64,000 nucleotides of DNA from Gammaproteobacteria bacterium (GTDB lineage: Bacteria > Pseudomonadota > Gammaproteobacteria > Steroidobacterales > Steroidobacteraceae). The DNA lies in assembly GCA_021323735.1 (NCBI GenBank), contig JAJPKM010000011.1, forward strand, positions 1-64,000, in the 5' to 3' direction. The notes beneath the pieces are model-generated. The model was not told where the DNA came from. It did no database searches and saw only the letters and a list, made by a program, of their open reading frames with translations. Both the position numbers and the translations under genes were made by a program. Shown piece after piece: positions 1 to 64,000 of the stretch. The stretch's first letter is position 1, and the number at the start of each line of letters is the position of its first letter.

Positions 1-126
1 GATCGGATTGACGAACAGCGTCCACCCGTACTGCAAGTTCGCCACGCACGCCATGCAGATGACGCCGATGACCAATTGAATCCAAGGATTCGCTAACGGT
101 GATTTAGCGACTGCTGCTTCGTTCAT
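1..126 (-). CDS. OFA-family MFS transporter, N-terminal part (cut by window edge)
   Basis: The minus strand from an ATG at 124-126 reads MNEAAVAKSPLANPWIQLVI followed by GVICMACVANLQYGWTLFVN. This matches the start of oxalate/formate-antiporter-type (OFA) major facilitator proteins, in which a short cytoplasmic tail leads into TM1 with an NLQYxWTLFV motif. GGAG lies 8 bases before the ATG. The rest of the protein is outside the window, so the substrate cannot be judged; OFA members exchange small carboxylates and often sit in the inner membrane with 12 TM segments. The 103 bases between this start and the end of the efflux pump gene hold nothing else recognisable. Confidence 0.75.
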   Translation of the reverse strand, partial: MNEAAVAKSPLANPWIQLVIGVICMACVANLQYGWTLFVNPI

Positions 127-229
127 TGTAATTCTCCGTGACAAGTGCGGCGCCGGGTACTCTGCTATGCAAAGTATTGTGAAGTCAAGGGTGGGCATTT
201 GCCCATCGGGTATCAGCCTAGCGGGCCGG

Positions 230-3200
230 CTAGCCCGCCGGCTGTCCACCCGATCCGGCGGGGCGCAGACGGACGTAGCGCTGCGCCAAGGCCGGCAGGA
301 CGAATAAATTGAGCAGCGTCGAGGACAGCAAACCGCCGAGCACGGTGATGGCCATGGGGCCCTCGATCTCCTGCCCCGGCCGATGGATGCCGAAGGCGAG
401 CGGCGCCAGTCCGAGGGCCGTGACGGCCGCGGTCATCAAGATCGGCACGAAGCGCTCATTGGCACCGCGTATCACCAAATCAACATCCCAGCTCGCGCCC
501 TCGACCTCCACCAGATGTTCGTAGTGAGCCAGTTGCAAGATGGCATTGCGCGCGCTGATGCCGAACACGGTGACCAATCCCACGACGGCTCCGAGCGAGA
601 TGCCGATGCCGGTGACGGCAATCGCCATGACGCCGCCGATCAAGCTAAACGGCAAATTCGCCATGACCAACCAGCTGTTCGCACGCCAATGAAATGAAAC
701 GAACAAGATGAGCACGATCAGTCCCAGCGCCAGCCCTGAGTACAGCACCAATTCATTCCGGGTCTGTAGTTCCGCCTCCGCGGCACCGGTAAATTCGACG
801 AACACACCCGCGGGCAGCTCCACGGCGCCGGCGATGGCCCGCTGCGCCTGCCGTACGACTTCTTGAAGCGAACCCTTCCCAACGTTGAATGTCACGCTGA
901 TGCGCCGCTGTCCGCCATCGTGTTGGATGCTGTATCGATCCTGGGTAACGGAAAGGCGCGCGATTTGTGCCAGCGGTACCGGCCCCGCGGGACTTGCGAT
1001 CATGAGCTTCGCGAGCTGCGCAGGCTGATGGCGCACAGTGTCCGGCAGCAGCAGGACCACGCCGACGGTGCGCGTTGCCTGAAAAGTCTGTCCCACGTCG
1101 GCCCCGGCGTAGGCCGCTTCGACGGTGTCGAGAACATCCTGGACCTTGAGCCCGGTTGCCGCCAGCGCCTGCGGCAGCAGTTCGATGGCGATCTCCGGCG
1201 TGCCGCTCTGACGTTTGAACTGCAAATCCACGACGCCGGGAATTTTCCCGAGCACACCGACAATCTTGTCACCCGCGGCATCGAGCGCATCCAGATCATC
1301 GCCGGTCACCTTGACCGCCACCTGCGCCGTCTCGCCGCTCAGGCTTTCACTGATGCGATCTCCCAGAAAGGTGACCACTTCGCTTTGCAGCCCGGGGTAG
1401 TCGGCCAAAATCTTGCGCAACTGCTCCTGCGCGGCGTGCTGATCGATCTTGGCATCCGCCTTCAACTCCACATGGAATTCGCTGCGATTCGGCCCCCAGG
1501 TATCCTCGCCCAGTTCCGCGCGGCCGACCTGTTGTTCGATGCTTTCCACGTAGGGCAACGCCAGTACTTCGGCGCTGATCCGTTTACCCATGTCGAGCAT
1601 GGCCTCCAAAGAGGTTCCCGTGGCCGCGCTCGAAACCTGCATGACCAGATGCCCTTCCAAGAAGTCGGGCATGAACGTGCCGCCGAGGAAGGGCAGCGCT
1701 GCGAGAGCCGCAATCACCAACCCGATGAGCACTGCCGCGATGAGGCGAAAGTGGCTCGTCACGCCGTGAACCGCAGACCTCTGCCAGGTTTTGAGGCGCA
1801 CCAGCCACTTCGCTTCCGCGCGCGCATCATGCCGGCGCAGCAACAGCGCGCACAGCGCCGGCGTCACGGTCATGGCCACCAACAGCGAAGCGAGCACGGC
1901 GAAAATAAATGCCAGCGCCAGAGGACCGACGAAGCGGCCCTGGACGCTGGAGGTGAACAGTTCCGGCAGGAATACGGCGACCACCACGGCGGTGGCGTAA
2001 ATAACCGGGCCGCGCACTTCGACGGAAGCGTCGCGCAGGACTTCCAGCCTGGCTTTGGGCTCAGCCAGCCGGCCGTTTTCCCGCAGGCGCCGCAAAATGT
2101 TTTCAATGCCGATGATGGCATCATCGACCAGAACGCCCAGCGCGACCGCAAACCCGCCGAGCGTCATGGTGTTGAGCGTCAGGCCCATGCGATTCAGCAC
2201 GGCGATGGCGGCCAGCAGCGACAGCGGGATGGCCATGAAGGCGATCAATGCCGCACGCACGTCGCGCAGAAACAAATAGAGCACCGCCAGAATGAGAATC
2301 GCCGCAATGGCCAGCGAGTCCTTGAGATCGCCCAAAGCCCGTTCGATGAAATTCGCGGGCCGATGCAGGCGCGAATAAAGGGTGATGCCCTGCGCCTTCA
2401 AGGTCGGCTCCAGATCGCTTAAGACCTTCTCGACGGCCAAGGTCGCGGTCAACGTATTGGTGCCGTACTGACTCGCCAGAGACAGCATCACGCCCGGCTT
2501 GCCCATGACCAGCGCATCGCCGAACTTGAGCGCGGGGGCAAATTTCACCTCGGCGAGGTCGCGCAGTAAAATGGGGGTGCCATGGTGCTCGGTCACCACC
2601 GCCTGCTTGAGCGCATCGATATCGGGCTGCGGCGTCGGGGACTTGAGCAGCACCCGCTGCGCGGGCAGGTCGATGAAGCCCGCACCCCGCATGGGCAACG
2701 CCGCGTGTGCCGCATCGGCCACCTCGGACAGCGTGATGCCGAAACTTGCCAGCTTGAGCATGTCGGGCTGTATTTGTATTTGCCGCACATCGCCGCCGAA
2801 AACGAGGACGTGGGCGACCCCCGGCACGGCCAGCAGGCGCGGCCGGATGATCCAATTGGCGGTATCGCGCAGCGTGTAGGCGTCAACCTGATCGGACAGG
2901 AGGCCGATTTTCAGCAAGTCCATAGTGCTCGAGACCAGGGGCGAGAGCTTCGGCGTACCCACGCCCGCCGGCAGACTGCTGCCGAGTTCGGACAGTCGCT
3001 CCGAAATTCCCTGCCTCGCCACGTGAACATCAACGCCATCGGCAAAGGTGATGGTCACCACCGAAAGGCCCGGAATCGACTCGGAGCGCAGCGTAGCCAG
3101 CCCGGACGCTCCATTGACGGCGTTCTCCACCTGCTTGGTGACCAGCTGCTCGACTTGCTGCGGCGCGAACCCCGGCGCTTCGGTTTGAATATCGACCTGC

Positions 3201-3334
3201 GAGGGAACGAACTCGGGAAATACATCCAGGGGCGCACGCATGGCACCCCAGGCTCCGAGAATCAGCGCGAACAGACTCAAGGCGGTTACGGCGCCGAAAT
3301 GGCGCACGCAAAGGCTGACGAGGGCGCGCATCAT
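230..3334 (-). CDS. RND efflux pump inner-membrane permease (CusA/CzcA-like)
   Basis: This 1034-residue protein has the usual RND length. It has TM1 near residues 14-32, a first large periplasmic loop, a central TM bundle containing GVLVDDAIIGIEN near residues 398-412 (the TM4 region with the proton-relay acidic residues), a second periplasmic domain starting GGTFMPDFLEGHL, and a final TM block. PLDVFPEF after TM1 is typical of the heavy-metal (HME) branch. It follows the adaptor gene with only 2 bases between them, so it is the last gene of an outer-membrane/adaptor/pump operon. The exported substrate cannot be fixed from sequence: metal export is the family default, but small organic substrates are possible. 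It takes proton-driven antiport from the inner membrane through the adaptor to the outer-membrane channel. Confidence 0.93.
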   Translation of the reverse strand: MMRALVSLCVRHFGAVTALSLFALILGAWGAMRAPLDVFPEFVPSQVDIQTEAPGFAPQQVEQLVTKQVENAVNGASGLATLRSESIPGLSVVTITFADGVDVHVARQGISERLSELGSSLPAGVGTPKLSPLVSSTMDLLKIGLLSDQVDAYTLRDTANWIIRPRLLAVPGVAHVLVFGGDVRQIQIQPDMLKLASFGITLSEVADAAHAALPMRGAGFIDLPAQRVLLKSPTPQPDIDALKQAVVTEHHGTPILLRDLAEVKFAPALKFGDALVMGKPGVMLSLASQYGTNTLTATLAVEKVLSDLEPTLKAQGITLYSRLHRPANFIERALGDLKDSLAIAAILILAVLYLFLRDVRAALIAFMAIPLSLLAAIAVLNRMGLTLNTMTLGGFAVALGVLVDDAIIGIENILRRLRENGRLAEPKARLEVLRDASVEVRGPVIYATAVVVAVFLPELFTSSVQGRFVGPLALAFIFAVLASLLVAMTVTPALCALLLRRHDARAEAKWLVRLKTWQRSAVHGVTSHFRLIAAVLIGLVIAALAALPFLGGTFMPDFLEGHLVMQVSSAATGTSLEAMLDMGKRISAEVLALPYVESIEQQVGRAELGEDTWGPNRSEFHVELKADAKIDQHAAQEQLRKILADYPGLQSEVVTFLGDRISESLSGETAQVAVKVTGDDLDALDAAGDKIVGVLGKIPGVVDLQFKRQSGTPEIAIELLPQALAATGLKVQDVLDTVEAAYAGADVGQTFQATRTVGVVLLLPDTVRHQPAQLAKLMIASPAGPVPLAQIARLSVTQDRYSIQHDGGQRRISVTFNVGKGSLQEVVRQAQRAIAGAVELPAGVFVEFTGAAEAELQTRNELVLYSGLALGLIVLILFVSFHWRANSWLVMANLPFSLIGGVMAIAVTGIGISLGAVVGLVTVFGISARNAILQLAHYEHLVEVEGASWDVDLVIRGANERFVPILMTAAVTALGLAPLAFGIHRPGQEIEGPMAITVLGGLLSSTLLNLFVLPALAQRYVRLRPAGSGGQPAG

Positions 3335-3336
3335 GG

Positions 3337-4440
3337 CTAATCAGCGTCCGCGCCGGAATTCGATTCCTGCGCGAGAAGCTGCGCCGTCCCTTTGACGACC
3401 ACCTTATCGCCCGCTTTGACGCCCTCGGTCACGAAGTAGCCGCTCTCGAACGGTCTGCCGGCGTCTATTTCCGTTTTGAGAAAGGTGCCCGGCTTAGTTT
3501 GTACATAGCACCAGTACTTGCCATCGCTGATGACCGCGGCTTGCGCCGGAACCCAGGCACCGGACTGCGTCGATCCGATCGGCGCCCACACGATGATTCT
3601 TTCACCTTCGCCCGCATCGCCGGCGCGCAATAGCGCGAAGAAACTGCGCCCGGGAACGGCTGCGTCTGCCGGCGCCGGCCAAACCGAAGTCAACTTCCAT
3701 CCCTTGCCGGCCGCCGTACCGATGCGCGCGCCGCGCAGGGTTTTCGGAGTGCCCGCAGGTAGTGCACCGAGCGGGAAAGAGGCGCGGACCAGCAACGTGG
3801 AGCCATCGGCAAGCGCCTGCAACATGGCCTGATTTCCATCCTGGCCCCACGGCGGCTTTTGTCCGTATGTGGCGGACAGCCGCTGTCGCGCCAGCGACAG
3901 AGCCGCCCGATCGACCACCGCCTGGCGTGCGTTGGTCTCCTCGACGTCCGCGGACAAAGCGCCCGCGGTGCCGGCCAGGCGTTGGGTCCTCGCCAATGCC
4001 GCACGGCTTTGTTTCTCGGTGGCTTCCGCCGTGGCCAGTTCCGCGACGGCCTGCGCGATCGCCTCGTGCGCCATCACCGTGCCATATCCGGACGTTTCCT
4101 CCGCGTAGTCGCTCGCCTTGACCTCCTCGGTCTCGAGACCGATCTTCTCCACCTGCTCGGGCGTCAGGCTGAGTCCCTCACCGGACGGCTTCTCTTTGCC
4201 ATCCACCGGCTGCGAAGCGTTGGCGGCTTTCGAATCTGACGCCGATTTCGGGTCTGACGGCGACTTGGTGTCCGGCGCCGACTTTGCGTCCGGCACCGAC
4301 TTGGCCGCATCGGTGGGCGCGGCTTTGTGGCAGGCGGCCATCGCGAGCAGGGCAATACATGCGGCAGCAACAACACCCGCACGCGGCGATGTCGCCCGAA
4401 ATGATCCAGCTGCGCCCCGCAGCGGCAATATCGTGTTCAT
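3337..4440 (-). CDS. Periplasmic adaptor lipoprotein of the RND efflux system
   Basis: The 367-residue membrane fusion protein links the RND pump to the outer-membrane channel. I chose ATG 4438-4440 because its bases overlap the stop of the upstream channel gene (ATGA), giving translational coupling. The N-terminus carries a signal with lipobox LLAMAAC, so it is probably lipid-anchored in the inner membrane. A charged, low-complexity linker with repeated xDxKS units (for example SVPDAKSAPDTKS) precedes the barrel-sandwich and hairpin region (LSLTPEQVEKIGLETEEV, then AALARTQRLAGTAGALS). The hairpin is short. The C-terminal part has the expected beta-barrel/membrane-proximal pattern ending near GVKAGDKVVVKGTAQLLAQE. 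No Cys/His metal-binding tail is visible, so metal specificity is not supported here. Confidence 0.88.
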   Translation of the reverse strand: MNTILPLRGAAGSFRATSPRAGVVAAACIALLAMAACHKAAPTDAAKSVPDAKSAPDTKSPSDPKSASDSKAANASQPVDGKEKPSGEGLSLTPEQVEKIGLETEEVKASDYAEETSGYGTVMAHEAIAQAVAELATAEATEKQSRAALARTQRLAGTAGALSADVEETNARQAVVDRAALSLARQRLSATYGQKPPWGQDGNQAMLQALADGSTLLVRASFPLGALPAGTPKTLRGARIGTAAGKGWKLTSVWPAPADAAVPGRSFFALLRAGDAGEGERIIVWAPIGSTQSGAWVPAQAAVISDGKYWCYVQTKPGTFLKTEIDAGRPFESGYFVTEGVKAGDKVVVKGTAQLLAQESNSGADAD

Positions 4441-5855
4441 TGGGATTCCTTGATCGCAGACTTTGGGGCCGACGCCTGCCAGCCTCCGCCGAGTGCCTTG
4501 CAAAGTGCAACGACCGCTTGGAGGCGGGCGAGCTTGTATTGACTGTATTGGTCGCGCGCCGCGTATAGCGCACGTTGCGCCTCGAGCACGGAAAGAAAAT
4601 CGCCGGAACCCGCCTTGTACCGTAACGTCGCTCCTGCGAATGCGCGTTCGGTTTCGGCGACGCTCTGTTCCTGCAGTGCGCGCGCCTCGTCCAGATGATG
4701 CAGCGCGGACAGCGCATTCTCGACATCCACCAGAGCGGACAGAATCGCCGCGCTGTACGCCGCCACCAACTCTTCTTCCTTCGCCTGGGCTTCGGCGCGC
4801 ACCGCCCGCAGCCGGCCGCGATCGAAGATGGTCTGCGTGATGGATGCACCGAGATTCAACGTCGGCCCCGCGCCGCTCAAGCTGATGACGGCGGCATTCA
4901 ACGCCGGATTCTGTACGCCGCCGCTGGCCGTCAGCGTCAAGGAGGGAAACAACGCGGCACGCGCTACCAGCAGATCCGCGTTTGCCGCCCGCATGTTGGC
5001 CTCCGCCATGAACAAATCGGGCCGGCGCCGCAGCAGCTCCGCAGGCAGCCCTGCACCCACCGGCGGCTCGACCAGTGCGTCGAGTGACCGGCCTTCAACC
5101 GTGAACTGCTCAGGAGCGCGCCCCAATAGAAGCGCCAGGGCCGCCAATGCCTCGGCTTCCCGCTGACGAAGTTCCGGCAGAACCAAGCCGGCAGTTGCCA
5201 GCACCGCCTTTTGGGTCGAGAGTTCCACCGGGTTGGCCACCCCGACGTCAAAGCGTGCCTGGATGACCTCGAGCAATTTCCGCGCGGCATCCCAATTCGC
5301 ACCGGCCACGCCCAAGCGCTCGCGTAACGCCAGCACTTGAAAGTATCCGTCCGCGACACCCGCGAGCGTGGTGAGTGCGACGGTGTCGCGGTCGGCTTTC
5401 GAAGCGTCCGCCAGCGAACTCGCCGCGCGCGCGGCCGCACGATTCTTGCCCCAGAAATCGACCTCATAACTGGCCGACAACAGGGCCGCCCAATCGGTCT
5501 CGTGTGCACTGCCGTTCACCGAATGACCCGCGAGGTAGTTGCCATTGCCGCCGGCATCGACGCTCGGCAGAATCGCGGCGCCTGCCTGCCGCGCGCGCGC
5601 GTCGGCCTGGGTTACCCGGGCCCGCGCCATGACCAGGTCAAGATTGGCGCTCGCCGCCTGCTCGATGAGCGCTTGCAGTTCGGGGCTGCCGAAGCCCTTG
5701 TACCAATCCAGGCTCGGCCAGGCCGCATCGCTCGGGGCAGGCGCCTCGAAGGCGGCGGGCAAACCGACGGCCTTCGGTTGCGTTTCATGCAGAGCGCATC
5801 CAGCGCAGAGCATGACTGCAGCGGCACCGGCAAGGCGAACGGTAGGCGGGCTCAT
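4437..5855 (-). CDS. Outer-membrane efflux channel lipoprotein (NodT/TolC type)
   Basis: This 472-residue protein opens with MSPPTVRLAGAAAVMLCAGC, a lipoprotein signal peptide with lipobox LCAGC. It then shows the duplicated helical OEP architecture: ASANLDLVMARARVTQADAR, SYEVDFWGKNRAAARAA (the conserved Y-[ED]-x-D-[LF]-W-G motif) and, in the second half, LLRRRPDLFMAEANMRAANA. These mark the NodT family of RND-partner outer-membrane factors. The same frame stays open far upstream, but the ATG at 5853-5855 directly precedes the signal peptide, so I start there. It is the first gene of the three-gene efflux operon and overlaps the adaptor by 4 bases. The trimeric channel would span the outer membrane and periplasm. 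Confidence 0.9.
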   Translation of the reverse strand: MSPPTVRLAGAAAVMLCAGCALHETQPKAVGLPAAFEAPAPSDAAWPSLDWYKGFGSPELQALIEQAASANLDLVMARARVTQADARARQAGAAILPSVDAGGNGNYLAGHSVNGSAHETDWAALLSASYEVDFWGKNRAAARAASSLADASKADRDTVALTTLAGVADGYFQVLALRERLGVAGANWDAARKLLEVIQARFDVGVANPVELSTQKAVLATAGLVLPELRQREAEALAALALLLGRAPEQFTVEGRSLDALVEPPVGAGLPAELLRRRPDLFMAEANMRAANADLLVARAALFPSLTLTASGGVQNPALNAAVISLSGAGPTLNLGASITQTIFDRGRLRAVRAEAQAKEEELVAAYSAAILSALVDVENALSALHHLDEARALQEQSVAETERAFAGATLRYKAGSGDFLSVLEAQRALYAARDQYSQYKLARLQAVVALCKALGGGWQASAPKSAIKESQ

Positions 5856-5971
5856 ACCCGAAACCCTACCACGGCACGCAGCGGGGTGACTCTTTACAAA
5901 TCCGACAAGAACGCGAGGAATCGTCCAGCCTGAATAATTCATGCGCAACGGAAAAAGCACGCGCCGTAAGG

Positions 5972-6394
5972 TTACAGTGCCGTCAGGATCACACCGCCTG
6001 CAATGAGCATGGAGCCCAATCCGACCTTCCAGGTCAACTTCTCTCCGAGCAGAAGGACCGCGAATAAAACCACCAGTACCACGCTGAACTTGTCGATGGG
6101 CGCCACTCGCGAGGCAGGGGCCATTTGCAGTGCGCGAAAGTAGCAAAGCCACGACAGGCCTGTGGCCACGCCAGACAAGACCAGAAACAGCAGCCCCTTC
6201 GAGGATACCGCACCCGGCGCCTGCCATTCCTGACGGGCCGAGACCAGCAGCGCACTGACGGCCAGAATGACCACTGTCCTGTAGAAGGTGGCGAGATCGG
6301 AATTGATCTCGGACACGCCGACTTTGCCGAGAATCGCCGTCAGCGCCGCGAAGAATGCCGATCCGAGCGCGAAGACTCGCCAATCCAAATTCAT
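5972..6394 (-). CDS. EamA-family half-size transporter
   Basis: This 140-residue protein has about five hydrophobic segments and a single EamA domain, beginning MNLDWRVFALGSAFFAALTA. LAWRxxA-like segments and the ending ALLLGEKLTWKVGLGSMLIA are typical of DMT-superfamily carriers. Full EamA proteins are twice this length; single-domain forms of about 140 residues occur naturally and presumably act as dimers, so I do not treat it as truncated. The start at 6392-6394 is chosen because upstream in-frame residues are not family-like. It is divergent from the beta-propeller gene, with 148 bases between them that must carry both promoters. Substrate unknown. Confidence 0.75.
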   Translation of the reverse strand: MNLDWRVFALGSAFFAALTAILGKVGVSEINSDLATFYRTVVILAVSALLVSARQEWQAPGAVSSKGLLFLVLSGVATGLSWLCYFRALQMAPASRVAPIDKFSVVLVVLFAVLLLGEKLTWKVGLGSMLIAGGVILTAL

Positions 6395-6542
6395 GCCGCC
6401 GACTATGCACGCAACGCGGAGGATCCGCCAGGCCAAGCCAGCCCGCCTCGAGTATTCTCCCTTTTCGGGGCGGCGAGATTTTTCCCCGAGAGTGAGGCAT
6501 AGTTGCGCTTTGCCACACAAAGGTTAAACGGGGGAATCTTTC

Positions 6543-7601
6543 ATGCTATCGACACGCGCTGCCTTGGGTCTCTGCATCAAATTGAGTTTGGGGTTGGGAC
6601 TGCTCAGTGCGCCGCTCGCGCAAGGCGCGGCGGACGGCACGAAGTTGGAAATACTGCAGCGCTGGAAGGTGGGCGGCGAAGGCGGATGGGATTACCTCAC
6701 AGCCGATTCGGCCAAAGACCGGCTTTTCATCAGCCGCGGGACGCGCGTCGATGTAGTCAGCACCGAATCCGGGAAACTCTTGGGTTCGATTCCCGACACC
6801 TTAGGCGTGCACGGCATTGCGCTGGCCAAGGCTTTGAATCGAGGCTACACCAGCAACGGTCGCGGCAACTCCGTGACGGTCTTTGACCTCGACACCCTCA
6901 AGGTCATACAAGAAGTGAAAATCCCCGCCGTCAATCCCGATGCCATCCTGTACGAACCCAACGGCAAACATGTGTTCACATTCAACGGCGGGAGCAAGAA
7001 CATCACCGTGCTCGACGCAGCAAGCCTCGCCGTCGTCGCCACCATTCCGGTGCCCGACAAACCCGAATTCGCGGTCGATGATGGGCACGGACAGATTTTC
7101 GTGAACATCGAGAGCGACCCGGGAAAGATGGTGGTGATCGACACTGAAAAACTGGCGGTCAAGAACACCTGGTCCCTGCCCGGTTGCGACAGCCCGAGCG
7201 GGCTGGCCCTCGATGGCGCCCACCACCGCTTGTTTTCCGTTTGCGATGGCAAGGTCATGGCCGTCACCGATGCGGTAAGCGGCAAGCAAGTGGCTCGCGT
7301 GACTATCGGCGAGCATCCGGATGCGGCGGCCTACGACGAGAAGCGCGCCACCGCGTACAGCTCGAACGGCGACGGCACCCTGTCGGTGGTCCACCAAGAC
7401 ACGGCGGACCATTATTCGGTGACCGACACCGTGTCCACGCAACGCGGCGCGCGCACCATGGCTCTCGACGGCAAGTCGGGGAAGATCTACTTGGTCACTT
7501 CCGATTTCGGACCCGCGCCAGCGCCCACCGAAGCGCAACCTCATCCCAGGCCCACGATGGTTCCGGATTCTTTCGTGGTGCTGGTCGTCGGAAAGCGCTG
7601 A
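6543..7601 (+). CDS. YncE-like periplasmic beta-propeller protein
   Basis: The 352-residue protein has an N-terminal signal peptide (cleavage near AQGAADG, about residue 29). Repeated blade-like units follow, for example DRLFISRGTRVDVVSTESGK, then SVTVFDLDTLKVIQEVKIP and NITVLDAASLAVVATIPVP. This is the YVTN/YncE pattern of seven-bladed propellers. A strong ribosome site (GGGGGAAT) precedes the ATG. Family members bind DNA, heme or partner proteins in the periplasm and have no agreed enzymatic role. A GC-rich hairpin 35 bases after the stop probably ends the transcript, so it appears monocistronic. Confidence 0.8.
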   Translation: MLSTRAALGLCIKLSLGLGLLSAPLAQGAADGTKLEILQRWKVGGEGGWDYLTADSAKDRLFISRGTRVDVVSTESGKLLGSIPDTLGVHGIALAKALNRGYTSNGRGNSVTVFDLDTLKVIQEVKIPAVNPDAILYEPNGKHVFTFNGGSKNITVLDAASLAVVATIPVPDKPEFAVDDGHGQIFVNIESDPGKMVVIDTEKLAVKNTWSLPGCDSPSGLALDGAHHRLFSVCDGKVMAVTDAVSGKQVARVTIGEHPDAAAYDEKRATAYSSNGDGTLSVVHQDTADHYSVTDTVSTQRGARTMALDGKSGKIYLVTSDFGPAPAPTEAQPHPRPTMVPDSFVVLVVGKR

Positions 7602-7635
7602 GAGCATCCGCACTTCTTGAGCCTACAACGATGTT

Positions 7636-7666
7636 CGCGCTGCCCGTCGCATGGGTGGGCAGCGCG
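7636..7666 (+). terminator. Hairpin after the beta-propeller gene, possible terminator
   Basis: CGCGCTGCCC (7636-7645) and GGGCAGCGCG (7657-7666) form a perfect 10-bp stem with an 11-base loop. No U-run follows, so it is at best a weak intrinsic terminator, or a stabilising 3' hairpin. Confidence 0.45.
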
Positions 7667-7765
7667 AGTATCAAGCAAAACCTGCCGAATTCGCGCTGTC
7701 CGCAGCCCGCTGCAATGCAACGCGAGTTGTTTGGCAATCGCCGGCGCACCGGGTAGAGTCGAGGC

Positions 7766-8383
7766 ATGACTGAACTGCGCCAGGCGCTCGACGACATCAA
7801 CGCGATTCGAACCCAGGTGGCTCGCGGGACGCAGTTTCGCGGCTACGGACCTCTGTCCATAGCCTCGAGCGGGGTGCTCGCACTGCTGGTCGCCGCCGCG
7901 CAGAGCCATTGGTTGGCCGACTCGGCCTCCAACTTGAAGTCGTTCCTGGCCATCTGGATATCGACGGCGGCAGTCGCGCTGTTCCTCTCGAGCGCCGAAA
8001 CCATCGTGCGTGCCCGGCGGGTGCATTCAGGGCTGGCGATGGAAATGATTCAAGCCGCGGCCGAACAGTTCCTGCCCTGCATTGTCGTCGGGATGCTGCT
8101 GACCGTCGTGCTGATGCGGGTTGCACCGCAGGACTCGTGGATGCTCCCGGGTTGGTGGGAAGTCATATTCAGCTTAGGGGTGTTCGCCTCATGCCGTTTC
8201 CTGCCCCGCCAAATGTTCGGGGTCGGAGCATGGTATCTCGCGTCAGGTCTGGTCTGCCTGCTCTTTGCTTCCGGCCATCATGCGCTGTCGCCTTGGGCGA
8301 TGGGCATTCCTTTCGGCGTGGGTCAGTTGTTGATCGCCGCCGTTCTACGTTATGGATTTGAGGAAGCCGTTGAAGAAGTCTAG
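7766..8383 (+). CDS. Integral membrane protein of unknown function
   Basis: The 205-residue protein has a short soluble start (MTELRQALDDINAIRTQVAR) and about six hydrophobic segments (e.g. GVLALLVAAAQS, FLAIWISTAAVALFLSS, LPCIVVGMLLTVVLMRV, LASGLVCLLFASGHHALS). I do not recognise a named transporter or enzyme. Its last 32 bases overlap the start of a winged-helix regulator gene, so the two are probably co-translated. Membrane proteins of this kind next to a small PF13601-type regulator are a recurring pair, but no function has been established that I know of. Confidence 0.65.
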   Translation: MTELRQALDDINAIRTQVARGTQFRGYGPLSIASSGVLALLVAAAQSHWLADSASNLKSFLAIWISTAAVALFLSSAETIVRARRVHSGLAMEMIQAAAEQFLPCIVVGMLLTVVLMRVAPQDSWMLPGWWEVIFSLGVFASCRFLPRQMFGVGAWYLASGLVCLLFASGHHALSPWAMGIPFGVGQLLIAAVLRYGFEEAVEEV

Positions 8384-8738
8384 CTCCAAATCGGCGAATC
8401 CTTCGCCCTTTGCCTATGACGGGCTCAGCCGCATCATCCATGAGCGCGCTCGCTTGGGGGTGTTGACGTGTCTGGTCACGCACCCGAAGGGGCTGCCCTT
8501 TCCACAGATGAAAAAACTTTGCGCGTTGACCGATGGCAACTTGAACCGGCACCTGCAGGTGCTACAAGACGCGCAATTGGTAAGTCTGGCAAAGGGCGCT
8601 GACCGGAATCGCCCCCAGACGATCTATCGGATCACGACGCTGGGACGCAAGCGTTACTTGGAGTATCTGTCCGTGCTGGAGCAAGTCATCCTCGATGGCG
8701 CTCCGGCCGCGAAGACATTGATCGAAAAAAGCTCCTGA
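8352..8738 (+). CDS. Winged-helix transcriptional regulator (PF13601 type)
   Basis: This 128-residue protein carries a MarR/ArsR-like winged helix: RLGVLTCLVTHPKGLPFPQM, then LTDGNLNRHLQVLQDAQLVS (recognition helix) and the wing RPQTIYRITTLGRKRYLEYL. The layout matches the small 'winged helix DNA-binding domain' family, in which N-x-N-R/S-H-L contacts DNA. The gene begins 32 bases inside the upstream membrane-protein gene, arguing for one regulatory unit. The Lys/Ser-rich first 15 residues may not belong if translation starts further in, but no better ATG is seen. Likely a local repressor; its operator is not identifiable. Confidence 0.75.
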   Translation: MDLRKPLKKSSSKSANPSPFAYDGLSRIIHERARLGVLTCLVTHPKGLPFPQMKKLCALTDGNLNRHLQVLQDAQLVSLAKGADRNRPQTIYRITTLGRKRYLEYLSVLEQVILDGAPAAKTLIEKSS

Positions 8739-8781
8739 CGGGCATATTCGTTAGGAATCTCATGATGCACTCCAAGGTCTC

Positions 8782-9693
8782 ATGATGTCGGCCATTCGCC
8801 TTCCCGCGACCCTGCAGCGCCGCCTCGACGCGACCGTGAACTCGCTCTTGTATGGCGTATCTTCGGGTCAGAACGAGTTCAATCGGCCGTTCAAAGAGGA
8901 AGCGCTGGTCTCGGCGAACTCAGTGTCGTGGCGGATCTTCAAGAATCCCGTCGCGCTATTCGTCGGTGGAACCGCCGCCGTCATACTCGAATTGGCGGAG
9001 CCTTCGGTGCGCGCCGGTATCTGGGAGTATTCTTCGTTCCGCAAGCATCCCTTGGGCCGTCTGCAACGCACGGGGTTGGCGGCGATGATCACCGTCTACG
9101 GCGCACGCAGCGTCGCCGAGCCCATGATCGCGCGCATCGTGCGCATGCATGCGGGGGTCCAGGGCAAGACACCCGATGGCGCGAGCTATTCGGCCAACGA
9201 TCCACGACTGCTCACCTGGGTGCACGCCACCGCCGCTTTCGGCTTTGGTGCGGCGTACCACCGCTATGTCCGCCCCTTAGGCGAGGATGAGTTCGATCGC
9301 CTGTATGCGGAGGGAATTCCGGTATCGCGGCTGTATGGCGCGGTGGACCCCCCGAACTCTGCCGCAACGATGCAAGGCCTTTTCGAATCGGCTGCCACGC
9401 ACCTCGCCCCTTCCCCGATTATCTTCGAGTTCCTGAAAATCATGCGGGAAACGCCAGCCCTTCCCCGCCCGCTCCATTGGGTACAACCGATGTTGGTACG
9501 CGCCGCGGTGGAACTCATTCCCGATTGGATTCGCGATCGCCTGAGGCTGTCGTCCGGCTACGGACTCGATCGACATGAACTCTGGCTGACGAAATTGCTC
9601 GGCGCTTCCTCGGACCGTATCGTTCTGCCCGCAAGTCCCGCCGTTCAATCTTGTATTCGCCTCGGGCTGCCGATGACTTATTTGTTCAGGTAG
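8782..9693 (+). CDS. MpaB-type oxygenase (DUF2236)
   Basis: The 303-residue protein matches the MpaB/rubber-oxygenase-like DUF2236 family. Conserved segments are EFNRPFKEEALVSANSVSWR, HPLGRLQRTGLAAM, then NDPRLLTWVHATAAFGFGAA (the DPxLLxWVH block) and GDxxFDRLYAEGIPVSRLYG-like sequence. Family members are b-type heme proteins; in MpaB and latex-clearing oxygenases they cleave carbon-carbon double bonds of prenyl chains. The heme His ligand is not certain from sequence alone. The gene lies 43 bases after the winged-helix regulator on the same strand and may belong to its operon. The stop codon falls inside a short tandem-repeat tract. Confidence 0.75.
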   Translation: MMSAIRLPATLQRRLDATVNSLLYGVSSGQNEFNRPFKEEALVSANSVSWRIFKNPVALFVGGTAAVILELAEPSVRAGIWEYSSFRKHPLGRLQRTGLAAMITVYGARSVAEPMIARIVRMHAGVQGKTPDGASYSANDPRLLTWVHATAAFGFGAAYHRYVRPLGEDEFDRLYAEGIPVSRLYGAVDPPNSAATMQGLFESAATHLAPSPIIFEFLKIMRETPALPRPLHWVQPMLVRAAVELIPDWIRDRLRLSSGYGLDRHELWLTKLLGASSDRIVLPASPAVQSCIRLGLPMTYLFR

Positions 9694-9789
9694 CAGTACA
9701 GGTAGCGGTGCAGGTACGAGTACAGGTCGGGTATAAGTACAGGTCAGGGTTCGGATCGGGGTGAAGGTAGGGATACGGTTGGGGTACGG
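9687..9789. repeat. Imperfect 12-bp CAGGT tandem repeats between convergent genes
   Basis: Units starting at 9687, 9699 and 9711 read caggtagcagta, caggtagcggtg and caggtacgagta. Longer drifting units follow at 9723 and 9740, then GGT-rich sequence up to the next gene. The stop codon (9691-9693) of the oxygenase gene lies inside the first unit. The tract fills the whole gap between two convergent genes. Confidence 0.7.
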
Positions 9790-10050
9790 CTAACCTTTCA
9801 GCGGGTGGCCGTCAGGCAATTTGTGGGCATACCAGGTCGCCAGCCGATGCCGGATCGTCTTCTCGCTCACTTGATCCTCGGGCATGGGCGCAATCACCTT
9901 GTCGTGCACCAGCAGGCGATACACATACAACGCCTTGTCGCTGGCAGAATCGGTGGCCTCGAACTCAACCGCCTTACGGCCTTCCGCATATTCGACGCCC
10001 GCGAGCAATGCCGCCTTGAACAACTCCGATTCGTGCTTGAGCTTTTTCAC
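9790..10050 (-). CDS. DUF5062-family protein
   Basis: From a GTG at 10048-10050 the 86-residue product reads (M)KKLKHESELFKAALLAGVEY and ends with the block SEKTIRHRLATWYAHKLP. This is the short, all-helical DUF5062 family, which I know from Gammaproteobacteria and which has no assigned function. I chose the GTG because it overlaps the stop of the upstream acylase gene (GTGA) and matches the family N-terminus; the longer ATG frame adds Arg-rich residues that come from the neighbouring gene. The coupling suggests co-translation with the acylase, though the two functions need not be linked. Confidence 0.75.
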   Translation of the reverse strand: MKKLKHESELFKAALLAGVEYAEGRKAVEFEATDSASDKALYVYRLLVHDKVIAPMPEDQVSEKTIRHRLATWYAHKLPDGHPLKG

Positions 10051-12488
10051 GGCCCGGCCGGCATGAGGTGGATACGATCTTCGGCGTCGCGCTCGACGGC
10101 GGCACGGCTGAACCTCAACGGCACATAGGAGCCTTCGGCCCACATGGGGAATAAATCCCGGTAGTGCGCACTCATGGGGTCATCCGATTGGCCGGGCGTA
10201 TTGATAACCACTGAATTATCCCACGCACCCACATCCATCACCATGCGCACCGAGGCCCCCGCGATTACGGAGAAGTCGGATGGGCGGTAGGATTGGGCGC
10301 GCGGCGTGGAAGAGGAGCCCGGAGTCTCGAGCGGTCCGACCGACATCTGCGCGCGCAGCTCCGGGTCGGCCAGGACGGCGGCGGCAGGCTCGAACATCGC
10401 GCGGTGCAGCCGACCCCATGTCCACGACGTCATGATAGGTCCCAGGAGTTGCCTCAAGTCCGCGAGCGCTGCGCCCAAACTGTCCAGCAGGATGGCATCG
10501 CGTGCCCCCGCGGGATCCGCGCCCAATGCACCATCGGGATGTTCGAGATAGCCGATCACAGCCTCCAGATGGGGGTCCCCGATGAGTTTACGCGCGGCCT
10601 CCGGGGTCGCTTTTGCCACCGTTGCCTTGCCGAGGTACTTCGTCGCCCATACCTCGTAGATCGCGGCAGCCGTGCTGGATGTGCTCTCCTCATGATCCCA
10701 GCTCTTGAGCAGCGCGAGCGCCTGCGCGACATCGGCGTCCTGCGAATTCAAGGATGCCAGCAACGCGACCGCACGGCGTGACTGGGTGCTTACCGCGTCG
10801 GTCTGGATCGCCATCGAATCGGCCAGGGTCATTTTGGGGTTGGCGCGCAGCAGCTCGTCGATGCGCTCGATGCGCGATCGATCGGTCCACTCGAACGCGA
10901 TGCGCCTCTGCTCGTTGGGGAACCCTTCGGGCAAGTTCATCTCGTTCGCGGTCGCCAAGAACCCATCGCTCGGGTTGTACCTCCAGGGCAGCACGTCCTT
11001 GCCGTGGAAGCCGGCCCATTCATAACGGCCGTCTCCCGGAACCGGCATGAGGCCGTCCCAATTCTTCCGTACCGGGACGCGGCCCGCGGCCGCCCAGCCG
11101 ATGTTACCCCTCACATCCGCATAAACGATGTTGAGCGGCGGTGCGCCCCACTGGTCGCCGGCTGCCTTGAAGTCATCCCAGGTTTTCGCCATGAGCAGGC
11201 GCGAGGATCCGAAATAGCCCGAAAGTCCGGGCTCGTTCCACACGGTGCGCATCGCGAAGGCACGCCGGTTTGCCGCATCCACCGCCAACACCGGGCCGTG
11301 GCGGGTGAAGCGCAGTTCGACCTCGCGCGTCGCACCTCCCTTCACCTCGATCGACTCGTGCACCACGTGCATTTTTTCCCAGCCGGATTTGTAGCGATAG
11401 CTGTCCGGATCGCCGGCTTTCAGTGCGTAGACATACAAGTCTTCTTGGTCGATGGCGAATATGGTGATGCCGAATGCAATGTCCTCGTTGTGTCCGATGG
11501 AAATGCCCGGCAGCGCCGGTTCACCCGCGCCGATGATATCGAGACCCGGCGCGTTCAATCCGACCACGTAGCGTAGCGACGGTGCGCCGAGCTGGCGGTG
11601 AGGGTCGTTTGCCAGAATGGGCCGGCCCGTCACGGTTCGCGAGGGCGCGATCACCCAATTGTTCGAGCCCTCCATGGACTGCGCATCGATCGCCATCGCC
11701 AATTGCCTCTCGGGGGAAAGGTCTGCGTGCCGTTCGGTTCCGGCAAGCGCATTGAAGTCCACGGCCTTGGTGGCCAGCAGATAATCCTTCAGTACCTCGG
11801 CAGGCACGTCGCAGGGATTGAGGCCGGCGGGGATCACCATGGTGTGGCCCACCGGTTCGATCTTGCGGCGCAGCCGGTCCGCCTTAAGACCTGCCGCGCA
11901 GACGACACGGGCGCGCGCGACCTCCGAGGTGATGTTCGATACCAGCGCATGGCTGCGGATGCGCACGACATCCTCCGCTTTCCAGGTATCGGGCTGACTG
12001 CCGGTCAGCTTGAATTCGATGGGCAGCGGTTTCGCGGCGCTGCGCACTTCGGCGACGTAGGCGTTTACGCCGTCGACGAAGGCCGTGACCCACTCTCTTG
12101 CATTGGCGGCGTATGCGTCCCACTCCTGCGCCATGTCACCCCGATAGAGGAACAGCCGGGCGGCGCGATCCTGATCGACGTAGGTAGGACCTAAGGATTT
12201 CGACAGTAGCCCTAAGCCACGCTTGCGCCATAGATCGATTTGCCACAGCCGATCGCGCGCCGCGTTGTAACCCTGCAGGAAGAAGGCGTCGTGGACGCTG
12301 GCGGCGAAAACATGTGCGATGCCCCAGTGGTCGATCACGATGTCGGCCGGAGCACCGAGGCCTGCAACTTTCCAGCTTTGTTCACGCACGGCCGTCGAGG
12401 CCTCTGCGGCTGCCTGGGCCCGCACCGGCGACGCAAGGTTGAGCGTCAACACCAGCAGTATGAATCCAGTGCCGCCCAGGTACTTCAT
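10047..12488 (-). CDS. Penicillin acylase family N-terminal-nucleophile amidase
   Basis: The 813-residue precursor has a signal peptide (about residues 1-25, ending PVRAQA) and the two-chain layout of periplasmic Ntn amidases. An alpha chain (DHWGIAHVFAASVHDAFFLQ, then NAARDRLWQIDLWRKRGLG) is followed by a spacer, and a beta chain should begin at Ser275 in EGSNNWVIAPSRTVTGRP. After cleavage Ser275 becomes the N-terminal nucleophile, with the supporting block ILANDPHRQLGAP and an Asn/Arg region downstream. Relatives hydrolyse beta-lactam side chains, acyl-homoserine lactones or other N-acyl amides. The substrate here cannot be told, so quorum quenching remains only a possibility. Its stop overlaps the DUF5062 start by 4 bases. 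Confidence 0.88.
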   Translation of the reverse strand: MKYLGGTGFILLVLTLNLASPVRAQAAAEASTAVREQSWKVAGLGAPADIVIDHWGIAHVFAASVHDAFFLQGYNAARDRLWQIDLWRKRGLGLLSKSLGPTYVDQDRAARLFLYRGDMAQEWDAYAANAREWVTAFVDGVNAYVAEVRSAAKPLPIEFKLTGSQPDTWKAEDVVRIRSHALVSNITSEVARARVVCAAGLKADRLRRKIEPVGHTMVIPAGLNPCDVPAEVLKDYLLATKAVDFNALAGTERHADLSPERQLAMAIDAQSMEGSNNWVIAPSRTVTGRPILANDPHRQLGAPSLRYVVGLNAPGLDIIGAGEPALPGISIGHNEDIAFGITIFAIDQEDLYVYALKAGDPDSYRYKSGWEKMHVVHESIEVKGGATREVELRFTRHGPVLAVDAANRRAFAMRTVWNEPGLSGYFGSSRLLMAKTWDDFKAAGDQWGAPPLNIVYADVRGNIGWAAAGRVPVRKNWDGLMPVPGDGRYEWAGFHGKDVLPWRYNPSDGFLATANEMNLPEGFPNEQRRIAFEWTDRSRIERIDELLRANPKMTLADSMAIQTDAVSTQSRRAVALLASLNSQDADVAQALALLKSWDHEESTSSTAAAIYEVWATKYLGKATVAKATPEAARKLIGDPHLEAVIGYLEHPDGALGADPAGARDAILLDSLGAALADLRQLLGPIMTSWTWGRLHRAMFEPAAAVLADPELRAQMSVGPLETPGSSSTPRAQSYRPSDFSVIAGASVRMVMDVGAWDNSVVINTPGQSDDPMSAHYRDLFPMWAEGSYVPLRFSRAAVERDAEDRIHLMPAGP

Positions 12489-12576
12489 CCGATCTCCCGC
12501 ATCGTTATTTCTCGTCCGGCCAGCCGCGCGTACTTACGCTAGACCCGCCGAGTGATCATAGCTCACCACAGATTGT

Positions 12577-13050
12577 TCAGGACTGCAGATGGGCTAGCGG
12601 GATGCGCGCGGTGCGCTTGATGGTGGCGAGCACCACGCTCGATTGCATGTCGCGGACATTAGGCACCCGAATGAGCTTCTTCAGAACCACGTTGCTCAAG
12701 GCATCGAGGTCTTTGCCATAGACCTCGAGAATAAAGTCGTAAGTTCCGGTCATGGCGAAGCACTTCGTGACCTCGTCCATGAGTCGTATCTCGCGTTCGA
12801 AGCGCGCCACCGTTTCATCGGTATGTTCCGTCAATTTCACTTGCACGATGGCCAGCACCGCCAGTCCGACGCGGGCCGGATTGAGTACGGCGGCGTAGCC
12901 CTCAATGGCCCCCTCGGATTCCAGCGTCTTGATGCGGCGAGCGCAGGGAGTCGCAGACAATCCGATGGATTCGGAGAGGTCTACCACAGAGAGGCGACCG
13001 TCGCGCTGCAGCGCGTCAAGTATCTTGGCGTCATAGCGGTCAAAGTTCAT
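12577..13050 (-). CDS. Lrp/AsnC-family transcriptional regulator
   Basis: The 157-residue protein has the standard two-part Lrp build. The N-terminal HTH is MNFDRYDAKILDALQRDGRL, then LSESIGLSATPCARRIKTLE. The C-terminal RAM domain covers about residues 65-150 (VQVKLTEHTDETVARFEREI and CFAMTGTYDFILEVYGKDLD). Lrp-type proteins sense amino acids or related acids and act locally or globally. This one is divergent from the 2-oxoacid dehydrogenase genes, with 129 bases between the starts containing a perfect 19-bp palindrome. The context suggests it controls that dehydrogenase in response to an amino acid, as BkdR does for branched-chain oxoacid dehydrogenase; the specific ligand is not known. Confidence 0.92.
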   Translation of the reverse strand: MNFDRYDAKILDALQRDGRLSVVDLSESIGLSATPCARRIKTLESEGAIEGYAAVLNPARVGLAVLAIVQVKLTEHTDETVARFEREIRLMDEVTKCFAMTGTYDFILEVYGKDLDALSNVVLKKLIRVPNVRDMQSSVVLATIKRTARIPLAHLQS

Positions 13051-13074
13051 TTTTCAATTACTCATTGATGATTT

Positions 13075-13093
13075 ATTAGTGATTATCACTAAT
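13075..13093. promoter_or_regulatory. Perfect palindrome, likely Lrp-family operator
   Basis: ATTAGTGAT-T-ATCACTAAT is a perfect 9-1-9 inverted repeat in an AT-rich gap between the divergent lrp-type gene (start 13050) and the E1 gene (start 13180). Symmetry, location and AT-richness fit Lrp/AsnC operators. Binding is inferred. Confidence 0.55.
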
Positions 13094-13179
13094 ATTTATC
13101 AATTATTCGAGACTTTTTGGCGATTCCTGTCGCCTGCGCTGCATTAGTCTTCGGAATTCCAAAGCCATGAGGGATCGCG

Positions 13180-15279
13180 ATGGTGGCCAGTCTCCGCAAG
13201 ATGCAGCAGGCACCGACGGCGGGCGCCTTCGAGTGGCGCACCGTTCTGCGCCACGTGGCGATTTCGCGCGCACTCGATGATCTTGAAGAATCGACGTTGT
13301 TGCCCGACCGCAAGGTCCTGTACCAATTCTCGGCGCGTGGCCACGATCTTACCCAGGTGCTGCTGAGCACCCAATTGACCGGTGACCAGGACGGCATCGG
13401 CGCCTACTACCGATCGCGGCCGCTGTTGCTCGGCTTAGGGCTTCCGCTGGAGGAGGCCCTTGGATCTACGATGATGCGTGCCGGCGGCATGAGCGACGGA
13501 CGCGACATCGGCGTGGTCTTCAACATGCCGCGCAAGGTGGGTCCGTGCGTCCTGCCCGTATGCGGGGGCGTGGGTGCGCAGTACACGCCGGCGGTGGGAT
13601 GGGCTCAAGCCCTGCGCTATCGCCTTACCCGGCTGGGCGATCAGACTTGCAAGAACAGTATTGCGGTGGCGCATGGCGGAGAAGCATCGACGGCAACCAA
13701 TGGGTTCTGGGCGGCGCTCAATATCGTCACCACCGAACGGCTGCCGTTCTTGTTCTTCATCGAGGACAACGGCTACGGCATTTCGGTCAGTTCCCGCCAT
13801 CAAACGCCGGGGGGCAATATCGCCCGCAATCTCGAGAGCTTTGGCGGGTTGCGGGTGCTGGATGGCGATGGGTCGGACCCGTCGGCCGCCGCTGCGCTCA
13901 TCCAGAGCGCCGTGGCCGGAGTGCGATCGGGAGACGGCCCTGCCCTGATCAGGCTCACGGTACCGCGACTTTCGGGCCACTCCGGACAGGACACCCAGAC
14001 CTACAAGAGCGAGAGCGAAATCGCAGCCGAGAACGCGAAGGATCCGCTTGCCAAGCTGCGCGAGCAATTGGTGCCGCACACGATCAGCGCGGCCGACTGG
14101 GACCGGGAAATGGCCGAGGGCCGTGTCGCCGTAGCTTCTGCACTTGCGGCGGTCGAGCGGCGCCCGACACCCGACGTTTCGCGCATTCAGCGCTACGTGT
14201 TTTCCGAGCACGGCGACGACGGCTCGATCGATCTGCAGCAGCAGGGCGGCCTGCGTTGCGCGGGGGTGATGCCCGCGCCGGGCACGGAGCGGCCCAACCC
14301 GGAGGGTCCGCGCATCAATCTAGTTACGGCGGTGCGCCGCACGCTGGAACATGAACTGAGCACGAATCCTCGATTGCTGATCTTCGGCGAAGACGTCGGG
14401 CGCAAGGGCGGGGTTCATGCCGCAACCCTTGGGCTACAGGAAAAATTCGGCGCGGACAGAGTATTCGACACCAGCCTCTCCGAAGAGGGCATCATCGGCC
14501 GCGCGGTCGGCATGGCGGCCTCGGGCCTCATGCCGGTACCGGAAATTCAATTCCGCAAGTATGCGGATCCGGCCGCGGAGCAACTCAACGACTGCGGCAC
14601 GATGCGTTGGCGCACGGTCAATCGCTTCGCAGCCCCGATGGTGGTGCGCATTCCGGGCGGATTTTTCAAGTGCGGCGACCCATGGCACAGCCAATCGAAC
14701 GAAGTGCAGTGGTTGCACGGCGTCGGCTGGCGCTTGGCCATGCCGTCCAATGCACAGGATGCGGTGGGTTTATTGAGAAGCGCCTTGCGCGGCAACGATC
14801 CCACGATATTCTTCGAACATCGATCGCTGCTCGACTCCGCTTCAGCCCGACGTCCCTACCCCGGCGACGAATTTGTCGTGCCGTTCGGCAAGGCCACTTT
14901 GCTGCGTGAGGGCACCATGCTGACGGTGGTGAGCTGGGGCGCCATGGTGGAGCGCTGCGAGCAGGCTCTCGAGGCCAGCGGCAAATCAGCCGACCTGCTG
15001 GACCTGCGCACCCTCTCCCCCTGGGACCGCGAGGCCACGCTGGCATCGGTGCGCAAGACGGGCCGCTGCCTGATCGTTCACGAGGATACGATGACCGCGG
15101 GCTTCGGCGCGGAAATCGCCGCAGTTCTGGCCAAGGAGGCGTTCTTCGATCTGGACGCGCCGATCGAGCGGCTGGCGATGCCGGATGTTCCGAGTCCGCA
15201 CCATCCGGCGCTGCTCGACGCCGTACTGCCCAGCGTCGAGACCATTACACAGTCGATTGTCGCTTTGTCCGAAATTTAA
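13180..15279 (+). CDS. 2-oxoacid dehydrogenase E1, fused alpha and beta subunits
   Basis: This 699-residue protein joins both E1 chains in one polypeptide. About residues 10-340 are E1-alpha (LYQFSARGHDLTQVLLSTQL, then RSRPLLLGLGLPLEEAL, and thiamine-diphosphate residues around FFIEDNGYGISVSS and VLDGDGSDPSAAAA). About residues 375-699 are E1-beta (INLVTAVRRTLEHEL, FGEDVGRKGGVHAATLGLQE, FDTSLSEEGIIGRAVGMAAS, EIQFRKYADPAAEQL). It decarboxylates a 2-oxoacid and acylates the lipoyl group of E2. The gene sits 2 bases before the E2 gene and divergent from an Lrp-type regulator, as in branched-chain oxoacid dehydrogenase loci. The adjacent paa cluster raises the option of an aryl-pyruvate substrate. 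An E3 gene is not in the window. Confidence 0.9.
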   Translation: MVASLRKMQQAPTAGAFEWRTVLRHVAISRALDDLEESTLLPDRKVLYQFSARGHDLTQVLLSTQLTGDQDGIGAYYRSRPLLLGLGLPLEEALGSTMMRAGGMSDGRDIGVVFNMPRKVGPCVLPVCGGVGAQYTPAVGWAQALRYRLTRLGDQTCKNSIAVAHGGEASTATNGFWAALNIVTTERLPFLFFIEDNGYGISVSSRHQTPGGNIARNLESFGGLRVLDGDGSDPSAAAALIQSAVAGVRSGDGPALIRLTVPRLSGHSGQDTQTYKSESEIAAENAKDPLAKLREQLVPHTISAADWDREMAEGRVAVASALAAVERRPTPDVSRIQRYVFSEHGDDGSIDLQQQGGLRCAGVMPAPGTERPNPEGPRINLVTAVRRTLEHELSTNPRLLIFGEDVGRKGGVHAATLGLQEKFGADRVFDTSLSEEGIIGRAVGMAASGLMPVPEIQFRKYADPAAEQLNDCGTMRWRTVNRFAAPMVVRIPGGFFKCGDPWHSQSNEVQWLHGVGWRLAMPSNAQDAVGLLRSALRGNDPTIFFEHRSLLDSASARRPYPGDEFVVPFGKATLLREGTMLTVVSWGAMVERCEQALEASGKSADLLDLRTLSPWDREATLASVRKTGRCLIVHEDTMTAGFGAEIAAVLAKEAFFDLDAPIERLAMPDVPSPHHPALLDAVLPSVETITQSIVALSEI

Positions 15280-15281
15280 GC

Positions 15282-16562
15282 ATGAACGCCGTTGAAGATG
15301 TGTTGGCCCCGCCGAACGAGGAAGGCACACGCGCCACGATTTTGCGCTGGTGCAAAGCCGTCGGCGACCGCGTCGCCAAGGATGAACCCTTGGTGGAGTT
15401 GGAGACCGACAAGGTCACGGTGGAAGTGCCGGCGCCGGCCAGCGGCACCTTGATCGAAGTACTCAAGCCGGTGAATGCCGAGGTCAGCCCGGACGAGGTT
15501 CTGGCCCGATTGAGGCTGACCGATGCGAGGATTACTGCTTCCACGGCTGCGCGAGATACCGTGCCCCCGGCAGATGCGCGGGAAGCCGTGAAGTCGAACG
15601 AGGAAGCTCCCCCGCCGGCTGCTGCCGCGAGCGGCGCTCGCGAACTCTTGAGCCCCGCGGTTCGACGTTTGCTGCGGGAACATTCCATTGCCCCCGAGAA
15701 CATCAAGGGCACGGGCCGAGGCGGCCGAGTGACCGCCGAAGACGTGGCACGGCATGTCTCCAATGGGCGCACCTCTGGTGCGCAGCCCGTCGGCGCGCAA
15801 CCCGCGGACGCGCGAATCCAGTCGCCCCCGGTTGCCGATGCGGCGACGTCGACCAGGGTCCCCCACACCGCCATTCGACGGCGTGTGGCCGAACACATGG
15901 TGCGCAGTCTCGCCGACGCTCCCCATGTCACCACACTCTTCGAGGCGGACCTGACGCGCGTACTTCAAGCGCGCGCCTTACATGCGCCGACGTTTGAATC
16001 CCGCGGCACACGATTGACGCTGACGGCATACTTCATCGCCGCCTGTGCTCGCGCATTGCAGGCCATCCCCGAGGTGAACGCGACGTTCCATCAGGATGCC
16101 ATGGAGCTGCATGGCGACGTGAACATCGGCGTCGGGACGGCCCTCGGAAATAAGGGCTTGATCGTGCCCGTCATTCACCGCGCCCAAACGTTGAACCTGT
16201 TCGAGATCGCGGAGCGCCTCAACCGGCTGGTCGATGCGGCGCGCGCGGGCACACTCGCGCCGCAGGAGGTGCGCGGCGGCACTTTCACGATCTCGAATCA
16301 CGGTGTCGGCGGAAGCCTGCTCGCGGCGCCGATCGTCATCAATCAACCGCAGGTAGCGATCCTCGGCGTCGGTAAAGTCGAACGCCGGATCCGCGTGATC
16401 GAAGCCGGCGGCAGCGAATCCATCGCCGTGCGCTCCATGTGCTATCTGACCTTGACGATCGATCACCGTGCGCTCGATGCATTCCAGGCCAACGCCTTCC
16501 TGAAACTAGTGGTCGAAACCCTGGAGCAGTGGCCGCAGACCGCCGAACCTAAGCATGACTGA
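15282..16562 (+). CDS. 2-oxoacid dehydrogenase E2, dihydrolipoyl acyltransferase
   Basis: The 426-residue protein has one lipoyl domain (about residues 3-78; ELETDKVTVEVPAP with lipoyl-Lys44) and an Ala/Pro/Glu-rich linker. A peripheral subunit-binding domain follows (about 125-162; SPAVRRLLREHSIAPENIKG), then a second linker and the trimeric catalytic domain from about residue 190. The active-site block is TIDHRALDAFQANAFL with His395 and Asp399; the residue after Asp is Ala where many E2 proteins have Gly. It moves the acyl group from E1 to CoA. The gene follows E1 by 2 bases. Its last 57 bases overlap, on the opposite strand, the end of paaX. Confidence 0.92.
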   Translation: MNAVEDVLAPPNEEGTRATILRWCKAVGDRVAKDEPLVELETDKVTVEVPAPASGTLIEVLKPVNAEVSPDEVLARLRLTDARITASTAARDTVPPADAREAVKSNEEAPPPAAAASGARELLSPAVRRLLREHSIAPENIKGTGRGGRVTAEDVARHVSNGRTSGAQPVGAQPADARIQSPPVADAATSTRVPHTAIRRRVAEHMVRSLADAPHVTTLFEADLTRVLQARALHAPTFESRGTRLTLTAYFIAACARALQAIPEVNATFHQDAMELHGDVNIGVGTALGNKGLIVPVIHRAQTLNLFEIAERLNRLVDAARAGTLAPQEVRGGTFTISNHGVGGSLLAAPIVINQPQVAILGVGKVERRIRVIEAGGSESIAVRSMCYLTLTIDHRALDAFQANAFLKLVVETLEQWPQTAEPKHD

Positions 16563-17447
16563 GGGGTCGGCCGGCGGCAACGGTCCCGCGAGCGTTGCCG
16601 CAACCCGCGACAGGTGAACCTCCGAGGCTTCGAACACGCGCGAATAAATATCGCGGCATAAGGCCGCGGCCTGCACGCCCGGCCAGTCGGCCCGCAACAG
16701 CTGCGCCGGCAGCAGCGGATCGCGCAGATGCAGGCGCCGATATTCATGAATCAGCAGCGTGCGCACCAGGAAGGCGTCCCGCGGCACGGCATCAGCGCGG
16801 CGCCTAAGTTCGGCGTACACCGCCGCGAAACGCCTGACGAAGCGCCGATACCGCATCCCCAGATCTTCAAGATTCCATCCCAATTCGATCACGCGCTGCG
16901 GCGCGTCGTCCGCGGCCGGCGCCGCATCGAAGGCAATCACCGGAGCCAGGACTCCCGCGGAGCGACGCTGCGCGCGCAGCGCTCGGGGATCGAATTCCGG
17001 ATGCGCAAAAACACCGGCGGAAATTTGCCCGAATCCTCGCCACACCAGTTCTTCGCGAATGGCGCGCCGCTGAGCGGCGCGCATCGGAGGCACGACGATC
17101 AAGGTCCAGCGGCCGGACCAGCGCGCGTCCGGTTCGCTGTAAATGCGCTTCGTCGCCTCGGCGAAGCGCTCACGGCCGTTCTTCGAGAGGTGGTACTCGC
17201 TGAGCTTGCCCACGCGGCGTCCCTCGAGCCAGCCGTCCTGCGCCAGCCGTGCGGTTGCGGTGCGCACCAGGCGCTCATTCAACCCGAACGGCGCCGCCAA
17301 TTCGATCAGGCTGCCCAGCGCGATTGCACCGCCCCGCGGCGTGATGGCATCCCCGAAGACGGTCACGATGAGCGATCCGCCGCGTAAGGGCCGCTGCCGG
17401 CGAAAGCCGGCCACCAGTCGGGCGGCGGTGAGGGGAAATTCGGCCAT
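16506..17447 (-). CDS. paaX: PaaX-family repressor of phenylacetate degradation
   Basis: The 313-residue protein matches PaaX. It has an N-terminal winged-helix domain (SLIVTVFGDAITPRGGAIAL and FGLNERLVRTATARLAQDGW), a central effector region (ARWSGRWTLIVVPPMRAAQR and EELVWRGFGQISAGVFAHP) and a C-terminal domain ending LLIHEYRRLHLRDPLLPAQL, then WPGVQAAALCRDIYSRVF. In known systems it represses paa promoters and is released by phenylacetyl-CoA. I start at ATG 17445-17447, where the family N-terminus begins. It is divergent from paaA with a 107-base shared control region. Its 3' end overlaps the E2 gene antisense for 57 bases, an unusual convergent arrangement. Confidence 0.93.
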   Translation of the reverse strand: MAEFPLTAARLVAGFRRQRPLRGGSLIVTVFGDAITPRGGAIALGSLIELAAPFGLNERLVRTATARLAQDGWLEGRRVGKLSEYHLSKNGRERFAEATKRIYSEPDARWSGRWTLIVVPPMRAAQRRAIREELVWRGFGQISAGVFAHPEFDPRALRAQRRSAGVLAPVIAFDAAPAADDAPQRVIELGWNLEDLGMRYRRFVRRFAAVYAELRRRADAVPRDAFLVRTLLIHEYRRLHLRDPLLPAQLLRADWPGVQAAALCRDIYSRVFEASEVHLSRVAATLAGPLPPADPSVMLRFGGLRPLLQGFDH

Positions 17448-17554
17448 GGTGCAGCGCTTATTCCAAGGGGTTCTTTTATGACACAAAAAACATTGCACTT
17501 CCAATTTTTACGTATCATTATTGACACGCTGGATAAAACCGGAGGCTTGAGGTC
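17448..17554. promoter_or_regulatory. paaX-paaA divergent control region
   Basis: This gap between paaX and paaA is AT-rich. The minus strand holds TGATACGT at 17510-17517, close to the TGATTCGT-like core that I recall for E. coli PaaX sites. For paaX, TTGGAA and TCATAA on the minus strand, 17 bases apart, could serve as -35/-10. For paaA, TTGACA occurs at 17521-17526 but no convincing -10 follows at proper spacing. GGAG precedes the paaA start by 12 bases. Confidence 0.4.
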
Positions 17555-18547
17555 ATGTACACGCAAGGCTTGGATGGGCAGCCGGCCGAGGCTGCGGTGG
17601 TGGACGAGAGCGCGCTCGAACAGCGCTTCCTCGCCCGCGTCGATGCCGAGGAGAAGATCGAGCCCAAGGACTGGATGCCGGCACGCTACCGCAATACCTT
17701 GATCCGGCAGATCTCCCAGCATGCCCACTCCGAGATCGTCGGCATGCTGCCGGAGGGAAATTGGATTACTCGCGCACCCACCTTGAAGCGCAAGGCGATA
17801 TTGATCGCCAAGGTGCAGGACGAAGGCGGACACGGCGCCTATCTGTACAGCGCCGCCGAGACCCTGGGCGTGAGCCGCGATCAACTCATCGAGCAGTTGT
17901 TGTCGGGCAAGGCCAAGTACTCGAGCATTTTCAACTATCCGACCCCGACGTGGGCCGACGTGGGCGCCATCGGTTGGTTGGTCGACGGCGCCGCCATCAT
18001 GAATCAGATTCCATTGTGCCGCTGTTCATACGGTCCCTACGCGCGCGCCATGGTGCGCGTTTGCCGCGAAGAAAGTTTCCATCAGCGCCAAGGCTACGAC
18101 CTGATGCTGCAACTGGCGCGAGGCACGCCCGACCAAAAGCGCATGGCGCAGGAGGCGCTGAATCGCTGGTGGTGGCCGGCCCTCATGATGTTCGGCCCGT
18201 CCGATGCCAATTCGACCCACACGGGCGACTCGCAGCGCTGGAAGATCAAGCGATTCTCGAACGATGAACTGCGCCAGAAGTTCGTGGACTTTACGGTGCC
18301 GCAGGCGAAGTTTCTGGATCTGACGGTCCCCGACCCGCAGTTGCACTGGGATGAATCCAAGCAGCAATATTCCTTCGGGCCCATCGATTGGAGCGAGTTC
18401 GATCAGGTATTGAAGGGCAACGGTCCCTGCAACACAGAGCGCCTTGCCGCACGGCGCAACGCCCATGCCGCCGGGGCCTGGGTTCGCGAGGCGGCAAGCG
18501 CCTATGCCGCGAAGCGGCGCCCGTCCGCCGCCGGTGTCGCGGCTTAA
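17555..18547 (+). CDS. paaA: Phenylacetyl-CoA 1,2-epoxidase catalytic subunit A
   Basis: The 330-residue protein is the di-iron catalytic subunit of the ring-1,2-phenylacetyl-CoA epoxidase (PaaABCE). Visible family blocks are [39 protein letters not shown] and [20 protein letters not shown] (EGGH supplies iron ligands), then [20 protein letters not shown] (the second E-x-x-H pair). The complex uses O2 and NADPH electrons to form the ring epoxide of phenylacetyl-CoA. It is the first gene of the paa operon and faces its repressor paaX across 107 bases. Confidence 0.97.
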
Positions 18548-18563
18548 TCACGAGAGCAGTGAA

Positions 18564-18854
18564 ATGGAAGACCAGCGTCAATGGCCCCTGTTCGAAGTGT
18601 TCATCCGTGCACGCGGCGGTCTCGACCATAAGCACGTGGGCAGTTTGCATGCGGCGGATCCCAGTATGGCCCTCGATCACGCGCGCGATCTGTACACCCG
18701 CCGCCAGGAAGGCGTCAGCATCTGGGTGGTGCCCTCCAAGGCCATCATCGCATCCGATCCTGCCGAGACCGATTCGCTGTTCGAACCCGCCCGGGACAAG
18801 ATCTATCGTCATCCCACGTTCTACGTCATCCCCGATGAGGTCAAGACGTTGTGA
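18564..18854 (+). CDS. paaB: Phenylacetyl-CoA 1,2-epoxidase subunit B
   Basis: This small 96-residue protein starts MEDQRQWPLFEVFIRARGGL, then contains HVGSLHAADPSMALDHARDL and the block GVSIWVVPSKAI. These are hallmarks of PaaB, which bridges subunits of the epoxidase complex and has no iron site itself. The ATG at 18564 is chosen because the family N-terminus begins exactly there; upstream in-frame codons come from the end of paaA. It ends with a GTGA overlap with paaC, implying coupled translation and fixed stoichiometry. Confidence 0.96.
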   Translation: MEDQRQWPLFEVFIRARGGLDHKHVGSLHAADPSMALDHARDLYTRRQEGVSIWVVPSKAIIASDPAETDSLFEPARDKIYRHPTFYVIPDEVKTL

Positions 18855-19624
18855 AAGGCGCGGCTGAAACCGACGCTCAGGCGCTGTTTCGTTATGTGCT
18901 GCGCTTAGGCGACTTGAGCTTGGTCCTCGGACAGCGGCTGGGCGAATGGGTGGGCCATTCGCCGGCGCTCGAGGAGGACTTGGGGTTGGCGAACATCGCC
19001 CTGGACCTGATCGGCCAGGCGCGCTTGCTGCTCTCCTATGCCGGCGAGATCGAAGGCCGCGGCCGGGACGAGGATCAGCTGGCGTACCTACGTGAACAGG
19101 GTGCGTATTTCAACGCGATATTGGCCGAACAACCCAATGGCGACTTTGGACAGACCTTGGTGCGCCAGGTGCTGATCGACGCGTTTCAACTCGAACTCTA
19201 TGAGCGTATGACGGATTCTATGGATGCGCGCCTGGCGGCGATCGCCGCCAAGTCCGTCAAAGAGGTGCGTTACCACCTGCGTTACAGCAGCGGCTGGCTG
19301 GTGCGACTCGGCGACGGCACGCCGGAGAGCCACCAACGAGTCCAGACGTCGCTCGAATTGCTTTGGCCGTATACGGTGGAATTGTTTGCCGAGGACGATG
19401 TGGATCGCGCCATGGTCGACCGCGGCATTGCGCCTCGGCTTTCCGAGGTGCGCGCCGCCTGGGTCGAGCGCATCGAGGCCATTTTGGCCGAGGCGACACT
19501 GAAGCGACCGGCCGATCGCCCGCATGCCTGGCATGGCAAGCGCGGCCAACATAGCGAGCATTTAGGCTACATCCTGGCCGAGATGCAGTATCTGCAGCGC
19601 GCCTATCCGGGTGCACGCTGGTGA
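18851..19624 (+). CDS. paaC: Phenylacetyl-CoA 1,2-epoxidase subunit C
   Basis: The 257-residue protein begins at GTG 18851, which overlaps the paaB stop. It shows PaaC blocks: ALFRYVLRLGDLSLVLGQRL, ALEEDLGLANIALDLIGQAR, then EVRYHLRYSSGWLVRLGDGT and GHxGxHSEHLGYILAEMQYLQR-like C-terminal sequence. PaaC has the ferritin-like fold but is the structural, non-catalytic partner of PaaA. The stop overlaps the GTG start of the next gene (GTGA). Its length is normal for the family (about 250). Confidence 0.96.
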   Translation: MKGAAETDAQALFRYVLRLGDLSLVLGQRLGEWVGHSPALEEDLGLANIALDLIGQARLLLSYAGEIEGRGRDEDQLAYLREQGAYFNAILAEQPNGDFGQTLVRQVLIDAFQLELYERMTDSMDARLAAIAAKSVKEVRYHLRYSSGWLVRLGDGTPESHQRVQTSLELLWPYTVELFAEDDVDRAMVDRGIAPRLSEVRAAWVERIEAILAEATLKRPADRPHAWHGKRGQHSEHLGYILAEMQYLQRAYPGARW

Positions 19625-20160
19625 CCACGGGCGCGTCGGACATGGATGAGCCGGTGGGCACGGTGGTGTCGGACGTGGACGAGCGGGTAGCCGTGGCGTG
19701 GGACACCTTGCGAGGGATTGCGGATCCCGAAATCCCGGCCATCAGCATCGTCGAACTCGGCCTCATTCGCTTCGTCAAGGCCCGACACGGCGGCATCGAG
19801 GTGGGTCTTTCGCCGACCTATGTCGGATGTCCCGCGACCGAGGTCATTAGGCGCGCCGTGAAAGACGCCCTTCAGGACGCCGGGGTCGGCGACGCCCAAG
19901 TGACCCATGTGCTGTCGCCGGCTTGGAGCAGCGATTGGATCACCGAAGCGGGCCGGCGCAAGCTGCATGCCTATGGCATCGTGCCTCCCGAGCACGTGTC
20001 GAACCTGCGCGACATCCTGCGCGCGGATCGCCCGGTGGCCTGTCCTCGCTGCCATTCCGTCGACACGGAAAACTTAAGCGAATTTGGCTCAACGCCCTGC
20101 AAGGCGCTGCATCGATGCCGCGCCTGTCTCGAACCGTTCGAATATTTCAAATGCATCTGA
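19621..20160 (+). CDS. paaD: PaaD, Fe-S/SUF-related accessory protein of the epoxidase
   Basis: The 179-residue protein starts at a GTG that overlaps the paaC stop. The N-terminal part is a MIP18/DUF59 domain (LRGIADPEIPAISIVELGLI, then YVGCPATEVIRRAVKDAL). The C-terminal part is the Cys-rich PaaD tail, with CPRCHSVDTENLSEFGSTPC followed by CRACLEPFEYFKCI. PaaD is needed for active epoxidase, probably in metal or Fe-S cluster maturation (of PaaE), although its biochemistry is not settled. It is in the conserved fourth position of paaABCDE. Confidence 0.94.
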   Translation: MTTGASDMDEPVGTVVSDVDERVAVAWDTLRGIADPEIPAISIVELGLIRFVKARHGGIEVGLSPTYVGCPATEVIRRAVKDALQDAGVGDAQVTHVLSPAWSSDWITEAGRRKLHAYGIVPPEHVSNLRDILRADRPVACPRCHSVDTENLSEFGSTPCKALHRCRACLEPFEYFKCI

Positions 20161-20185
20161 TGGCTTCATTGATACGGCTATTGAC

Positions 20186-21271
20186 ATGGCGTCCTTGAAT
20201 TTACATGCGTTGAAGGTCACGTCCGTCGAGCGCGTGGCGCAGGACGCAGCCTGCGTGACGGTGGCCATACCCGAAAGCTTGCGCGAGGCGTTCGCGCATC
20301 ACGCCGGACAGTACGTCACGGTGCGTCGCGTGATGGACGGGCGGGATGAACTGCGCACCTATTCCATCGTCACGGCCCCCGGCGACGGCGAACTCAAGTT
20401 GGGAATCCGCATCCAGAACGGCGGCCGCGTATCCGGCGACATCGCCAATATGCATCCCGGCGACCTGCTCGATGTCGGCCCGCCGATGGGGCGCTTTCGC
20501 ACCGCCATCGATCCTAAGCGCAGCTTCCGTTATGTGGCCTTTGCGGCCGGCAGCGGCATCACACCGATCCTGTCGCTTGCCACGGATATCCTGGCACGCG
20601 AGCCGCACAGCCGGTTCACACTGATCTACGGCAACCGCAGCATGTCCACCACGATGTTTCTCGAGGAAACCCTCGCCCTGAAAAATCGTTACCTGGAGCG
20701 GGTGTCATTGCATTTCGTGATGAGCCGCGAGCCCCAAGAGACCGAGATGCTCAACGGGCGAATCGACGCCGGTAAGGTGACGGATCTTGCCCGGCACATC
20801 GTCGAGATCGGCATCGCCGATGAGTACCTGATCTGCGGTCCGGGGACGATGGTCGACGAGGTGCGCAACACCGTCAAGGCGCTCAACGCCGCGGCCACCA
20901 TCCGCTTCGAACGCTTCACGACGGCGAATTCACGTCCCGTGGAAATACCGAGCCCATCACGCGGCGCACCGGCTGCAACGCAGAAACCGCTGGCCACGAT
21001 TTCCGTCGTGATAGACGGCCGGCGCCGCAGTTTTCCGATGCTCCAAGGCGACCCATCGGTGCTGCACGCGGCGGAAAGGGCGGGATTGGATCTACCGTTC
21101 TCGTGCCGCTCAGGGATCTGCGCCACTTGCCGGACGCGCATCACCGAAGGGGCCGCCGTGATGGGCCATAACATCGCGCTCGAGCCCTGGGAGATCGACT
21201 CCGGTTTCGTGCTGTGCTGTCAGGCCCGGCCCACCACGCCCACGCTCGAAATCACCTACGACCAGAAATAA
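20186..21271 (+). CDS. paaE: Phenylacetyl-CoA epoxidase reductase subunit E
   Basis: The 361-residue protein is the NADPH-dependent reductase that feeds electrons to PaaA. Its N-terminal FAD/NAD(P) module has the FAD block RTYSIVTAPGDGELKLGIRI and the nucleotide block AGSGITPILSLATDIL. A plant-type 2Fe-2S ferredoxin domain closes the protein, with CRSGICATC and a final Cys in VLCCQ. I use the ATG at 20186 because MASLNLHALKVTSVERV is the family start; the frame stays open further upstream into paaD. The gene follows paaD by 25 bases. Confidence 0.95.
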   Translation: MASLNLHALKVTSVERVAQDAACVTVAIPESLREAFAHHAGQYVTVRRVMDGRDELRTYSIVTAPGDGELKLGIRIQNGGRVSGDIANMHPGDLLDVGPPMGRFRTAIDPKRSFRYVAFAAGSGITPILSLATDILAREPHSRFTLIYGNRSMSTTMFLEETLALKNRYLERVSLHFVMSREPQETEMLNGRIDAGKVTDLARHIVEIGIADEYLICGPGTMVDEVRNTVKALNAAATIRFERFTTANSRPVEIPSPSRGAPAATQKPLATISVVIDGRRRSFPMLQGDPSVLHAAERAGLDLPFSCRSGICATCRTRITEGAAVMGHNIALEPWEIDSGFVLCCQARPTTPTLEITYDQK

Positions 21272-21294
21272 CGGCGAACACGTTCGGGGAACCC

Positions 21295-22083
21295 ATGTCA
21301 TACGAGACCATTCTGTTCGAAGTGGAGAGCCACATCGCCCGCCTCACGCTCAATCGGCCCGACAAGCTCAATAGCTTCAATACACAGATGCACCGCGAGG
21401 TTCGCCACGCGCTGTCGGGCGAGGCCATACGCTCGGCCCGCGCACTGGTGTTGACCGGCGCCGGCCGCGGCTTCTGCGCAGGGCAAGACCTCAGCGATCG
21501 CGCCGTAGCCCCGGGCTCGGCGGCCGTCGACCTCGGCGAGTCGCTGGAGAATCGCTACAACCCTCTGGTGTTGACGCTGCACAACTTGCCGATGCCGGTG
21601 ATTGCCGCGGTGAACGGCGTTGCAGCCGGCGCCGGCGCCAACATCGCGCTGGCATGCGACATCGTGGTGGCCGCGCGCTCGGCCAGTTTCGTGCAGGCAT
21701 TCTGCAAGCTGGGACTGATGCCCGATTCAGGCGGAACCTGGATTCTGCCGCGCCTGGTCGGCAGCGCGCGTGCCATGGGGCTCGCGCTGCTCGGCAATAA
21801 GTTGCCGGCGGACCAGGCCGCCGCCTGGGGCATGATCTGGCAGTGCGTCGAGGATGCTGAGTTGGCCGGCACGGTCGACGCGCTGGCGCGCCAATTCGCC
21901 GTCGCGCCCACGCGCGGCTTGGCAGCCACCAAGGACGCCATGCGCCGCAGCTGGCAGCGCTCGTTCGCCGAACAACTCGACGTGGAACGCGACATGCAGC
22001 GCGAGCTGGGCCTCACGAGCGACTTCGCCGAAGGCGTCACGGCATTCGCCGAAAAACGCACGCCCCGATTCAGCGGCCGCTGA
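21295..22083 (+). CDS. paaG: 1,2-epoxyphenylacetyl-CoA isomerase (crotonase fold)
   Basis: The 262-residue enoyl-CoA hydratase/isomerase family protein begins MSYETILFEVESHIARLTLN. It contains the oxyanion-hole segments GAGRGFCAGQDLSDRAV and NGVAAGAGANIALACDIV, then the catalytic acidic region LGLMPDSGGTWILPRLVGSA. The D-S-G-G-T motif and GQDLSDR fit PaaG, which converts the epoxide to the seven-membered oxepin-CoA. It follows paaE by 23 bases and precedes paaZ by 93 bases, matching the reaction order epoxidase, isomerase, hydrolase. Confidence 0.92.
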   Translation: MSYETILFEVESHIARLTLNRPDKLNSFNTQMHREVRHALSGEAIRSARALVLTGAGRGFCAGQDLSDRAVAPGSAAVDLGESLENRYNPLVLTLHNLPMPVIAAVNGVAAGAGANIALACDIVVAARSASFVQAFCKLGLMPDSGGTWILPRLVGSARAMGLALLGNKLPADQAAAWGMIWQCVEDAELAGTVDALARQFAVAPTRGLAATKDAMRRSWQRSFAEQLDVERDMQRELGLTSDFAEGVTAFAEKRTPRFSGR

Positions 22084-22176
22084 CATGCCGTACATCGCGC
22101 GAGGCACGAGAGAGGCGCTTGCGCATTTTTGCGGCCGTTGCACGCGCCTGCGCGTTTCCATACTCAGGGACATCCC

Positions 22177-24231
22177 ATGAATCTACAGAGTTATGTCGGC
22201 GGTCATTGGCACAGTGGCAGAGGGCAAGGCGTCGCGATGCGCGATGCCACCACGGGAGAAGAGATCGCCACGGCTTCGTCGGCCGGGATCGATTTCGCCG
22301 CGGTTCTGGCTCATGCCCGCGACGTGGGCGGCCCGGCACTCCGGGAGCTGACCTTTCACCAGCGCGCGGCGCTGCTGAGAACGCTCGGCAAACGACTGGC
22401 GGACATCAAAAGCGAGTTCTACACCCTCTCCTATCGCACCGGCGCGACCATGAACGATGCGCTGATCGACATCGACGGCGGCATCGGTACCGTGTTTGCC
22501 TTCGCCGGCAAGGGCGCGCGCGAACTGCCGAACGCCCACGTCTATCTGGACGGCGGCGTGGAAGGCCTTTCCAAGGGCGGCAGCTTCGTCGGCCAGCACC
22601 TCTACGTCTCCCGCGAGGGAGCCGCGGTCCACATCAACGCTTTCAATTTCCCGGTGTGGGGAATGCTGGAAAAACTGGCGCCCGCGATCCTGGCGGGCGT
22701 ACCGGCCATCGTCAAGCCGGCGACGGCCACCGCCTACCTGACTGAACTCGTCGTCCGGCGCATCATCGAATCGAAGATCCTTCCAGAGGGGTCGCTGCAG
22801 CTGGTGTGCGGCAGCCTGGGAGACCTATTCGATCATTTGAATTGCCAGGACACGGTGTCCTTTACCGGTTCGGCGCATACCGCCGCAAGGCTGCGGGTTC
22901 ATCCGACCATCATTCGACACGCGGTTCCGTTCATCGCCGAAACCGACTCCTTGAATTCCAGCATCTTAGGCGCGGACGCTGCGCCGGGCACGCCGGAGTT
23001 CGACCTGTTCATCAAAGAGGTCGTTCGCGAAATGACCGTCAAGGCGGGACAGAAGTGCACGGCCATCCGCAAGGCGCTGGTGCCGGCGGCCGTGGCAGGC
23101 GATGTGATGGCCGCCCTGCAAGCCGCCGCTTCCAAGATCGTGGTCGGCGATCCGCGCGCCGAGGGCGTGCGGATGGGACCGCTGGTGAGCCAGGAACAGC
23201 GAACCGATGTGCTGGCGCGCCTCGCCGAGCTGCAGCGCGAGGCGGAACTCGTCGCCGGCAACCCGCGCAAGTTCGACCTGAAGGATGCCGATGCGGAACG
23301 TGGCGCCTTCGTGCCGCCGCTTCTCCTGCTCTGCCGCCAACCTCAGGCCGCGCGCGCCATTCATGAGGTCGAGGCGTTCGGGCCCGTCGCCACGGTGATG
23401 GCCTACGCCGACACGACCGAGGCGATCGCGCTCGCCCGGCGCAGCGCGGGAAGTCTGGCCGCATCGGTGTTTTCAGCCGACGATTCCCTTGCGGCCCGGA
23501 TCGTGCTGGGGTTGGCGCCTTATCATGGCCGCATTCTGGTGGTGAACCGAACTTGCGCGAAGGAGTCCACGGGCCATGGTTCGCCGCTCGCGCCGCTGAT
23601 TCACGGCGGCCCCGGCCGCGCCGGCGGTGGCGAGGAAATGGGCGGGATTCGCGGGGTGCTGCACTACATGCAGCGCACCGCGGTCCAGGGCTCGCCCGAC
23701 ACCATCACAGCGATCGGCGGGCGATGGGTAAGGGGCAGCCGCCTGCTCGATCCCGGTCGTCACCCGTTCCGCATTCCCTTCAGCGAACTCAAGTTGGGGG
23801 ATACGCTGAAATCGAAGGATCGCGAAGTTACGGTGGCGGACATCGAGCAATTCGCCGCCCTGACGGGGGATAACTTCTACGCTCATATGAGCGAGACGGA
23901 AGCCAAGCGCAATCCGCTGTTCGGCGGTCGCGTCGCGCATGGATATTTTCTGATCTCGGCGGCGGCCGGGCTGTTCGTCGATCCCGACTATGGCCCCGTG
24001 CTCGGCAACTATGGCCTCGATGAGCTGCGCTTCGTCAAACCGGTCAAGCCCGGCGATCGCATCAAGGTGCGGCTGACCTGTGCGGCCAAGAGCCTGCGGG
24101 CCGAGAAGGGCTGGGGCGAAGTGGCATGGGATACGGAAATCACCAACCAGAACGAAGAGACGGTCGCGTCCTATCAGGTGCTCACCATGGTCAGCACGCA
24201 GGCGGTTCCCGACTCACCGGGAAAAAATTGA
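22177..24231 (+). CDS. paaZ: Oxepin-CoA hydrolase / semialdehyde dehydrogenase (bifunctional)
   Basis: The 684-residue fusion joins an N-terminal aldehyde dehydrogenase (about residues 1-520) to a C-terminal MaoC-like hydratase (about 530-680). The dehydrogenase shows [32 protein letters not shown] and the catalytic-Cys segment [13 protein letters not shown]. The hydratase shows [20 protein letters not shown] and [14 protein letters not shown]. It opens the oxepin ring and oxidises the resulting semialdehyde to 3-oxo-5,6-dehydrosuberyl-CoA. I start at ATG 22177 ([14 protein letters not shown]), the family N-terminus. Its stop shares one base with the next start (TGATG). Confidence 0.95.
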
Positions 24232-25052
24232 TGCCGATCGATACCGCACGCTACGCCCGGGACTTCGCCAGCCTCCGGTTTCTCGCGCCCGAGGAGGGGA
24301 TACTGGAACTCGTCATGTCCAACGAGGGGCGTCTGAACGCCGCCACTGAGGCCATGCATCGCGATCTTGCCCAGGTTTGGCGCAGCATCGACCTGGATGA
24401 TGCGGTACGCGTAGTTCTGGTCCGCGGCGAAGGCGCCACGTTTTCCTCCGGCGGCGATTTCCGCATGATCGAGCGCATGATCGAGGACGAGGCCACTCTG
24501 ATTCGGGTCTGGAAGGAAGCCGGCGATCTGGTCTACAACCTCATCAATTGTTCCAAGCCCGTGGTCTCCGCGATCCGCGGCAGCGCAGTGGGCGCGGGGC
24601 TGGCCATTGCGCTGCTCGCCGATGTGTCGGTGGCCGCGAATGAGGCAAAAATCCTCGATGGCCACACGCGGCTCGGCGTCGCCGCCGGCGACCACGCCGT
24701 CATCATCTGGCCGCTGCTGTGCGGTCTGGCCAAGGCCAGATACCATTTGCTGACCAACAAGCCCCTGTCGGGCGCGGAAGCCGAGCGTATTGGGCTCGTC
24801 GCCGTGGCGGTGCCGGATGCGGACGTGATCGGTACCGCGTTCGACATCGCACGCACCTTAAGGTCGGGCAGCGCCACCGCCATGCGCTGGACCAAGCACG
24901 CTCTGAACAACTGGCTGCGCCTCGCCGGTCCGAGCTTCGATGCCTCGTTGGCTCTGGAATTCCTGGGCTTTCGATTGGCCGATATTCGCGAGGGACTGGC
25001 GGCCGCGCGCGAGAAACGCCGGCCGAACTTCGAACCGACCCCGCGCGACTGA
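24231..25052 (+). CDS. Enoyl-CoA hydratase/isomerase of the paa operon (PaaF-like)
   Basis: The 273-residue crotonase-fold protein starts at ATG 24231, overlapping the paaZ stop by one base. Visible blocks are [20 protein letters not shown], then [20 protein letters not shown] (oxyanion hole) and [20 protein letters not shown]. In the last block G-D-H replaces the usual catalytic E/D-G-G region, so the acid-base residues differ from PaaG. By position it could serve as 2,3-dehydroadipyl-CoA hydratase (PaaF), but it is not a close textbook PaaF and may act on another intermediate. I therefore leave the symbol open. Confidence 0.8.
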
Positions 25053-25069
25053 CCCGCGGTACGACAGCG

Positions 25070-26362
25070 ATGACGGACAGGCAGGAATTGGCGGCGGATC
25101 CGATATTCAATGCGAGCCGCGCGGACATCGAGCGCTTGCAGCTCGAGCGCCTGCGCTCGACACTGCACCACGCCTACGCCAACAACCCGGTCTATCGTCG
25201 CAAATTCGATGCCGCCGGCGTCCATCCCGACGACTTGCACACGCTGGAGTGTTTGGCCCGGTTCCCTTTCACGACCAAGGACGATCTTAGAGAATCCTAT
25301 CCATTCGGTTTGTTCTGCGTGCCCATGACCGACATCGCGCGCCTTCACGCCTCTTCCGGCACGACCGGCAAGGCGACGGTGGTCGGTTACACCAAGAATG
25401 ATTTGGCCGCATGGAGCGCTCTCGTGGCGCGTTCCATCCGGGCGGCGGGCGGGCGCGCCGGGATGAAAGTCCACATTGCCTACGGGTACGGTCTTTTTAC
25501 CGGCGGCTTGGGCGCGCACTACGGTGCCGAAGCGGCGGGGTGCACCGTGATCCCGATGTCGGGAGGACAGACTGAAAGACAGGTTCAGCTGATCTGCGAT
25601 TTCGCGCCCGACATCATCATGGTGACGCCCAGCTACATGCTCGCCATTCTCGATGAGTTCAGGCGCCAAGGGCTCGATCCCCGCGCCACCTCGTTGCGCA
25701 TCGGTATCTTCGGCGCCGAACCTTGGAGCGAAGGCATGCGCAATGAAATCGAAAGCGCCTTCGGCATCGATGCCTGCGACATCTATGGATTGTCGGAAGT
25801 GATGGGGCCGGGGGTCGCGCAGGAATTCGCGCACACCAAGGAGGGCCCCACCATCTGGGAAGATCACTTCATCCCTGAAATCGTGGACCCGCTCACGGGA
25901 GAGCCCATGCCCGACGGCGAGGAAGGCGAATTGGTGTTCACTTCGCTCGTCAAGGAAGCCATGCCCGTGATCCGCTATCGAACCCGGGACCTGACGCGGC
26001 TGCTTCCGGGCCGCAGCACGGCCATGCGCAGGATGGCCAAGATCAGCGGCCGTTCCGACGATATGCTCATCGTGCGCGGCGTGAACGTGTTCCCCTCACA
26101 AATCGAGGAACTGATTCTGCGTTGCGCGGGCCTTGCGCCGCACTACGAAATCGAATTGACCCGGCCCAATCGCCTCGATGAAATGCACATTCTGGTCGAG
26201 GCACGCACCGATCTTGAGCCTGAGGCACGCGCTGCCCAAGCGCTGCTGCTGGCCGCCAAACTCAAGGAGAATGTCGGCATCTCGGCACAGATCCGCATCG
26301 TTCCGAGCGGCTCGCTGCCGCGCTCCGCGGGGAAAGCGCAGCGCGTGCGCGATCGGCGCTAG
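25070..26362 (+). CDS. paaK: Phenylacetate-CoA ligase
   Basis: The 430-residue ANL-superfamily enzyme activates phenylacetate to phenylacetyl-CoA with ATP and CoA, the entry step of the pathway. Motifs are [20 protein letters not shown] (the P-loop-like A3 motif), [37 protein letters not shown] and the hinge/C-terminal block [20 protein letters not shown]. Length and the YGLSE motif are typical of PaaK rather than of general acyl-CoA synthetases. The ATG at 25070 matches the family start and lies 17 bases after the preceding gene. It is the last clear paa gene here. Confidence 0.96.
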
Positions 26363-26550
26363 ATACGCTCGATCATCGCCAAGGGTAGTCCCCGGGGAGC
26401 ACCTATACACCGGAGCCTATCTGAAGTATTCCCATTGGCCGCGAACGAGAAGGATTTGCCGACGTTGAGGGCTAGCCTGCCAGTCCGGAAGCGTGCTTAT
26501 ACTGGAAGCCTGCCCGAATATAGGCTGACGCGCACAACCTTGAGACCCTT

Positions 26551-27969
26551 GTGACAACACCCGCCATCCAGTCGAAGAAGAACCTGGCAGGCCTCGCGCC
26601 TCCGCCGCAGAAACCCGCCTCCTTGCTCGCCACCGTGCGCGCCACAAAGGGCAATTTCTTCGAAATCATTCCGCTTGCCGCCTACGAGCAACCCTACTAT
26701 CTGTGGAAGTCGATGTTGGGTTCCGTGCTCATGGTGAACGACCCGGAGGGCGTGCGTCGTGTGCTTCTCGATAACGTCGCCAACTACCCGAAGAACGAGA
26801 TGGAGATCAAGTTCTTCTCGGCCATGTTCGGCGAAGGCCTGTTGAGTGCACCGGGCCCTAAATGGCGCGCACACCGCAAAGTGATGGCGCCTTCCTTCGG
26901 CACGCGCACGGTGGAATCGTATGCGCCGGCCATGGTCGAGACCACGGTCGCCTTTGCGCACCAATGGGATGCACTGCCCGACTTGGCGGAAATGGATATC
27001 GCCGCGCAAATGAAGGCGCTGACCTTGAAGATCATTTGCCGCACCATGTTTTCCTCGGACGCGGAAGAATTGGCCGCGCACGCCGGCGAGGCGCTGGAGT
27101 TCGCGCAGGCATCCTTGGAATTCGGCCTGCTGGACATTCTGCCCCTGATCGGCCCCCGGCGCATCAAGCGCAAGGAGGAAGCCATACGCACCCACTTCAA
27201 GGGCATGGATGCGGCGATTTATCGACTGATCGGCGAGCGTGAGAAGATCCGCCACGAAGCGCCCCAGGATTTTTTGACCCGCCTGGTTGCCGCCAAGGAC
27301 CCGGACGATGGTGTGGGCCTCAACGCCACGGAAGTGCGCGACGAGGTGATCACCATTTTCATGGCGGGCCATGAGACCACTGCGGTGACCATGACCTGGG
27401 TATGGTATCTGCTGTCGCAGCACCCGGGCGAAGAGGCGACCCTGCACCAGGAATTGGATACGGTGCTCGGCGGCAGAATTCCGACGGTGGAGGATCTGCC
27501 CAATCTGCCCTACACCCGCATGGTCATCGAAGAAGCGATGCGCGTCTACCCACCGGCACCGGGAATCTCCATGCGAGAGGCCAAGGAGGCCGACGAGTTG
27601 TGCGGATTCAAAGTGACCCCAGGTCAGCAGGTGATGGTCTCACCCTGGATAATGCATCGCCACCGCCGTCTATGGGACGACCCGGAACGCTTCGATCCGA
27701 CACGCTTCGCTGAAGGATCGAGCGAAAAGCGCCCGCGCTTTGCCTACCTGCCCTTCGGCGGCGGTCCCCGGGTATGCATCGGCGCGACCCTTGCCATGAC
27801 CGAAGCCATATTGATCCTCGCCGTGCTCGCGCAGCGCTTTCGCCTTCGGCTGAAGGATGGCCACGACGTTAAGCTGCAAACTCGCATTACTCTGCGCCCC
27901 AAGAATGGAATGATGACTATTTTGGAGCGTCGCCGACCGGCACCGGCGCGGGGAGACGCCACGATCTGA
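26551..27969 (+). CDS. Cytochrome P450 monooxygenase
   Basis: This 472-residue P450 starts at GTG 26551. It has the I-helix oxygen-activation motif AGHETT (residues 272-277), the ExxR pair in EEAMR near residue 328, the PERF-like segment DPERFDPTRF, and the heme loop FGGGPRVCIG with Cys409 as axial ligand. Length and the AGHETT motif resemble bacterial members of the CYP4/CYP102-like clan that hydroxylate fatty acids or terpenoids. There is no membrane anchor, so it is cytosolic and needs a separate ferredoxin system, which is not in the window. It lies 188 bases after paaK on the same strand; a role in aromatic metabolism is only suggested by position. Confidence 0.93.
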   Translation: MTTPAIQSKKNLAGLAPPPQKPASLLATVRATKGNFFEIIPLAAYEQPYYLWKSMLGSVLMVNDPEGVRRVLLDNVANYPKNEMEIKFFSAMFGEGLLSAPGPKWRAHRKVMAPSFGTRTVESYAPAMVETTVAFAHQWDALPDLAEMDIAAQMKALTLKIICRTMFSSDAEELAAHAGEALEFAQASLEFGLLDILPLIGPRRIKRKEEAIRTHFKGMDAAIYRLIGEREKIRHEAPQDFLTRLVAAKDPDDGVGLNATEVRDEVITIFMAGHETTAVTMTWVWYLLSQHPGEEATLHQELDTVLGGRIPTVEDLPNLPYTRMVIEEAMRVYPPAPGISMREAKEADELCGFKVTPGQQVMVSPWIMHRHRRLWDDPERFDPTRFAEGSSEKRPRFAYLPFGGGPRVCIGATLAMTEAILILAVLAQRFRLRLKDGHDVKLQTRITLRPKNGMMTILERRRPAPARGDATI

Positions 27970-28038
27970 GATGACAACGCCGGTCGAACAAGCGAGCGAT
28001 TTCGTATTGACCGATCAGCGCCAATGAATCGATTGCAC

Positions 28039-28245
28039 TCAGACCGGTTTTCGCATCGCGTCCAGCGCCGCTCGGGCAAGAAACCCGGACCGGGTTTCGC
28101 CCTGCTTACGCGCATGAGCATCTACTGCCCGAAGAATCCGCTGCGGCAAAGTAATGTTGACTCTGGCGGCCTTATCTCCGAGCTCGCTGACGTCGACGTC
28201 TACGATCGCCCATGTATGGAGCTGATTTATCCAGTCGCCACTCAT
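28039..28245 (-). CDS. Small ribbon-helix-helix protein, HicB C-terminal-like
   Basis: The 68-residue product contains VDVDVSELGDKAARVNITLP followed by RILRAVDAHARKQGETRSGF. This is the C-terminal RHH DNA-binding part of HicB-type antitoxins. The N-terminal HicB domain is missing and no hicA toxin lies nearby, so it is either a remnant or a free-standing RHH mini-protein. Its ATG overlaps the stop of tgt (ATGA), so it could be translated by coupling. I favour a decayed antitoxin fragment, but the clean start keeps a functional small regulator possible. Confidence 0.55.
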   Translation of the reverse strand: MSGDWINQLHTWAIVDVDVSELGDKAARVNITLPQRILRAVDAHARKQGETRSGFLARAALDAMRKPV

Positions 28246-30287
28246 CCGCCATTGAACTGCGGATGATTGAGCACCGCTTCGTGCCAGGTGGCATCCTCGA
28301 CGGAACTGCCGAAGGGTGCCTGGGCATCGCTGCGCCGCCACTTGGCCAGCCATTCCTGCCCCAACAAATCATGGGCGTGCGGAGCAGCCGCCGCGCGCGG
28401 CGATAGGCCGATGGTGGTCTCCGACTTGGGGCCGGTCGCCCTACCCTTAGCCACATAAAAGCCGGCGGCCAGCATGGCCGCCCGGACGCTCGTGGAGTAC
28501 GTATAGGTAAAAAGTTCAGCCGGTTTGTGTGCACAGGCCTCGGCCAGTTCGCGAAACGCCGGCAACGTCCATAGTGCGCTGTCGGTCCTGAAGGAGAACG
28601 GATCGAAGAAAATAATGTCGGGCGGTGGCGCGTCGAATTTCCTGGTGGCGAAGTCGCCACGCAACAGTCGCCAGTCGATCGCGGCGCTGCCACTGGTCCA
28701 GCGATCCTCGGACAGCATCGACCGCGGCGCTGCATGATGCAGATGTTTGAACCAGCCGGGATGGTCCAACGCCAACTTGAGCGAGTCCAGGTCATTCTCG
28801 AAGCTGATGAGGACGAGGCGCCGTGCCGGAGCGGCGCCCGCGACGGCGGATGCGGAGCTCAATCCTTCCGCCGCCAGTACGGCGGCCATGGCATTGGCTG
28901 CCGCTCCCAATCCCACGTCCCAAACCACCAGCGGCTCATCCTGGGGAGTAAGCAGGCGCTCAACCAGCCGCGACTGCTCCAAATACAGCGAACGGGATTC
29001 TTCGGCCGGATCACCGCCGGGATGCATCACCTCGCCCGAGATCATGTCGCGAATGTACCCTGCGCCGTCCTTGACGAGGAGTTCGTAACGCCCCCGCTTG
29101 CGCTTGGCCGCGCGCGCCGCGGCCTTGGTCACGTGAGTGGCGCGCTTGCCGTAGCTGTCGCGCGCGTCGAGCACATCACGCTGCGCACGGTAGAACGGCA
29201 GCCATGTGTCCGCCAGAATGTGCGCCCGCATCGTGCGCATCAATTGCATGTAGAAATGGATATTGTGCAGGCTGAGCAACTGCCAGCCCGCGGTCTCATG
29301 CACGCGCTGCAGATGGAACAGATAGGCGATGGAGTGCGTCTTGCAGGTGTAGCAATCGCATGCCGGATCGATGGGACCTTCCATGCCTCGGTAGGCTGCG
29401 CGCCTCAGGTCGCGCCTGCCTAAGCTGGTGAAGGCCACACCCTGCTTGGCCAGCGACGTGGGGAGAATGCAATCGAACATATCCACGCCGCGATGCACGG
29501 CTTCGAGCAAGTCGCGGGTCGTTCCCACGCCCATGAGATATCGTGGGCTGTCGCGCGGCAACCATTCGGTGACGGTAGCCGTACAGTCCTCGCGCTCTGC
29601 GCTGCTTTCGCCTACCGCAAGACCGCCGATGGCGTATCCGTCGAAGGGCATTTGAGCGATGGTTTGCGCGCTTTCGATGCGAAGATCGGCATAACTGGCG
29701 CCTTGCACGATGCCGAACAGCGCCTGCGTCGAGTCGCCGCGCGCCGCCAGGCTGCGCTGCGCCCAGCGATGGGTCACCTGCATCGTCTCGCGGGCGACAC
29801 CGTGTTCGACGGTCGAGGGAACGCATTGATCGAGCACCATCATGATGTCGGCGCCGATGGCCTTCTGCGCCTCGATGCTGCTCTCGGGGCTCAATCGAAC
29901 CAGGGTGTTGTCGACATAGCTGGTGAATTCGGCATATTCCTCGCGCAGCGTCCGGCTGCCCGGAAGGGAAAATATTTGATATCCGCCGGAATCGGTCAAT
30001 ACCGATCGCGGCCAGTTCATGAAGCCATGGATGCCGCCGAATTTGCGGAAGATCTCGAGACCCGGCCGCAACAGAAGATGATAGGTATTGGCCAAAAGAA
30101 CCTGGGCGCCGCAGGCCAGCAGGTCGTCGCGGCGCTGTGACCGCACGGCGGCATGAGTTCCCACCGGCATGAAGGTGGGGGTGAGCACTTCGTTGTGGCG
30201 GGTCGTGAAACGCGCCGCGCGGGCACTCGACCCTTCAGCCGTGGCTTCGAGCGTAAAATGCAGCCGCTTTGAGGCGGCATGGGTCAT
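28242..30287 (-). CDS. tgt: tRNA-guanine transglycosylase fused to an MnmC-like methyltransferase domain
   Basis: The 681-residue protein has a Tgt domain in about residues 1-385: VLTDSGGYQIFSLPGSRTLR with the catalytic Asp of DSGG, DMFDCILPTSLAKQG with the nucleophile-region Asp, and the zinc site CDCYTCKTHS plus a later His. About 290 further residues resemble the methyltransferase domain of MnmC/DUF752: VVWDVGLGAAANAMAAVLAA (SAM-binding Gly loop) and PDIIFFDPFSFRTDSALWTL. Classical Tgt is about 370 residues and inserts preQ1 at tRNA position 34. The loop PTSLAKQG differs from the usual PTRNARNG, so target specificity may differ. I start at ATG 30285-30287; an ATG at 30302 is also possible. 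Confidence 0.85.
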   Translation of the reverse strand: MTHAASKRLHFTLEATAEGSSARAARFTTRHNEVLTPTFMPVGTHAAVRSQRRDDLLACGAQVLLANTYHLLLRPGLEIFRKFGGIHGFMNWPRSVLTDSGGYQIFSLPGSRTLREEYAEFTSYVDNTLVRLSPESSIEAQKAIGADIMMVLDQCVPSTVEHGVARETMQVTHRWAQRSLAARGDSTQALFGIVQGASYADLRIESAQTIAQMPFDGYAIGGLAVGESSAEREDCTATVTEWLPRDSPRYLMGVGTTRDLLEAVHRGVDMFDCILPTSLAKQGVAFTSLGRRDLRRAAYRGMEGPIDPACDCYTCKTHSIAYLFHLQRVHETAGWQLLSLHNIHFYMQLMRTMRAHILADTWLPFYRAQRDVLDARDSYGKRATHVTKAAARAAKRKRGRYELLVKDGAGYIRDMISGEVMHPGGDPAEESRSLYLEQSRLVERLLTPQDEPLVVWDVGLGAAANAMAAVLAAEGLSSASAVAGAAPARRLVLISFENDLDSLKLALDHPGWFKHLHHAAPRSMLSEDRWTSGSAAIDWRLLRGDFATRKFDAPPPDIIFFDPFSFRTDSALWTLPAFRELAEACAHKPAELFTYTYSTSVRAAMLAAGFYVAKGRATGPKSETTIGLSPRAAAAPHAHDLLGQEWLAKWRRSDAQAPFGSSVEDATWHEAVLNHPQFNGG

Positions 30288-30335
30288 AGTATAGTGTGGC
30301 ATACGATGCAGAAATGATTCGACAGAGAGGATGAT

Positions 30336-30779
30336 ATGCTCGATTTGGCCAAGGCCAGCGCAATTGTTGACAAGGCACTGGAACAAGCACGCGCCTTGAA
30401 GCTGCCGCCGCTCACCGTCGCCGTGCTCGATGCCGCCGGCTGCTTGGTTTCCTTCAAGCGTGAAGACGGCACCAGTCTGCTGCGCCCCGATATTGCGCAG
30501 GCCAAAGCCTACGGTGCCCTAGCGATGGGGATGGGCAGCCGGGCAATTGCGGCCCGGGCAGCGGTATCGCCCGCCTTCATATCGGCGGTAAATGCCTTGG
30601 CGGGCGGACGACTCATTCCGGTTCCCGGCGGTGTGCTCATTCGATCCGGCGACAAGGCAATTATCGGTGCGGTCGGCATTACCGGCGCACCTTCGGAGCA
30701 GGATGAGGCTTGCGCCATAGCGGGCATCATGTCAGTCGGCCTGACGGCGGATACCGGCGCGGAGGCAGCCACGAAATGA
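30336..30779 (+). CDS. GlcG/HbpS-family protein
   Basis: The 147-residue protein matches the GlcG/HbpS (DUF336) fold: LAKASAIVDKALEQARALKL, then TVAVLDAAGCLVSFKREDGT, and the loop GGRLIPVPGGVLIRSGDKAI. Members bind heme or cobalamin or act as accessory proteins of oxidoreductases; GlcG itself has no proven enzymatic activity. It is divergent from tgt with only 48 bases between the starts, so the promoters must be compact or overlapping. The CPBP protease gene follows 21 bases later, probably in the same transcript. Confidence 0.85.
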   Translation: MLDLAKASAIVDKALEQARALKLPPLTVAVLDAAGCLVSFKREDGTSLLRPDIAQAKAYGALAMGMGSRAIAARAAVSPAFISAVNALAGGRLIPVPGGVLIRSGDKAIIGAVGITGAPSEQDEACAIAGIMSVGLTADTGAEAATK

Positions 30780-30800
30780 CAGGCTAGTTGGGGGAACTGC

Positions 30801-31724
30801 ATGCCGCTTCTGCCACGCATCGATTCTCGATCGACCACCTTTATCGGCGGATATCTCACGCTCTGGGCCGCGGCAACGGGCTATCTCGGCCTCACGGGAG
30901 TCGACTGGACATTCCCCGTTTTTTCGCTGGCGGTGTTCGGCGCCGCGCTGCCCGCCTTGAGCATCGCACTGACCCACAAAGCCACGCCGCCACCGGTTGC
31001 AGTCCCACGCCCGAAAGTGGAACTCACGGCGTTGCTCCTGTTCCTCGCGGTCTATGCCGTGATTTTTCTCGGTTGGGGAATGAGCGCGACGCGCGCCCTG
31101 GCGCCCGCCGGCCGGGAGCGTGAACTGCTGGTGCTCGGGGTCAAGCTCATCGTACACGTCGCCGCGCCGGCAGCCTTGTTGGCGGCGCTTGGGGCACCGC
31201 TCGCGGTGTTATTCGGCAGCGGAATTCGGCGTCCGGGTTTCTGGCCACCCCTGCTGGCGCTGGGTGCCATCATTCTTGCGCTGATGTGTGTGGTCTCGCC
31301 GTCGCTCAGCGAGATTGCAGCGCTGCACGCCTCAGCCACAACGCTTGCCTGGGCCGCACCGGCGACCTTCATCTGGCTCGCCCTCGAGGCGGGCCTGTGT
31401 GAGGAATTTCTGTTTCGCGCGGTCTTGCAAACCCGGCTCGCCGCGGCGCTGAAGAGTGAAGCAGGCGCCGTCGTGACCGGCGCGTTGCTGTTCAGTCTGG
31501 CCCACGCGCCGGGGCTGTATCTGCGCGGGCATCCCGGCATCGACGGCTATTCCACCGATCCCGTTCAGGTGATGGCCTTTACCGTCGCCACCCTTTCGCC
31601 GATCGCGATTCTCTTCGGTACGTTATGGGCGCGCACCCGCAGCCTGCTGCTGATCGTGCTGCTGCACGCGGCCGTCGATGTGCTGCCGAACCTGGCGGAC
31701 TTCATTCGCACCTGGACCGGTTGA
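30801..31724 (+). CDS. CPBP-family intramembrane protease
   Basis: The 307-residue membrane protein has about eight hydrophobic segments and the CPBP/CAAX signature EEFLFR (Glu201-Glu202 to Arg206), followed by a His in FSLAHAPGLYLRG. An H/N-bearing motif near the end is AAVDVLPNL. These residues form the Rce1-like glutamate intramembrane protease site. Bacterial members are implicated in prenyl-like peptide processing, bacteriocin self-immunity or membrane protein scaffolding. The substrate here is unknown. It probably shares an operon with the GlcG-like gene. Confidence 0.85.
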   Translation: MPLLPRIDSRSTTFIGGYLTLWAAATGYLGLTGVDWTFPVFSLAVFGAALPALSIALTHKATPPPVAVPRPKVELTALLLFLAVYAVIFLGWGMSATRALAPAGRERELLVLGVKLIVHVAAPAALLAALGAPLAVLFGSGIRRPGFWPPLLALGAIILALMCVVSPSLSEIAALHASATTLAWAAPATFIWLALEAGLCEEFLFRAVLQTRLAAALKSEAGAVVTGALLFSLAHAPGLYLRGHPGIDGYSTDPVQVMAFTVATLSPIAILFGTLWARTRSLLLIVLLHAAVDVLPNLADFIRTWTG

Positions 31725-31737
31725 CCACGCCGCATTG

Positions 31738-32748
31738 TCAGGCCTTGCGCGAGAATGCCAGGCAGACCGTTCTCGAACGCACGACACCCCGCGCCGCGCT
31801 TCCGCGCAGATGGGGCACGCGCCAGAAAACCCGATGTTCACGGCGAACGAGATGTCCCCGGACATGGTGCAGGCGGGGTGATTGGCGGCCGCTGGGATCG
31901 CCGCTTGGTTCCGACGTCAACACGGTATCCAGGGCGGCATTGATTTCGATGTGGTCGAGCAGCGGCGCACGCCCGTGGGCCAGGCGTTTGCGATTGATGG
32001 CGGCGCGCGAGACGGCCATCGAACGTGTGGCGTCCTTCGCGTTCAGCAATAGCAGGAATGCGATGAGGAATGGCGCATCCCAGGCGACCGAGTTGATCGA
32101 ATCACCGACCAAGCGCCTCTTGAACGCCGCATCCCGTGCGGCCTCTCGATAGTAATTGGCCCATAGATCATCAAAACGAAACCTGACGTGGTCCAAAAGC
32201 CCCGACATTCCCGGATTGTCCCCATGAGTGGCGTCGAGTAGACCGCCGCCCAAGACGTCGCTCGCGACCTCGGGGTGCGCAAACGCACTGCGCAGATCCA
32301 GGTGAGTCTCGAGCGGCGAGAGGATCAAGGCGGCGCCTTCGTCGGCGGGCGCATCGACCCAGAAGGTTCTCACCACGGCGGTCTGCCCATCGGCCGAGGC
32401 TCGCAGCAGTACGCCCACCTTGCGGCCCTTGGCCACGGAATCGAGCGCCGCGCCTGGATGCGTCTCATGGATCACGCGCTTGTGGGCTTCGTCGTTCCAT
32501 TCCAACCACAGGTGGGGTGCAGGCATGCGCAATAAATCCAAGCAGCCGACCAGCCGCGCGCCGTCCGCGAAGGCCAATTCCGCACAGGCGCGCGTCAAAT
32601 CATCGCCGAGCACGAAGCGCAGCGGGCAAGCCGCCACTTGAGCTGCAAAACGACCGGCGCCGAGAACCTCCGGTGTCATGGACGGCAGGTAGGCCGGCAC
32701 CGATGGCGGCAGCGCCGGGCAATGGGCAACGCTATCCAGTAAACGCAT
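31738..32748 (-). CDS. Conserved hypothetical protein
   Basis: This 336-residue soluble protein has no recognisable enzyme motif. A notable C-terminal block is PRLHHVRGHLVRREHRVFWR followed by VPHLRGSAARGVVRSRTVCL. I have an impression of similar Arg/His-rich endings in hypothetical proteins encoded by phage and proteobacterial genomes, but cannot name the family. The middle holds YYREAARDAAFKRRLVGDSI and a hydrophobic LIAFLLLLNAK stretch. It converges on the CPBP gene with 13 bases between stops. It is real coding by length, composition and the lack of any better opposing frame. Confidence 0.6.
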   Translation of the reverse strand: MRLLDSVAHCPALPPSVPAYLPSMTPEVLGAGRFAAQVAACPLRFVLGDDLTRACAELAFADGARLVGCLDLLRMPAPHLWLEWNDEAHKRVIHETHPGAALDSVAKGRKVGVLLRASADGQTAVVRTFWVDAPADEGAALILSPLETHLDLRSAFAHPEVASDVLGGGLLDATHGDNPGMSGLLDHVRFRFDDLWANYYREAARDAAFKRRLVGDSINSVAWDAPFLIAFLLLLNAKDATRSMAVSRAAINRKRLAHGRAPLLDHIEINAALDTVLTSEPSGDPSGRQSPRLHHVRGHLVRREHRVFWRVPHLRGSAARGVVRSRTVCLAFSRKA

Positions 32749-32955
32749 CGGCGCGGCATCCTCACGAGCTGGGTAGTCCAGTGAGATAGCGGATTCGTTG
32801 TTTGCGTTGTGGAGAAGTCGACGAACTCGTCCCGTTGATCGACGGATTCGTCCCGGATCGATGCTACCGGTGACCTAAGCAGGAGGACAGCAGTTCACGG
32901 CGCGCCTAACGGGCATCCATGAACAACGAACCATCAGCTCACTCGTGATCGGTTC

Positions 32956-32976
32956 GGGCGGAGCTTCGGTCCGCCC
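32956..32976 (-). terminator. Hairpin downstream of glpF, possible terminator
   Basis: GGGCGGA (32956-32962) and TCCGCCC (32970-32976) form a 7-bp GC stem with a 7-base loop, 15 bases past the glpF stop. No clear U-run is present on the transcribed strand, so termination is tentative. Confidence 0.4.
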
Positions 32977-32990
32977 TTGAACAGTCGCCG

Positions 32991-33716
32991 CTAAATGCCG
33001 ATCATTTTCACCACGACACCGGCACCGGCCGCACCCAGCAAGGGGCCGACGATGGGCACGAAGGCGTAGCCGAAATCCGAGCTGCCCTTCCCGGGGATCG
33101 GGAGCACGGCGTGCATGATGCGAGGACCCAGATCGCGCGCAGTGTTGATGGCGTAGCCGGTGGGTCCGCCGAGCGACAGGCCGATGCCCCACACCAGGGA
33201 GCCCACCAAAAAAGGACCCAACCCTGGGCTCAAGCCGACTCCCGTACCGTACTTCGACGAGATCGAGGCGGCGACCAGCACCAGGACAAACGCACCGATC
33301 ACTTCATTGAGAATGTTCGCCAGCGGCGCCCTGATCGCTGGAATGGTGGAAAAACAGGCGAGTTTGTCCAGAGGATCCGGCGTCTTTTCCCAATGCGACC
33401 AATAGCTGAGCCATACCAACGCAGCGCCCAACATGGCTCCCAGCATTTGGGCCGGCACGTAGATGGGGAGCCGGCTCCAATCGCCGGTCGATACGGCAAC
33501 ACCCACGGTGACGGCGGGATTCAAGTGACCGTCGCTGCCTACCGCGAGTGCGGTAAATACGCCCGCCATCACGGCAAAGCACCACGCGGCGGTAATCACC
33601 ATCCACCCGGATTTTTCCCCCTTGGTCTGCCGCAAAACCACGTTCGCGACCACGCCATTACCGAGCAAAATCATGATCATCGTGCCGAAAAGCTCGCCGA
33701 GAAATGCGGAATGCAT
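32991..33716 (-). CDS. glpF: Aquaglyceroporin GlpF-like channel
   Basis: The 241-residue MIP-family channel has six predicted TM segments and two half-helices. The first constriction motif is intact (GHLNPAVTVGVAV). The second reads GYAINTARDLGPR, where the canonical sequence is NPARD, so the second NPA is NTA. The Asp in ARDLGPR and the Arg of the selectivity filter remain, which fits a glycerol facilitator. It is encoded 35 bases after glpK, and the pair would import glycerol and trap it as glycerol 3-phosphate. I start at ATG 33714-33716; a longer reading has no family support. Confidence 0.9.
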   Translation of the reverse strand: MHSAFLGELFGTMIMILLGNGVVANVVLRQTKGEKSGWMVITAAWCFAVMAGVFTALAVGSDGHLNPAVTVGVAVSTGDWSRLPIYVPAQMLGAMLGAALVWLSYWSHWEKTPDPLDKLACFSTIPAIRAPLANILNEVIGAFVLVLVAASISSKYGTGVGLSPGLGPFLVGSLVWGIGLSLGGPTGYAINTARDLGPRIMHAVLPIPGKGSSDFGYAFVPIVGPLLGAAGAGVVVKMIGI

Positions 33717-33751
33717 TATTTCCCCCTTAGCACCGTGTAACCGGCGTCGTA

Positions 33752-35251
33752 TTAGTCCAGCCAGTCCAGCGAGCGGGCGACAGCCTTCTGCCAGGATGCA
33801 TACAGCGCGCTGCGGCGCTCCTGCGGCATCCGGGGTGCCCAGCGCTTGTCCACCGCCCAATTGCTGACCAGATCCTCCCTATTGCGCCAATACCTTACCG
33901 CAAGACCGGCCGCGTAGGCGGCGCCCAATGCCGTGGTCTCGGTGATTTTCGGCCTGACGACGGGAACATCGAGAATGTCGGCCTGAAACTGCATCAGCAG
34001 CTCGTTGCCCACCATGCCGCCATCGACGCGCAGCTCCGGGATGCGTATCGACGAATCCTTCTCCATCGCGCCGAGTACCTCGCGCGTCTGATACGCCGTG
34101 GCTTCCAGCACGGCGCGGCCGATGTGCGCTCGGGTGACGTAGCGCGTAAGACCGATGAGGGTGCCTCGCGCTCTTTCATTCCAGTGCGGTGCATACAAAC
34201 CGGAGAATGCGGGCACGAAATACACCCCGCCGTTGTCCTCTACTTCGCCGGCCAGCTTTTCAACCTCCGAACTGCTGCCGATCAAGCCCAGATTATCCCG
34301 CAGCCATTGCACCAAGGCGCCGGTCACCGCGATCGAACCCTCCAACGCATAGCAGGCCTTTTCCTGCGCGATTTGATAGGCGACGGTGGTGATCAAACCG
34401 GCGGTCGAGGCGATGGGCTTCTCGCCCGTGTTCATGAGAAGGAAACACCCGGTGCCATAGGTGTTCTTCACTTCGCCGGGGCGAAAGCAAGCTTGGCCAA
34501 CCAGGGCCGCTTGCTGATCGCCGAGAATCCCGGCGATGGGGACTCCGGCAAGCACCGGCGTCTTGGCTTCCGCATAGACTGCGCTGGAGGCAACGATGCG
34601 TGGCAGCAGTGCGCGCGGAATCAGCAATTCTTCGAGCAGCTTGGAGTCCCAATCGAGGGTGGCGAGATTCATCAATTGCGTGCGGCTGGCATTGGTGACG
34701 TCGGTCATGTGCAATCCGCCGTTGATGCCGCCGGTCAGATTCCACAGCAGCCAGGTATCGATATTGCCGAACAGCAGAGCGCCCGACTGCGCTCGTGCGC
34801 GGGCGCCCGGCACGTTATCCAGAAGCCACTGCAACTTAAGACCGCTGAAATAGCTGGCCAGGGGCAAGCCGGTTTGAGCGCGAAACCGATTGGGCCCGCC
34901 TTGCCTCGCATACTGCGCAACCAGCTGGTCGACGCGGGTGTCCTGCCAGACCAGCGCGTTGTACAACGGCTTGCCGCTGCGACGATCCCAAAGGACGGTG
35001 GTCTCGCGTTGATTGGTGATGCCGACCGCGGCTAGATCGCCGGCCACCAATCCGGCCTTCGCCAGGGCGGCGCCCGCAACTTCTTGCGTGTTGCGCCAAA
35101 TTTCCAACGGGTCGTGTTCGACCCAACCGGGCTTGGGGAATACCTGGGCATGCTCCTTCTGTGCCAGGGTGATGATGTTGCCGCCACGATCGAACACGAT
35201 GAACCGCGTGCTAGTCGTGCCTTGATCGATCGCCCCTACGTATCGAGACAT
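33752..35251 (-). CDS. glpK: Glycerol kinase
   Basis: The 499-residue FGGY-family kinase begins [20 protein letters not shown], with the DQGTTSTR phosphate loop, and includes [20 protein letters not shown] (glycerol-binding region). It continues with [20 protein letters not shown], then [17 protein letters not shown] and the FGGY-like C-terminal block [20 protein letters not shown]. It phosphorylates glycerol with ATP. Length is the family norm (about 500). It is the first gene of a glpK-glpF pair. An AT-rich stretch just before the start (35256-35281) is a likely promoter segment. No glpD or glpR is seen nearby. Confidence 0.96.
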
Positions 35252-35424
35252 GGTGATCCCCGCAAATTTTATTATCTTTAAAGCGCTTCTCTAGCCGGCG
35301 TCCGCGTACTTATCAAGCCGGCGAGAAAATCTCTGTCCACTCGGAGCGCACGCTGCGGCGCTCCTATATTGCGCCAACCACAATTCATACGTGCAATTTC
35401 TGTGGACACCCCACGCGATGGCAC

Positions 35425-37308
35425 TCACCAACCAATACCGTAGTCCTCGCCGTGGTTGCTCGAGCCACCCCACATCGTTCCATGCACGCTGTCGAGTTCG
35501 ATCGCGTTGATGGGGCCCGAACTTCGCTCTTCGAATTCGAGCTTGTAGCCCATGCGCACGAGTTCCTGACGTACCCATGTCGGCGTCGCGGTATTCACCG
35601 TGAGGCGGCCGGGTATGGATTCGTGCGCGCCGAATGAGTCGCGCATCTGGTAGCTGGTGATGTTGGCGGCCTCGGTGGCTTCCTGCGGAGTCATTCCGAA
35701 CTCGACCACGTTCAGGAAGAACTGCAGCAGGTTTTGATCCTGGGTGTCGCCGCCCTGCACGGAGAATACGAGGAACGGCTTGCCGCCCTTCAGAGCCAGA
35801 GTCGGTGTGAGCGTTGCACGCGGACGCTTGCCGGGCTCCAGCACATTGAACGGGTTCTCGGAGGCATCCAGCACGAAACTCTGCATGCGCTGGCTCAAGC
35901 CCACGCCGGTGTGCCCCGCAATCACGGCGGGAGTCCAGCCGCCGCTGGGAGTTACCGACACCGCCCAACCTTTGTCATCGGTGGCTTCGACACTGGTGGT
36001 CCCCAGCCGGAACGTGCGGTCGTACTCGACCAGCGCCGTCGGGCTCCACTGCGATGGGGCAGCAGGGGATGCACTGGGCATCTTGCTGTGCCATTTCTGC
36101 AGAATGGCCGTGAAGGGATTCTTGCCGCCCTGGTATGGATACGGATCGCCGGGGCGGATGTCCGGATCGTTGTGGTCGGATTGAATCAGCTTCGCGCGCT
36201 CCCGCGCATAGTCCTTCGACAGCAGTCCCTGAATCGGCGACTCCGGCGGGAAATAGGGGTCCCCGTAATAAAAATCCCGGTCGGCATAGGCGAGGTTCAT
36301 GGCTTGATACAGCGTGTGAATGTAGCGGGCGCTGTCGTAGCCCATGGCCTTGAGGTCAAACCCCTCCAGGATATTGAGCGCCTGCAGCATCACCGGGCTT
36401 TGCACCCACGTGGTCAATTTGTAGACCTCGATGCCCTTGTAGTTGGTGTGCACGGGCTCTTCTATATGCACCTTCCATTTGGCCAGGTCCTCCATGGTGA
36501 ACAGGCCGCCTTGCTCGCGGGTGCCGCGCACCAACTCCTGCGCAATATCGCCCTTATAGAAGCGGTCGTATGCGGCGTATATGGCGGCCTTGCGGTCCTT
36601 GCCGGCTGCACGGGCCTTGTGTTCGGCTTCCACCAGTTTGCGCAAGGTCGCAGCGAGCTCCGGTTGATGGAAGATCTCGCCGGGCTGCGGACCCTGGCGC
36701 GCCTCGCCGGGGTGGATGAGGATGGTGCGCTTGGAGTAGGGCCACTGCGCGATCTTGTCCTTGTATTTCTCGATGGTGTTGGACAGCTCCGCCTCCATGG
36801 GATAGCCGTCGGCCATCTGGATGGCAGGAGCCAACACGTCGGCGAGGCTCATGGTGCCGTACTCGGCGAGCATGGTCATGAGGCCGCCCGGCGTTCCCGG
36901 GGTCACGGCGGCGAGCGGACCGAACTCGGGCGGATAGTTCATGCCCTTTTGATGGAAAAATTCCGGTGTCGCTCCGGTGGGTGCGACGCCGAGCGCATTG
37001 ATGCCGATGACTTTGCCGGTGTTCGGGTTGTAGATCAGCGCCTGCGTCTCGCCGCCCCAGGAAAGCGTGTCCCACATGGTGGAAGTCGCGGCAATCATGG
37101 CGCATGCGGCATCCACTGCGTTGCCGCCTTTCTGAAAGATCATGGCGCCTGCCGTCGCGGCCAGCGGCTTGCCCGTGACTGCCATCCAGTGCTGGGCGTG
37201 GAGCGCAGGTTTTTGCGTGCGTCCCTCGGCGGCCGGCATTGAACCGACCATGATCGCGGCCGTGCATAGAATCGTTGCCAACCGATTAACCTTGAAGGTA
37301 ATTCTCAT
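35425..37308 (-). CDS. Gamma-glutamyltransferase family protein
   Basis: The 627-residue protein has a signal peptide (about 1-29) and the GGT fold: GGNAVDAACAMIAATSTMWD, then INALGVAPTGATPEFF and the catalytic-Thr region LGTTSVEATDDKGWAVSV. Autocleavage before a Thr in the GTTS motif would create the N-terminal nucleophile of the small subunit (about 190 residues). The usual follow-up G-S motifs are partly changed, so substrate range is uncertain; relatives cleave glutathione, gamma-glutamyl peptides or cephalosporin-like amides. It is periplasmic and monocistronic, divergent from the epoxide-hydrolase-like gene with about 200 bases between them. Confidence 0.88.
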   Translation of the reverse strand: MRITFKVNRLATILCTAAIMVGSMPAAEGRTQKPALHAQHWMAVTGKPLAATAGAMIFQKGGNAVDAACAMIAATSTMWDTLSWGGETQALIYNPNTGKVIGINALGVAPTGATPEFFHQKGMNYPPEFGPLAAVTPGTPGGLMTMLAEYGTMSLADVLAPAIQMADGYPMEAELSNTIEKYKDKIAQWPYSKRTILIHPGEARQGPQPGEIFHQPELAATLRKLVEAEHKARAAGKDRKAAIYAAYDRFYKGDIAQELVRGTREQGGLFTMEDLAKWKVHIEEPVHTNYKGIEVYKLTTWVQSPVMLQALNILEGFDLKAMGYDSARYIHTLYQAMNLAYADRDFYYGDPYFPPESPIQGLLSKDYARERAKLIQSDHNDPDIRPGDPYPYQGGKNPFTAILQKWHSKMPSASPAAPSQWSPTALVEYDRTFRLGTTSVEATDDKGWAVSVTPSGGWTPAVIAGHTGVGLSQRMQSFVLDASENPFNVLEPGKRPRATLTPTLALKGGKPFLVFSVQGGDTQDQNLLQFFLNVVEFGMTPQEATEAANITSYQMRDSFGAHESIPGRLTVNTATPTWVRQELVRMGYKLEFEERSSGPINAIELDSVHGTMWGGSSNHGEDYGIGW

Positions 37309-37512
37309 TCGTCACCCTTTAAAGAGTCATTTGCTTGTTCTTAAGGATACGGCAGAGTGGCCCGTCGCGCACTTGAGCGTGTGTGCGAAAGGGTGCCGCC
37401 GGATCAAAGGTGGCCCTGAACTTTAAATCCGGGACGCAAGTCGGAGCCTGCCTGCCGGAGAAGGATGCGGCGCCCTTCTGCTATGCTGACCCCAAACTCT
37501 TGCGGGGGCCTC

Positions 37513-38460
37513 ATGAAAAGCATAAACATCGTCCACGCTGCGCTTTTCACGGCCCTGCTCATGGGCGCCGGGCCCGCGATCGCCAAGGATGCGAGCCTTA
37601 AGAACATCAAGGGCATCTGGGATCGAGTCGAGCACCACGATGCCGATTCGAGCGGAGTCAAAATCCATTATGTCGCCTTAGGTAAAGGCCCGCTCATTGT
37701 CATGATCCACGGCTTTCCGGACTTCTGGTACACCTGGCGCCGGCAGATGGACGCGTTGAGCGCACACTATCGCGTGGTCGCGGTGGATCAGCGCGGCTAC
37801 GATCTGTCAGATCGTCCCGCTGGCATCGAACAATACGCCATGCCCTTGCTGGTCAATGACATCGGCGCGGTCATCAAAGCCGAAGGCCGCACCAACGCCG
37901 TCATCGTCGGACACGACTGGGGCGGTGCGGTGGCCTGGACTTTAGCCATGACCCACCCAGAATGGATTCAGGCGCTCATCATCTTGAACCTGCCCCACCC
38001 CACCGGCATTCAACGTGAGATCAGGAACAATCCGGAGCAGCGCAAGAACAGCGAGTACGCGTTCAATTTCCAGAAGCCGGGCGCTGAAAAGAATCTCAGC
38101 GCCGAAAGGCTGGCGGGGTGGGTGAAGGATGACGCCGCCCGCGCACACTACATCGAGGCATTCAACCGTTCCGATTTTCAGGCCATGCTCAACTACTATC
38201 GCGCCAACTACCCGCGTCCCGACCAGGACCCGGCTGCCTCACCGCCCCCGCCCCTGCCCAAGGTCACCGTACCGGTACTCGAGTTTCACGGGCTGGCCGA
38301 TCAGGCGTTGCTGCCCGGCGCGCTCAGCGGTACCTGGGATTTGGTGGACAGGGATTTCACCCTGGTGACCATTCCTGGCGCGGGACACTTCGTGCAACAA
38401 GACGCATCCGATCTGGTGACCACCACGATGACGGATTGGCTGGCTCGGCGGATTCACTAA
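37513..38460 (+). CDS. Alpha/beta hydrolase, epoxide hydrolase-like, exported
   Basis: The 315-residue protein has a signal peptide (residues 1-24, ending GPAIAK). Its alpha/beta-hydrolase core has the oxyanion motif [11 protein letters not shown], the nucleophile elbow GHDWGG with Asp135, and the catalytic His in GAGHFVQ near residue 292. An Asp nucleophile rather than Ser, the HGxP motif and cap-domain Tyr residues (YYRANYPRP) favour epoxide hydrolase or dehalogenase over esterase. The export signal is unusual for this class. The ATG at 37513 is chosen because the signal peptide begins there. Confidence 0.85.
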
Positions 38461-38601
38461 GTGAGATGGCGGGGCGAGCTTGCGAGCCCGTGGCCGGAAG
38501 CTGTCGGCAGCGCGGTGCTTGGCGAGTCGCGCGGTAGTGCGAGCCTACGACTGTGCGCGACGGTGTGGCGATAGGCAAGCCCGGTATGTGAAGATCGCAC
38601 C

Positions 38602-39234
38602 ATGAACACAAATGGCGCGACCGCGAATATTTCCGTGGTGTTGTTTGACGTGGGCGGCGTGCTGGTCGAGCTCAGCGGTGTGGACACCATGCTTAAGTGG
38701 CTCGGGAACAGCCTCAGTACCGACGAGTTCTGGCGAAGGTGGCTGCAGTCGAAATCGGTACGGGATTTCGAGACGGGACGCGTGACGGCGGACGAATTCG
38801 CGGCCGGCATGATCGAGGAATTCCGGCTGCCAGTTGGCAAGCAGGAATTTTTGACATCGTTCACCGGCTGGCTGACCGGGCTTTTCCCCGGTACCCTGGA
38901 GATGCTGGCATGCATACCGAGGTCTTATCGGCGCGCGCTGCTGTCCAATAGCAACTCATTGCACTGGACACGCGTGGTCGATGAGCTCCAGCTTGGGCCC
39001 GCGTTCGACCACCATTTCGTGTCGCATTTGACAGGGCGCATCAAGCCGGACGCCGATGCCTTCGAGCAGGTGGTGACCTCGCTGAACTGCAGGCCGGAGC
39101 AAGTGCTCTTTCTCGATGACAATACGCTGAACATCGATGCCGCCCGGCACTTCGGCATGCAAGCGGTGCGCGTCCGAGGAATCGAGGAGACAAAGCGCGC
39201 GCTCGTGGATCTGGGGGTAATCAGGCGCTCATAG
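38602..39234 (+). CDS. HAD-family phosphatase (YihX-like)
   Basis: The 210-residue HAD-superfamily IA hydrolase shows motif I VVLFDVGGVL, motif II LLSNSNSLHW, motif III Lys in GRIKPDADAF and motif IV VLFLDDNTLN. In motif I the second Asp of DxD is Gly, as is common in the YihX-like D-x-G-G/N-V group. It probably dephosphorylates a small sugar phosphate or nucleotide; the substrate is unknown. It follows the epoxide-hydrolase-like gene by 141 bases, which include a GC-rich hairpin (stem gtcgcgc/gcgcgac, 38526-38561). It is the last ordinary chromosomal gene before the accessory zone. Confidence 0.87.
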   Translation: MNTNGATANISVVLFDVGGVLVELSGVDTMLKWLGNSLSTDEFWRRWLQSKSVRDFETGRVTADEFAAGMIEEFRLPVGKQEFLTSFTGWLTGLFPGTLEMLACIPRSYRRALLSNSNSLHWTRVVDELQLGPAFDHHFVSHLTGRIKPDADAFEQVVTSLNCRPEQVLFLDDNTLNIDAARHFGMQAVRVRGIEETKRALVDLGVIRRS

Positions 39235-39514
39235 CGTCACTTATGAGCGGTGCACCAGCCAAGTCCGTCTCAATGCACCAACCGATACTGTCTTCCCCTA
39301 CTACATTGCGCTAATGAATATCGAACGGCTCGGTGACTCACGATGCGCCATTACCAGCCTCCGAAGGAATAGCGGGCAACAAAGTCCGGTTTCTCTACAT
39401 TGCCGGGGCTTATTGGCATGTCGGGGTTCGCTATAGCGTGATAGAAGATCGAACGCCTGACACGATTACCTGTACAGAAGGCCAGGGAAAAGATCGTTAT
39501 GGAGATACTCGACA

Positions 39515-39846
39515 GTGTCCTCGCTCAAACCAGCCGTTAAGCCCGTGACCAAGTCCAAGGCCTTAGCAACCGCCGAAAACATCACCCGAGCCATCCTCAT
39601 CCTGCGCGGCCAGCGGGTACTTCTCGACAGCGAACTCGCCGGGCTCTACGGCGTCGAGACGCGTGCGCTTAACCAGGCTGTCAGACGCAACGCCGAACGC
39701 TTTCCCGAGGACTTCCGGTTTCAGCTCACCGCCAAAGAGGCAGCCGCTTCAAGATCACAATCTGTGACCTTGAAGCCAGGTCGTGGACAGAACATCAAAT
39801 TTCTACCCTACGCGTTCACCGAACACGGTGCCATCATGGTCGCCAT
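39515..39846 (+). pseudogene. ORF6N-domain protein, cut by an IS21 remnant
   Basis: From GTG 39515 about 110 residues match the ORF6N (KilA-N-like) DNA-binding domain: ILRGQRVLLDSELAGLYGVE and TRALNQAVRRNAERFPEDFR, then FTEHGAIMVAM. After this point the frame continues with residues that are the reverse complement of the transposase IstA, so the original 3' part has been lost. ORF6N genes are common in prophages and islands and are often solitary. The exact junction, near 39846, is estimated from where family similarity stops. GGAG lies 10 bases before the GTG. Confidence 0.75.
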
Positions 39847-41137
39847 GGACCTCCACCGCCTGGGCGGTGAGCCGGACATCGACGCGCTCCCCGATCAATC
39901 GATAGGGAACCGAGTAATACGCTCGGGCGACCTCGATGTGATAGTCGGGATGTACCTTGGCCTTGCGCCACTCGCCGAACTCGTAGGCTCGGGGCGGCAA
40001 GGGCTTGAGGGTCGCCCGCTCGAACTGCTCGAAGCGCGAGCGGCGGTTGCCCTCGATCTTTTTGAACGCCCGGGTGTTGAGCCGCTCGACCAGAGAAGCA
40101 ACCGTGCCGTTCAGCTCACCGATCGAGAAGAACGTCTGGTTGCGAAGGCGCGCCAAAATCCAGCGCTCCACGACCAGCACGCCGGTCTCGACCTTGGCCT
40201 TGTCGCGGGGCTTACGCACGCGCGCCGGCAGCACCGCGAGCTGATAGTACTCGGCAAAATCCTGATACGCCCGATTGATGTCCGGATCGTAGCGGTGGGC
40301 CTTGGTGACGCCGCTCTTGAGGTTGTCCGGGACGATCGCCCGCGGTGCGCCGCCGAAGTAGTTGAGCGCGCGCACGTGCGCGCCGAGCCAATCACCGGCC
40401 CCTTGGCTTAAAGAAGCCTCGGCGTAGGTGTAGTTGGAAAATCCCAGCACCGCGACGAAGATCTGCGCCGCGCGGGTGGATCCTGTGTGCCGGTCCTGGA
40501 TCGGAACCGTATGACCGGCATAATCCACGAACAACTTGTCGCCGGGCGTGTGTTCCTGGCGCAGCACGAGCTCTTGGGTCGCGAGCCAGCGGCGGTACTG
40601 ATCGCAGAACACGCTGTACTGCCAGCCATCGGGATGAGTGCTCTTGTACTCCTCCCACAGCAACAATCGCGTGACGCTGCGGCGGCGAAGCTCGGCGTGC
40701 AGGTAAGCAAAATCCGGACGTGGCGTGCGCGACAATGGCACCACCCGCCGATACATCTTGGCATGCAGCGCTGCCTCGTCCATCGTCGGCGGCAGCGGCC
40801 AAGTGACACCGGCATCGCGCGCTCGGCGCACGCACTCCTGCACGGTCGAACGCGCGCTGCCAATCGCAGCGGCTATCTGTCGGTCGCTGAAGCCTTCGGC
40901 CTTGAGCCGCAGGACCTCCCGAATCTTGCGCACGGGTAACCTCTCTTGCCCCACCGTAGCTCCCCTTCCCATCGGAAAAAGAAACCACGGTAGCGGCGGT
41001 TAACCCGCGCCACACCCCCTGCCGGCATCGACCGGAACGGTGGCCCGGCATGGACCGGAATGCTGGCCCGGCATGGACCGGAATGCTGGCCCGACATGCT
41101 CCGGAACTGGTGGCCGGCTTCGACCGGAATACGCACA
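39846..41137 (-). mobile_element. IS21-family element, truncated (istA without istB)
   Basis: The intact end is at 41137, where the minus strand begins TGTGCGTATTCCGG, a typical IS21-type terminus. It is followed by five tandem 23-bp repeats (41024-41138) and then istA. The distal part, with the end of istA, all of istB and the other terminus, is missing and joined to ORF6N coding sequence near 39846. The element is therefore immobile on its own. The repeats are the probable IstA binding sites. Confidence 0.8.
39847..40972 (-). pseudogene. istA: IS21-family transposase IstA, 3'-truncated
   Basis: About 370 genuine residues of a roughly 500-residue IstA remain. An N-terminal HTH (VRKIREVLRLKAEGFSDRQI, then AAAIGSARSTVQECVRRARD) is followed by the DDE integrase core: DKLFVDYAGHTVPIQD (first Asp), RAIVPDNLKSGV (second Asp) and DKAKVETGV (Glu). 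The protein then reads into foreign sequence after RLTAQAVEVH. Translation may begin at the first ATG (40972) or at the GTG 13 codons later (40933), which fits many IstA starts. The catalytic triad is present, but the C-terminal region and the IstB ATPase are absent, so activity is unlikely. Confidence 0.85.
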
Positions 41138-41138
41138 T
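41024..41138. repeat. Five tandem 23-bp repeats at the IS21 end
   Basis: Units begin at 41024, 41047, 41070, 41093 and 41116 with a strict 23-bp period. Each has a GGCATSGACCGGAA-like core followed by a GGTGGCC or GCTGGCC-type tail; units 2 and 3 are identical. There are no spacers, which rules out CRISPR. They match the multiple terminal repeats known for IS21-family ends. Confidence 0.85.
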
Positions 41139-41338
41139 GTACGGGGACGCCATCCCGGCCAGGAACCTACACCTTATCATGGGCACCATGCTCGCCCATC
41201 CGCGCACCTTCATCATCATCGGTCTGCTGTATCACTGCTGCGCTCAGGGCTCCCCGGAAGAGATCAATAAGTGGCACACCCTCATCGACGATTCTATGAT
41301 CGCAGGTGCCACGAACTCCTCCACGCGGATACGAACTC

Positions 41339-41764
41339 ATGAGCTACGACTTAGCGGTCTTCGATCCAAGAGATGATCTGCGGGATCCATCCACATTTTC
41401 CAACTGGTATGATGCCCGTACAAAGTGGCACGGTGATGTCTACTTCGACGAGGCGCCCATCTCAACCTCGTCGCTCCAGGCGTGGCTTCAGGATATGCTC
41501 AAGATATTTCCGCCGATGAATGGACCTCGCCGACCGTCGTTCGAGGATGCAGAGCGATGGGACTGGGTTGCTGACTACGCGATTACTTCCGACCTCATTT
41601 ATATCGCTTTCTCCTCGTCAAGAGCTGGCCTTGTCTATGACACCGTTTATCGATTGGCGGCGAAGCACGGGGTTGGATTCTATGACGTCGGCGAGAGTCC
41701 GGGAGAGGTCTGGTTTCCGCGACCCGGAGGCGGCCTTGAGTTGGTCTATAGAGTGCAGCGATGA
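41339..41764 (+). CDS. Conserved hypothetical protein, possible immunity-type
   Basis: The 141-residue soluble acidic protein starts MSYDLAVFDPRDDLRDPSTF and contains WYDARTKWHG, MLKIFPPMNGP and DVGESPGEVWFPRP. I recall hypothetical proteins with the same MSYDLxVFDP start and FPPMNGP block but no defined function. Similar single-domain acidic proteins are found scattered near polymorphic-toxin loci, and this one converges on an NTF2-fold immunity gene with 27 bases between stops. An immunity role is therefore possible but unproven. The start is set by the family-like N-terminus. Confidence 0.6.
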   Translation: MSYDLAVFDPRDDLRDPSTFSNWYDARTKWHGDVYFDEAPISTSSLQAWLQDMLKIFPPMNGPRRPSFEDAERWDWVADYAITSDLIYIAFSSSRAGLVYDTVYRLAAKHGVGFYDVGESPGEVWFPRPGGGLELVYRVQR

Positions 41765-41791
41765 TTGGGCTCCTGAAAGGACTTGCGAGAG

Positions 41792-42124
41792 CTAAGTTAT
41801 CGTGACTATTTCGCCATTTGATTTTCTTATATGCACTGTCAATCGTCGCGGGATTATCGCCCCCATTGATCCATTTATTGCGTTATCAAACGTGACCCAC
41901 CAAGTATCTCCCCGATCAATAATATTCCCTGATCCTCGAATAGAGAAAATATTCTTTGGATATTTTTCCTCGATGACAAGGCGTGCCAGTCGCTCCGCAA
42001 AACTCTGCGAGACGAAGGGCTCGGTGATATTTTGAAGCTTCATAAACGGGTCCAACATAGCTCTGTGATCCGTGACGCATCCAGTCATTGAGAGCAACAT
42101 CATTATGGCAGTGACTTGCTTCAT
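41792..42124 (-). CDS. NTF2-fold immunity lipoprotein (YbbC-like)
   Basis: The 110-residue protein begins MKQVTAIMMLLSMTGC, a short lipoprotein signal, so it would be anchored facing the periplasm. The mature part (FAERLARLVIEEKYPKNIFS, then RGDTWWVTFDNAI and PRRLTVHIRKSNGEIVTI) matches the 'NTF2 fold immunity protein' family, known beside RHS and other polymorphic toxins. Its ATG overlaps the stop codon of the reconstructed upstream toxin reading frame (ATGA), the standard toxin-immunity coupling. The toxin has since been broken by an IS66 insertion, so this immunity gene is now separated from its promoter by about 2.5 kb of mobile DNA. Confidence 0.8.
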   Translation of the reverse strand: MKQVTAIMMLLSMTGCVTDHRAMLDPFMKLQNITEPFVSQSFAERLARLVIEEKYPKNIFSIRGSGNIIDRGDTWWVTFDNAINGSMGAIIPRRLTVHIRKSNGEIVTIT

Positions 42125-42380
42125 GGAAAAAAAGCCCCTAAGGGGATTATAGTTTGAGGCGTCGTTGCATTTGGTTGATACCAAACAACTCCGAATATGG
42201 ACGGTAACGATTGGCCGGGAGCTATGCCGAATGCCAACAGTTGTGGACTCGCCGAATAAAGGCTCCCAGGGGAATCTAGGTGCGAGTACACCAACGTAAG
42301 CGATTAGATAACCACACTCTGTCGCCGCGGGTAAGTAGCTGATGGTATGTCTCCCTTCGTAGGCAGAGGGAGTGCGGCAG

Positions 42381-42737
42381 ATGACACGGGACCAGGCGAA
42401 CGCGATGTGGCACGCGCGATGGACGCAATTTCGCAATTCGGGCCTTACGATGAAGGAGTATGCGCAACGCGAGGGCTTTTACGCGCCGAGCGCATATCGA
42501 TGGCTGCGTAAAGCGCGCCGCTGTGGGTTGTGGCCGGACGAGACGAAGCCCGGGAAGCTGATCGCGGTGAGGAAGCCGCGGGCCGCTGCGGTGTTCGCAC
42601 GCGTCGCTGTGAGGGACGCGGTTCGAAGCTCGATGCTGCTACGATTGGTGTTGAGTAACGGTCGTCGCGCCGAGCTGGAGATCGGCAGCGTTGGTGAACT
42701 TGCCGAGGTGATCGACGTGCTCGAGCGTCGTGCATGA
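42381..42737 (+). CDS. tnpA: IS66 accessory protein TnpA
   Basis: This 118-residue small helix-turn-helix protein begins MTRDQANAMWHARWTQFRNS and then KEYAQREGFYAPSAYRWLRK. This is the IS66 OrfA pattern (W-x-x-x-[IVL]-x-x-[FW]-x-x-S-G and HTH). I use the ATG at 42381 because GGAG lies 8 bases upstream; a GTG 9 bases earlier is in frame. The stop overlaps the tnpB start (ATGA). Confidence 0.88.
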   Translation: MTRDQANAMWHARWTQFRNSGLTMKEYAQREGFYAPSAYRWLRKARRCGLWPDETKPGKLIAVRKPRAAAVFARVAVRDAVRSSMLLRLVLSNGRRAELEIGSVGELAEVIDVLERRA

Positions 42738-43087
42738 TCCGGCCGACCGCGGCGGCAGTGGTGTATCTGTGCGTGGCGCCGACGGATCTGCGCAAGCAGG
42801 CGGCCTCGTTAGCGTTGCTGGTGGAACAGAGTCTGAAGCGCGACGTGTTTGCCCCCGCGTTGTATGTGTTCAGCAATGCGCGCCGCGATCGGATCCGTAT
42901 CTTGTATTGGGAGAGGAACGGCTTGGTGTTGTGGTCAAAGAGGCTTGAGCAACAACGATTTATCTGGCCGCGGATGAGTGATGGCGACACGGTCTCAATG
43001 AGCGGCACTGAACTCAACCAACTGCTCGACGGCTTTGATGTGTGGGCGCAGGGGCACCGGGAGATGGCACTCAAGAGAGTTGGATAA
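42734..43087 (+). CDS. tnpB: IS66 accessory protein TnpB (IS66 Orf2 family)
   Basis: The 117-residue protein has VYLCVAPTDLRKQAASLALL, then FVFSN-like FSNARRDRIRILYWERNGLV and a C-terminal WPR/D region. This is the IS66 Orf2 family signature [VT]-D-[LM]-R-K and [FV]-x-N-[RK]-R-[RG]-D-x-[IVL]-K/R. It overlaps tnpA by 4 bases and is required with TnpA and TnpC for transposition. It appears intact. Confidence 0.92.
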   Translation: MIRPTAAAVVYLCVAPTDLRKQAASLALLVEQSLKRDVFAPALYVFSNARRDRIRILYWERNGLVLWSKRLEQQRFIWPRMSDGDTVSMSGTELNQLLDGFDVWAQGHREMALKRVG

Positions 43088-43158
43088 AATCGCGCAATAG
43101 CCTGTAAATAAAGGCATATGCTGCTGCAAGGAGAACTTCGACATGCGATAATCCTCGC

Positions 43159-44735
43159 ATGTTGGAGAGCCCTGAGGTTGGCGCCGATACCGCAGTCACT
43201 GCGGACGATCGCGCCGCGCTGCTCGTAGAGAACTCAGAGCTTCGCGCTCGGGTTGAGGCAGGAAAACATCGCATCCATTTGCTCGAAGAAGCCCTGAGGG
43301 TCCTAAAGGCGAGCACCTATGGGCCGAGCCGGGAGCGCTTGAGCGTCGCCGCCGGTCAGGTCGAACTGTTCAACGAGATCGAAGCCACCCTCGACATTAC
43401 CGATACGGTGGGCATCGAGCCCGAGCTCAAAGCCACACCGCTGCGCGAGGAGAAGCTGAGTGCGGCCAAGCCCGGACGAGCCAAGCTTGCCTCGCATCTG
43501 CCGCGCGTCGAGGTGCGTCACGAACTGACCTTGGCCGAGCGCCAGTGCGCCTGCGGCGGGACCCTCGAGGAGATCGGCGCCGACTTGAGCGAGCAAATCG
43601 ACTATGTGCCTGCCAAGGTGCAGGTGCTGCGCCACGTGCGCGTGAAGTATGCCTGCCCCGGCTGCGAGCAGTGCGTGAAGACGGCAGCGCTACCCGAGCA
43701 TATCCTGCCGAAGACCAATGCCTCGCCGGGACTGCTTGCACACCTTGTGACCAGCAAATACGTGGACTCCCTGCCGTTGTATCGGCTAGAGGGCCAGTTC
43801 GAGCGCCACAACGTGCGGTTGCCGCGGGCAACTCAAGCGGCCTGGATGATCAGCCTCACATCGCCTCTGCAGCCGCTCTATAACCTAATGGATGAACGCG
43901 TACGCGCCTCTGGCTATGTGCGCATCGATGAGACCCGGATACAGGTTTTAAACAGCGAGAAGGCGCCAAGTGCCCTGCACTGGATGTGGGTGCGGGTCGC
44001 CGGCCCCAAACACCAACGAATCATCCTCTTCGACTATGACCCGAGTCGCGGCGGCGAGGTCGCCGATGGTCTCATCGAGGGCTGTAGCGGCTATCTGCAA
44101 AGCGATGGGTATCAGGCCTACGAGGGCGTGAGCCAGCGTGCGGGTCTAGTTCACGTTGGATGCTTCGCGCATGCGCGAAGACGCTTCTTCGAAGCCCTCA
44201 AAGCCTTGCCCAACGCACAGCGCAAACTCGCCAGCACCGCCCAGGAAGCGGTGCGCCGTATCGATGCGTTATACCTGATCGAGCGAGAGATTAAAGATCT
44301 CGACGATGAGGAACGCACGCGCATCCGAACCGAGCAAGCCGTGCCGAAGCTGGCATCATTGCATGCTTGGGCATCGCAGATGCAACATGAGACCATGCCC
44401 TCAGGCAAACTCGGCGAGGCGCTCGCATACTTGATCACGCAATGGCCGAAGCTGCGAAGCTGGTGCGTTACGTCGAAGATCCACGCATCGCCATCGATAC
44501 CAATCTTGCCGAGAACGCGATCAGGCCCTTCGCACTTGGACGGCGCAACTGGCTGTTCAGCGATACCGTGAGAGGTGCAAAGGCGAGCGCCATGCTCTAC
44601 AGCATCGTCTCCACCGCACGCGCTAACGGGCTTGAACCATACGCCTATCTACGGCGGCTATTTGATCAATTACCGAAGGCGAAAACCGTTGAGGACTTCG
44701 AGGCGCTCTTGCCGTTCAATGCCTCGCTCAACTAG
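43159..44735 (+). pseudogene. tnpC: IS66 transposase TnpC, frameshifted by an 8-bp duplication
   Basis: The first frame (43159 to about 44447) encodes the leucine-rich N-terminus, the zinc-like region CACGGTLEEIGADLSEQIDY, LVTSKYVDSLPLYRLEGQFE, and the DDE core with RIDETRIQVL and LQSDGYQAYEGV. The C-terminal part ([20 protein letters not shown], with the catalytic Glu in AENAIRP, then [20 protein letters not shown]) lies in another frame. The break coincides with gaagctgc followed by gaagctgg at 44448-44463, an 8-bp tandem duplication; deleting one copy restores the frame. As read, the protein stops early after foreign residues and lacks the catalytic Glu, so this IS66 copy should be transposition-defective unless complemented. 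Confidence 0.88.
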
Positions 44736-45094
44736 GCAAGAGCGGTATTTGTCGATCGCTTACACACCAACACCTGGCCTGGTGTAAAACTAGGATTCTC
44801 ACCAGTTTTTACCTCGATAATCGTCAAGGCCCCAGTGATGGGATCCTTTGCGAAAATATCCGGCCTCGCGCACGGAGAGGCCCCAGTCAAACAGATCGTT
44901 GGTCCATTAACAACCTGAACGCCAGCTCCACGCAGGCCACCTGTGAGCTGGGCTACCAACTGGTCATGGTACGCGCCCTGATAGGCCGTGGCGATAACCG
45001 TAACAGTCTCGCAGTCCGGGCAAGCATCCGACGTCTGACCTTGCGCTATACCCGCGCTCTGCGCGGATGGATCCTGACTTTGCGCCAAAGATGG

Positions 45095-45508
45095 CTAAAG
45101 CGATAGGCGAGCCATCGTTACCGCTGTCCAGCCCATTGCGGCCCCCGTCATTATCGGAAGCACGATCACGACAAGGCAGCCAACAATTTTTGTTGAATTA
45201 GAATATCCGTCAAATTCGCCTTCGAATTGCTTCCATCGGCTTTTATGTTGCACCCCGTAATAGTTCAACGCCGTGATCGCCGCGGCCAAAAAGGCGATAA
45301 AGAGAGTCGCTCCTAATCCGTGAGTCGGGATGAAGCTGCGCTTCAGTAATATTGAAGTGATTCCCAAGAAATTTAGAATCAGCCCCATTTGAGTGCAAAC
45401 TAGCAAACTCATTGCTCTGAATTCAACCCAACTATCATCGGATATAGCGTTGAGGACGCGACGAAGTTCCCAGAAGGCGAAAGCGAGCACTTTTCGTGGT
45501 TGTAGCAT
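45095..45508 (-). CDS. Small membrane protein, candidate RHS immunity protein
   Basis: The 137-residue protein has three to four hydrophobic segments (SLLVCTQMGLILNFLGITSI, GATLFIAFLAAAITALNYYG, then IVGCLVVIVLPIMTGAAMGW). I do not recognise a family. Its ATG lies 3 bases after the stop of the giant RHS gene, exactly where the immunity gene for a variable C-terminal toxin is normally found, and membrane-protein immunity is common when the toxin acts on membranes. Its TAG stop is followed in the same frame by the orphan toxin sequence. The call rests on position and topology only. Confidence 0.55.
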   Translation of the reverse strand: MLQPRKVLAFAFWELRRVLNAISDDSWVEFRAMSLLVCTQMGLILNFLGITSILLKRSFIPTHGLGATLFIAFLAAAITALNYYGVQHKSRWKQFEGEFDGYSNSTKIVGCLVVIVLPIMTGAAMGWTAVTMARLSL

Positions 45509-45511
45509 TTG

Positions 45512-52783
<7,272 letters not shown>

Positions 52784-52910
52784 GCTTCATTCTCCCTTCG
52801 GGCGTTGCACGCGAAATAGCTGCCACGCCATCCTTAACCCATTGTTGTTTCGCAAAATCCTAGAAAATTTTTTGTGACCTGCTTTCGTCGAGCACTTCGC
52901 CCTCACTCAT

Positions 52911-53732
52911 CTACTGAGCGCTCACCAATTGACTGGATTGCGTCTCGTACTCATCGGTAGGAGCGCCTGGCCGGTAAGCGCGCGCGGTGAACATGAGGTC
53001 CACGGATGAGCGGTAAATGCTTGCACTTGGCGGTCCCGGCAATGGGGAGGCCTGATGGATCGCTGAAACCAGCGACTGCTGCCAAGCAAAGGACCCATTG
53101 CAGCCGCCCAATCGAATGTCCTCGACGTTGCCATGCGGGTCTTGAGTAATGTGAACCTCGCACTGAAACGGCTCGTCCTTACGACGAAGCTTGGACAGCA
53201 TCCCTTCCGCCACTAAGGTGCGGGGCCGCCGCCAAACGCGTTCAATGCGAGCTTGAATCTGCCTTAAGTAAATCGCCAATAGTGGGTCGCCCCCGGCGGT
53301 TGCCGGACTGGCTGCGTCCGGAGACGAAGAGTCACCTGGCTCAACGGACTCGATACTGGGTAGCGCCGGCGAATCCAGATCCAGGGCCGGCTTGATATCC
53401 GTCATTTTCAAAACGGCACTGAGCGAGTCGTCGAGCTCGAACCTGACTTCCGGCTGCGCGGGCAGGTCTATGAGCGTCAATGAATCCGGTACGTTCCAAT
53501 GGACGGCCGCACCGGCATTTCGAATTTTCGCCAACTGACCCGAGGGGCCCGCGCTCTCATACACGATGGTCACTGCCACCCCATGCACGAGAAGCGCAAG
53601 GAGCGCGCCGATGAGGGGATGAACCCAGAGCTTTGGCGGCTTCGTTTCCCGGTAGACCGCGGCCGGCTGGGTGTCTTGCCACTCCGCGACTTCCAGCTTG
53701 CACTGGCTGTGAATTTCGCTTTTCGCCCGCAA
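52911..53732 (-). CDS. TonB/TolA-like energy-transducer protein
   Basis: The 273-residue protein has one N-terminal TM helix (LIGALLALLVHGVAVTIVY, about residues 40-58) and a Pro/Ser/Asp-rich periplasmic spacer. The C-terminal domain resembles TolA/TonB (YLRQIQARIERVWRRPRTLV, then ECEVHITQDPHGNVEDIRLG-like sequence with a GCNG motif, and ASPLPGPP). The block 'I-x-R-x-W-x-R-P' followed by 'G-x-V-x-x-I-x-x' and 'S-P-L-P-x-P' is shared with TonB-like and TolA C-termini. It lies upstream of the RHS gene on the same strand with 127 bases between, and might help move a secreted protein across the envelope. The start (TTG 53732) is uncertain. Confidence 0.65.
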   Translation of the reverse strand: MRAKSEIHSQCKLEVAEWQDTQPAAVYRETKPPKLWVHPLIGALLALLVHGVAVTIVYESAGPSGQLAKIRNAGAAVHWNVPDSLTLIDLPAQPEVRFELDDSLSAVLKMTDIKPALDLDSPALPSIESVEPGDSSSPDAASPATAGGDPLLAIYLRQIQARIERVWRRPRTLVAEGMLSKLRRKDEPFQCEVHITQDPHGNVEDIRLGGCNGSFAWQQSLVSAIHQASPLPGPPSASIYRSSVDLMFTARAYRPGAPTDEYETQSSQLVSAQ

Positions 53733-53879
53733 GCCACTTGCCTATGGAGCTTTTTCCGGGAGGCGTTGGTCGCGGAGATTGGCGCACTTGCTCCAATACT
53801 CTCTGGCCACATCAGGCGTGTCTCCCGGAGCCTCGTAGAGAGGCTTAATTGTTGACAGACGAATACGCAAGGTTTTCCG

Positions 53880-54230
53880 TTAGTCAACCAACGTCATCAA
53901 ATTGATATCCTCACCGTCCGGCCAGCGCGTACAAGTATTATTTCCGTCAATGGCCACTCTCAACCCGCTCGCCTTGGCCGCTAGAAGCATGGCGTATTGC
54001 CGCTGCCCCGTAGCCGAATTCTCATTCATGATCATAAAGTAGGTGCGAGCCGCGCACGCCGGTTGTCCAGCCGCCGCGCCGTTAATGTCAACGTAGATCA
54101 GTCCGTCGGATGCACGTGTCACGACATCTAGTACCGTACCCACAACCGACCCTGCCTCCGCATTTAAGGCAATTAAGGACAACACCCCAACTATCACTGC
54201 TGTTTTTAATCGAAGCATGACTTTCTCCAT
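53880..54230 (-). CDS. Small secreted protein, first of a related pair
   Basis: The 116-residue protein starts MEKVMLRLKTAVIVGVLSLI with a signal peptide ending near NAEAG. The mature part has SVVGTVLDVVTRASDGLIYV, then CAARTYFMIMNENSATGQRQ, YAMLLAAKASG and NTCTRWPDGEDIN, with Cys residues that could pair. I recall many small periplasmic hypothetical proteins with this A-x-L-L-A-A-x-A-S-G pattern; no function is known. A GAGGGAGGGAG run precedes the ATG and strongly supports the start. A related gene lies at 55936-56343 across an IS630 element. Confidence 0.65.
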   Translation of the reverse strand: MEKVMLRLKTAVIVGVLSLIALNAEAGSVVGTVLDVVTRASDGLIYVDINGAAAGQPACAARTYFMIMNENSATGQRQYAMLLAAKASGLRVAIDGNNTCTRWPDGEDINLMTLVD

Positions 54231-54795
54231 CTCTCCCTCCCTCACTTGGCCACACTCTGGCAGCTCGACCACTGCTGGGCAGCCGGACTTGCTGGCACCA
54301 TCAAACTCATCGCCAACATGACGCGTGACCTATCCGCATGAATCTCTCCCCTAAAGATTTTCTGGATGCAGAAATCGGTGCCTGAAGATTTCGCATGGCA
54401 TGGCGCTGGTTGAAGAACCATTCTGCCCAGAAATCTGGTAACTCAATCCAATGCGCAGCCGCGGCCACCTTCCGTGATGTGGTTGAGACGATACATGGTG
54501 ATTGGGTCCCATGAGTAACAAATCCGTGTCGCTGTTCTTGTGACTCGAAAGTATCCTTTGGCACGCGGCGCTGTCAATGGTTTTCGTTTCGATATTCAAC
54601 AGCCCCTGCGGCACGCCTCGTGACCGTTCGGTGCACTGGCTGCGCCCGACGAATTGAAACATGATTGCAATCTGTTTGGACCCTGCTAACACTGAATCCA
54701 TATGCCCGCGAAATCCGCCTTTCCCGTTGGTGATCGTTAGCCGAGTAGCCAAGTCATTTCGTGGATGCTACATTTCAGGCCGATAAAGGATACTA
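54231..54795. other. Gene-free stretch between a secreted-protein gene and IS630
   Basis: About 565 bases lie between the small secreted-protein gene and the IS630 end. Open frames here (for example on the minus strand across 54351-54752) have no family-like features, no good ribosome sites and irregular composition. I see no RNA gene or clear repeat. It may hold the promoter of the minus-strand gene and decayed sequence. Confidence 0.5.
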
Positions 54796-55890
54796 GTGGC
54801 CTGTAACATTCATTTATAGACTATACTGGCGTCTATGACAGACGCTATCAATTTGACGAATGCGGAGCGTATGGAACTGACACGGCGAGCGAACAGCCGA
54901 ACGGATCGGGCCGAGGATGCCCGACGAGCGCGGCTGATCTTGCTGCTGGCGGAAGGCCATACGTGGGATGAAGTGTCCGAACGGATCGAGTGCAGTCGCG
55001 GCTTTGTCGCGAGCTGGAACAAGCGATTCGTCGAACAGCGGATCGCGGGGCTCTACAGTCGACATCTGGGCCAAGTGGCCTCGGTGCTCACGCCGGAGCT
55101 CGAAGCGCGGATCCTGGAGGCGACGCGCCGTGCGCCCGGCGATGGCTCGACGCACTGGAGCACTCGCAAACTCGGCGCTCACCTGGACGTCAGCCACATG
55201 ATGGTGGCCCGAGTCTGGCGCAAGCACGGCCTGAAGCCGCACCGGATCGAGCGCTACATGGCCTCGAACGATCCGGACTTTGAGACCAAGGCGGCCGACA
55301 TCATCGGGCTGTATCTGAATCCGCCGGCGCACGCCGCGGTGTTCTGCGTCGATGAGAAGACGGCCATTCAAGCTCTGGATCGCAAAGATCCGGTGCTGCC
55401 GCTCTCTCCGGGGCGCGCAGAACGGCACGGATTTGAGTACTACCGGCATGGCACCTTGTCCCTGTACGCCGCCTTCAATACGCAAACTGGCGAGGTTCTG
55501 GGCAAGACCGCCGAGCGGCACACCTCCGCGGAGTTCGTCGCTTTTCTCACCGACATCGTGATCAATCAGCCGCGCGGCAAGGAGATCCACGTGATCGCCG
55601 ACAATCTCTCGGCGCACAAGAGCGCGCCGGTCAAAGACTTCCTCGAAGCGCACCCGAAGGTTCATCTGCACTTCACCCCGACATACTCCTCATGGCTCAA
55701 CCAGGTCGAGCTGTGGTTCGGCAAGATCGAGCGCGACGTCATCGCTCGCGGGGTGTTCACTTCAGTCTCGGATTTGAAGAGAAAGCTCATGCGTTACATC
55801 CGCCAGTACAACAAAGCACCACGTACCGTGAAGTGGAAATATGCAGATCCATCGCGTCACATCAGTACAAAATCAGTTGTTACAGGCCAC
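54796..55890 (+). mobile_element. IS630-family element at a TA target
   Basis: The termini share the sequence gtggcctgtaaca (inverted at 55878-55890). TA lies on both sides, at 54794-54795 and 55891-55892, as expected of IS630/Tc1-type target duplication. The 1095-bp element carries one full transposase gene. The stop codon of that gene is TAG at 55891-55893, made from the duplicated TA and the next host base. Confidence 0.9.
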
Positions 55891-55893
55891 TAG
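54835..55893 (+). CDS. IS630-family transposase
   Basis: The 352-residue protein has an N-terminal HTH part (DARRARLILLLAEGHTWDEV, then SERIECSRGFVASWNKRFVE) and a DDE catalytic core: AVFCVDEKTAIQALD (first Asp), IHVIADNLSAHKSAPV (second Asp) and SSWLNQVELWFGKIERDV (Glu). Length and the V-D-E-K-T and D-N-x-x-x-H-K motifs fit IS630 members. It appears intact. Its stop lies at the element boundary, so the C-terminus depends on the insertion site beginning TAA or TAG. Confidence 0.93.
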   Translation: MTDAINLTNAERMELTRRANSRTDRAEDARRARLILLLAEGHTWDEVSERIECSRGFVASWNKRFVEQRIAGLYSRHLGQVASVLTPELEARILEATRRAPGDGSTHWSTRKLGAHLDVSHMMVARVWRKHGLKPHRIERYMASNDPDFETKAADIIGLYLNPPAHAAVFCVDEKTAIQALDRKDPVLPLSPGRAERHGFEYYRHGTLSLYAAFNTQTGEVLGKTAERHTSAEFVAFLTDIVINQPRGKEIHVIADNLSAHKSAPVKDFLEAHPKVHLHFTPTYSSWLNQVELWFGKIERDVIARGVFTSVSDLKRKLMRYIRQYNKAPRTVKWKYADPSRHISTKSVVTGH

Positions 55894-55935
55894 CTTCGTC
55901 TCTTGGCCTCGCTAACCCCCAAGGAGCGGCTCATG

Positions 55936-56343
55936 AATGCCACAGATATCTTCTCGCCGGCAGATCATCTTCCAGCCCCTCGCTTAGCTCAAAGGTCTCA
56001 CTCACCCCCCTTTAAGCGAAGGGTAATTGGCGCGATTTTGCTGGCCCTTATGGGTTCAATAGTTTTTGCGGAATGCGCTAACGCAACGGCGTGGATCTAC
56101 GTTCCCGATGTTAGTCAGCTGCAGTATCAGACCACCGGAAATCTCGTATATTTCCGAAACTTCAACCAATTCAACGCGAGTGCCTTGGGTTGCTGCTACA
56201 ACTATTGGATTGATACGACCACGACTGAGGGCAGGAACACGTTCGCTCTGATAATGGCCGCCGCTGCGCAGGCGAAGCCGATGTATTTTGGCGTACCCGA
56301 CGGTTACGCCAGCGGCGTGCTAACCGAGAGTGGTATTTGGTAA
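55936..56343 (+). CDS. Small secreted protein, second of a related pair
   Basis: The 135-residue protein has a long N-terminal region and a hydrophobic signal (RRVIGAILLALMGSIVFAEC, cleavage near ANATA). The mature part reads AWIYVPDVSQLQYQTTGNLV, then CCYNYWIDTTTTEGRNTFAL and IMAAAAQAKPMYFGV. The pattern C-x-Y-[FW]-I followed by G-x-x-x-[YF]-A-L/M-[IL]-M/L-A-A-x-A matches the protein at 53880-54230, so both look like one small periplasmic family. AAGGAG lies 7 bases before the ATG at 55936, which fixes the start. It is separated from its relative by the IS630 insertion and lies on the other strand. Confidence 0.65.
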   Translation, partial: NATDIFSPADHLPAPRLAQRSHSPPFKRRVIGAILLALMGSIVFAECANATAWIYVPDVSQLQYQTTGNLVYFRNFNQFNASALGCCYNYWIDTTTTEGRNTFALIMAAAAQAKPMYFGVPDGYASGVLTESGIW

Positions 56344-56436
56344 GGTGATTGCGATTATCGAGTTGTCCTCAAGCGAAATCAGAGATTCGAATCCAGGGGC
56401 CTGTAATAAATTTTGTGTGTGAGCCGGTTAATGAAC

Positions 56437-57295
56437 TTACTCGCTCAACACCAATCGATCGCCGAACTGGATGGCCAGCTGCGCCTTAGCAGCATGCCAT
56501 GAGATCGGTGGGTTCTTCCAGTTCTCGGTAATGTTGCGCAACGCCAGCCAGATGAGCTTCGCTGCAGCCTGATCACTCGGGAAATGCCCCTTGTTGCGCA
56601 CCGCCTTTCGCACCGAGGCGTTCAGACTCTCGATCGCGTTAGTGGTGTAGATGATCTTGCGAACTTCGGCGGGGAAGCTGAAGAACGGGATAACCGCTTC
56701 CCAGTTACGCCGCCAGCTTTGCGCGATGGCTGGATATTTACGGCCCCAGGGGCCCTGATCGAAGGCCTCGAGCTCTGCCGCGGCGGTCTCGGCGTTTGCC
56801 GCCCGATAAACCGTGCGCAGCTCGCCGGCGATCTGTTTGCGCTCCTTCCAGGATGCAAACTGCATCGAGTAGCGGATCAGATGCACGATACAGGTCTGCA
56901 CGACCGTGTCCGGGAAAACGGTGGTAATCGCCTCTGGGAAGCCTTTCAGCCCATCGACGACGGCGATCAGGATGTCCTGGGTGCCTCGGCCGCGGATCTC
57001 GTTCATGACACGCAGCCAGAACTTCGCTCCCTCGCTTTGCTCGATCCACATGCCGAGCACCTGCTTGTGACCGGAAGGGCGCATGCCGATCGCCAGATAC
57101 ACCGCCTTGTTCTTCACCAGTCCTTCGTCGCGAATCTTCACCCGTAGCGCATCGAAAAAGACGATGGCGTAGCTGGAATCCAATGGTCGAGCCTGCCAAG
57201 CCGTCACTTCGTCGATCACTGAATCGGTGACGGCCGATACCAGGTCCGGGGAAATATCGACCCCGTAGATCTCGCGCACATGAGCTTGGATATCC
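56437..57295 (-). pseudogene. IS256 transposase, C-terminal part
   Basis: This part reads GYPD-like DIQAHVREIYGVDISPDLVS, then AIVFFDALRVKIRDEGLVKN with the first catalytic Asp and DILIAVVDGLKGFPEAITTV with the second. The Glu is in IIYTTNAIESLNASVRKAVR, the IS256/MULE signature. The N-terminal part of the same gene is at 63254-63626. Removing the IS66 insert and one copy of ggatatcc joins the two pieces in frame (373 + 851 bases = 408 codons including stop), the normal IS256 length. All three catalytic residues are in this C-terminal piece, but it lacks the DNA-binding N-terminus. Confidence 0.93.
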
Positions 57296-57321
57296 GTAAG
57301 CGTCTGGCCAAGGCATCTTGA

Positions 57322-57524
57322 CTATTGGCTGATCAGCGACGACTGCCAGCGGTGTGGAAGCAGATCTTCAAGTCGGCTGGCAGGGTGGGTCGGCAGGCGC
57401 TCGAGGACGTCTTTGAGGTAGCGATACGGATCGTGTCCATTGAGCTTCGCGGACTGGATCAGGCTCATGATGGTGGCGGCACGCTGACCGGCGCGCAGTG
57501 ACCCAGCGAAGAGCCAGTTCGATC
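57322..57524 (-). pseudogene. tnpC: IS66 TnpC, C-terminal fragment
   Basis: The fragment encodes SNWLFAGSLRAGQRAATIMS, then LIQSAKLNGHDPYRYLKDVL and ends RLEDLLPHRWQSSLISQ. This is the conserved tail of IS66 transposases that follows the catalytic Glu helix. The main part of the gene is at 60990-62395. Joining the two at the shared GATC gives 535 codons including stop with no frame error, so the RIT element inserted cleanly between Arg and Ser-Asn-Trp codons. Confidence 0.93.
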
Positions 57525-57552
57525 TTTTATGCATGGCCGTTCATAAAAGATC
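57521..57552. repeat. Palindrome at the left RIT junction
   Basis: GATCTTTTATG (57521-57531) and CATAAAAGATC (57542-57552) form an 11-bp inverted repeat with a 10-base spacer. It begins at the GATC target copy and ends where the RIT terminal repeat starts, so it may be a recombinase binding or crossover site. Confidence 0.75.
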
Positions 57553-57678
57553 CTATGTGCGCCTGACAATTATGCATGGTCGCAGTCACGGTCACTCGGG
57601 TCGCGGAGGCTTTCGCCATAGAATTACAGTCTTTGGGCAGGCGCGCAAGCGAGGGGCCTGCGCACCGGCCGTGCATAA

Positions 57679-58683
57679 TCATAAGCTGTTCAGGAACTGT
57701 AGCGTGCGGTCCGTGGGTCGATACCGCAGTGGTCTAGTTGCAGGAGGCTTCAGTGCCGCCAATGCCCGAGCCTTCATAGCGAGGTCCGCTTCCACGTATT
57801 GATGCGTGGTGGCGGTGCTCTCATGACCCAGCCACAACGCGATCACCGTGATGTCCACGCCGGACTGTAATAGGTGCATCGCAATGGAGTGGCGCAAGAC
57901 ATGCGGAGAGACTCGTCGCTGCCCCAACTCGGGATGCCGTTGAGAAGCCGCTTTAACCGCCGAGGTCAAACGCTCTGCCACCGACGTGCGCGACAACGCG
58001 CCGTCGGTGCGGTTAGGGAAAAGTACCGCATGAGGATCCGGAGGGACCTCCCGCAGCCAGGATCGAAGGCGCGTGCGCGTCGTCGGCCAAAGTGGTACGG
58101 AGCGTTCCTTGCGGCCCTTCCCCATGATCTTGATCGAAGCAGTGGGGTCCAGGATGAGATCGGACCGGCGCAGTGCGATGAGCTCAGAGACCCGAGCACC
58201 GCTGTTGTACAAGACGGTCAGCATCATCCGGTCGCGACGGCCAACCCACGTGGCATCCGACGGTGCGGCCAGCGTAGTCTCCACCTGCTCCTTGGTCAGA
58301 TAACCTATGAGCGGCCGCTCGAAGCGCTTCATCGGGATGGCCAGCACGCGTTGGGTGATGCCAATCGCGGATGGCTCCTGGAATGACGCGAAATGCATAA
58401 ACGAGCGAATCGCCGCGAGTCGTGCATTACGACTGCGGATGGTGTTGTGCCGGTCGTCCTCGAGATGCTTCAGAAACACCAGTGTGAATGAAGCGTCAAT
58501 GTCGGCAAGCACGAGCTCAGCGGGCTTCTTGCGTAATCGCTCATGCGCAAACGTGAGGACCAGTCGGAACGTGTCTCTATAAGCGGCGACCGTGCGGGGG
58601 CTAGCGTGGACCTGGTTCATGAGTCGGTCGAGGAAGAACCGCTCGATGAGGCGGGAAAGTAGTAACGGATCGGTGGTGCTCAT
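57679..58683 (-). CDS. Third tyrosine recombinase of the RIT element
   Basis: The 334-residue integrase-family protein has a SAM-like core-binding N-terminus (FFLDRLMNQVHASPRTVAAY) and a catalytic domain with NSGARVSELIALRRSDL (Arg I), HVLRHSIAMHLLQSGVDI (His-x-x-Arg) and WLGHESTATTHQYVEADL (His and Tyr nucleophile). The start at 58681-58683 overlaps the stop of the middle recombinase (ATGA). It is the last gene of the trio. All catalytic residues are present, so it seems functional. Confidence 0.92.
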   Translation of the reverse strand: MSTTDPLLLSRLIERFFLDRLMNQVHASPRTVAAYRDTFRLVLTFAHERLRKKPAELVLADIDASFTLVFLKHLEDDRHNTIRSRNARLAAIRSFMHFASFQEPSAIGITQRVLAIPMKRFERPLIGYLTKEQVETTLAAPSDATWVGRRDRMMLTVLYNSGARVSELIALRRSDLILDPTASIKIMGKGRKERSVPLWPTTRTRLRSWLREVPPDPHAVLFPNRTDGALSRTSVAERLTSAVKAASQRHPELGQRRVSPHVLRHSIAMHLLQSGVDITVIALWLGHESTATTHQYVEADLAMKARALAALKPPATRPLRYRPTDRTLQFLNSL

Positions 58684-59630
58684 GGCTGTCTCCCGGCAGC
58701 CTGTTGTGCTCGACGCGCGGCCAAGGCGAGCAGCTCCGGCGTCGCCGTGATGTACCAGTAGGTGTCGGTAACCTTCGCGTGGCCGACATAGGTCGAAAGC
58801 GCCAGCATGTGGCGGTCTATCTGGCGGCCCTCGCGGTACCACTGCTCGAGACGGCGGCACAGGAAAGTATGTCGAAGGTCATGCAACCGCAGACCGGGAT
58901 GTCCGCCGCGAGGTGGCCCGAGGTGGTGACGCAGCAGCTTGAAAGCATAACGCACGTTCCCGCTACAGGCAGATCGCCCACGATCAAAGGTAAAGAAGGA
59001 GCTTTGCGCGGCCGCCTGAGGGTCCGCGTCCCGGATCACTGAGTACCTCGTCAGCGCGACGACCACCGACGGGTGCAATGGAACCCAACGCGACTTGCCG
59101 AACTTGCTCCGGCGGATAAATAGCAGCCCTTGTGACAAGTCCACATCGTCCCGTTCAAGCCGAGTCCCCTCACTTATGCGAAGACCGCAGGCCGCGATCA
59201 GTCCGAAGATGGTCGCGCAAGTAGCGCCCCGCAAGCCGCCGAGCTTGCGCGCCAAAAGCATCAGGCGAGCGACCTCTGCATCGGTGTAAATATGCGGCCG
59301 CAGTCGTCGATGTGATCGCCCGAAAAGCCGCCGTGGTGGGACCACCGTGGCTGAGTCATACCGCAGACAGAACTTGGCAAAGCCACGAAGCACCTCAATG
59401 CGCCGTGCCGCCGTTAACGGGCGGCGGCCTTCGGAAGACAGTGCCCACTCCGATGCAAGCGCCAGCGTAATCGGCCCGGAATGCCCCCGACCGTCTGCGT
59501 AGCGAGCAAAGGCTGCAAGCTGGCTGCCGGAGATGGACATCCCAAAGCCGTTGCGACGGCGTTCTGCCAGATATGCCGCAACGCGATCGGCCATCCTCGC
59601 CGGCGCGATCACGGCCGACTCCCTGGCCAC
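58680..59630 (-). CDS. Second tyrosine recombinase of the RIT element
   Basis: The 316-residue recombinase shows AACGLRISEGTRLERDDVDL (Arg I), LRLHDLRHTFLCRRLEQWY (His-x-x-Arg) and YVGHAKVTDTYWYITATPEL (His and Tyr). The long insert between His-x-x-Arg and the Tyr (EGRQIDRHMLALSTYVGH) is typical of the middle RIT protein. Its start overlaps the upstream recombinase by 22 bases and its stop overlaps the next start by 4, so the three are made as a coupled set. Catalytic residues are complete. Confidence 0.92.
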   Translation of the reverse strand: MARESAVIAPARMADRVAAYLAERRRNGFGMSISGSQLAAFARYADGRGHSGPITLALASEWALSSEGRRPLTAARRIEVLRGFAKFCLRYDSATVVPPRRLFGRSHRRLRPHIYTDAEVARLMLLARKLGGLRGATCATIFGLIAACGLRISEGTRLERDDVDLSQGLLFIRRSKFGKSRWVPLHPSVVVALTRYSVIRDADPQAAAQSSFFTFDRGRSACSGNVRYAFKLLRHHLGPPRGGHPGLRLHDLRHTFLCRRLEQWYREGRQIDRHMLALSTYVGHAKVTDTYWYITATPELLALAARRAQQAAGRQP

Positions 59631-60838
59631 GGACGCGCCACGGCAGCGAGTGCCGGTAAATCCACCTTGGCGTAAATGGTCGTTGTATCGACACAGCGAT
59701 GCCTAAGAAGATCAGCGATCTGCTTCAATGGCACGCCACGCTGAACGAGCCTGGTCGCGAGGGTGTGGCGCAGTACATGGGGACCTGACACGCGAGCGGT
59801 TAGGCCTGAGCGTTCCGCGGCGTCGCGCACCACTTGGCGCACGACTGCCGGCGTGGTCGCAATATCGTACGGCGGCCTGTGTCGAACGAATACCTCGCGG
59901 CGGCAGGTCTGCGGGCGCCCCTGGCGAAGGTACGCGACGATCGCTTCCGCAACAGCGCGTGGCAGAGGCATGACATCAACGCGGCGGGCCTTGCCGTGAA
60001 TCCTGACGGTGCCCTCAATCCAGTCGACTTTATCCAGCGTCATCCGTGCAACCTCGGCGCCACGCAACCCAAGGTCGACGAGACAGCGCAGAATCGCATA
60101 GTCACGACATCCCGTACGCTTGGAACGATCACAGGACTCAAGTAGCTGGGCAATCTCTTGCGGCGTCAGAGCCCGCGGTACACTCGAGAGTCGCCACCTG
60201 ACGCTCCGCGGCAACGCCGCAACAAGCGTTGTGCACGCAACGCCGCTCACCGCCTTGAAACGAAAGTAGCTTCGAACAGACGCTGCTGCGCTCTGGACCG
60301 ATCCGGGCTTCCAGCCCGCTGTGTAACGTGCAAAGAAGCTGGAAACTTCGGCCGCACTCACTTCGGTCAGCGATCGACCGCCGCGCAGCGTACATCCTGC
60401 GAGAAACGCGCGGGCGTCGCGGCGCCGGACAATGCGCGTGGCGGGTTGCAACCCACGCGCCTCGACCAAATAGTCATCGAAAGCCGCGATCTCGGCCTCA
60501 ATCGTGGCGTCACCAGCTATCGCTCGAACAGGGATCACACCCTCTGTCCGGAGCATCTTGAGCCATCCCATCAGCGCCGCGTGCTCCTCGTACGGGGGCC
60601 TGCGAGGCCTCGCAACACGGCGTCTCCTCCGATCCCTATCATCATCGATGAAGGCTGATATGAGCGCCTCGTCAGGACCCCGCCCGCGATGGCGGGTTCG
60701 CGCCCGCCATCCAAAGAAATCCTTGAGACACTGCCTGTAGAGATCCACGGTCCGTGAGGCGTATCGGCGGCTCTGAAGGTAAGCGGTGTACTCGGTGACC
60801 GCCAGGTCCCCGGATCGATCAGCAGAAATGCCATGCAT
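59609..60838 (-). CDS. First tyrosine recombinase of the RIT element
   Basis: The 409-residue protein is the longest of the trio. It has an extra N-terminal domain (TEYTAYLQSRRYASRTVDLY, then a basic DRDRRRRRVARPRRPPYEEH stretch), a core-binding domain (FDDYLVEARGLQPATRIVRR) and the catalytic domain: DLGLRGAEVARMTLDKVDW (Arg I), HVLRHTLATRLVQRGVPL (His-x-x-Arg) and LLRHRCVDTTTIYAKVDL (His and Tyr). I start at ATG 60836-60838. A gene order of long, short and medium recombinases with overlapping ends is the RIT hallmark. Confidence 0.92.
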   Translation of the reverse strand: MHGISADRSGDLAVTEYTAYLQSRRYASRTVDLYRQCLKDFFGWRARTRHRGRGPDEALISAFIDDDRDRRRRRVARPRRPPYEEHAALMGWLKMLRTEGVIPVRAIAGDATIEAEIAAFDDYLVEARGLQPATRIVRRRDARAFLAGCTLRGGRSLTEVSAAEVSSFFARYTAGWKPGSVQSAAASVRSYFRFKAVSGVACTTLVAALPRSVRWRLSSVPRALTPQEIAQLLESCDRSKRTGCRDYAILRCLVDLGLRGAEVARMTLDKVDWIEGTVRIHGKARRVDVMPLPRAVAEAIVAYLRQGRPQTCRREVFVRHRPPYDIATTPAVVRQVVRDAAERSGLTARVSGPHVLRHTLATRLVQRGVPLKQIADLLRHRCVDTTTIYAKVDLPALAAVARPWPGSRP

Positions 60839-60989
60839 GGTGAAACCCTCCGTAGCGATATGACGCGCGGAGGACACCATCATCAGTTATGCTCGGCAAG
60901 GCTCTGTTGGAAACAGGAAATGCAGGGAAAAGACAGCCCAAATGCGTTGCACCATCATGGCACCGTGCATAATCACTGGGCGCACATAG

Positions 60990-62395
60990 GATCTTCCCAA
61001 AGCGACTGGCCGGATCCGGTTTTCGATATGGTTGTTGTCGATGGGCAGTTCGCCATCATCGAGGTAACGGATCAAGGCAGCCCAACGTCCCAGGCTGTAC
61101 TCAATGGCTTTTCTTGTCGCAGATCCATCCGGGACCAGGCCTCGCTGGCGGGTGAACCACTGCCTCAAGGCTTCGGCCACCGGTTTTGATCTTTGCTGCC
61201 GCAGCTGTTGCCGGCCATCGGCGTCCAGTTTCAGTTCGCGCGCTTCTCGTTCGATTTCGTACAGCGCGGTGAAGTATCTCAAGCCCTCTTCGGCGATCTC
61301 GCTGCGATGATTGGCGTAAAGATCATGGAGTTTCCTGCGGGCGTGAGCCATGCAACCGATCTCGATTACCCCGCGATCGAACAGCGCTTTGTATCCGGAG
61401 TAGTCGTCGCAGACGAGCTTCCCGGACCAACTCCCCAGGAACTCGCGGGCATGCACACCCGCACGGCTGTCGGCAAAGTTGTAGACAACGGCCTGCAACT
61501 CGTCGTATTCGCTCGTGCTGTAGCTCCACAGGTATGCCCGGTGTGTTTTGCCAAGCCCTGGCTTTAACATCGGCACCGGCGTCTCATCCGCATGCAGCAC
61601 CGCTCGAGTCAGCAGCATCGCTCGCATCGCCGCGATGAGCGGCTCAAGCTTCACGCCGCAGGCGCCCACCCACTGCGCGAGCGTTGAGCGCGGCAGCGCA
61701 AGGCCGGCACGTGCAAAGATGCTTTCCTGCCGGTACAGCGGTGCGTGATCCAAGTATTTTGCGATCAGCACCTGCGCCAGCAGGCCCGCCGTCGGGATCC
61801 CCTTGTCGATGACGTGAGCCGGCACCGGCGCCTGGATCAACCGCTCGCAGGCACGACAGGCCCATTTACCGCGGATGTGTCGCTCGACCTCGAACACGCC
61901 GGGGGTATAGTCGAGCTTCTCGCTCACATCCTCGCCGATGCGCTCCAGCGTGCAGCCGCAGCCACATTGGGTTTGCTCCGGCTCGTGGCGGACCTCCCGG
62001 CGCGGGAACGAAGCCGGCAGAGCCACGCGCCGCGGCTTTTCCTTAGGAGGCGCGGCAGGCTTTTCCCTAAGTGCCTCGATCTCGAGGCTGATCGCCTCGA
62101 TATCCGCATCGATACTCTCGTCCAGAAGCGAGCGCTGCACGACATCGAGTTGCTCGCTGCGTCGGTCATAGCGCCAGCGCTTTAACGTCGCCATCTCGTG
62201 CGTGAGTTGGTCGATCTTCAGTTGCTTGAGTTTGATCTCTGCGTCGCGCTTGGCGAGGACCGCCGCGTGAGCGTTGCGTTCGGCATCGAGATCGGCGAGC
62301 TGTGCGTCGCGATCGGCAAGTTCTTCGAGAAGCGTCGCTGTCAGATTTCGCAGCTGTTCTGCGTTCATTTTATCGAGCGGGCGCGACAACTCCAT
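60990..62395 (-). pseudogene. tnpC: IS66 TnpC, N-terminal and catalytic part
   Basis: About 468 residues of TnpC remain. A coiled-coil N-terminus (ADRDAQLADLDAERNAHAAV) precedes the zinc-binding block CGCGCTLERIGEDVSEKLDY and CRACERLIQAPVPAHVIDKG. The DDE core has AVLHADETPVPMLKPGLGK, LVCDDYSGYKALFDRGVIEI and the Glu in DNNHIENRIRPVALGR. After GR the frame enters the RIT element and adds about 30 foreign residues before a stop. The lost tail is at 57322-57524. All catalytic residues are in this piece, so a C-terminally altered protein could still be made, though activity is doubtful. Confidence 0.92.
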
Positions 62396-62451
62396 GCACT
62401 CGATGCTGCCATAATTGCAGCGATTTCAACATGCTTTTTGCGCTTTTTTTC

Positions 62452-62787
62452 TCACAAAATCCGGATCTTCGCGCGCTCATCGAGCCGCTCCCACGGCAGC
62501 CCCACGACGATCGCCTGAAGTTGCTCGTGGGAGAGTGGCATGCCACGATCATGGCGTACACCAGCGCGGATGAAGCTGCCTTCGTAGAGCTTTCGCGCAC
62601 ATAGCCAGAGGCCAAAGCCGTCGTGCACCAACACCTTCATACGATTGGCGCGTTTGTTCACGAACAGGTACGCATGATGAGCCCGCGCTTCACCGAACAC
62701 CGTCACGACGCGCGCCAGCGCCTTATCAACGCCGGCGCGCATATCGAGCGGTTCCACCGCGAACCAGGCCGCATCCACCCGGATCAC
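62452..62787 (-). CDS. tnpB: IS66 accessory protein TnpB
   Basis: This 111-residue IS66 Orf2-family protein starts at GTG 62785-62787, overlapping the tnpA stop (GTGA). It shows FAVEPLDMRAGVDKALARVV, then HHAYLFVNKRANRMKVLVHD and GFGLWLCARKLYEGSF. These are the family blocks D-M-R-x-G and F-x-N-[KR]-R-x-x-x-[MI]-K-[VI]-L. It appears intact. Confidence 0.92.
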   Translation of the reverse strand: MIRVDAAWFAVEPLDMRAGVDKALARVVTVFGEARAHHAYLFVNKRANRMKVLVHDGFGLWLCARKLYEGSFIRAGVRHDRGMPLSHEQLQAIVVGLPWERLDERAKIRIL

Positions 62788-63173
62788 TTCACGAGCTCGC
62801 GTAGCAGCAGCGCGCACTCATGCGCTGCCGATGTCGGCCACTCAATGCCGACACTTCGCCCGTTGCGGCGTATCTCAATGCGGATCGCGCTCGCTGCAGG
62901 ACTCGGCGGCATTGACACGGGCATAAAACCTTCCGTTCCGGGCATCAACTCGCTCGGCTCGGTCGGCCGTATCGTGATCGGCCTGCCGCTGCGTTCCGCC
63001 TTCCTTACCCAGTCGCGCAACATGTTCGCGTTCAGGCCACGCGCCAGGGCGACCGCCGCGATCGATACACCGGATTGCTGGCACGCCCCAACGGCTTCTG
63101 CCTTGAACTGCGCGCTGTGGCGCCGACGACGGCGTCTACCCGTCCCTACGACCGTTCCTTCCGAAGTGGACAT
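62784..63173 (-). CDS. tnpA: IS66 accessory protein TnpA (HTH)
   Basis: The 129-residue protein has an Arg-rich start (GRRRRRRHSAQFKAEAVGAC) and the transposase-type HTH QQSGVSIAAVALARGLNANM followed by LRDWVRKAE. The C-terminal half is a beta-rich tail (IRIEIRRNGRSVGIEWPTSA). This is the IS66 OrfA/IS3-like HTH type and differs from the TnpA of the IS66 copy at 42-44 kb, so the two IS66 elements belong to different subgroups. It appears intact. Confidence 0.9.
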   Translation of the reverse strand: MSTSEGTVVGTGRRRRRRHSAQFKAEAVGACQQSGVSIAAVALARGLNANMLRDWVRKAERSGRPITIRPTEPSELMPGTEGFMPVSMPPSPAASAIRIEIRRNGRSVGIEWPTSAAHECALLLRELVK

Positions 63174-63253
63174 ATGTACACCTAACGTTAGAGTGAAGGC
63201 TCATCCTTGCACTCGCGCGGGTACGCTTATAGATGACTTCGGCGGACGCTTAC

Positions 63254-63626
63254 GGATATCCCGGGTACTCATGCCGCGGGCGTACAGCGCAATGATCTTG
63301 TCGTCAAAGCCTGGAAAGCGGCGCCGGTACTTGCCGATCAGCGCCGGATCGAAGCGGCCGTGCCGATCGCGGGGAATCGACAGCTCCATCGAGCCCTCTG
63401 GCGTCAGCACTGTCTTTGCACTGTGGCCGTTGCGATGGTTGGCAACGCCAGCCTCCGCCTCGTTGTCCAAGTGGACATCCATCTCAGCGTTGAGCATCCG
63501 CTCGGCCAGCGCCTTCTTCAGCTCACCCATCAATCCGCCGGAATCTAGTACCGTCTTTGGATCACGACCCGCTAGCAGTTGATCCAAAAGCTCCTTGGGA
63601 AATGCCTGTGTATCGTTCTTCGCCAT
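63254..63626 (-). pseudogene. IS256 transposase, N-terminal part
   Basis: The piece encodes MAKNDTQAFPKELLDQLLAG, ALAERMLNAEMDVHLDNEAE, NHRNGHSAKTVLTPEGSMEL and ALIGKYRRRFPGFDDKIIAL, ending GMSTRDI at the insertion. This is the standard IS256 N-terminus (E-x-x-[ML]-x-x-H-L and N-x-R-N-G). It is joined in frame to the part at 56437-57295 when the IS66 insert and one target copy are removed. In the present DNA it reads about 18 foreign residues into IS66 sequence before a stop. Confidence 0.92.
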
Positions 63627-63686
63627 ACCCGCTCCTTGCCCTCTCGGACAGTGTATGGCTCATCACACAAAAAATCAGACAGTCCC

Positions 63687-64000
63687 GAATCCAGCAACCG
63701 CTTATGCCTCGTTTGTTTCGTCAATTCACGATGGCACCAATGATGTTACGCGGTAGAATTGTCCGATGCTGCGAATCCAAAGGGCAATCGGTCCATTACT
63801 GCCTCCGATAGTGGCTATTGGCTTTCTCGATCACTGAAAATCGCGCGCTAATACCGCTCAAATAGCATCCGCAGGTTCTTTTTTTGAAACACCTTCGGAC
63901 TGCAATTTGCCCGCGAGTTACTTCATGGCTGACATCACTCAACTCTGAACAGTGAAGTACGCCAGCGTTTCCGATACCGATTGATCACGGCAATCGCCAT
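63687..64000. other. Window end, no gene recognised
   Basis: The first 8 bases are the IS256 target copy (gaatccag). The remaining 306 bases have mixed composition and short frames only. I see no coding signal, RNA gene or repeat. It should be the continuation of the sequence interrupted at 56396. Confidence 0.5.

Follow-up and report, generated by a model that had tools for sequence, protein, structure and literature searches.

One branch of RIT elements, judged by comparison of related loci, returns to a single exact nucleotide of the tnpC gene of IS66-family elements, and the window (the whole 64,000-nucleotide stretch of DNA that was analysed) contains one RIT at this site. We put at roughly 80% the probability that this RIT, with its three tyrosine recombinases, inserted site-specifically into tnpC of an IS66-family element that itself lies within an IS256-family element. 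The three-level nest is real (Table 1). These observations suggest that part of mobile-element nesting is aimed, and nests of this kind are therefore poor clocks.

Table 1. Positions of the nested elements, their genes and their junctions in the window.
Feature	Positions	Strand	Basis or remark
IS256-family element, outer level	56397..63686	-	Pfam Transposase_mut in both halves; inverted ends; relatives L064, L065
IS256 target duplication GAATCCAG, left copy	56389..56396	.	sequence
IS256 target duplication GAATCCAG, right copy	63687..63694	.	sequence
IS256 transposase, N-terminal part	63262..63626	-	Pfam, frame check
IS256 transposase, C-terminal part including one duplication copy	56437..57295	-	Pfam, frame check
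IS66-family element, middle level	57296..63253	-	ends begin GTAAGCGT, 20/30 identical; tnpA, tnpB, tnpC
IS66 target duplication GGATATCC, left copy	57288..57295	.	sequence
IS66 target duplication GGATATCC, right copy	63254..63261	.	sequence
IS66 tnpA	62784..63173	-	Pfam HTH_Tnp_1
IS66 tnpB	62452..62817	-	Pfam TnpB_IS66
IS66 tnpC, N-terminal part, ends at LGR	60994..62395	-	Pfam DDE_Tnp_IS66; L034/L036 alignment
IS66 tnpC, C-terminal part, starts (R)SNWLFAGS	57322..57524	-	Pfam DDE_Tnp_IS66_C
RIT body between terminal inverted repeats beginning CTATGTGCGCC	57553..60989	-	34-nt arms 82% complementary with spacers, 24/34 identical without
ritA, 424 aa	59609..60883	-	Pfam Phage_integrase; R, HVLRH, H, Y motif
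ritB	58680..59612	-	Pfam Phage_integrase; catalytic motif; GTGA start (chosen) overlaps ritA stop; longest ORF 58680-59630
ritC	57679..58683	-	Pfam Phage_integrase; catalytic motif; ATGA start (chosen) overlaps ritB stop; longest ORF to 58860
6-bp junction C, GATCTT, tnpC C-terminal side	57521..57526	.	reads AAGATC on minus strand
20-bp core TTATG-N10-CATAA	57527..57546	.	layout repeated at 13 other IS66 loci
6-bp junction B, AAGATC (inverted copy), between core and RIT	57547..57552	.	sequence comparison
6-bp junction A, GATCTT, tnpC N-terminal side	60990..60995	.	sequence comparison

The outer element is assigned to the IS256 family by its Mutator-type transposase, 8-bp duplication and inverted ends (19/34 identical, ungapped), and the middle one to the IS66 family by its tnpA/tnpB/tnpC set, 8-bp duplication and matching ends. 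The repeats that the original prediction had placed around IS256 and IS66 are both present, and both are perfect. Removal of the RIT leaves tnpC open over 1605 nt (534 aa plus stop, the 535 codons that had been claimed), and the restored TnpC aligns with that of the insert-free relative L034 at 80.3% identity (residues 1-534, one gap opening). Removal of IS66 likewise leaves the claimed IS256 transposase of 408 codons (1224 nt; 407 aa plus stop), which is 84.5% identical to that of L064 over 407/407 aa, gap-free. The insert-free relatives of IS66 (L034, 75%; L036, 69%) and of IS256 (L064, 80%; L065, 79%) align on both sides and join with a single copy of the duplicated bases; the junctions, in register with these relatives, are as clean as had been described.

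The proposed order of insertion holds in that IS256 was there before IS66 came. The further step, IS66 and then RIT, is not forced, because an IS66 already loaded with the RIT could have moved into IS256 with a transposase supplied in trans. The suggestion that the nesting is recent and might date element activity is not supported: RIT, IS66 and IS256 occur in one copy each in their own draft genome (4.19 Mb, 58 contigs), the best matches to IS66 and IS256 among the 217 family genomes searched have 75-81% DNA identity, and no empty site is visible, since the 22 further genomes of the genus contain no match to either IS256 flank. With no near-identical copies in the genomes searched and no visible empty site, clean junctions were rejected as a means of dating the nest. 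Moreover, the RIT stands at a recurrent, specific target, and its level of the nest therefore says little about chance or timing. A location of IS256 inside a tRNA gene, considered for the resemblance of GATTCGAATCC to a T-arm, was rejected, as the joined empty site holds no tRNA. Other transposase genes nearby are of IS21 type (39803-40972), of another IS66 (43159-44571) and of DDE_3 type (54835-55893).

In the innermost element, three tyrosine recombinase genes lie next to one another, all pointing the same way and overlapping slightly (GTGA, ATGA), and a motif scan found the R, HxxR, H and Y residues in each recombinase. The body of this element has 3,437 bp, close to the usual 3.5 kb, and is bounded by inverted repeats of some 34 bp at its termini. 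To this body is added a palindromic 20-bp core, which stands between the IS66 target and the left terminal repeat, and body and core are linked by three copies of GATCTT, one of them inverted. The GATC that had been proposed to bound the RIT is indeed present at 57521-57524 and 60990-60993, but it also occurs at 57549-57552 and is part of the 6-bp GATCTT, and the core had been missed. As the three 6-mers are identical, donor and target bases are indistinguishable in the window.

The survey comprised 70 distinct RIT trios gathered by hand, in which the plasmid loci were hand-picked (L227 by its known IS66 label, pHG1 from the literature, and L146-L148 by similarity to L143); tnpC coordinates throughout are those of IS883, a 517-aa reference TnpC. 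IS66 tnpC is interrupted by 25 of the 70 trios. In 18 of the 70, the window included, the break falls within one and the same arginine codon (LGR-KN; R450) on one side or both, 17 being called by match ends at 450-452 and L173 by eye. The break is seen on both sides in seven of these loci, on the N side alone in four and on the C side alone in seven. Read by eye, the 6-mer takes up codon 450 together with the last base of codon 449 before it and two bases of codon 451 after it in 11/11 N-side and 14/14 C-side loci. Hosts that are named belong to the alpha-, beta- and gammaproteobacteria, and identity to the window is 44-61% for RitB, where listed, and 51-54% for RitC at the plasmid loci listed. 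In the RitC tree, all 16 labelled LGR rows fall within one branch of 33 (SH-aLRT 98), of which 14 rows show no IS66 context; the tree labels L135 as YR_LRH (by eye), although its Phage_integrase match reaches profile position 164 and it is thus broken elsewhere.

Some loci are incomplete. Both tnpC halves are at the site in only 7 of the 18; L227, L217, L162 and L173 have neither a tnpC C-part nor the core, L147 has tnpC C-parts on both sides, and in L228 a shortened ritA abuts an N-part that stops at residue 370. The tnpC of pMSHV (L146) has an unrecognised middle, from about residue 143 to 435, and its N side is represented by some 16 codons read by eye. Other RIT lineages use other sites, such as the HxLRH motif of tyrosine recombinases. 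The notion that RITs choose the most conserved tnpC DNA was not supported, as the 26-nt segment at the LGR site ranks 153 of 469 across 19 intact copies; in the same ranking the pHG1 site is 273 and a residue-474 site 47.

The junctions follow a fixed order, from the tnpC N-part through 6-mer A to the RIT body, which may face either way, and on through 6-mer B, the 20-bp core and 6-mer C to the tnpC C-part. Of the 18 LGR loci, 14 show the core (13 by script and L221 by eye), every time adjoining the tnpC C-part whichever way the body points, and it was absent from all 11 N-side junctions examined. Between 6-mers A, B and C there is often a difference of 1-3 bases. In pSHV1 and pMSHV, one RIT of 3,467 bp, 100% identical, lies at the LGR site inside divergent IS66 copies; its A differs (CCGAAA and GCGGAA), while B and C are alike. 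Genome G462 has three identical trios that again differ in A (TGCCGC, TGCCGG, TGACGC) and have B and C in common. The Croceicoccus loci L147 and L148 share their core and tnpC C-part, next to which one RIT body stands in opposite directions, and their core is the inverse of that of Sphingobium.

These comparisons bear on three other explanations. If IS-rich DNA simply gathers insertions, IS66 may merely have been present when the RIT landed, and the IS21-type, second IS66 and DDE_3 genes of the region fit such chance nesting. It is contradicted at the RIT level, where 18 of the 25 IS66-interrupting RITs in the set of 70 break one codon of a 517-aa TnpC with the core on a fixed side, and we regard it as very unlikely there; for IS66 in IS256, chance is still the plain reading. 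Equally improbable is that one ancient RIT-in-IS66 composite spread and that its descendants inherited the common site with no targeting. The confinement of all labelled LGR cases to one RitC branch would agree with such descent, but an identical RIT in two divergent IS66 copies, bodies in both directions and three identical G462 trios with different recombinase genes on the A side would not. That the 28-bp segment adjoining the left repeat is unrelated debris, e.g., a small palindrome inserted before the RIT, might be entertained for so short a stretch (the core and two partly shared spacers), yet the 6-20-6 layout recurs at 14 of the 18 loci, always on the tnpC C side, which makes this extremely unlikely.

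Site-specific insertion into tnpC could be achieved if RitA, RitB and RitC exchange strands over a 6-bp spacer flanked by YTATG/CATAR-like arms. The core-free side (A) would retain the target's own 6 bp, and B and C would carry in the element's 6 bp plus the core. Recombination of A with B would then invert the RIT body, that of B with C would invert the core, and that of A with C would excise everything and give an empty site. The IS66 element, having lost its own tnpC and kept its ends, could presumably still move in trans with the RIT as a passenger. RITs appear to integrate site-specifically into genes of mobile elements. A broader and somewhat doubtful extension is that RITs are hyperparasites of mobile elements, each lineage targeting a single defined nucleotide of a mobile-element gene, for a transposase, a recombinase or the like, by 6-bp spacer exchange, with the core side set by the target and the body free to flip, and riding a disabled host that is moved in trans. 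With the single-nucleotide target and the fixed layout, a small target on a plasmid would suffice to test RIT mobility and targeting directly, and RIT ends can be located correctly.

The ritABC RITs of Cupriavidus metallidurans CH34 and C. necator pHG1 (PMC2864759, PMC3414803) are described as having the same three overlapping tyrosine recombinase genes, length of about 3.5 kb and inverted repeat with an overlapping palindrome, and CH34 rit1 is said to inactivate an IS66-family transposase gene (PMC2864759, PMC3414803). In contrast to the window, the pHG1 RIT interrupts tnpC some 12 codons farther upstream, within NNxxEN (by eye; match end residue 442). The RIT passages of these reports present single cases, with no target rule or 6-20-6 junction (PMC2864759, PMC3414803). 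RIT mobility is termed there not yet demonstrated (PMC3414803), and target specificity is listed as not formally tested experimentally (PMC10214605); what the present analysis offers for mobility is comparative support. The 6-bp junction logic of RITs appears to be one resembling that of strand-biased (SE) elements, in which the target's 6 bp and the carried 6 bp lie on opposite sides (PMC10214605); this arrangement is seen in related RITs, whereas all copies are identical in the window. The SE gene set is IntA, Tfp, IntB and Srap, but the window's RIT body is filled by three recombinase genes only and, by Pfam, has no intA-tfp-intB-srap set. The 20-bp core is a RIT feature that the SE passages of PMC10214605 do not mention. 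A ginD-bearing system is described as sharing three recombinase-type genes with RITs (PMC10214605, PMC5385486), but it has a fourth essential gene, ginD (PMC10214605). A search of genome contigs for related loci gave one distant relative, and a phage collection search gave one match.

The nest in the window looks ordinary, and its inner level, a recombinase-in-trio (RIT) element, appears from sequence to be directed. The points of interest would be a putative RIT targeting rule and a 6-20-6 junction, both drawn from comparison of loci. As originally predicted, the sequence reads as an IS256 element carrying an IS66 element, with a three-recombinase element within the IS66 tnpC. Once the inserts are removed both transposases are open and in frame (tnpC, 534 aa plus stop; IS256, 407 aa plus stop), and in alignments to insert-free relatives the two sides of each gap join through a single copy of the repeated bases, which bears out the clean junctions. 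Both halves of the IS256 transposase match the Pfam family Transposase_mut, the IS66 proteins match HTH_Tnp_1, TnpB_IS66, DDE_Tnp_IS66 and DDE_Tnp_IS66_C, and all three RIT proteins match Phage_integrase. The innermost element is a new member of the RIT group. Another IS66 tnpC, distinct from the nested one, lies about 12 kb from the nest and may be a trans source. The window also encodes a large RHS protein with several transposase genes nearby, and the sequence to the right of the nest has a Ku gene at a distance of about 13 kb.

Location of features and break sites of the 25 tnpC-interrupting RITs (residues of the IS883 TnpC reference)
Feature	Position	Detail
IS256 element	window 56397-63686	flanking repeats GAATCCAG
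IS66 element	window 57296-63253	flanking repeats GGATATCC
Second IS66 tnpC	window 43159-44571	470-aa ORF
RHS protein	window 45512-52783	2,423 aa, RHS core domain
Bacterial Ku (end-joining) gene	L093:16703-17572	right of window
RIT between two tnpC N-parts	L222:1900-6400	Rhizobium sp. CB3171 plasmid
Break site, 18/25	R450 (LGR-KN)	
both halves abut RIT, 7/18	R450	window, L203, L146, L148, L226, L124, L208
N half only, 4/18	R450	L227, L217, L162, L173
C half only, 7/18	R450	L147 (both sides), L225, L228, L218, L224, L221, L142
Break site, 4/25	near 474	L134, L137, L214, L216
Break site, 1/25	near 438-442	plasmid pHG1
Break site, 1/25	274	L222
Break site, 1/25	near 201-230	L136

The RIT boundary had been described as a GATC repeat; the junctions extend this repeat from 4 to 6 bp. 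In the ritA-to-ritC direction they read TTGGG-AAGATC-CTATG on the tnpC N side (A), CATAG-GATCTT-TTATG between the RIT and a 20-bp core (B), and CATAA-AAGATC-GAACTGG where tnpC resumes on its C side (C). The sequence of the core is TTATGAACGGCCATGCATAA. The RIT insertion is therefore asymmetric. The RIT of plasmid pSHV1 has a copy on pMSHV that is 100% identical over 3,467 bp; B and C are alike in the two copies, whereas A differs. The IS66 copies of these plasmids share about 43% downstream protein identity over 53 residues, and no long DNA match between them was found beyond the RIT and its end sequences. Likewise, three identical trios in one genome, G462 (3,120 bp aligned, 100%), have constant B and C and a variable A. 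In the Croceicoccus locus L148 the RIT body has the opposite orientation with respect to the N half of tnpC, and the Croceicoccus and Sphingobium cores are inverted versions of each other.

The survey drew on RitB matches in 35 of 217 family genomes (1e-10) and 8 of 369 class genomes (1e-20), the window's own counted in each, and on plasmid records matching RitB (393 at 1e-15) or RitC (606 at 1e-20). Flanks were taken from part of the matches, in batches of 20, 20 and 15 stretches (five of the last 15 repeating plasmid records already in the set) plus 29 plasmid regions. The resulting 229 sequences, made up of the window stretch and 228 loci that in many cases overlap, gave 120 trios, 70 of them distinct once repeats of a RIT together with its flanks were removed; RIT targets may be missed among these because numerous draft contigs stop shortly after the RIT. 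A TnpC match lay within the 1.5-kb flank of 27 distinct trios, and 25 of the 70 are counted as interrupting tnpC. L200, whose match is 384 nt distant, and L204_4098, neighbour of a RIT already counted as L142, were left out.

Most of these interruptions fall at R450, and three of the other sites (438-442, 274 and 201-230) each have a single locus behind them. Within the R450 set, L203 (pSHV1) is the same locus as L143 and L162 the same as L174, the Croceicoccus loci L147 and L148, with the RIT and part of the flanks in common, may stem from one insertion, and L173 was placed by eye because its alignment overran the junction. Reading by eye was also used for the C side at L124 and L208 and for the N side at L146. 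The core was found at 13 of the 18 loci by script and at L221 by eye, adjoined every time by the C half, and at N-side junctions the terminal repeat directly abuts tnpC sequence. Two loci are irregular: in L228 the upstream tnpC match reaches no further than residue 370 and meets a shortened ritA, and in L146 only residues 1-142 and the final codons ahead of the RIT are recognisable as tnpC. In L216 (Sinorhizobium meliloti psymA), where the RIT itself occupies the residue-474 site, the LGR site, about 0.85 kb upstream of ritA, carries a tnpC C-part and a core-like remnant that is perhaps the scar of an earlier RIT. On each side of the L222 RIT is the N-part of an IS66 tnpC; the two genes differ, and each is interrupted at the WTYV motif, a pattern suggestive of recombination between two occupied sites.

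Other RITs adjoin different genes. Beside L176, L178, L179, L133, L185 and one L206 trio, tyrosine recombinase genes are broken at the HxLRH motif (Phage_integrase profile positions 133-141); the assignment for the second L206 trio and L141_6434 was made by eye, and in L135 the break comes later, at position 164. The recombinase C-part flanks the RIT on both sides in L185, and L176 and L179 are not fully independent because their upstream flanks are 99.5% identical over 1,200 bp. One RIT branch (L176, L178, L179, L206) inserts at the catalytic HxLRH motif of tyrosine recombinases and so attacks its own enzyme superfamily. Breaks seen on both sides also occur in an ISAzo13 transposase (L175, profile 95-96) and at the HELGH motif of an ArdC metallopeptidase (L215, profile 52-55). 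A group II intron maturase adjoins the RIT in L187 and L207, a Mu-type transposase C-domain (IS21-like by eye) in L182, and an IstB-type gene in L211; the Pfam search of flanks gave no match for L196 and L180. In the parts of the RIT literature searched (PMC3414803, PMC2864759, PMC10214605, PMC5385486, PMC8138268, PMC10322971), no statement of a general target rule was found, and one may still be published; PMC2864759 was the one paper found for recombinase in trio together with IS66.

On a RitC tree of 67 rows (L208 absent, L173 labelled other, L135 mislabelled), a single branch, 33 rows in size and with an SH-aLRT of 98, contains all 16 labelled LGR rows, and another, of 23 rows (95), contains every row labelled tyrosine recombinase HxLRH (9) or IS66 residue 474 (4). 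The first branch holds 19 rows in IS66 (the 16 plus L173, L222 and L136) and 14 not seen there. Target labels change 16 times on the tree, compared with a shuffled mean of 26.2, a value as low being reached in 0 of 200 shuffles; this clustering is helped by near-copies. One RIT sub-branch (L126, L130, L098) has the 6-mers CGGCCA or CGACCC, and its elements look to be sitting in non-coding DNA.
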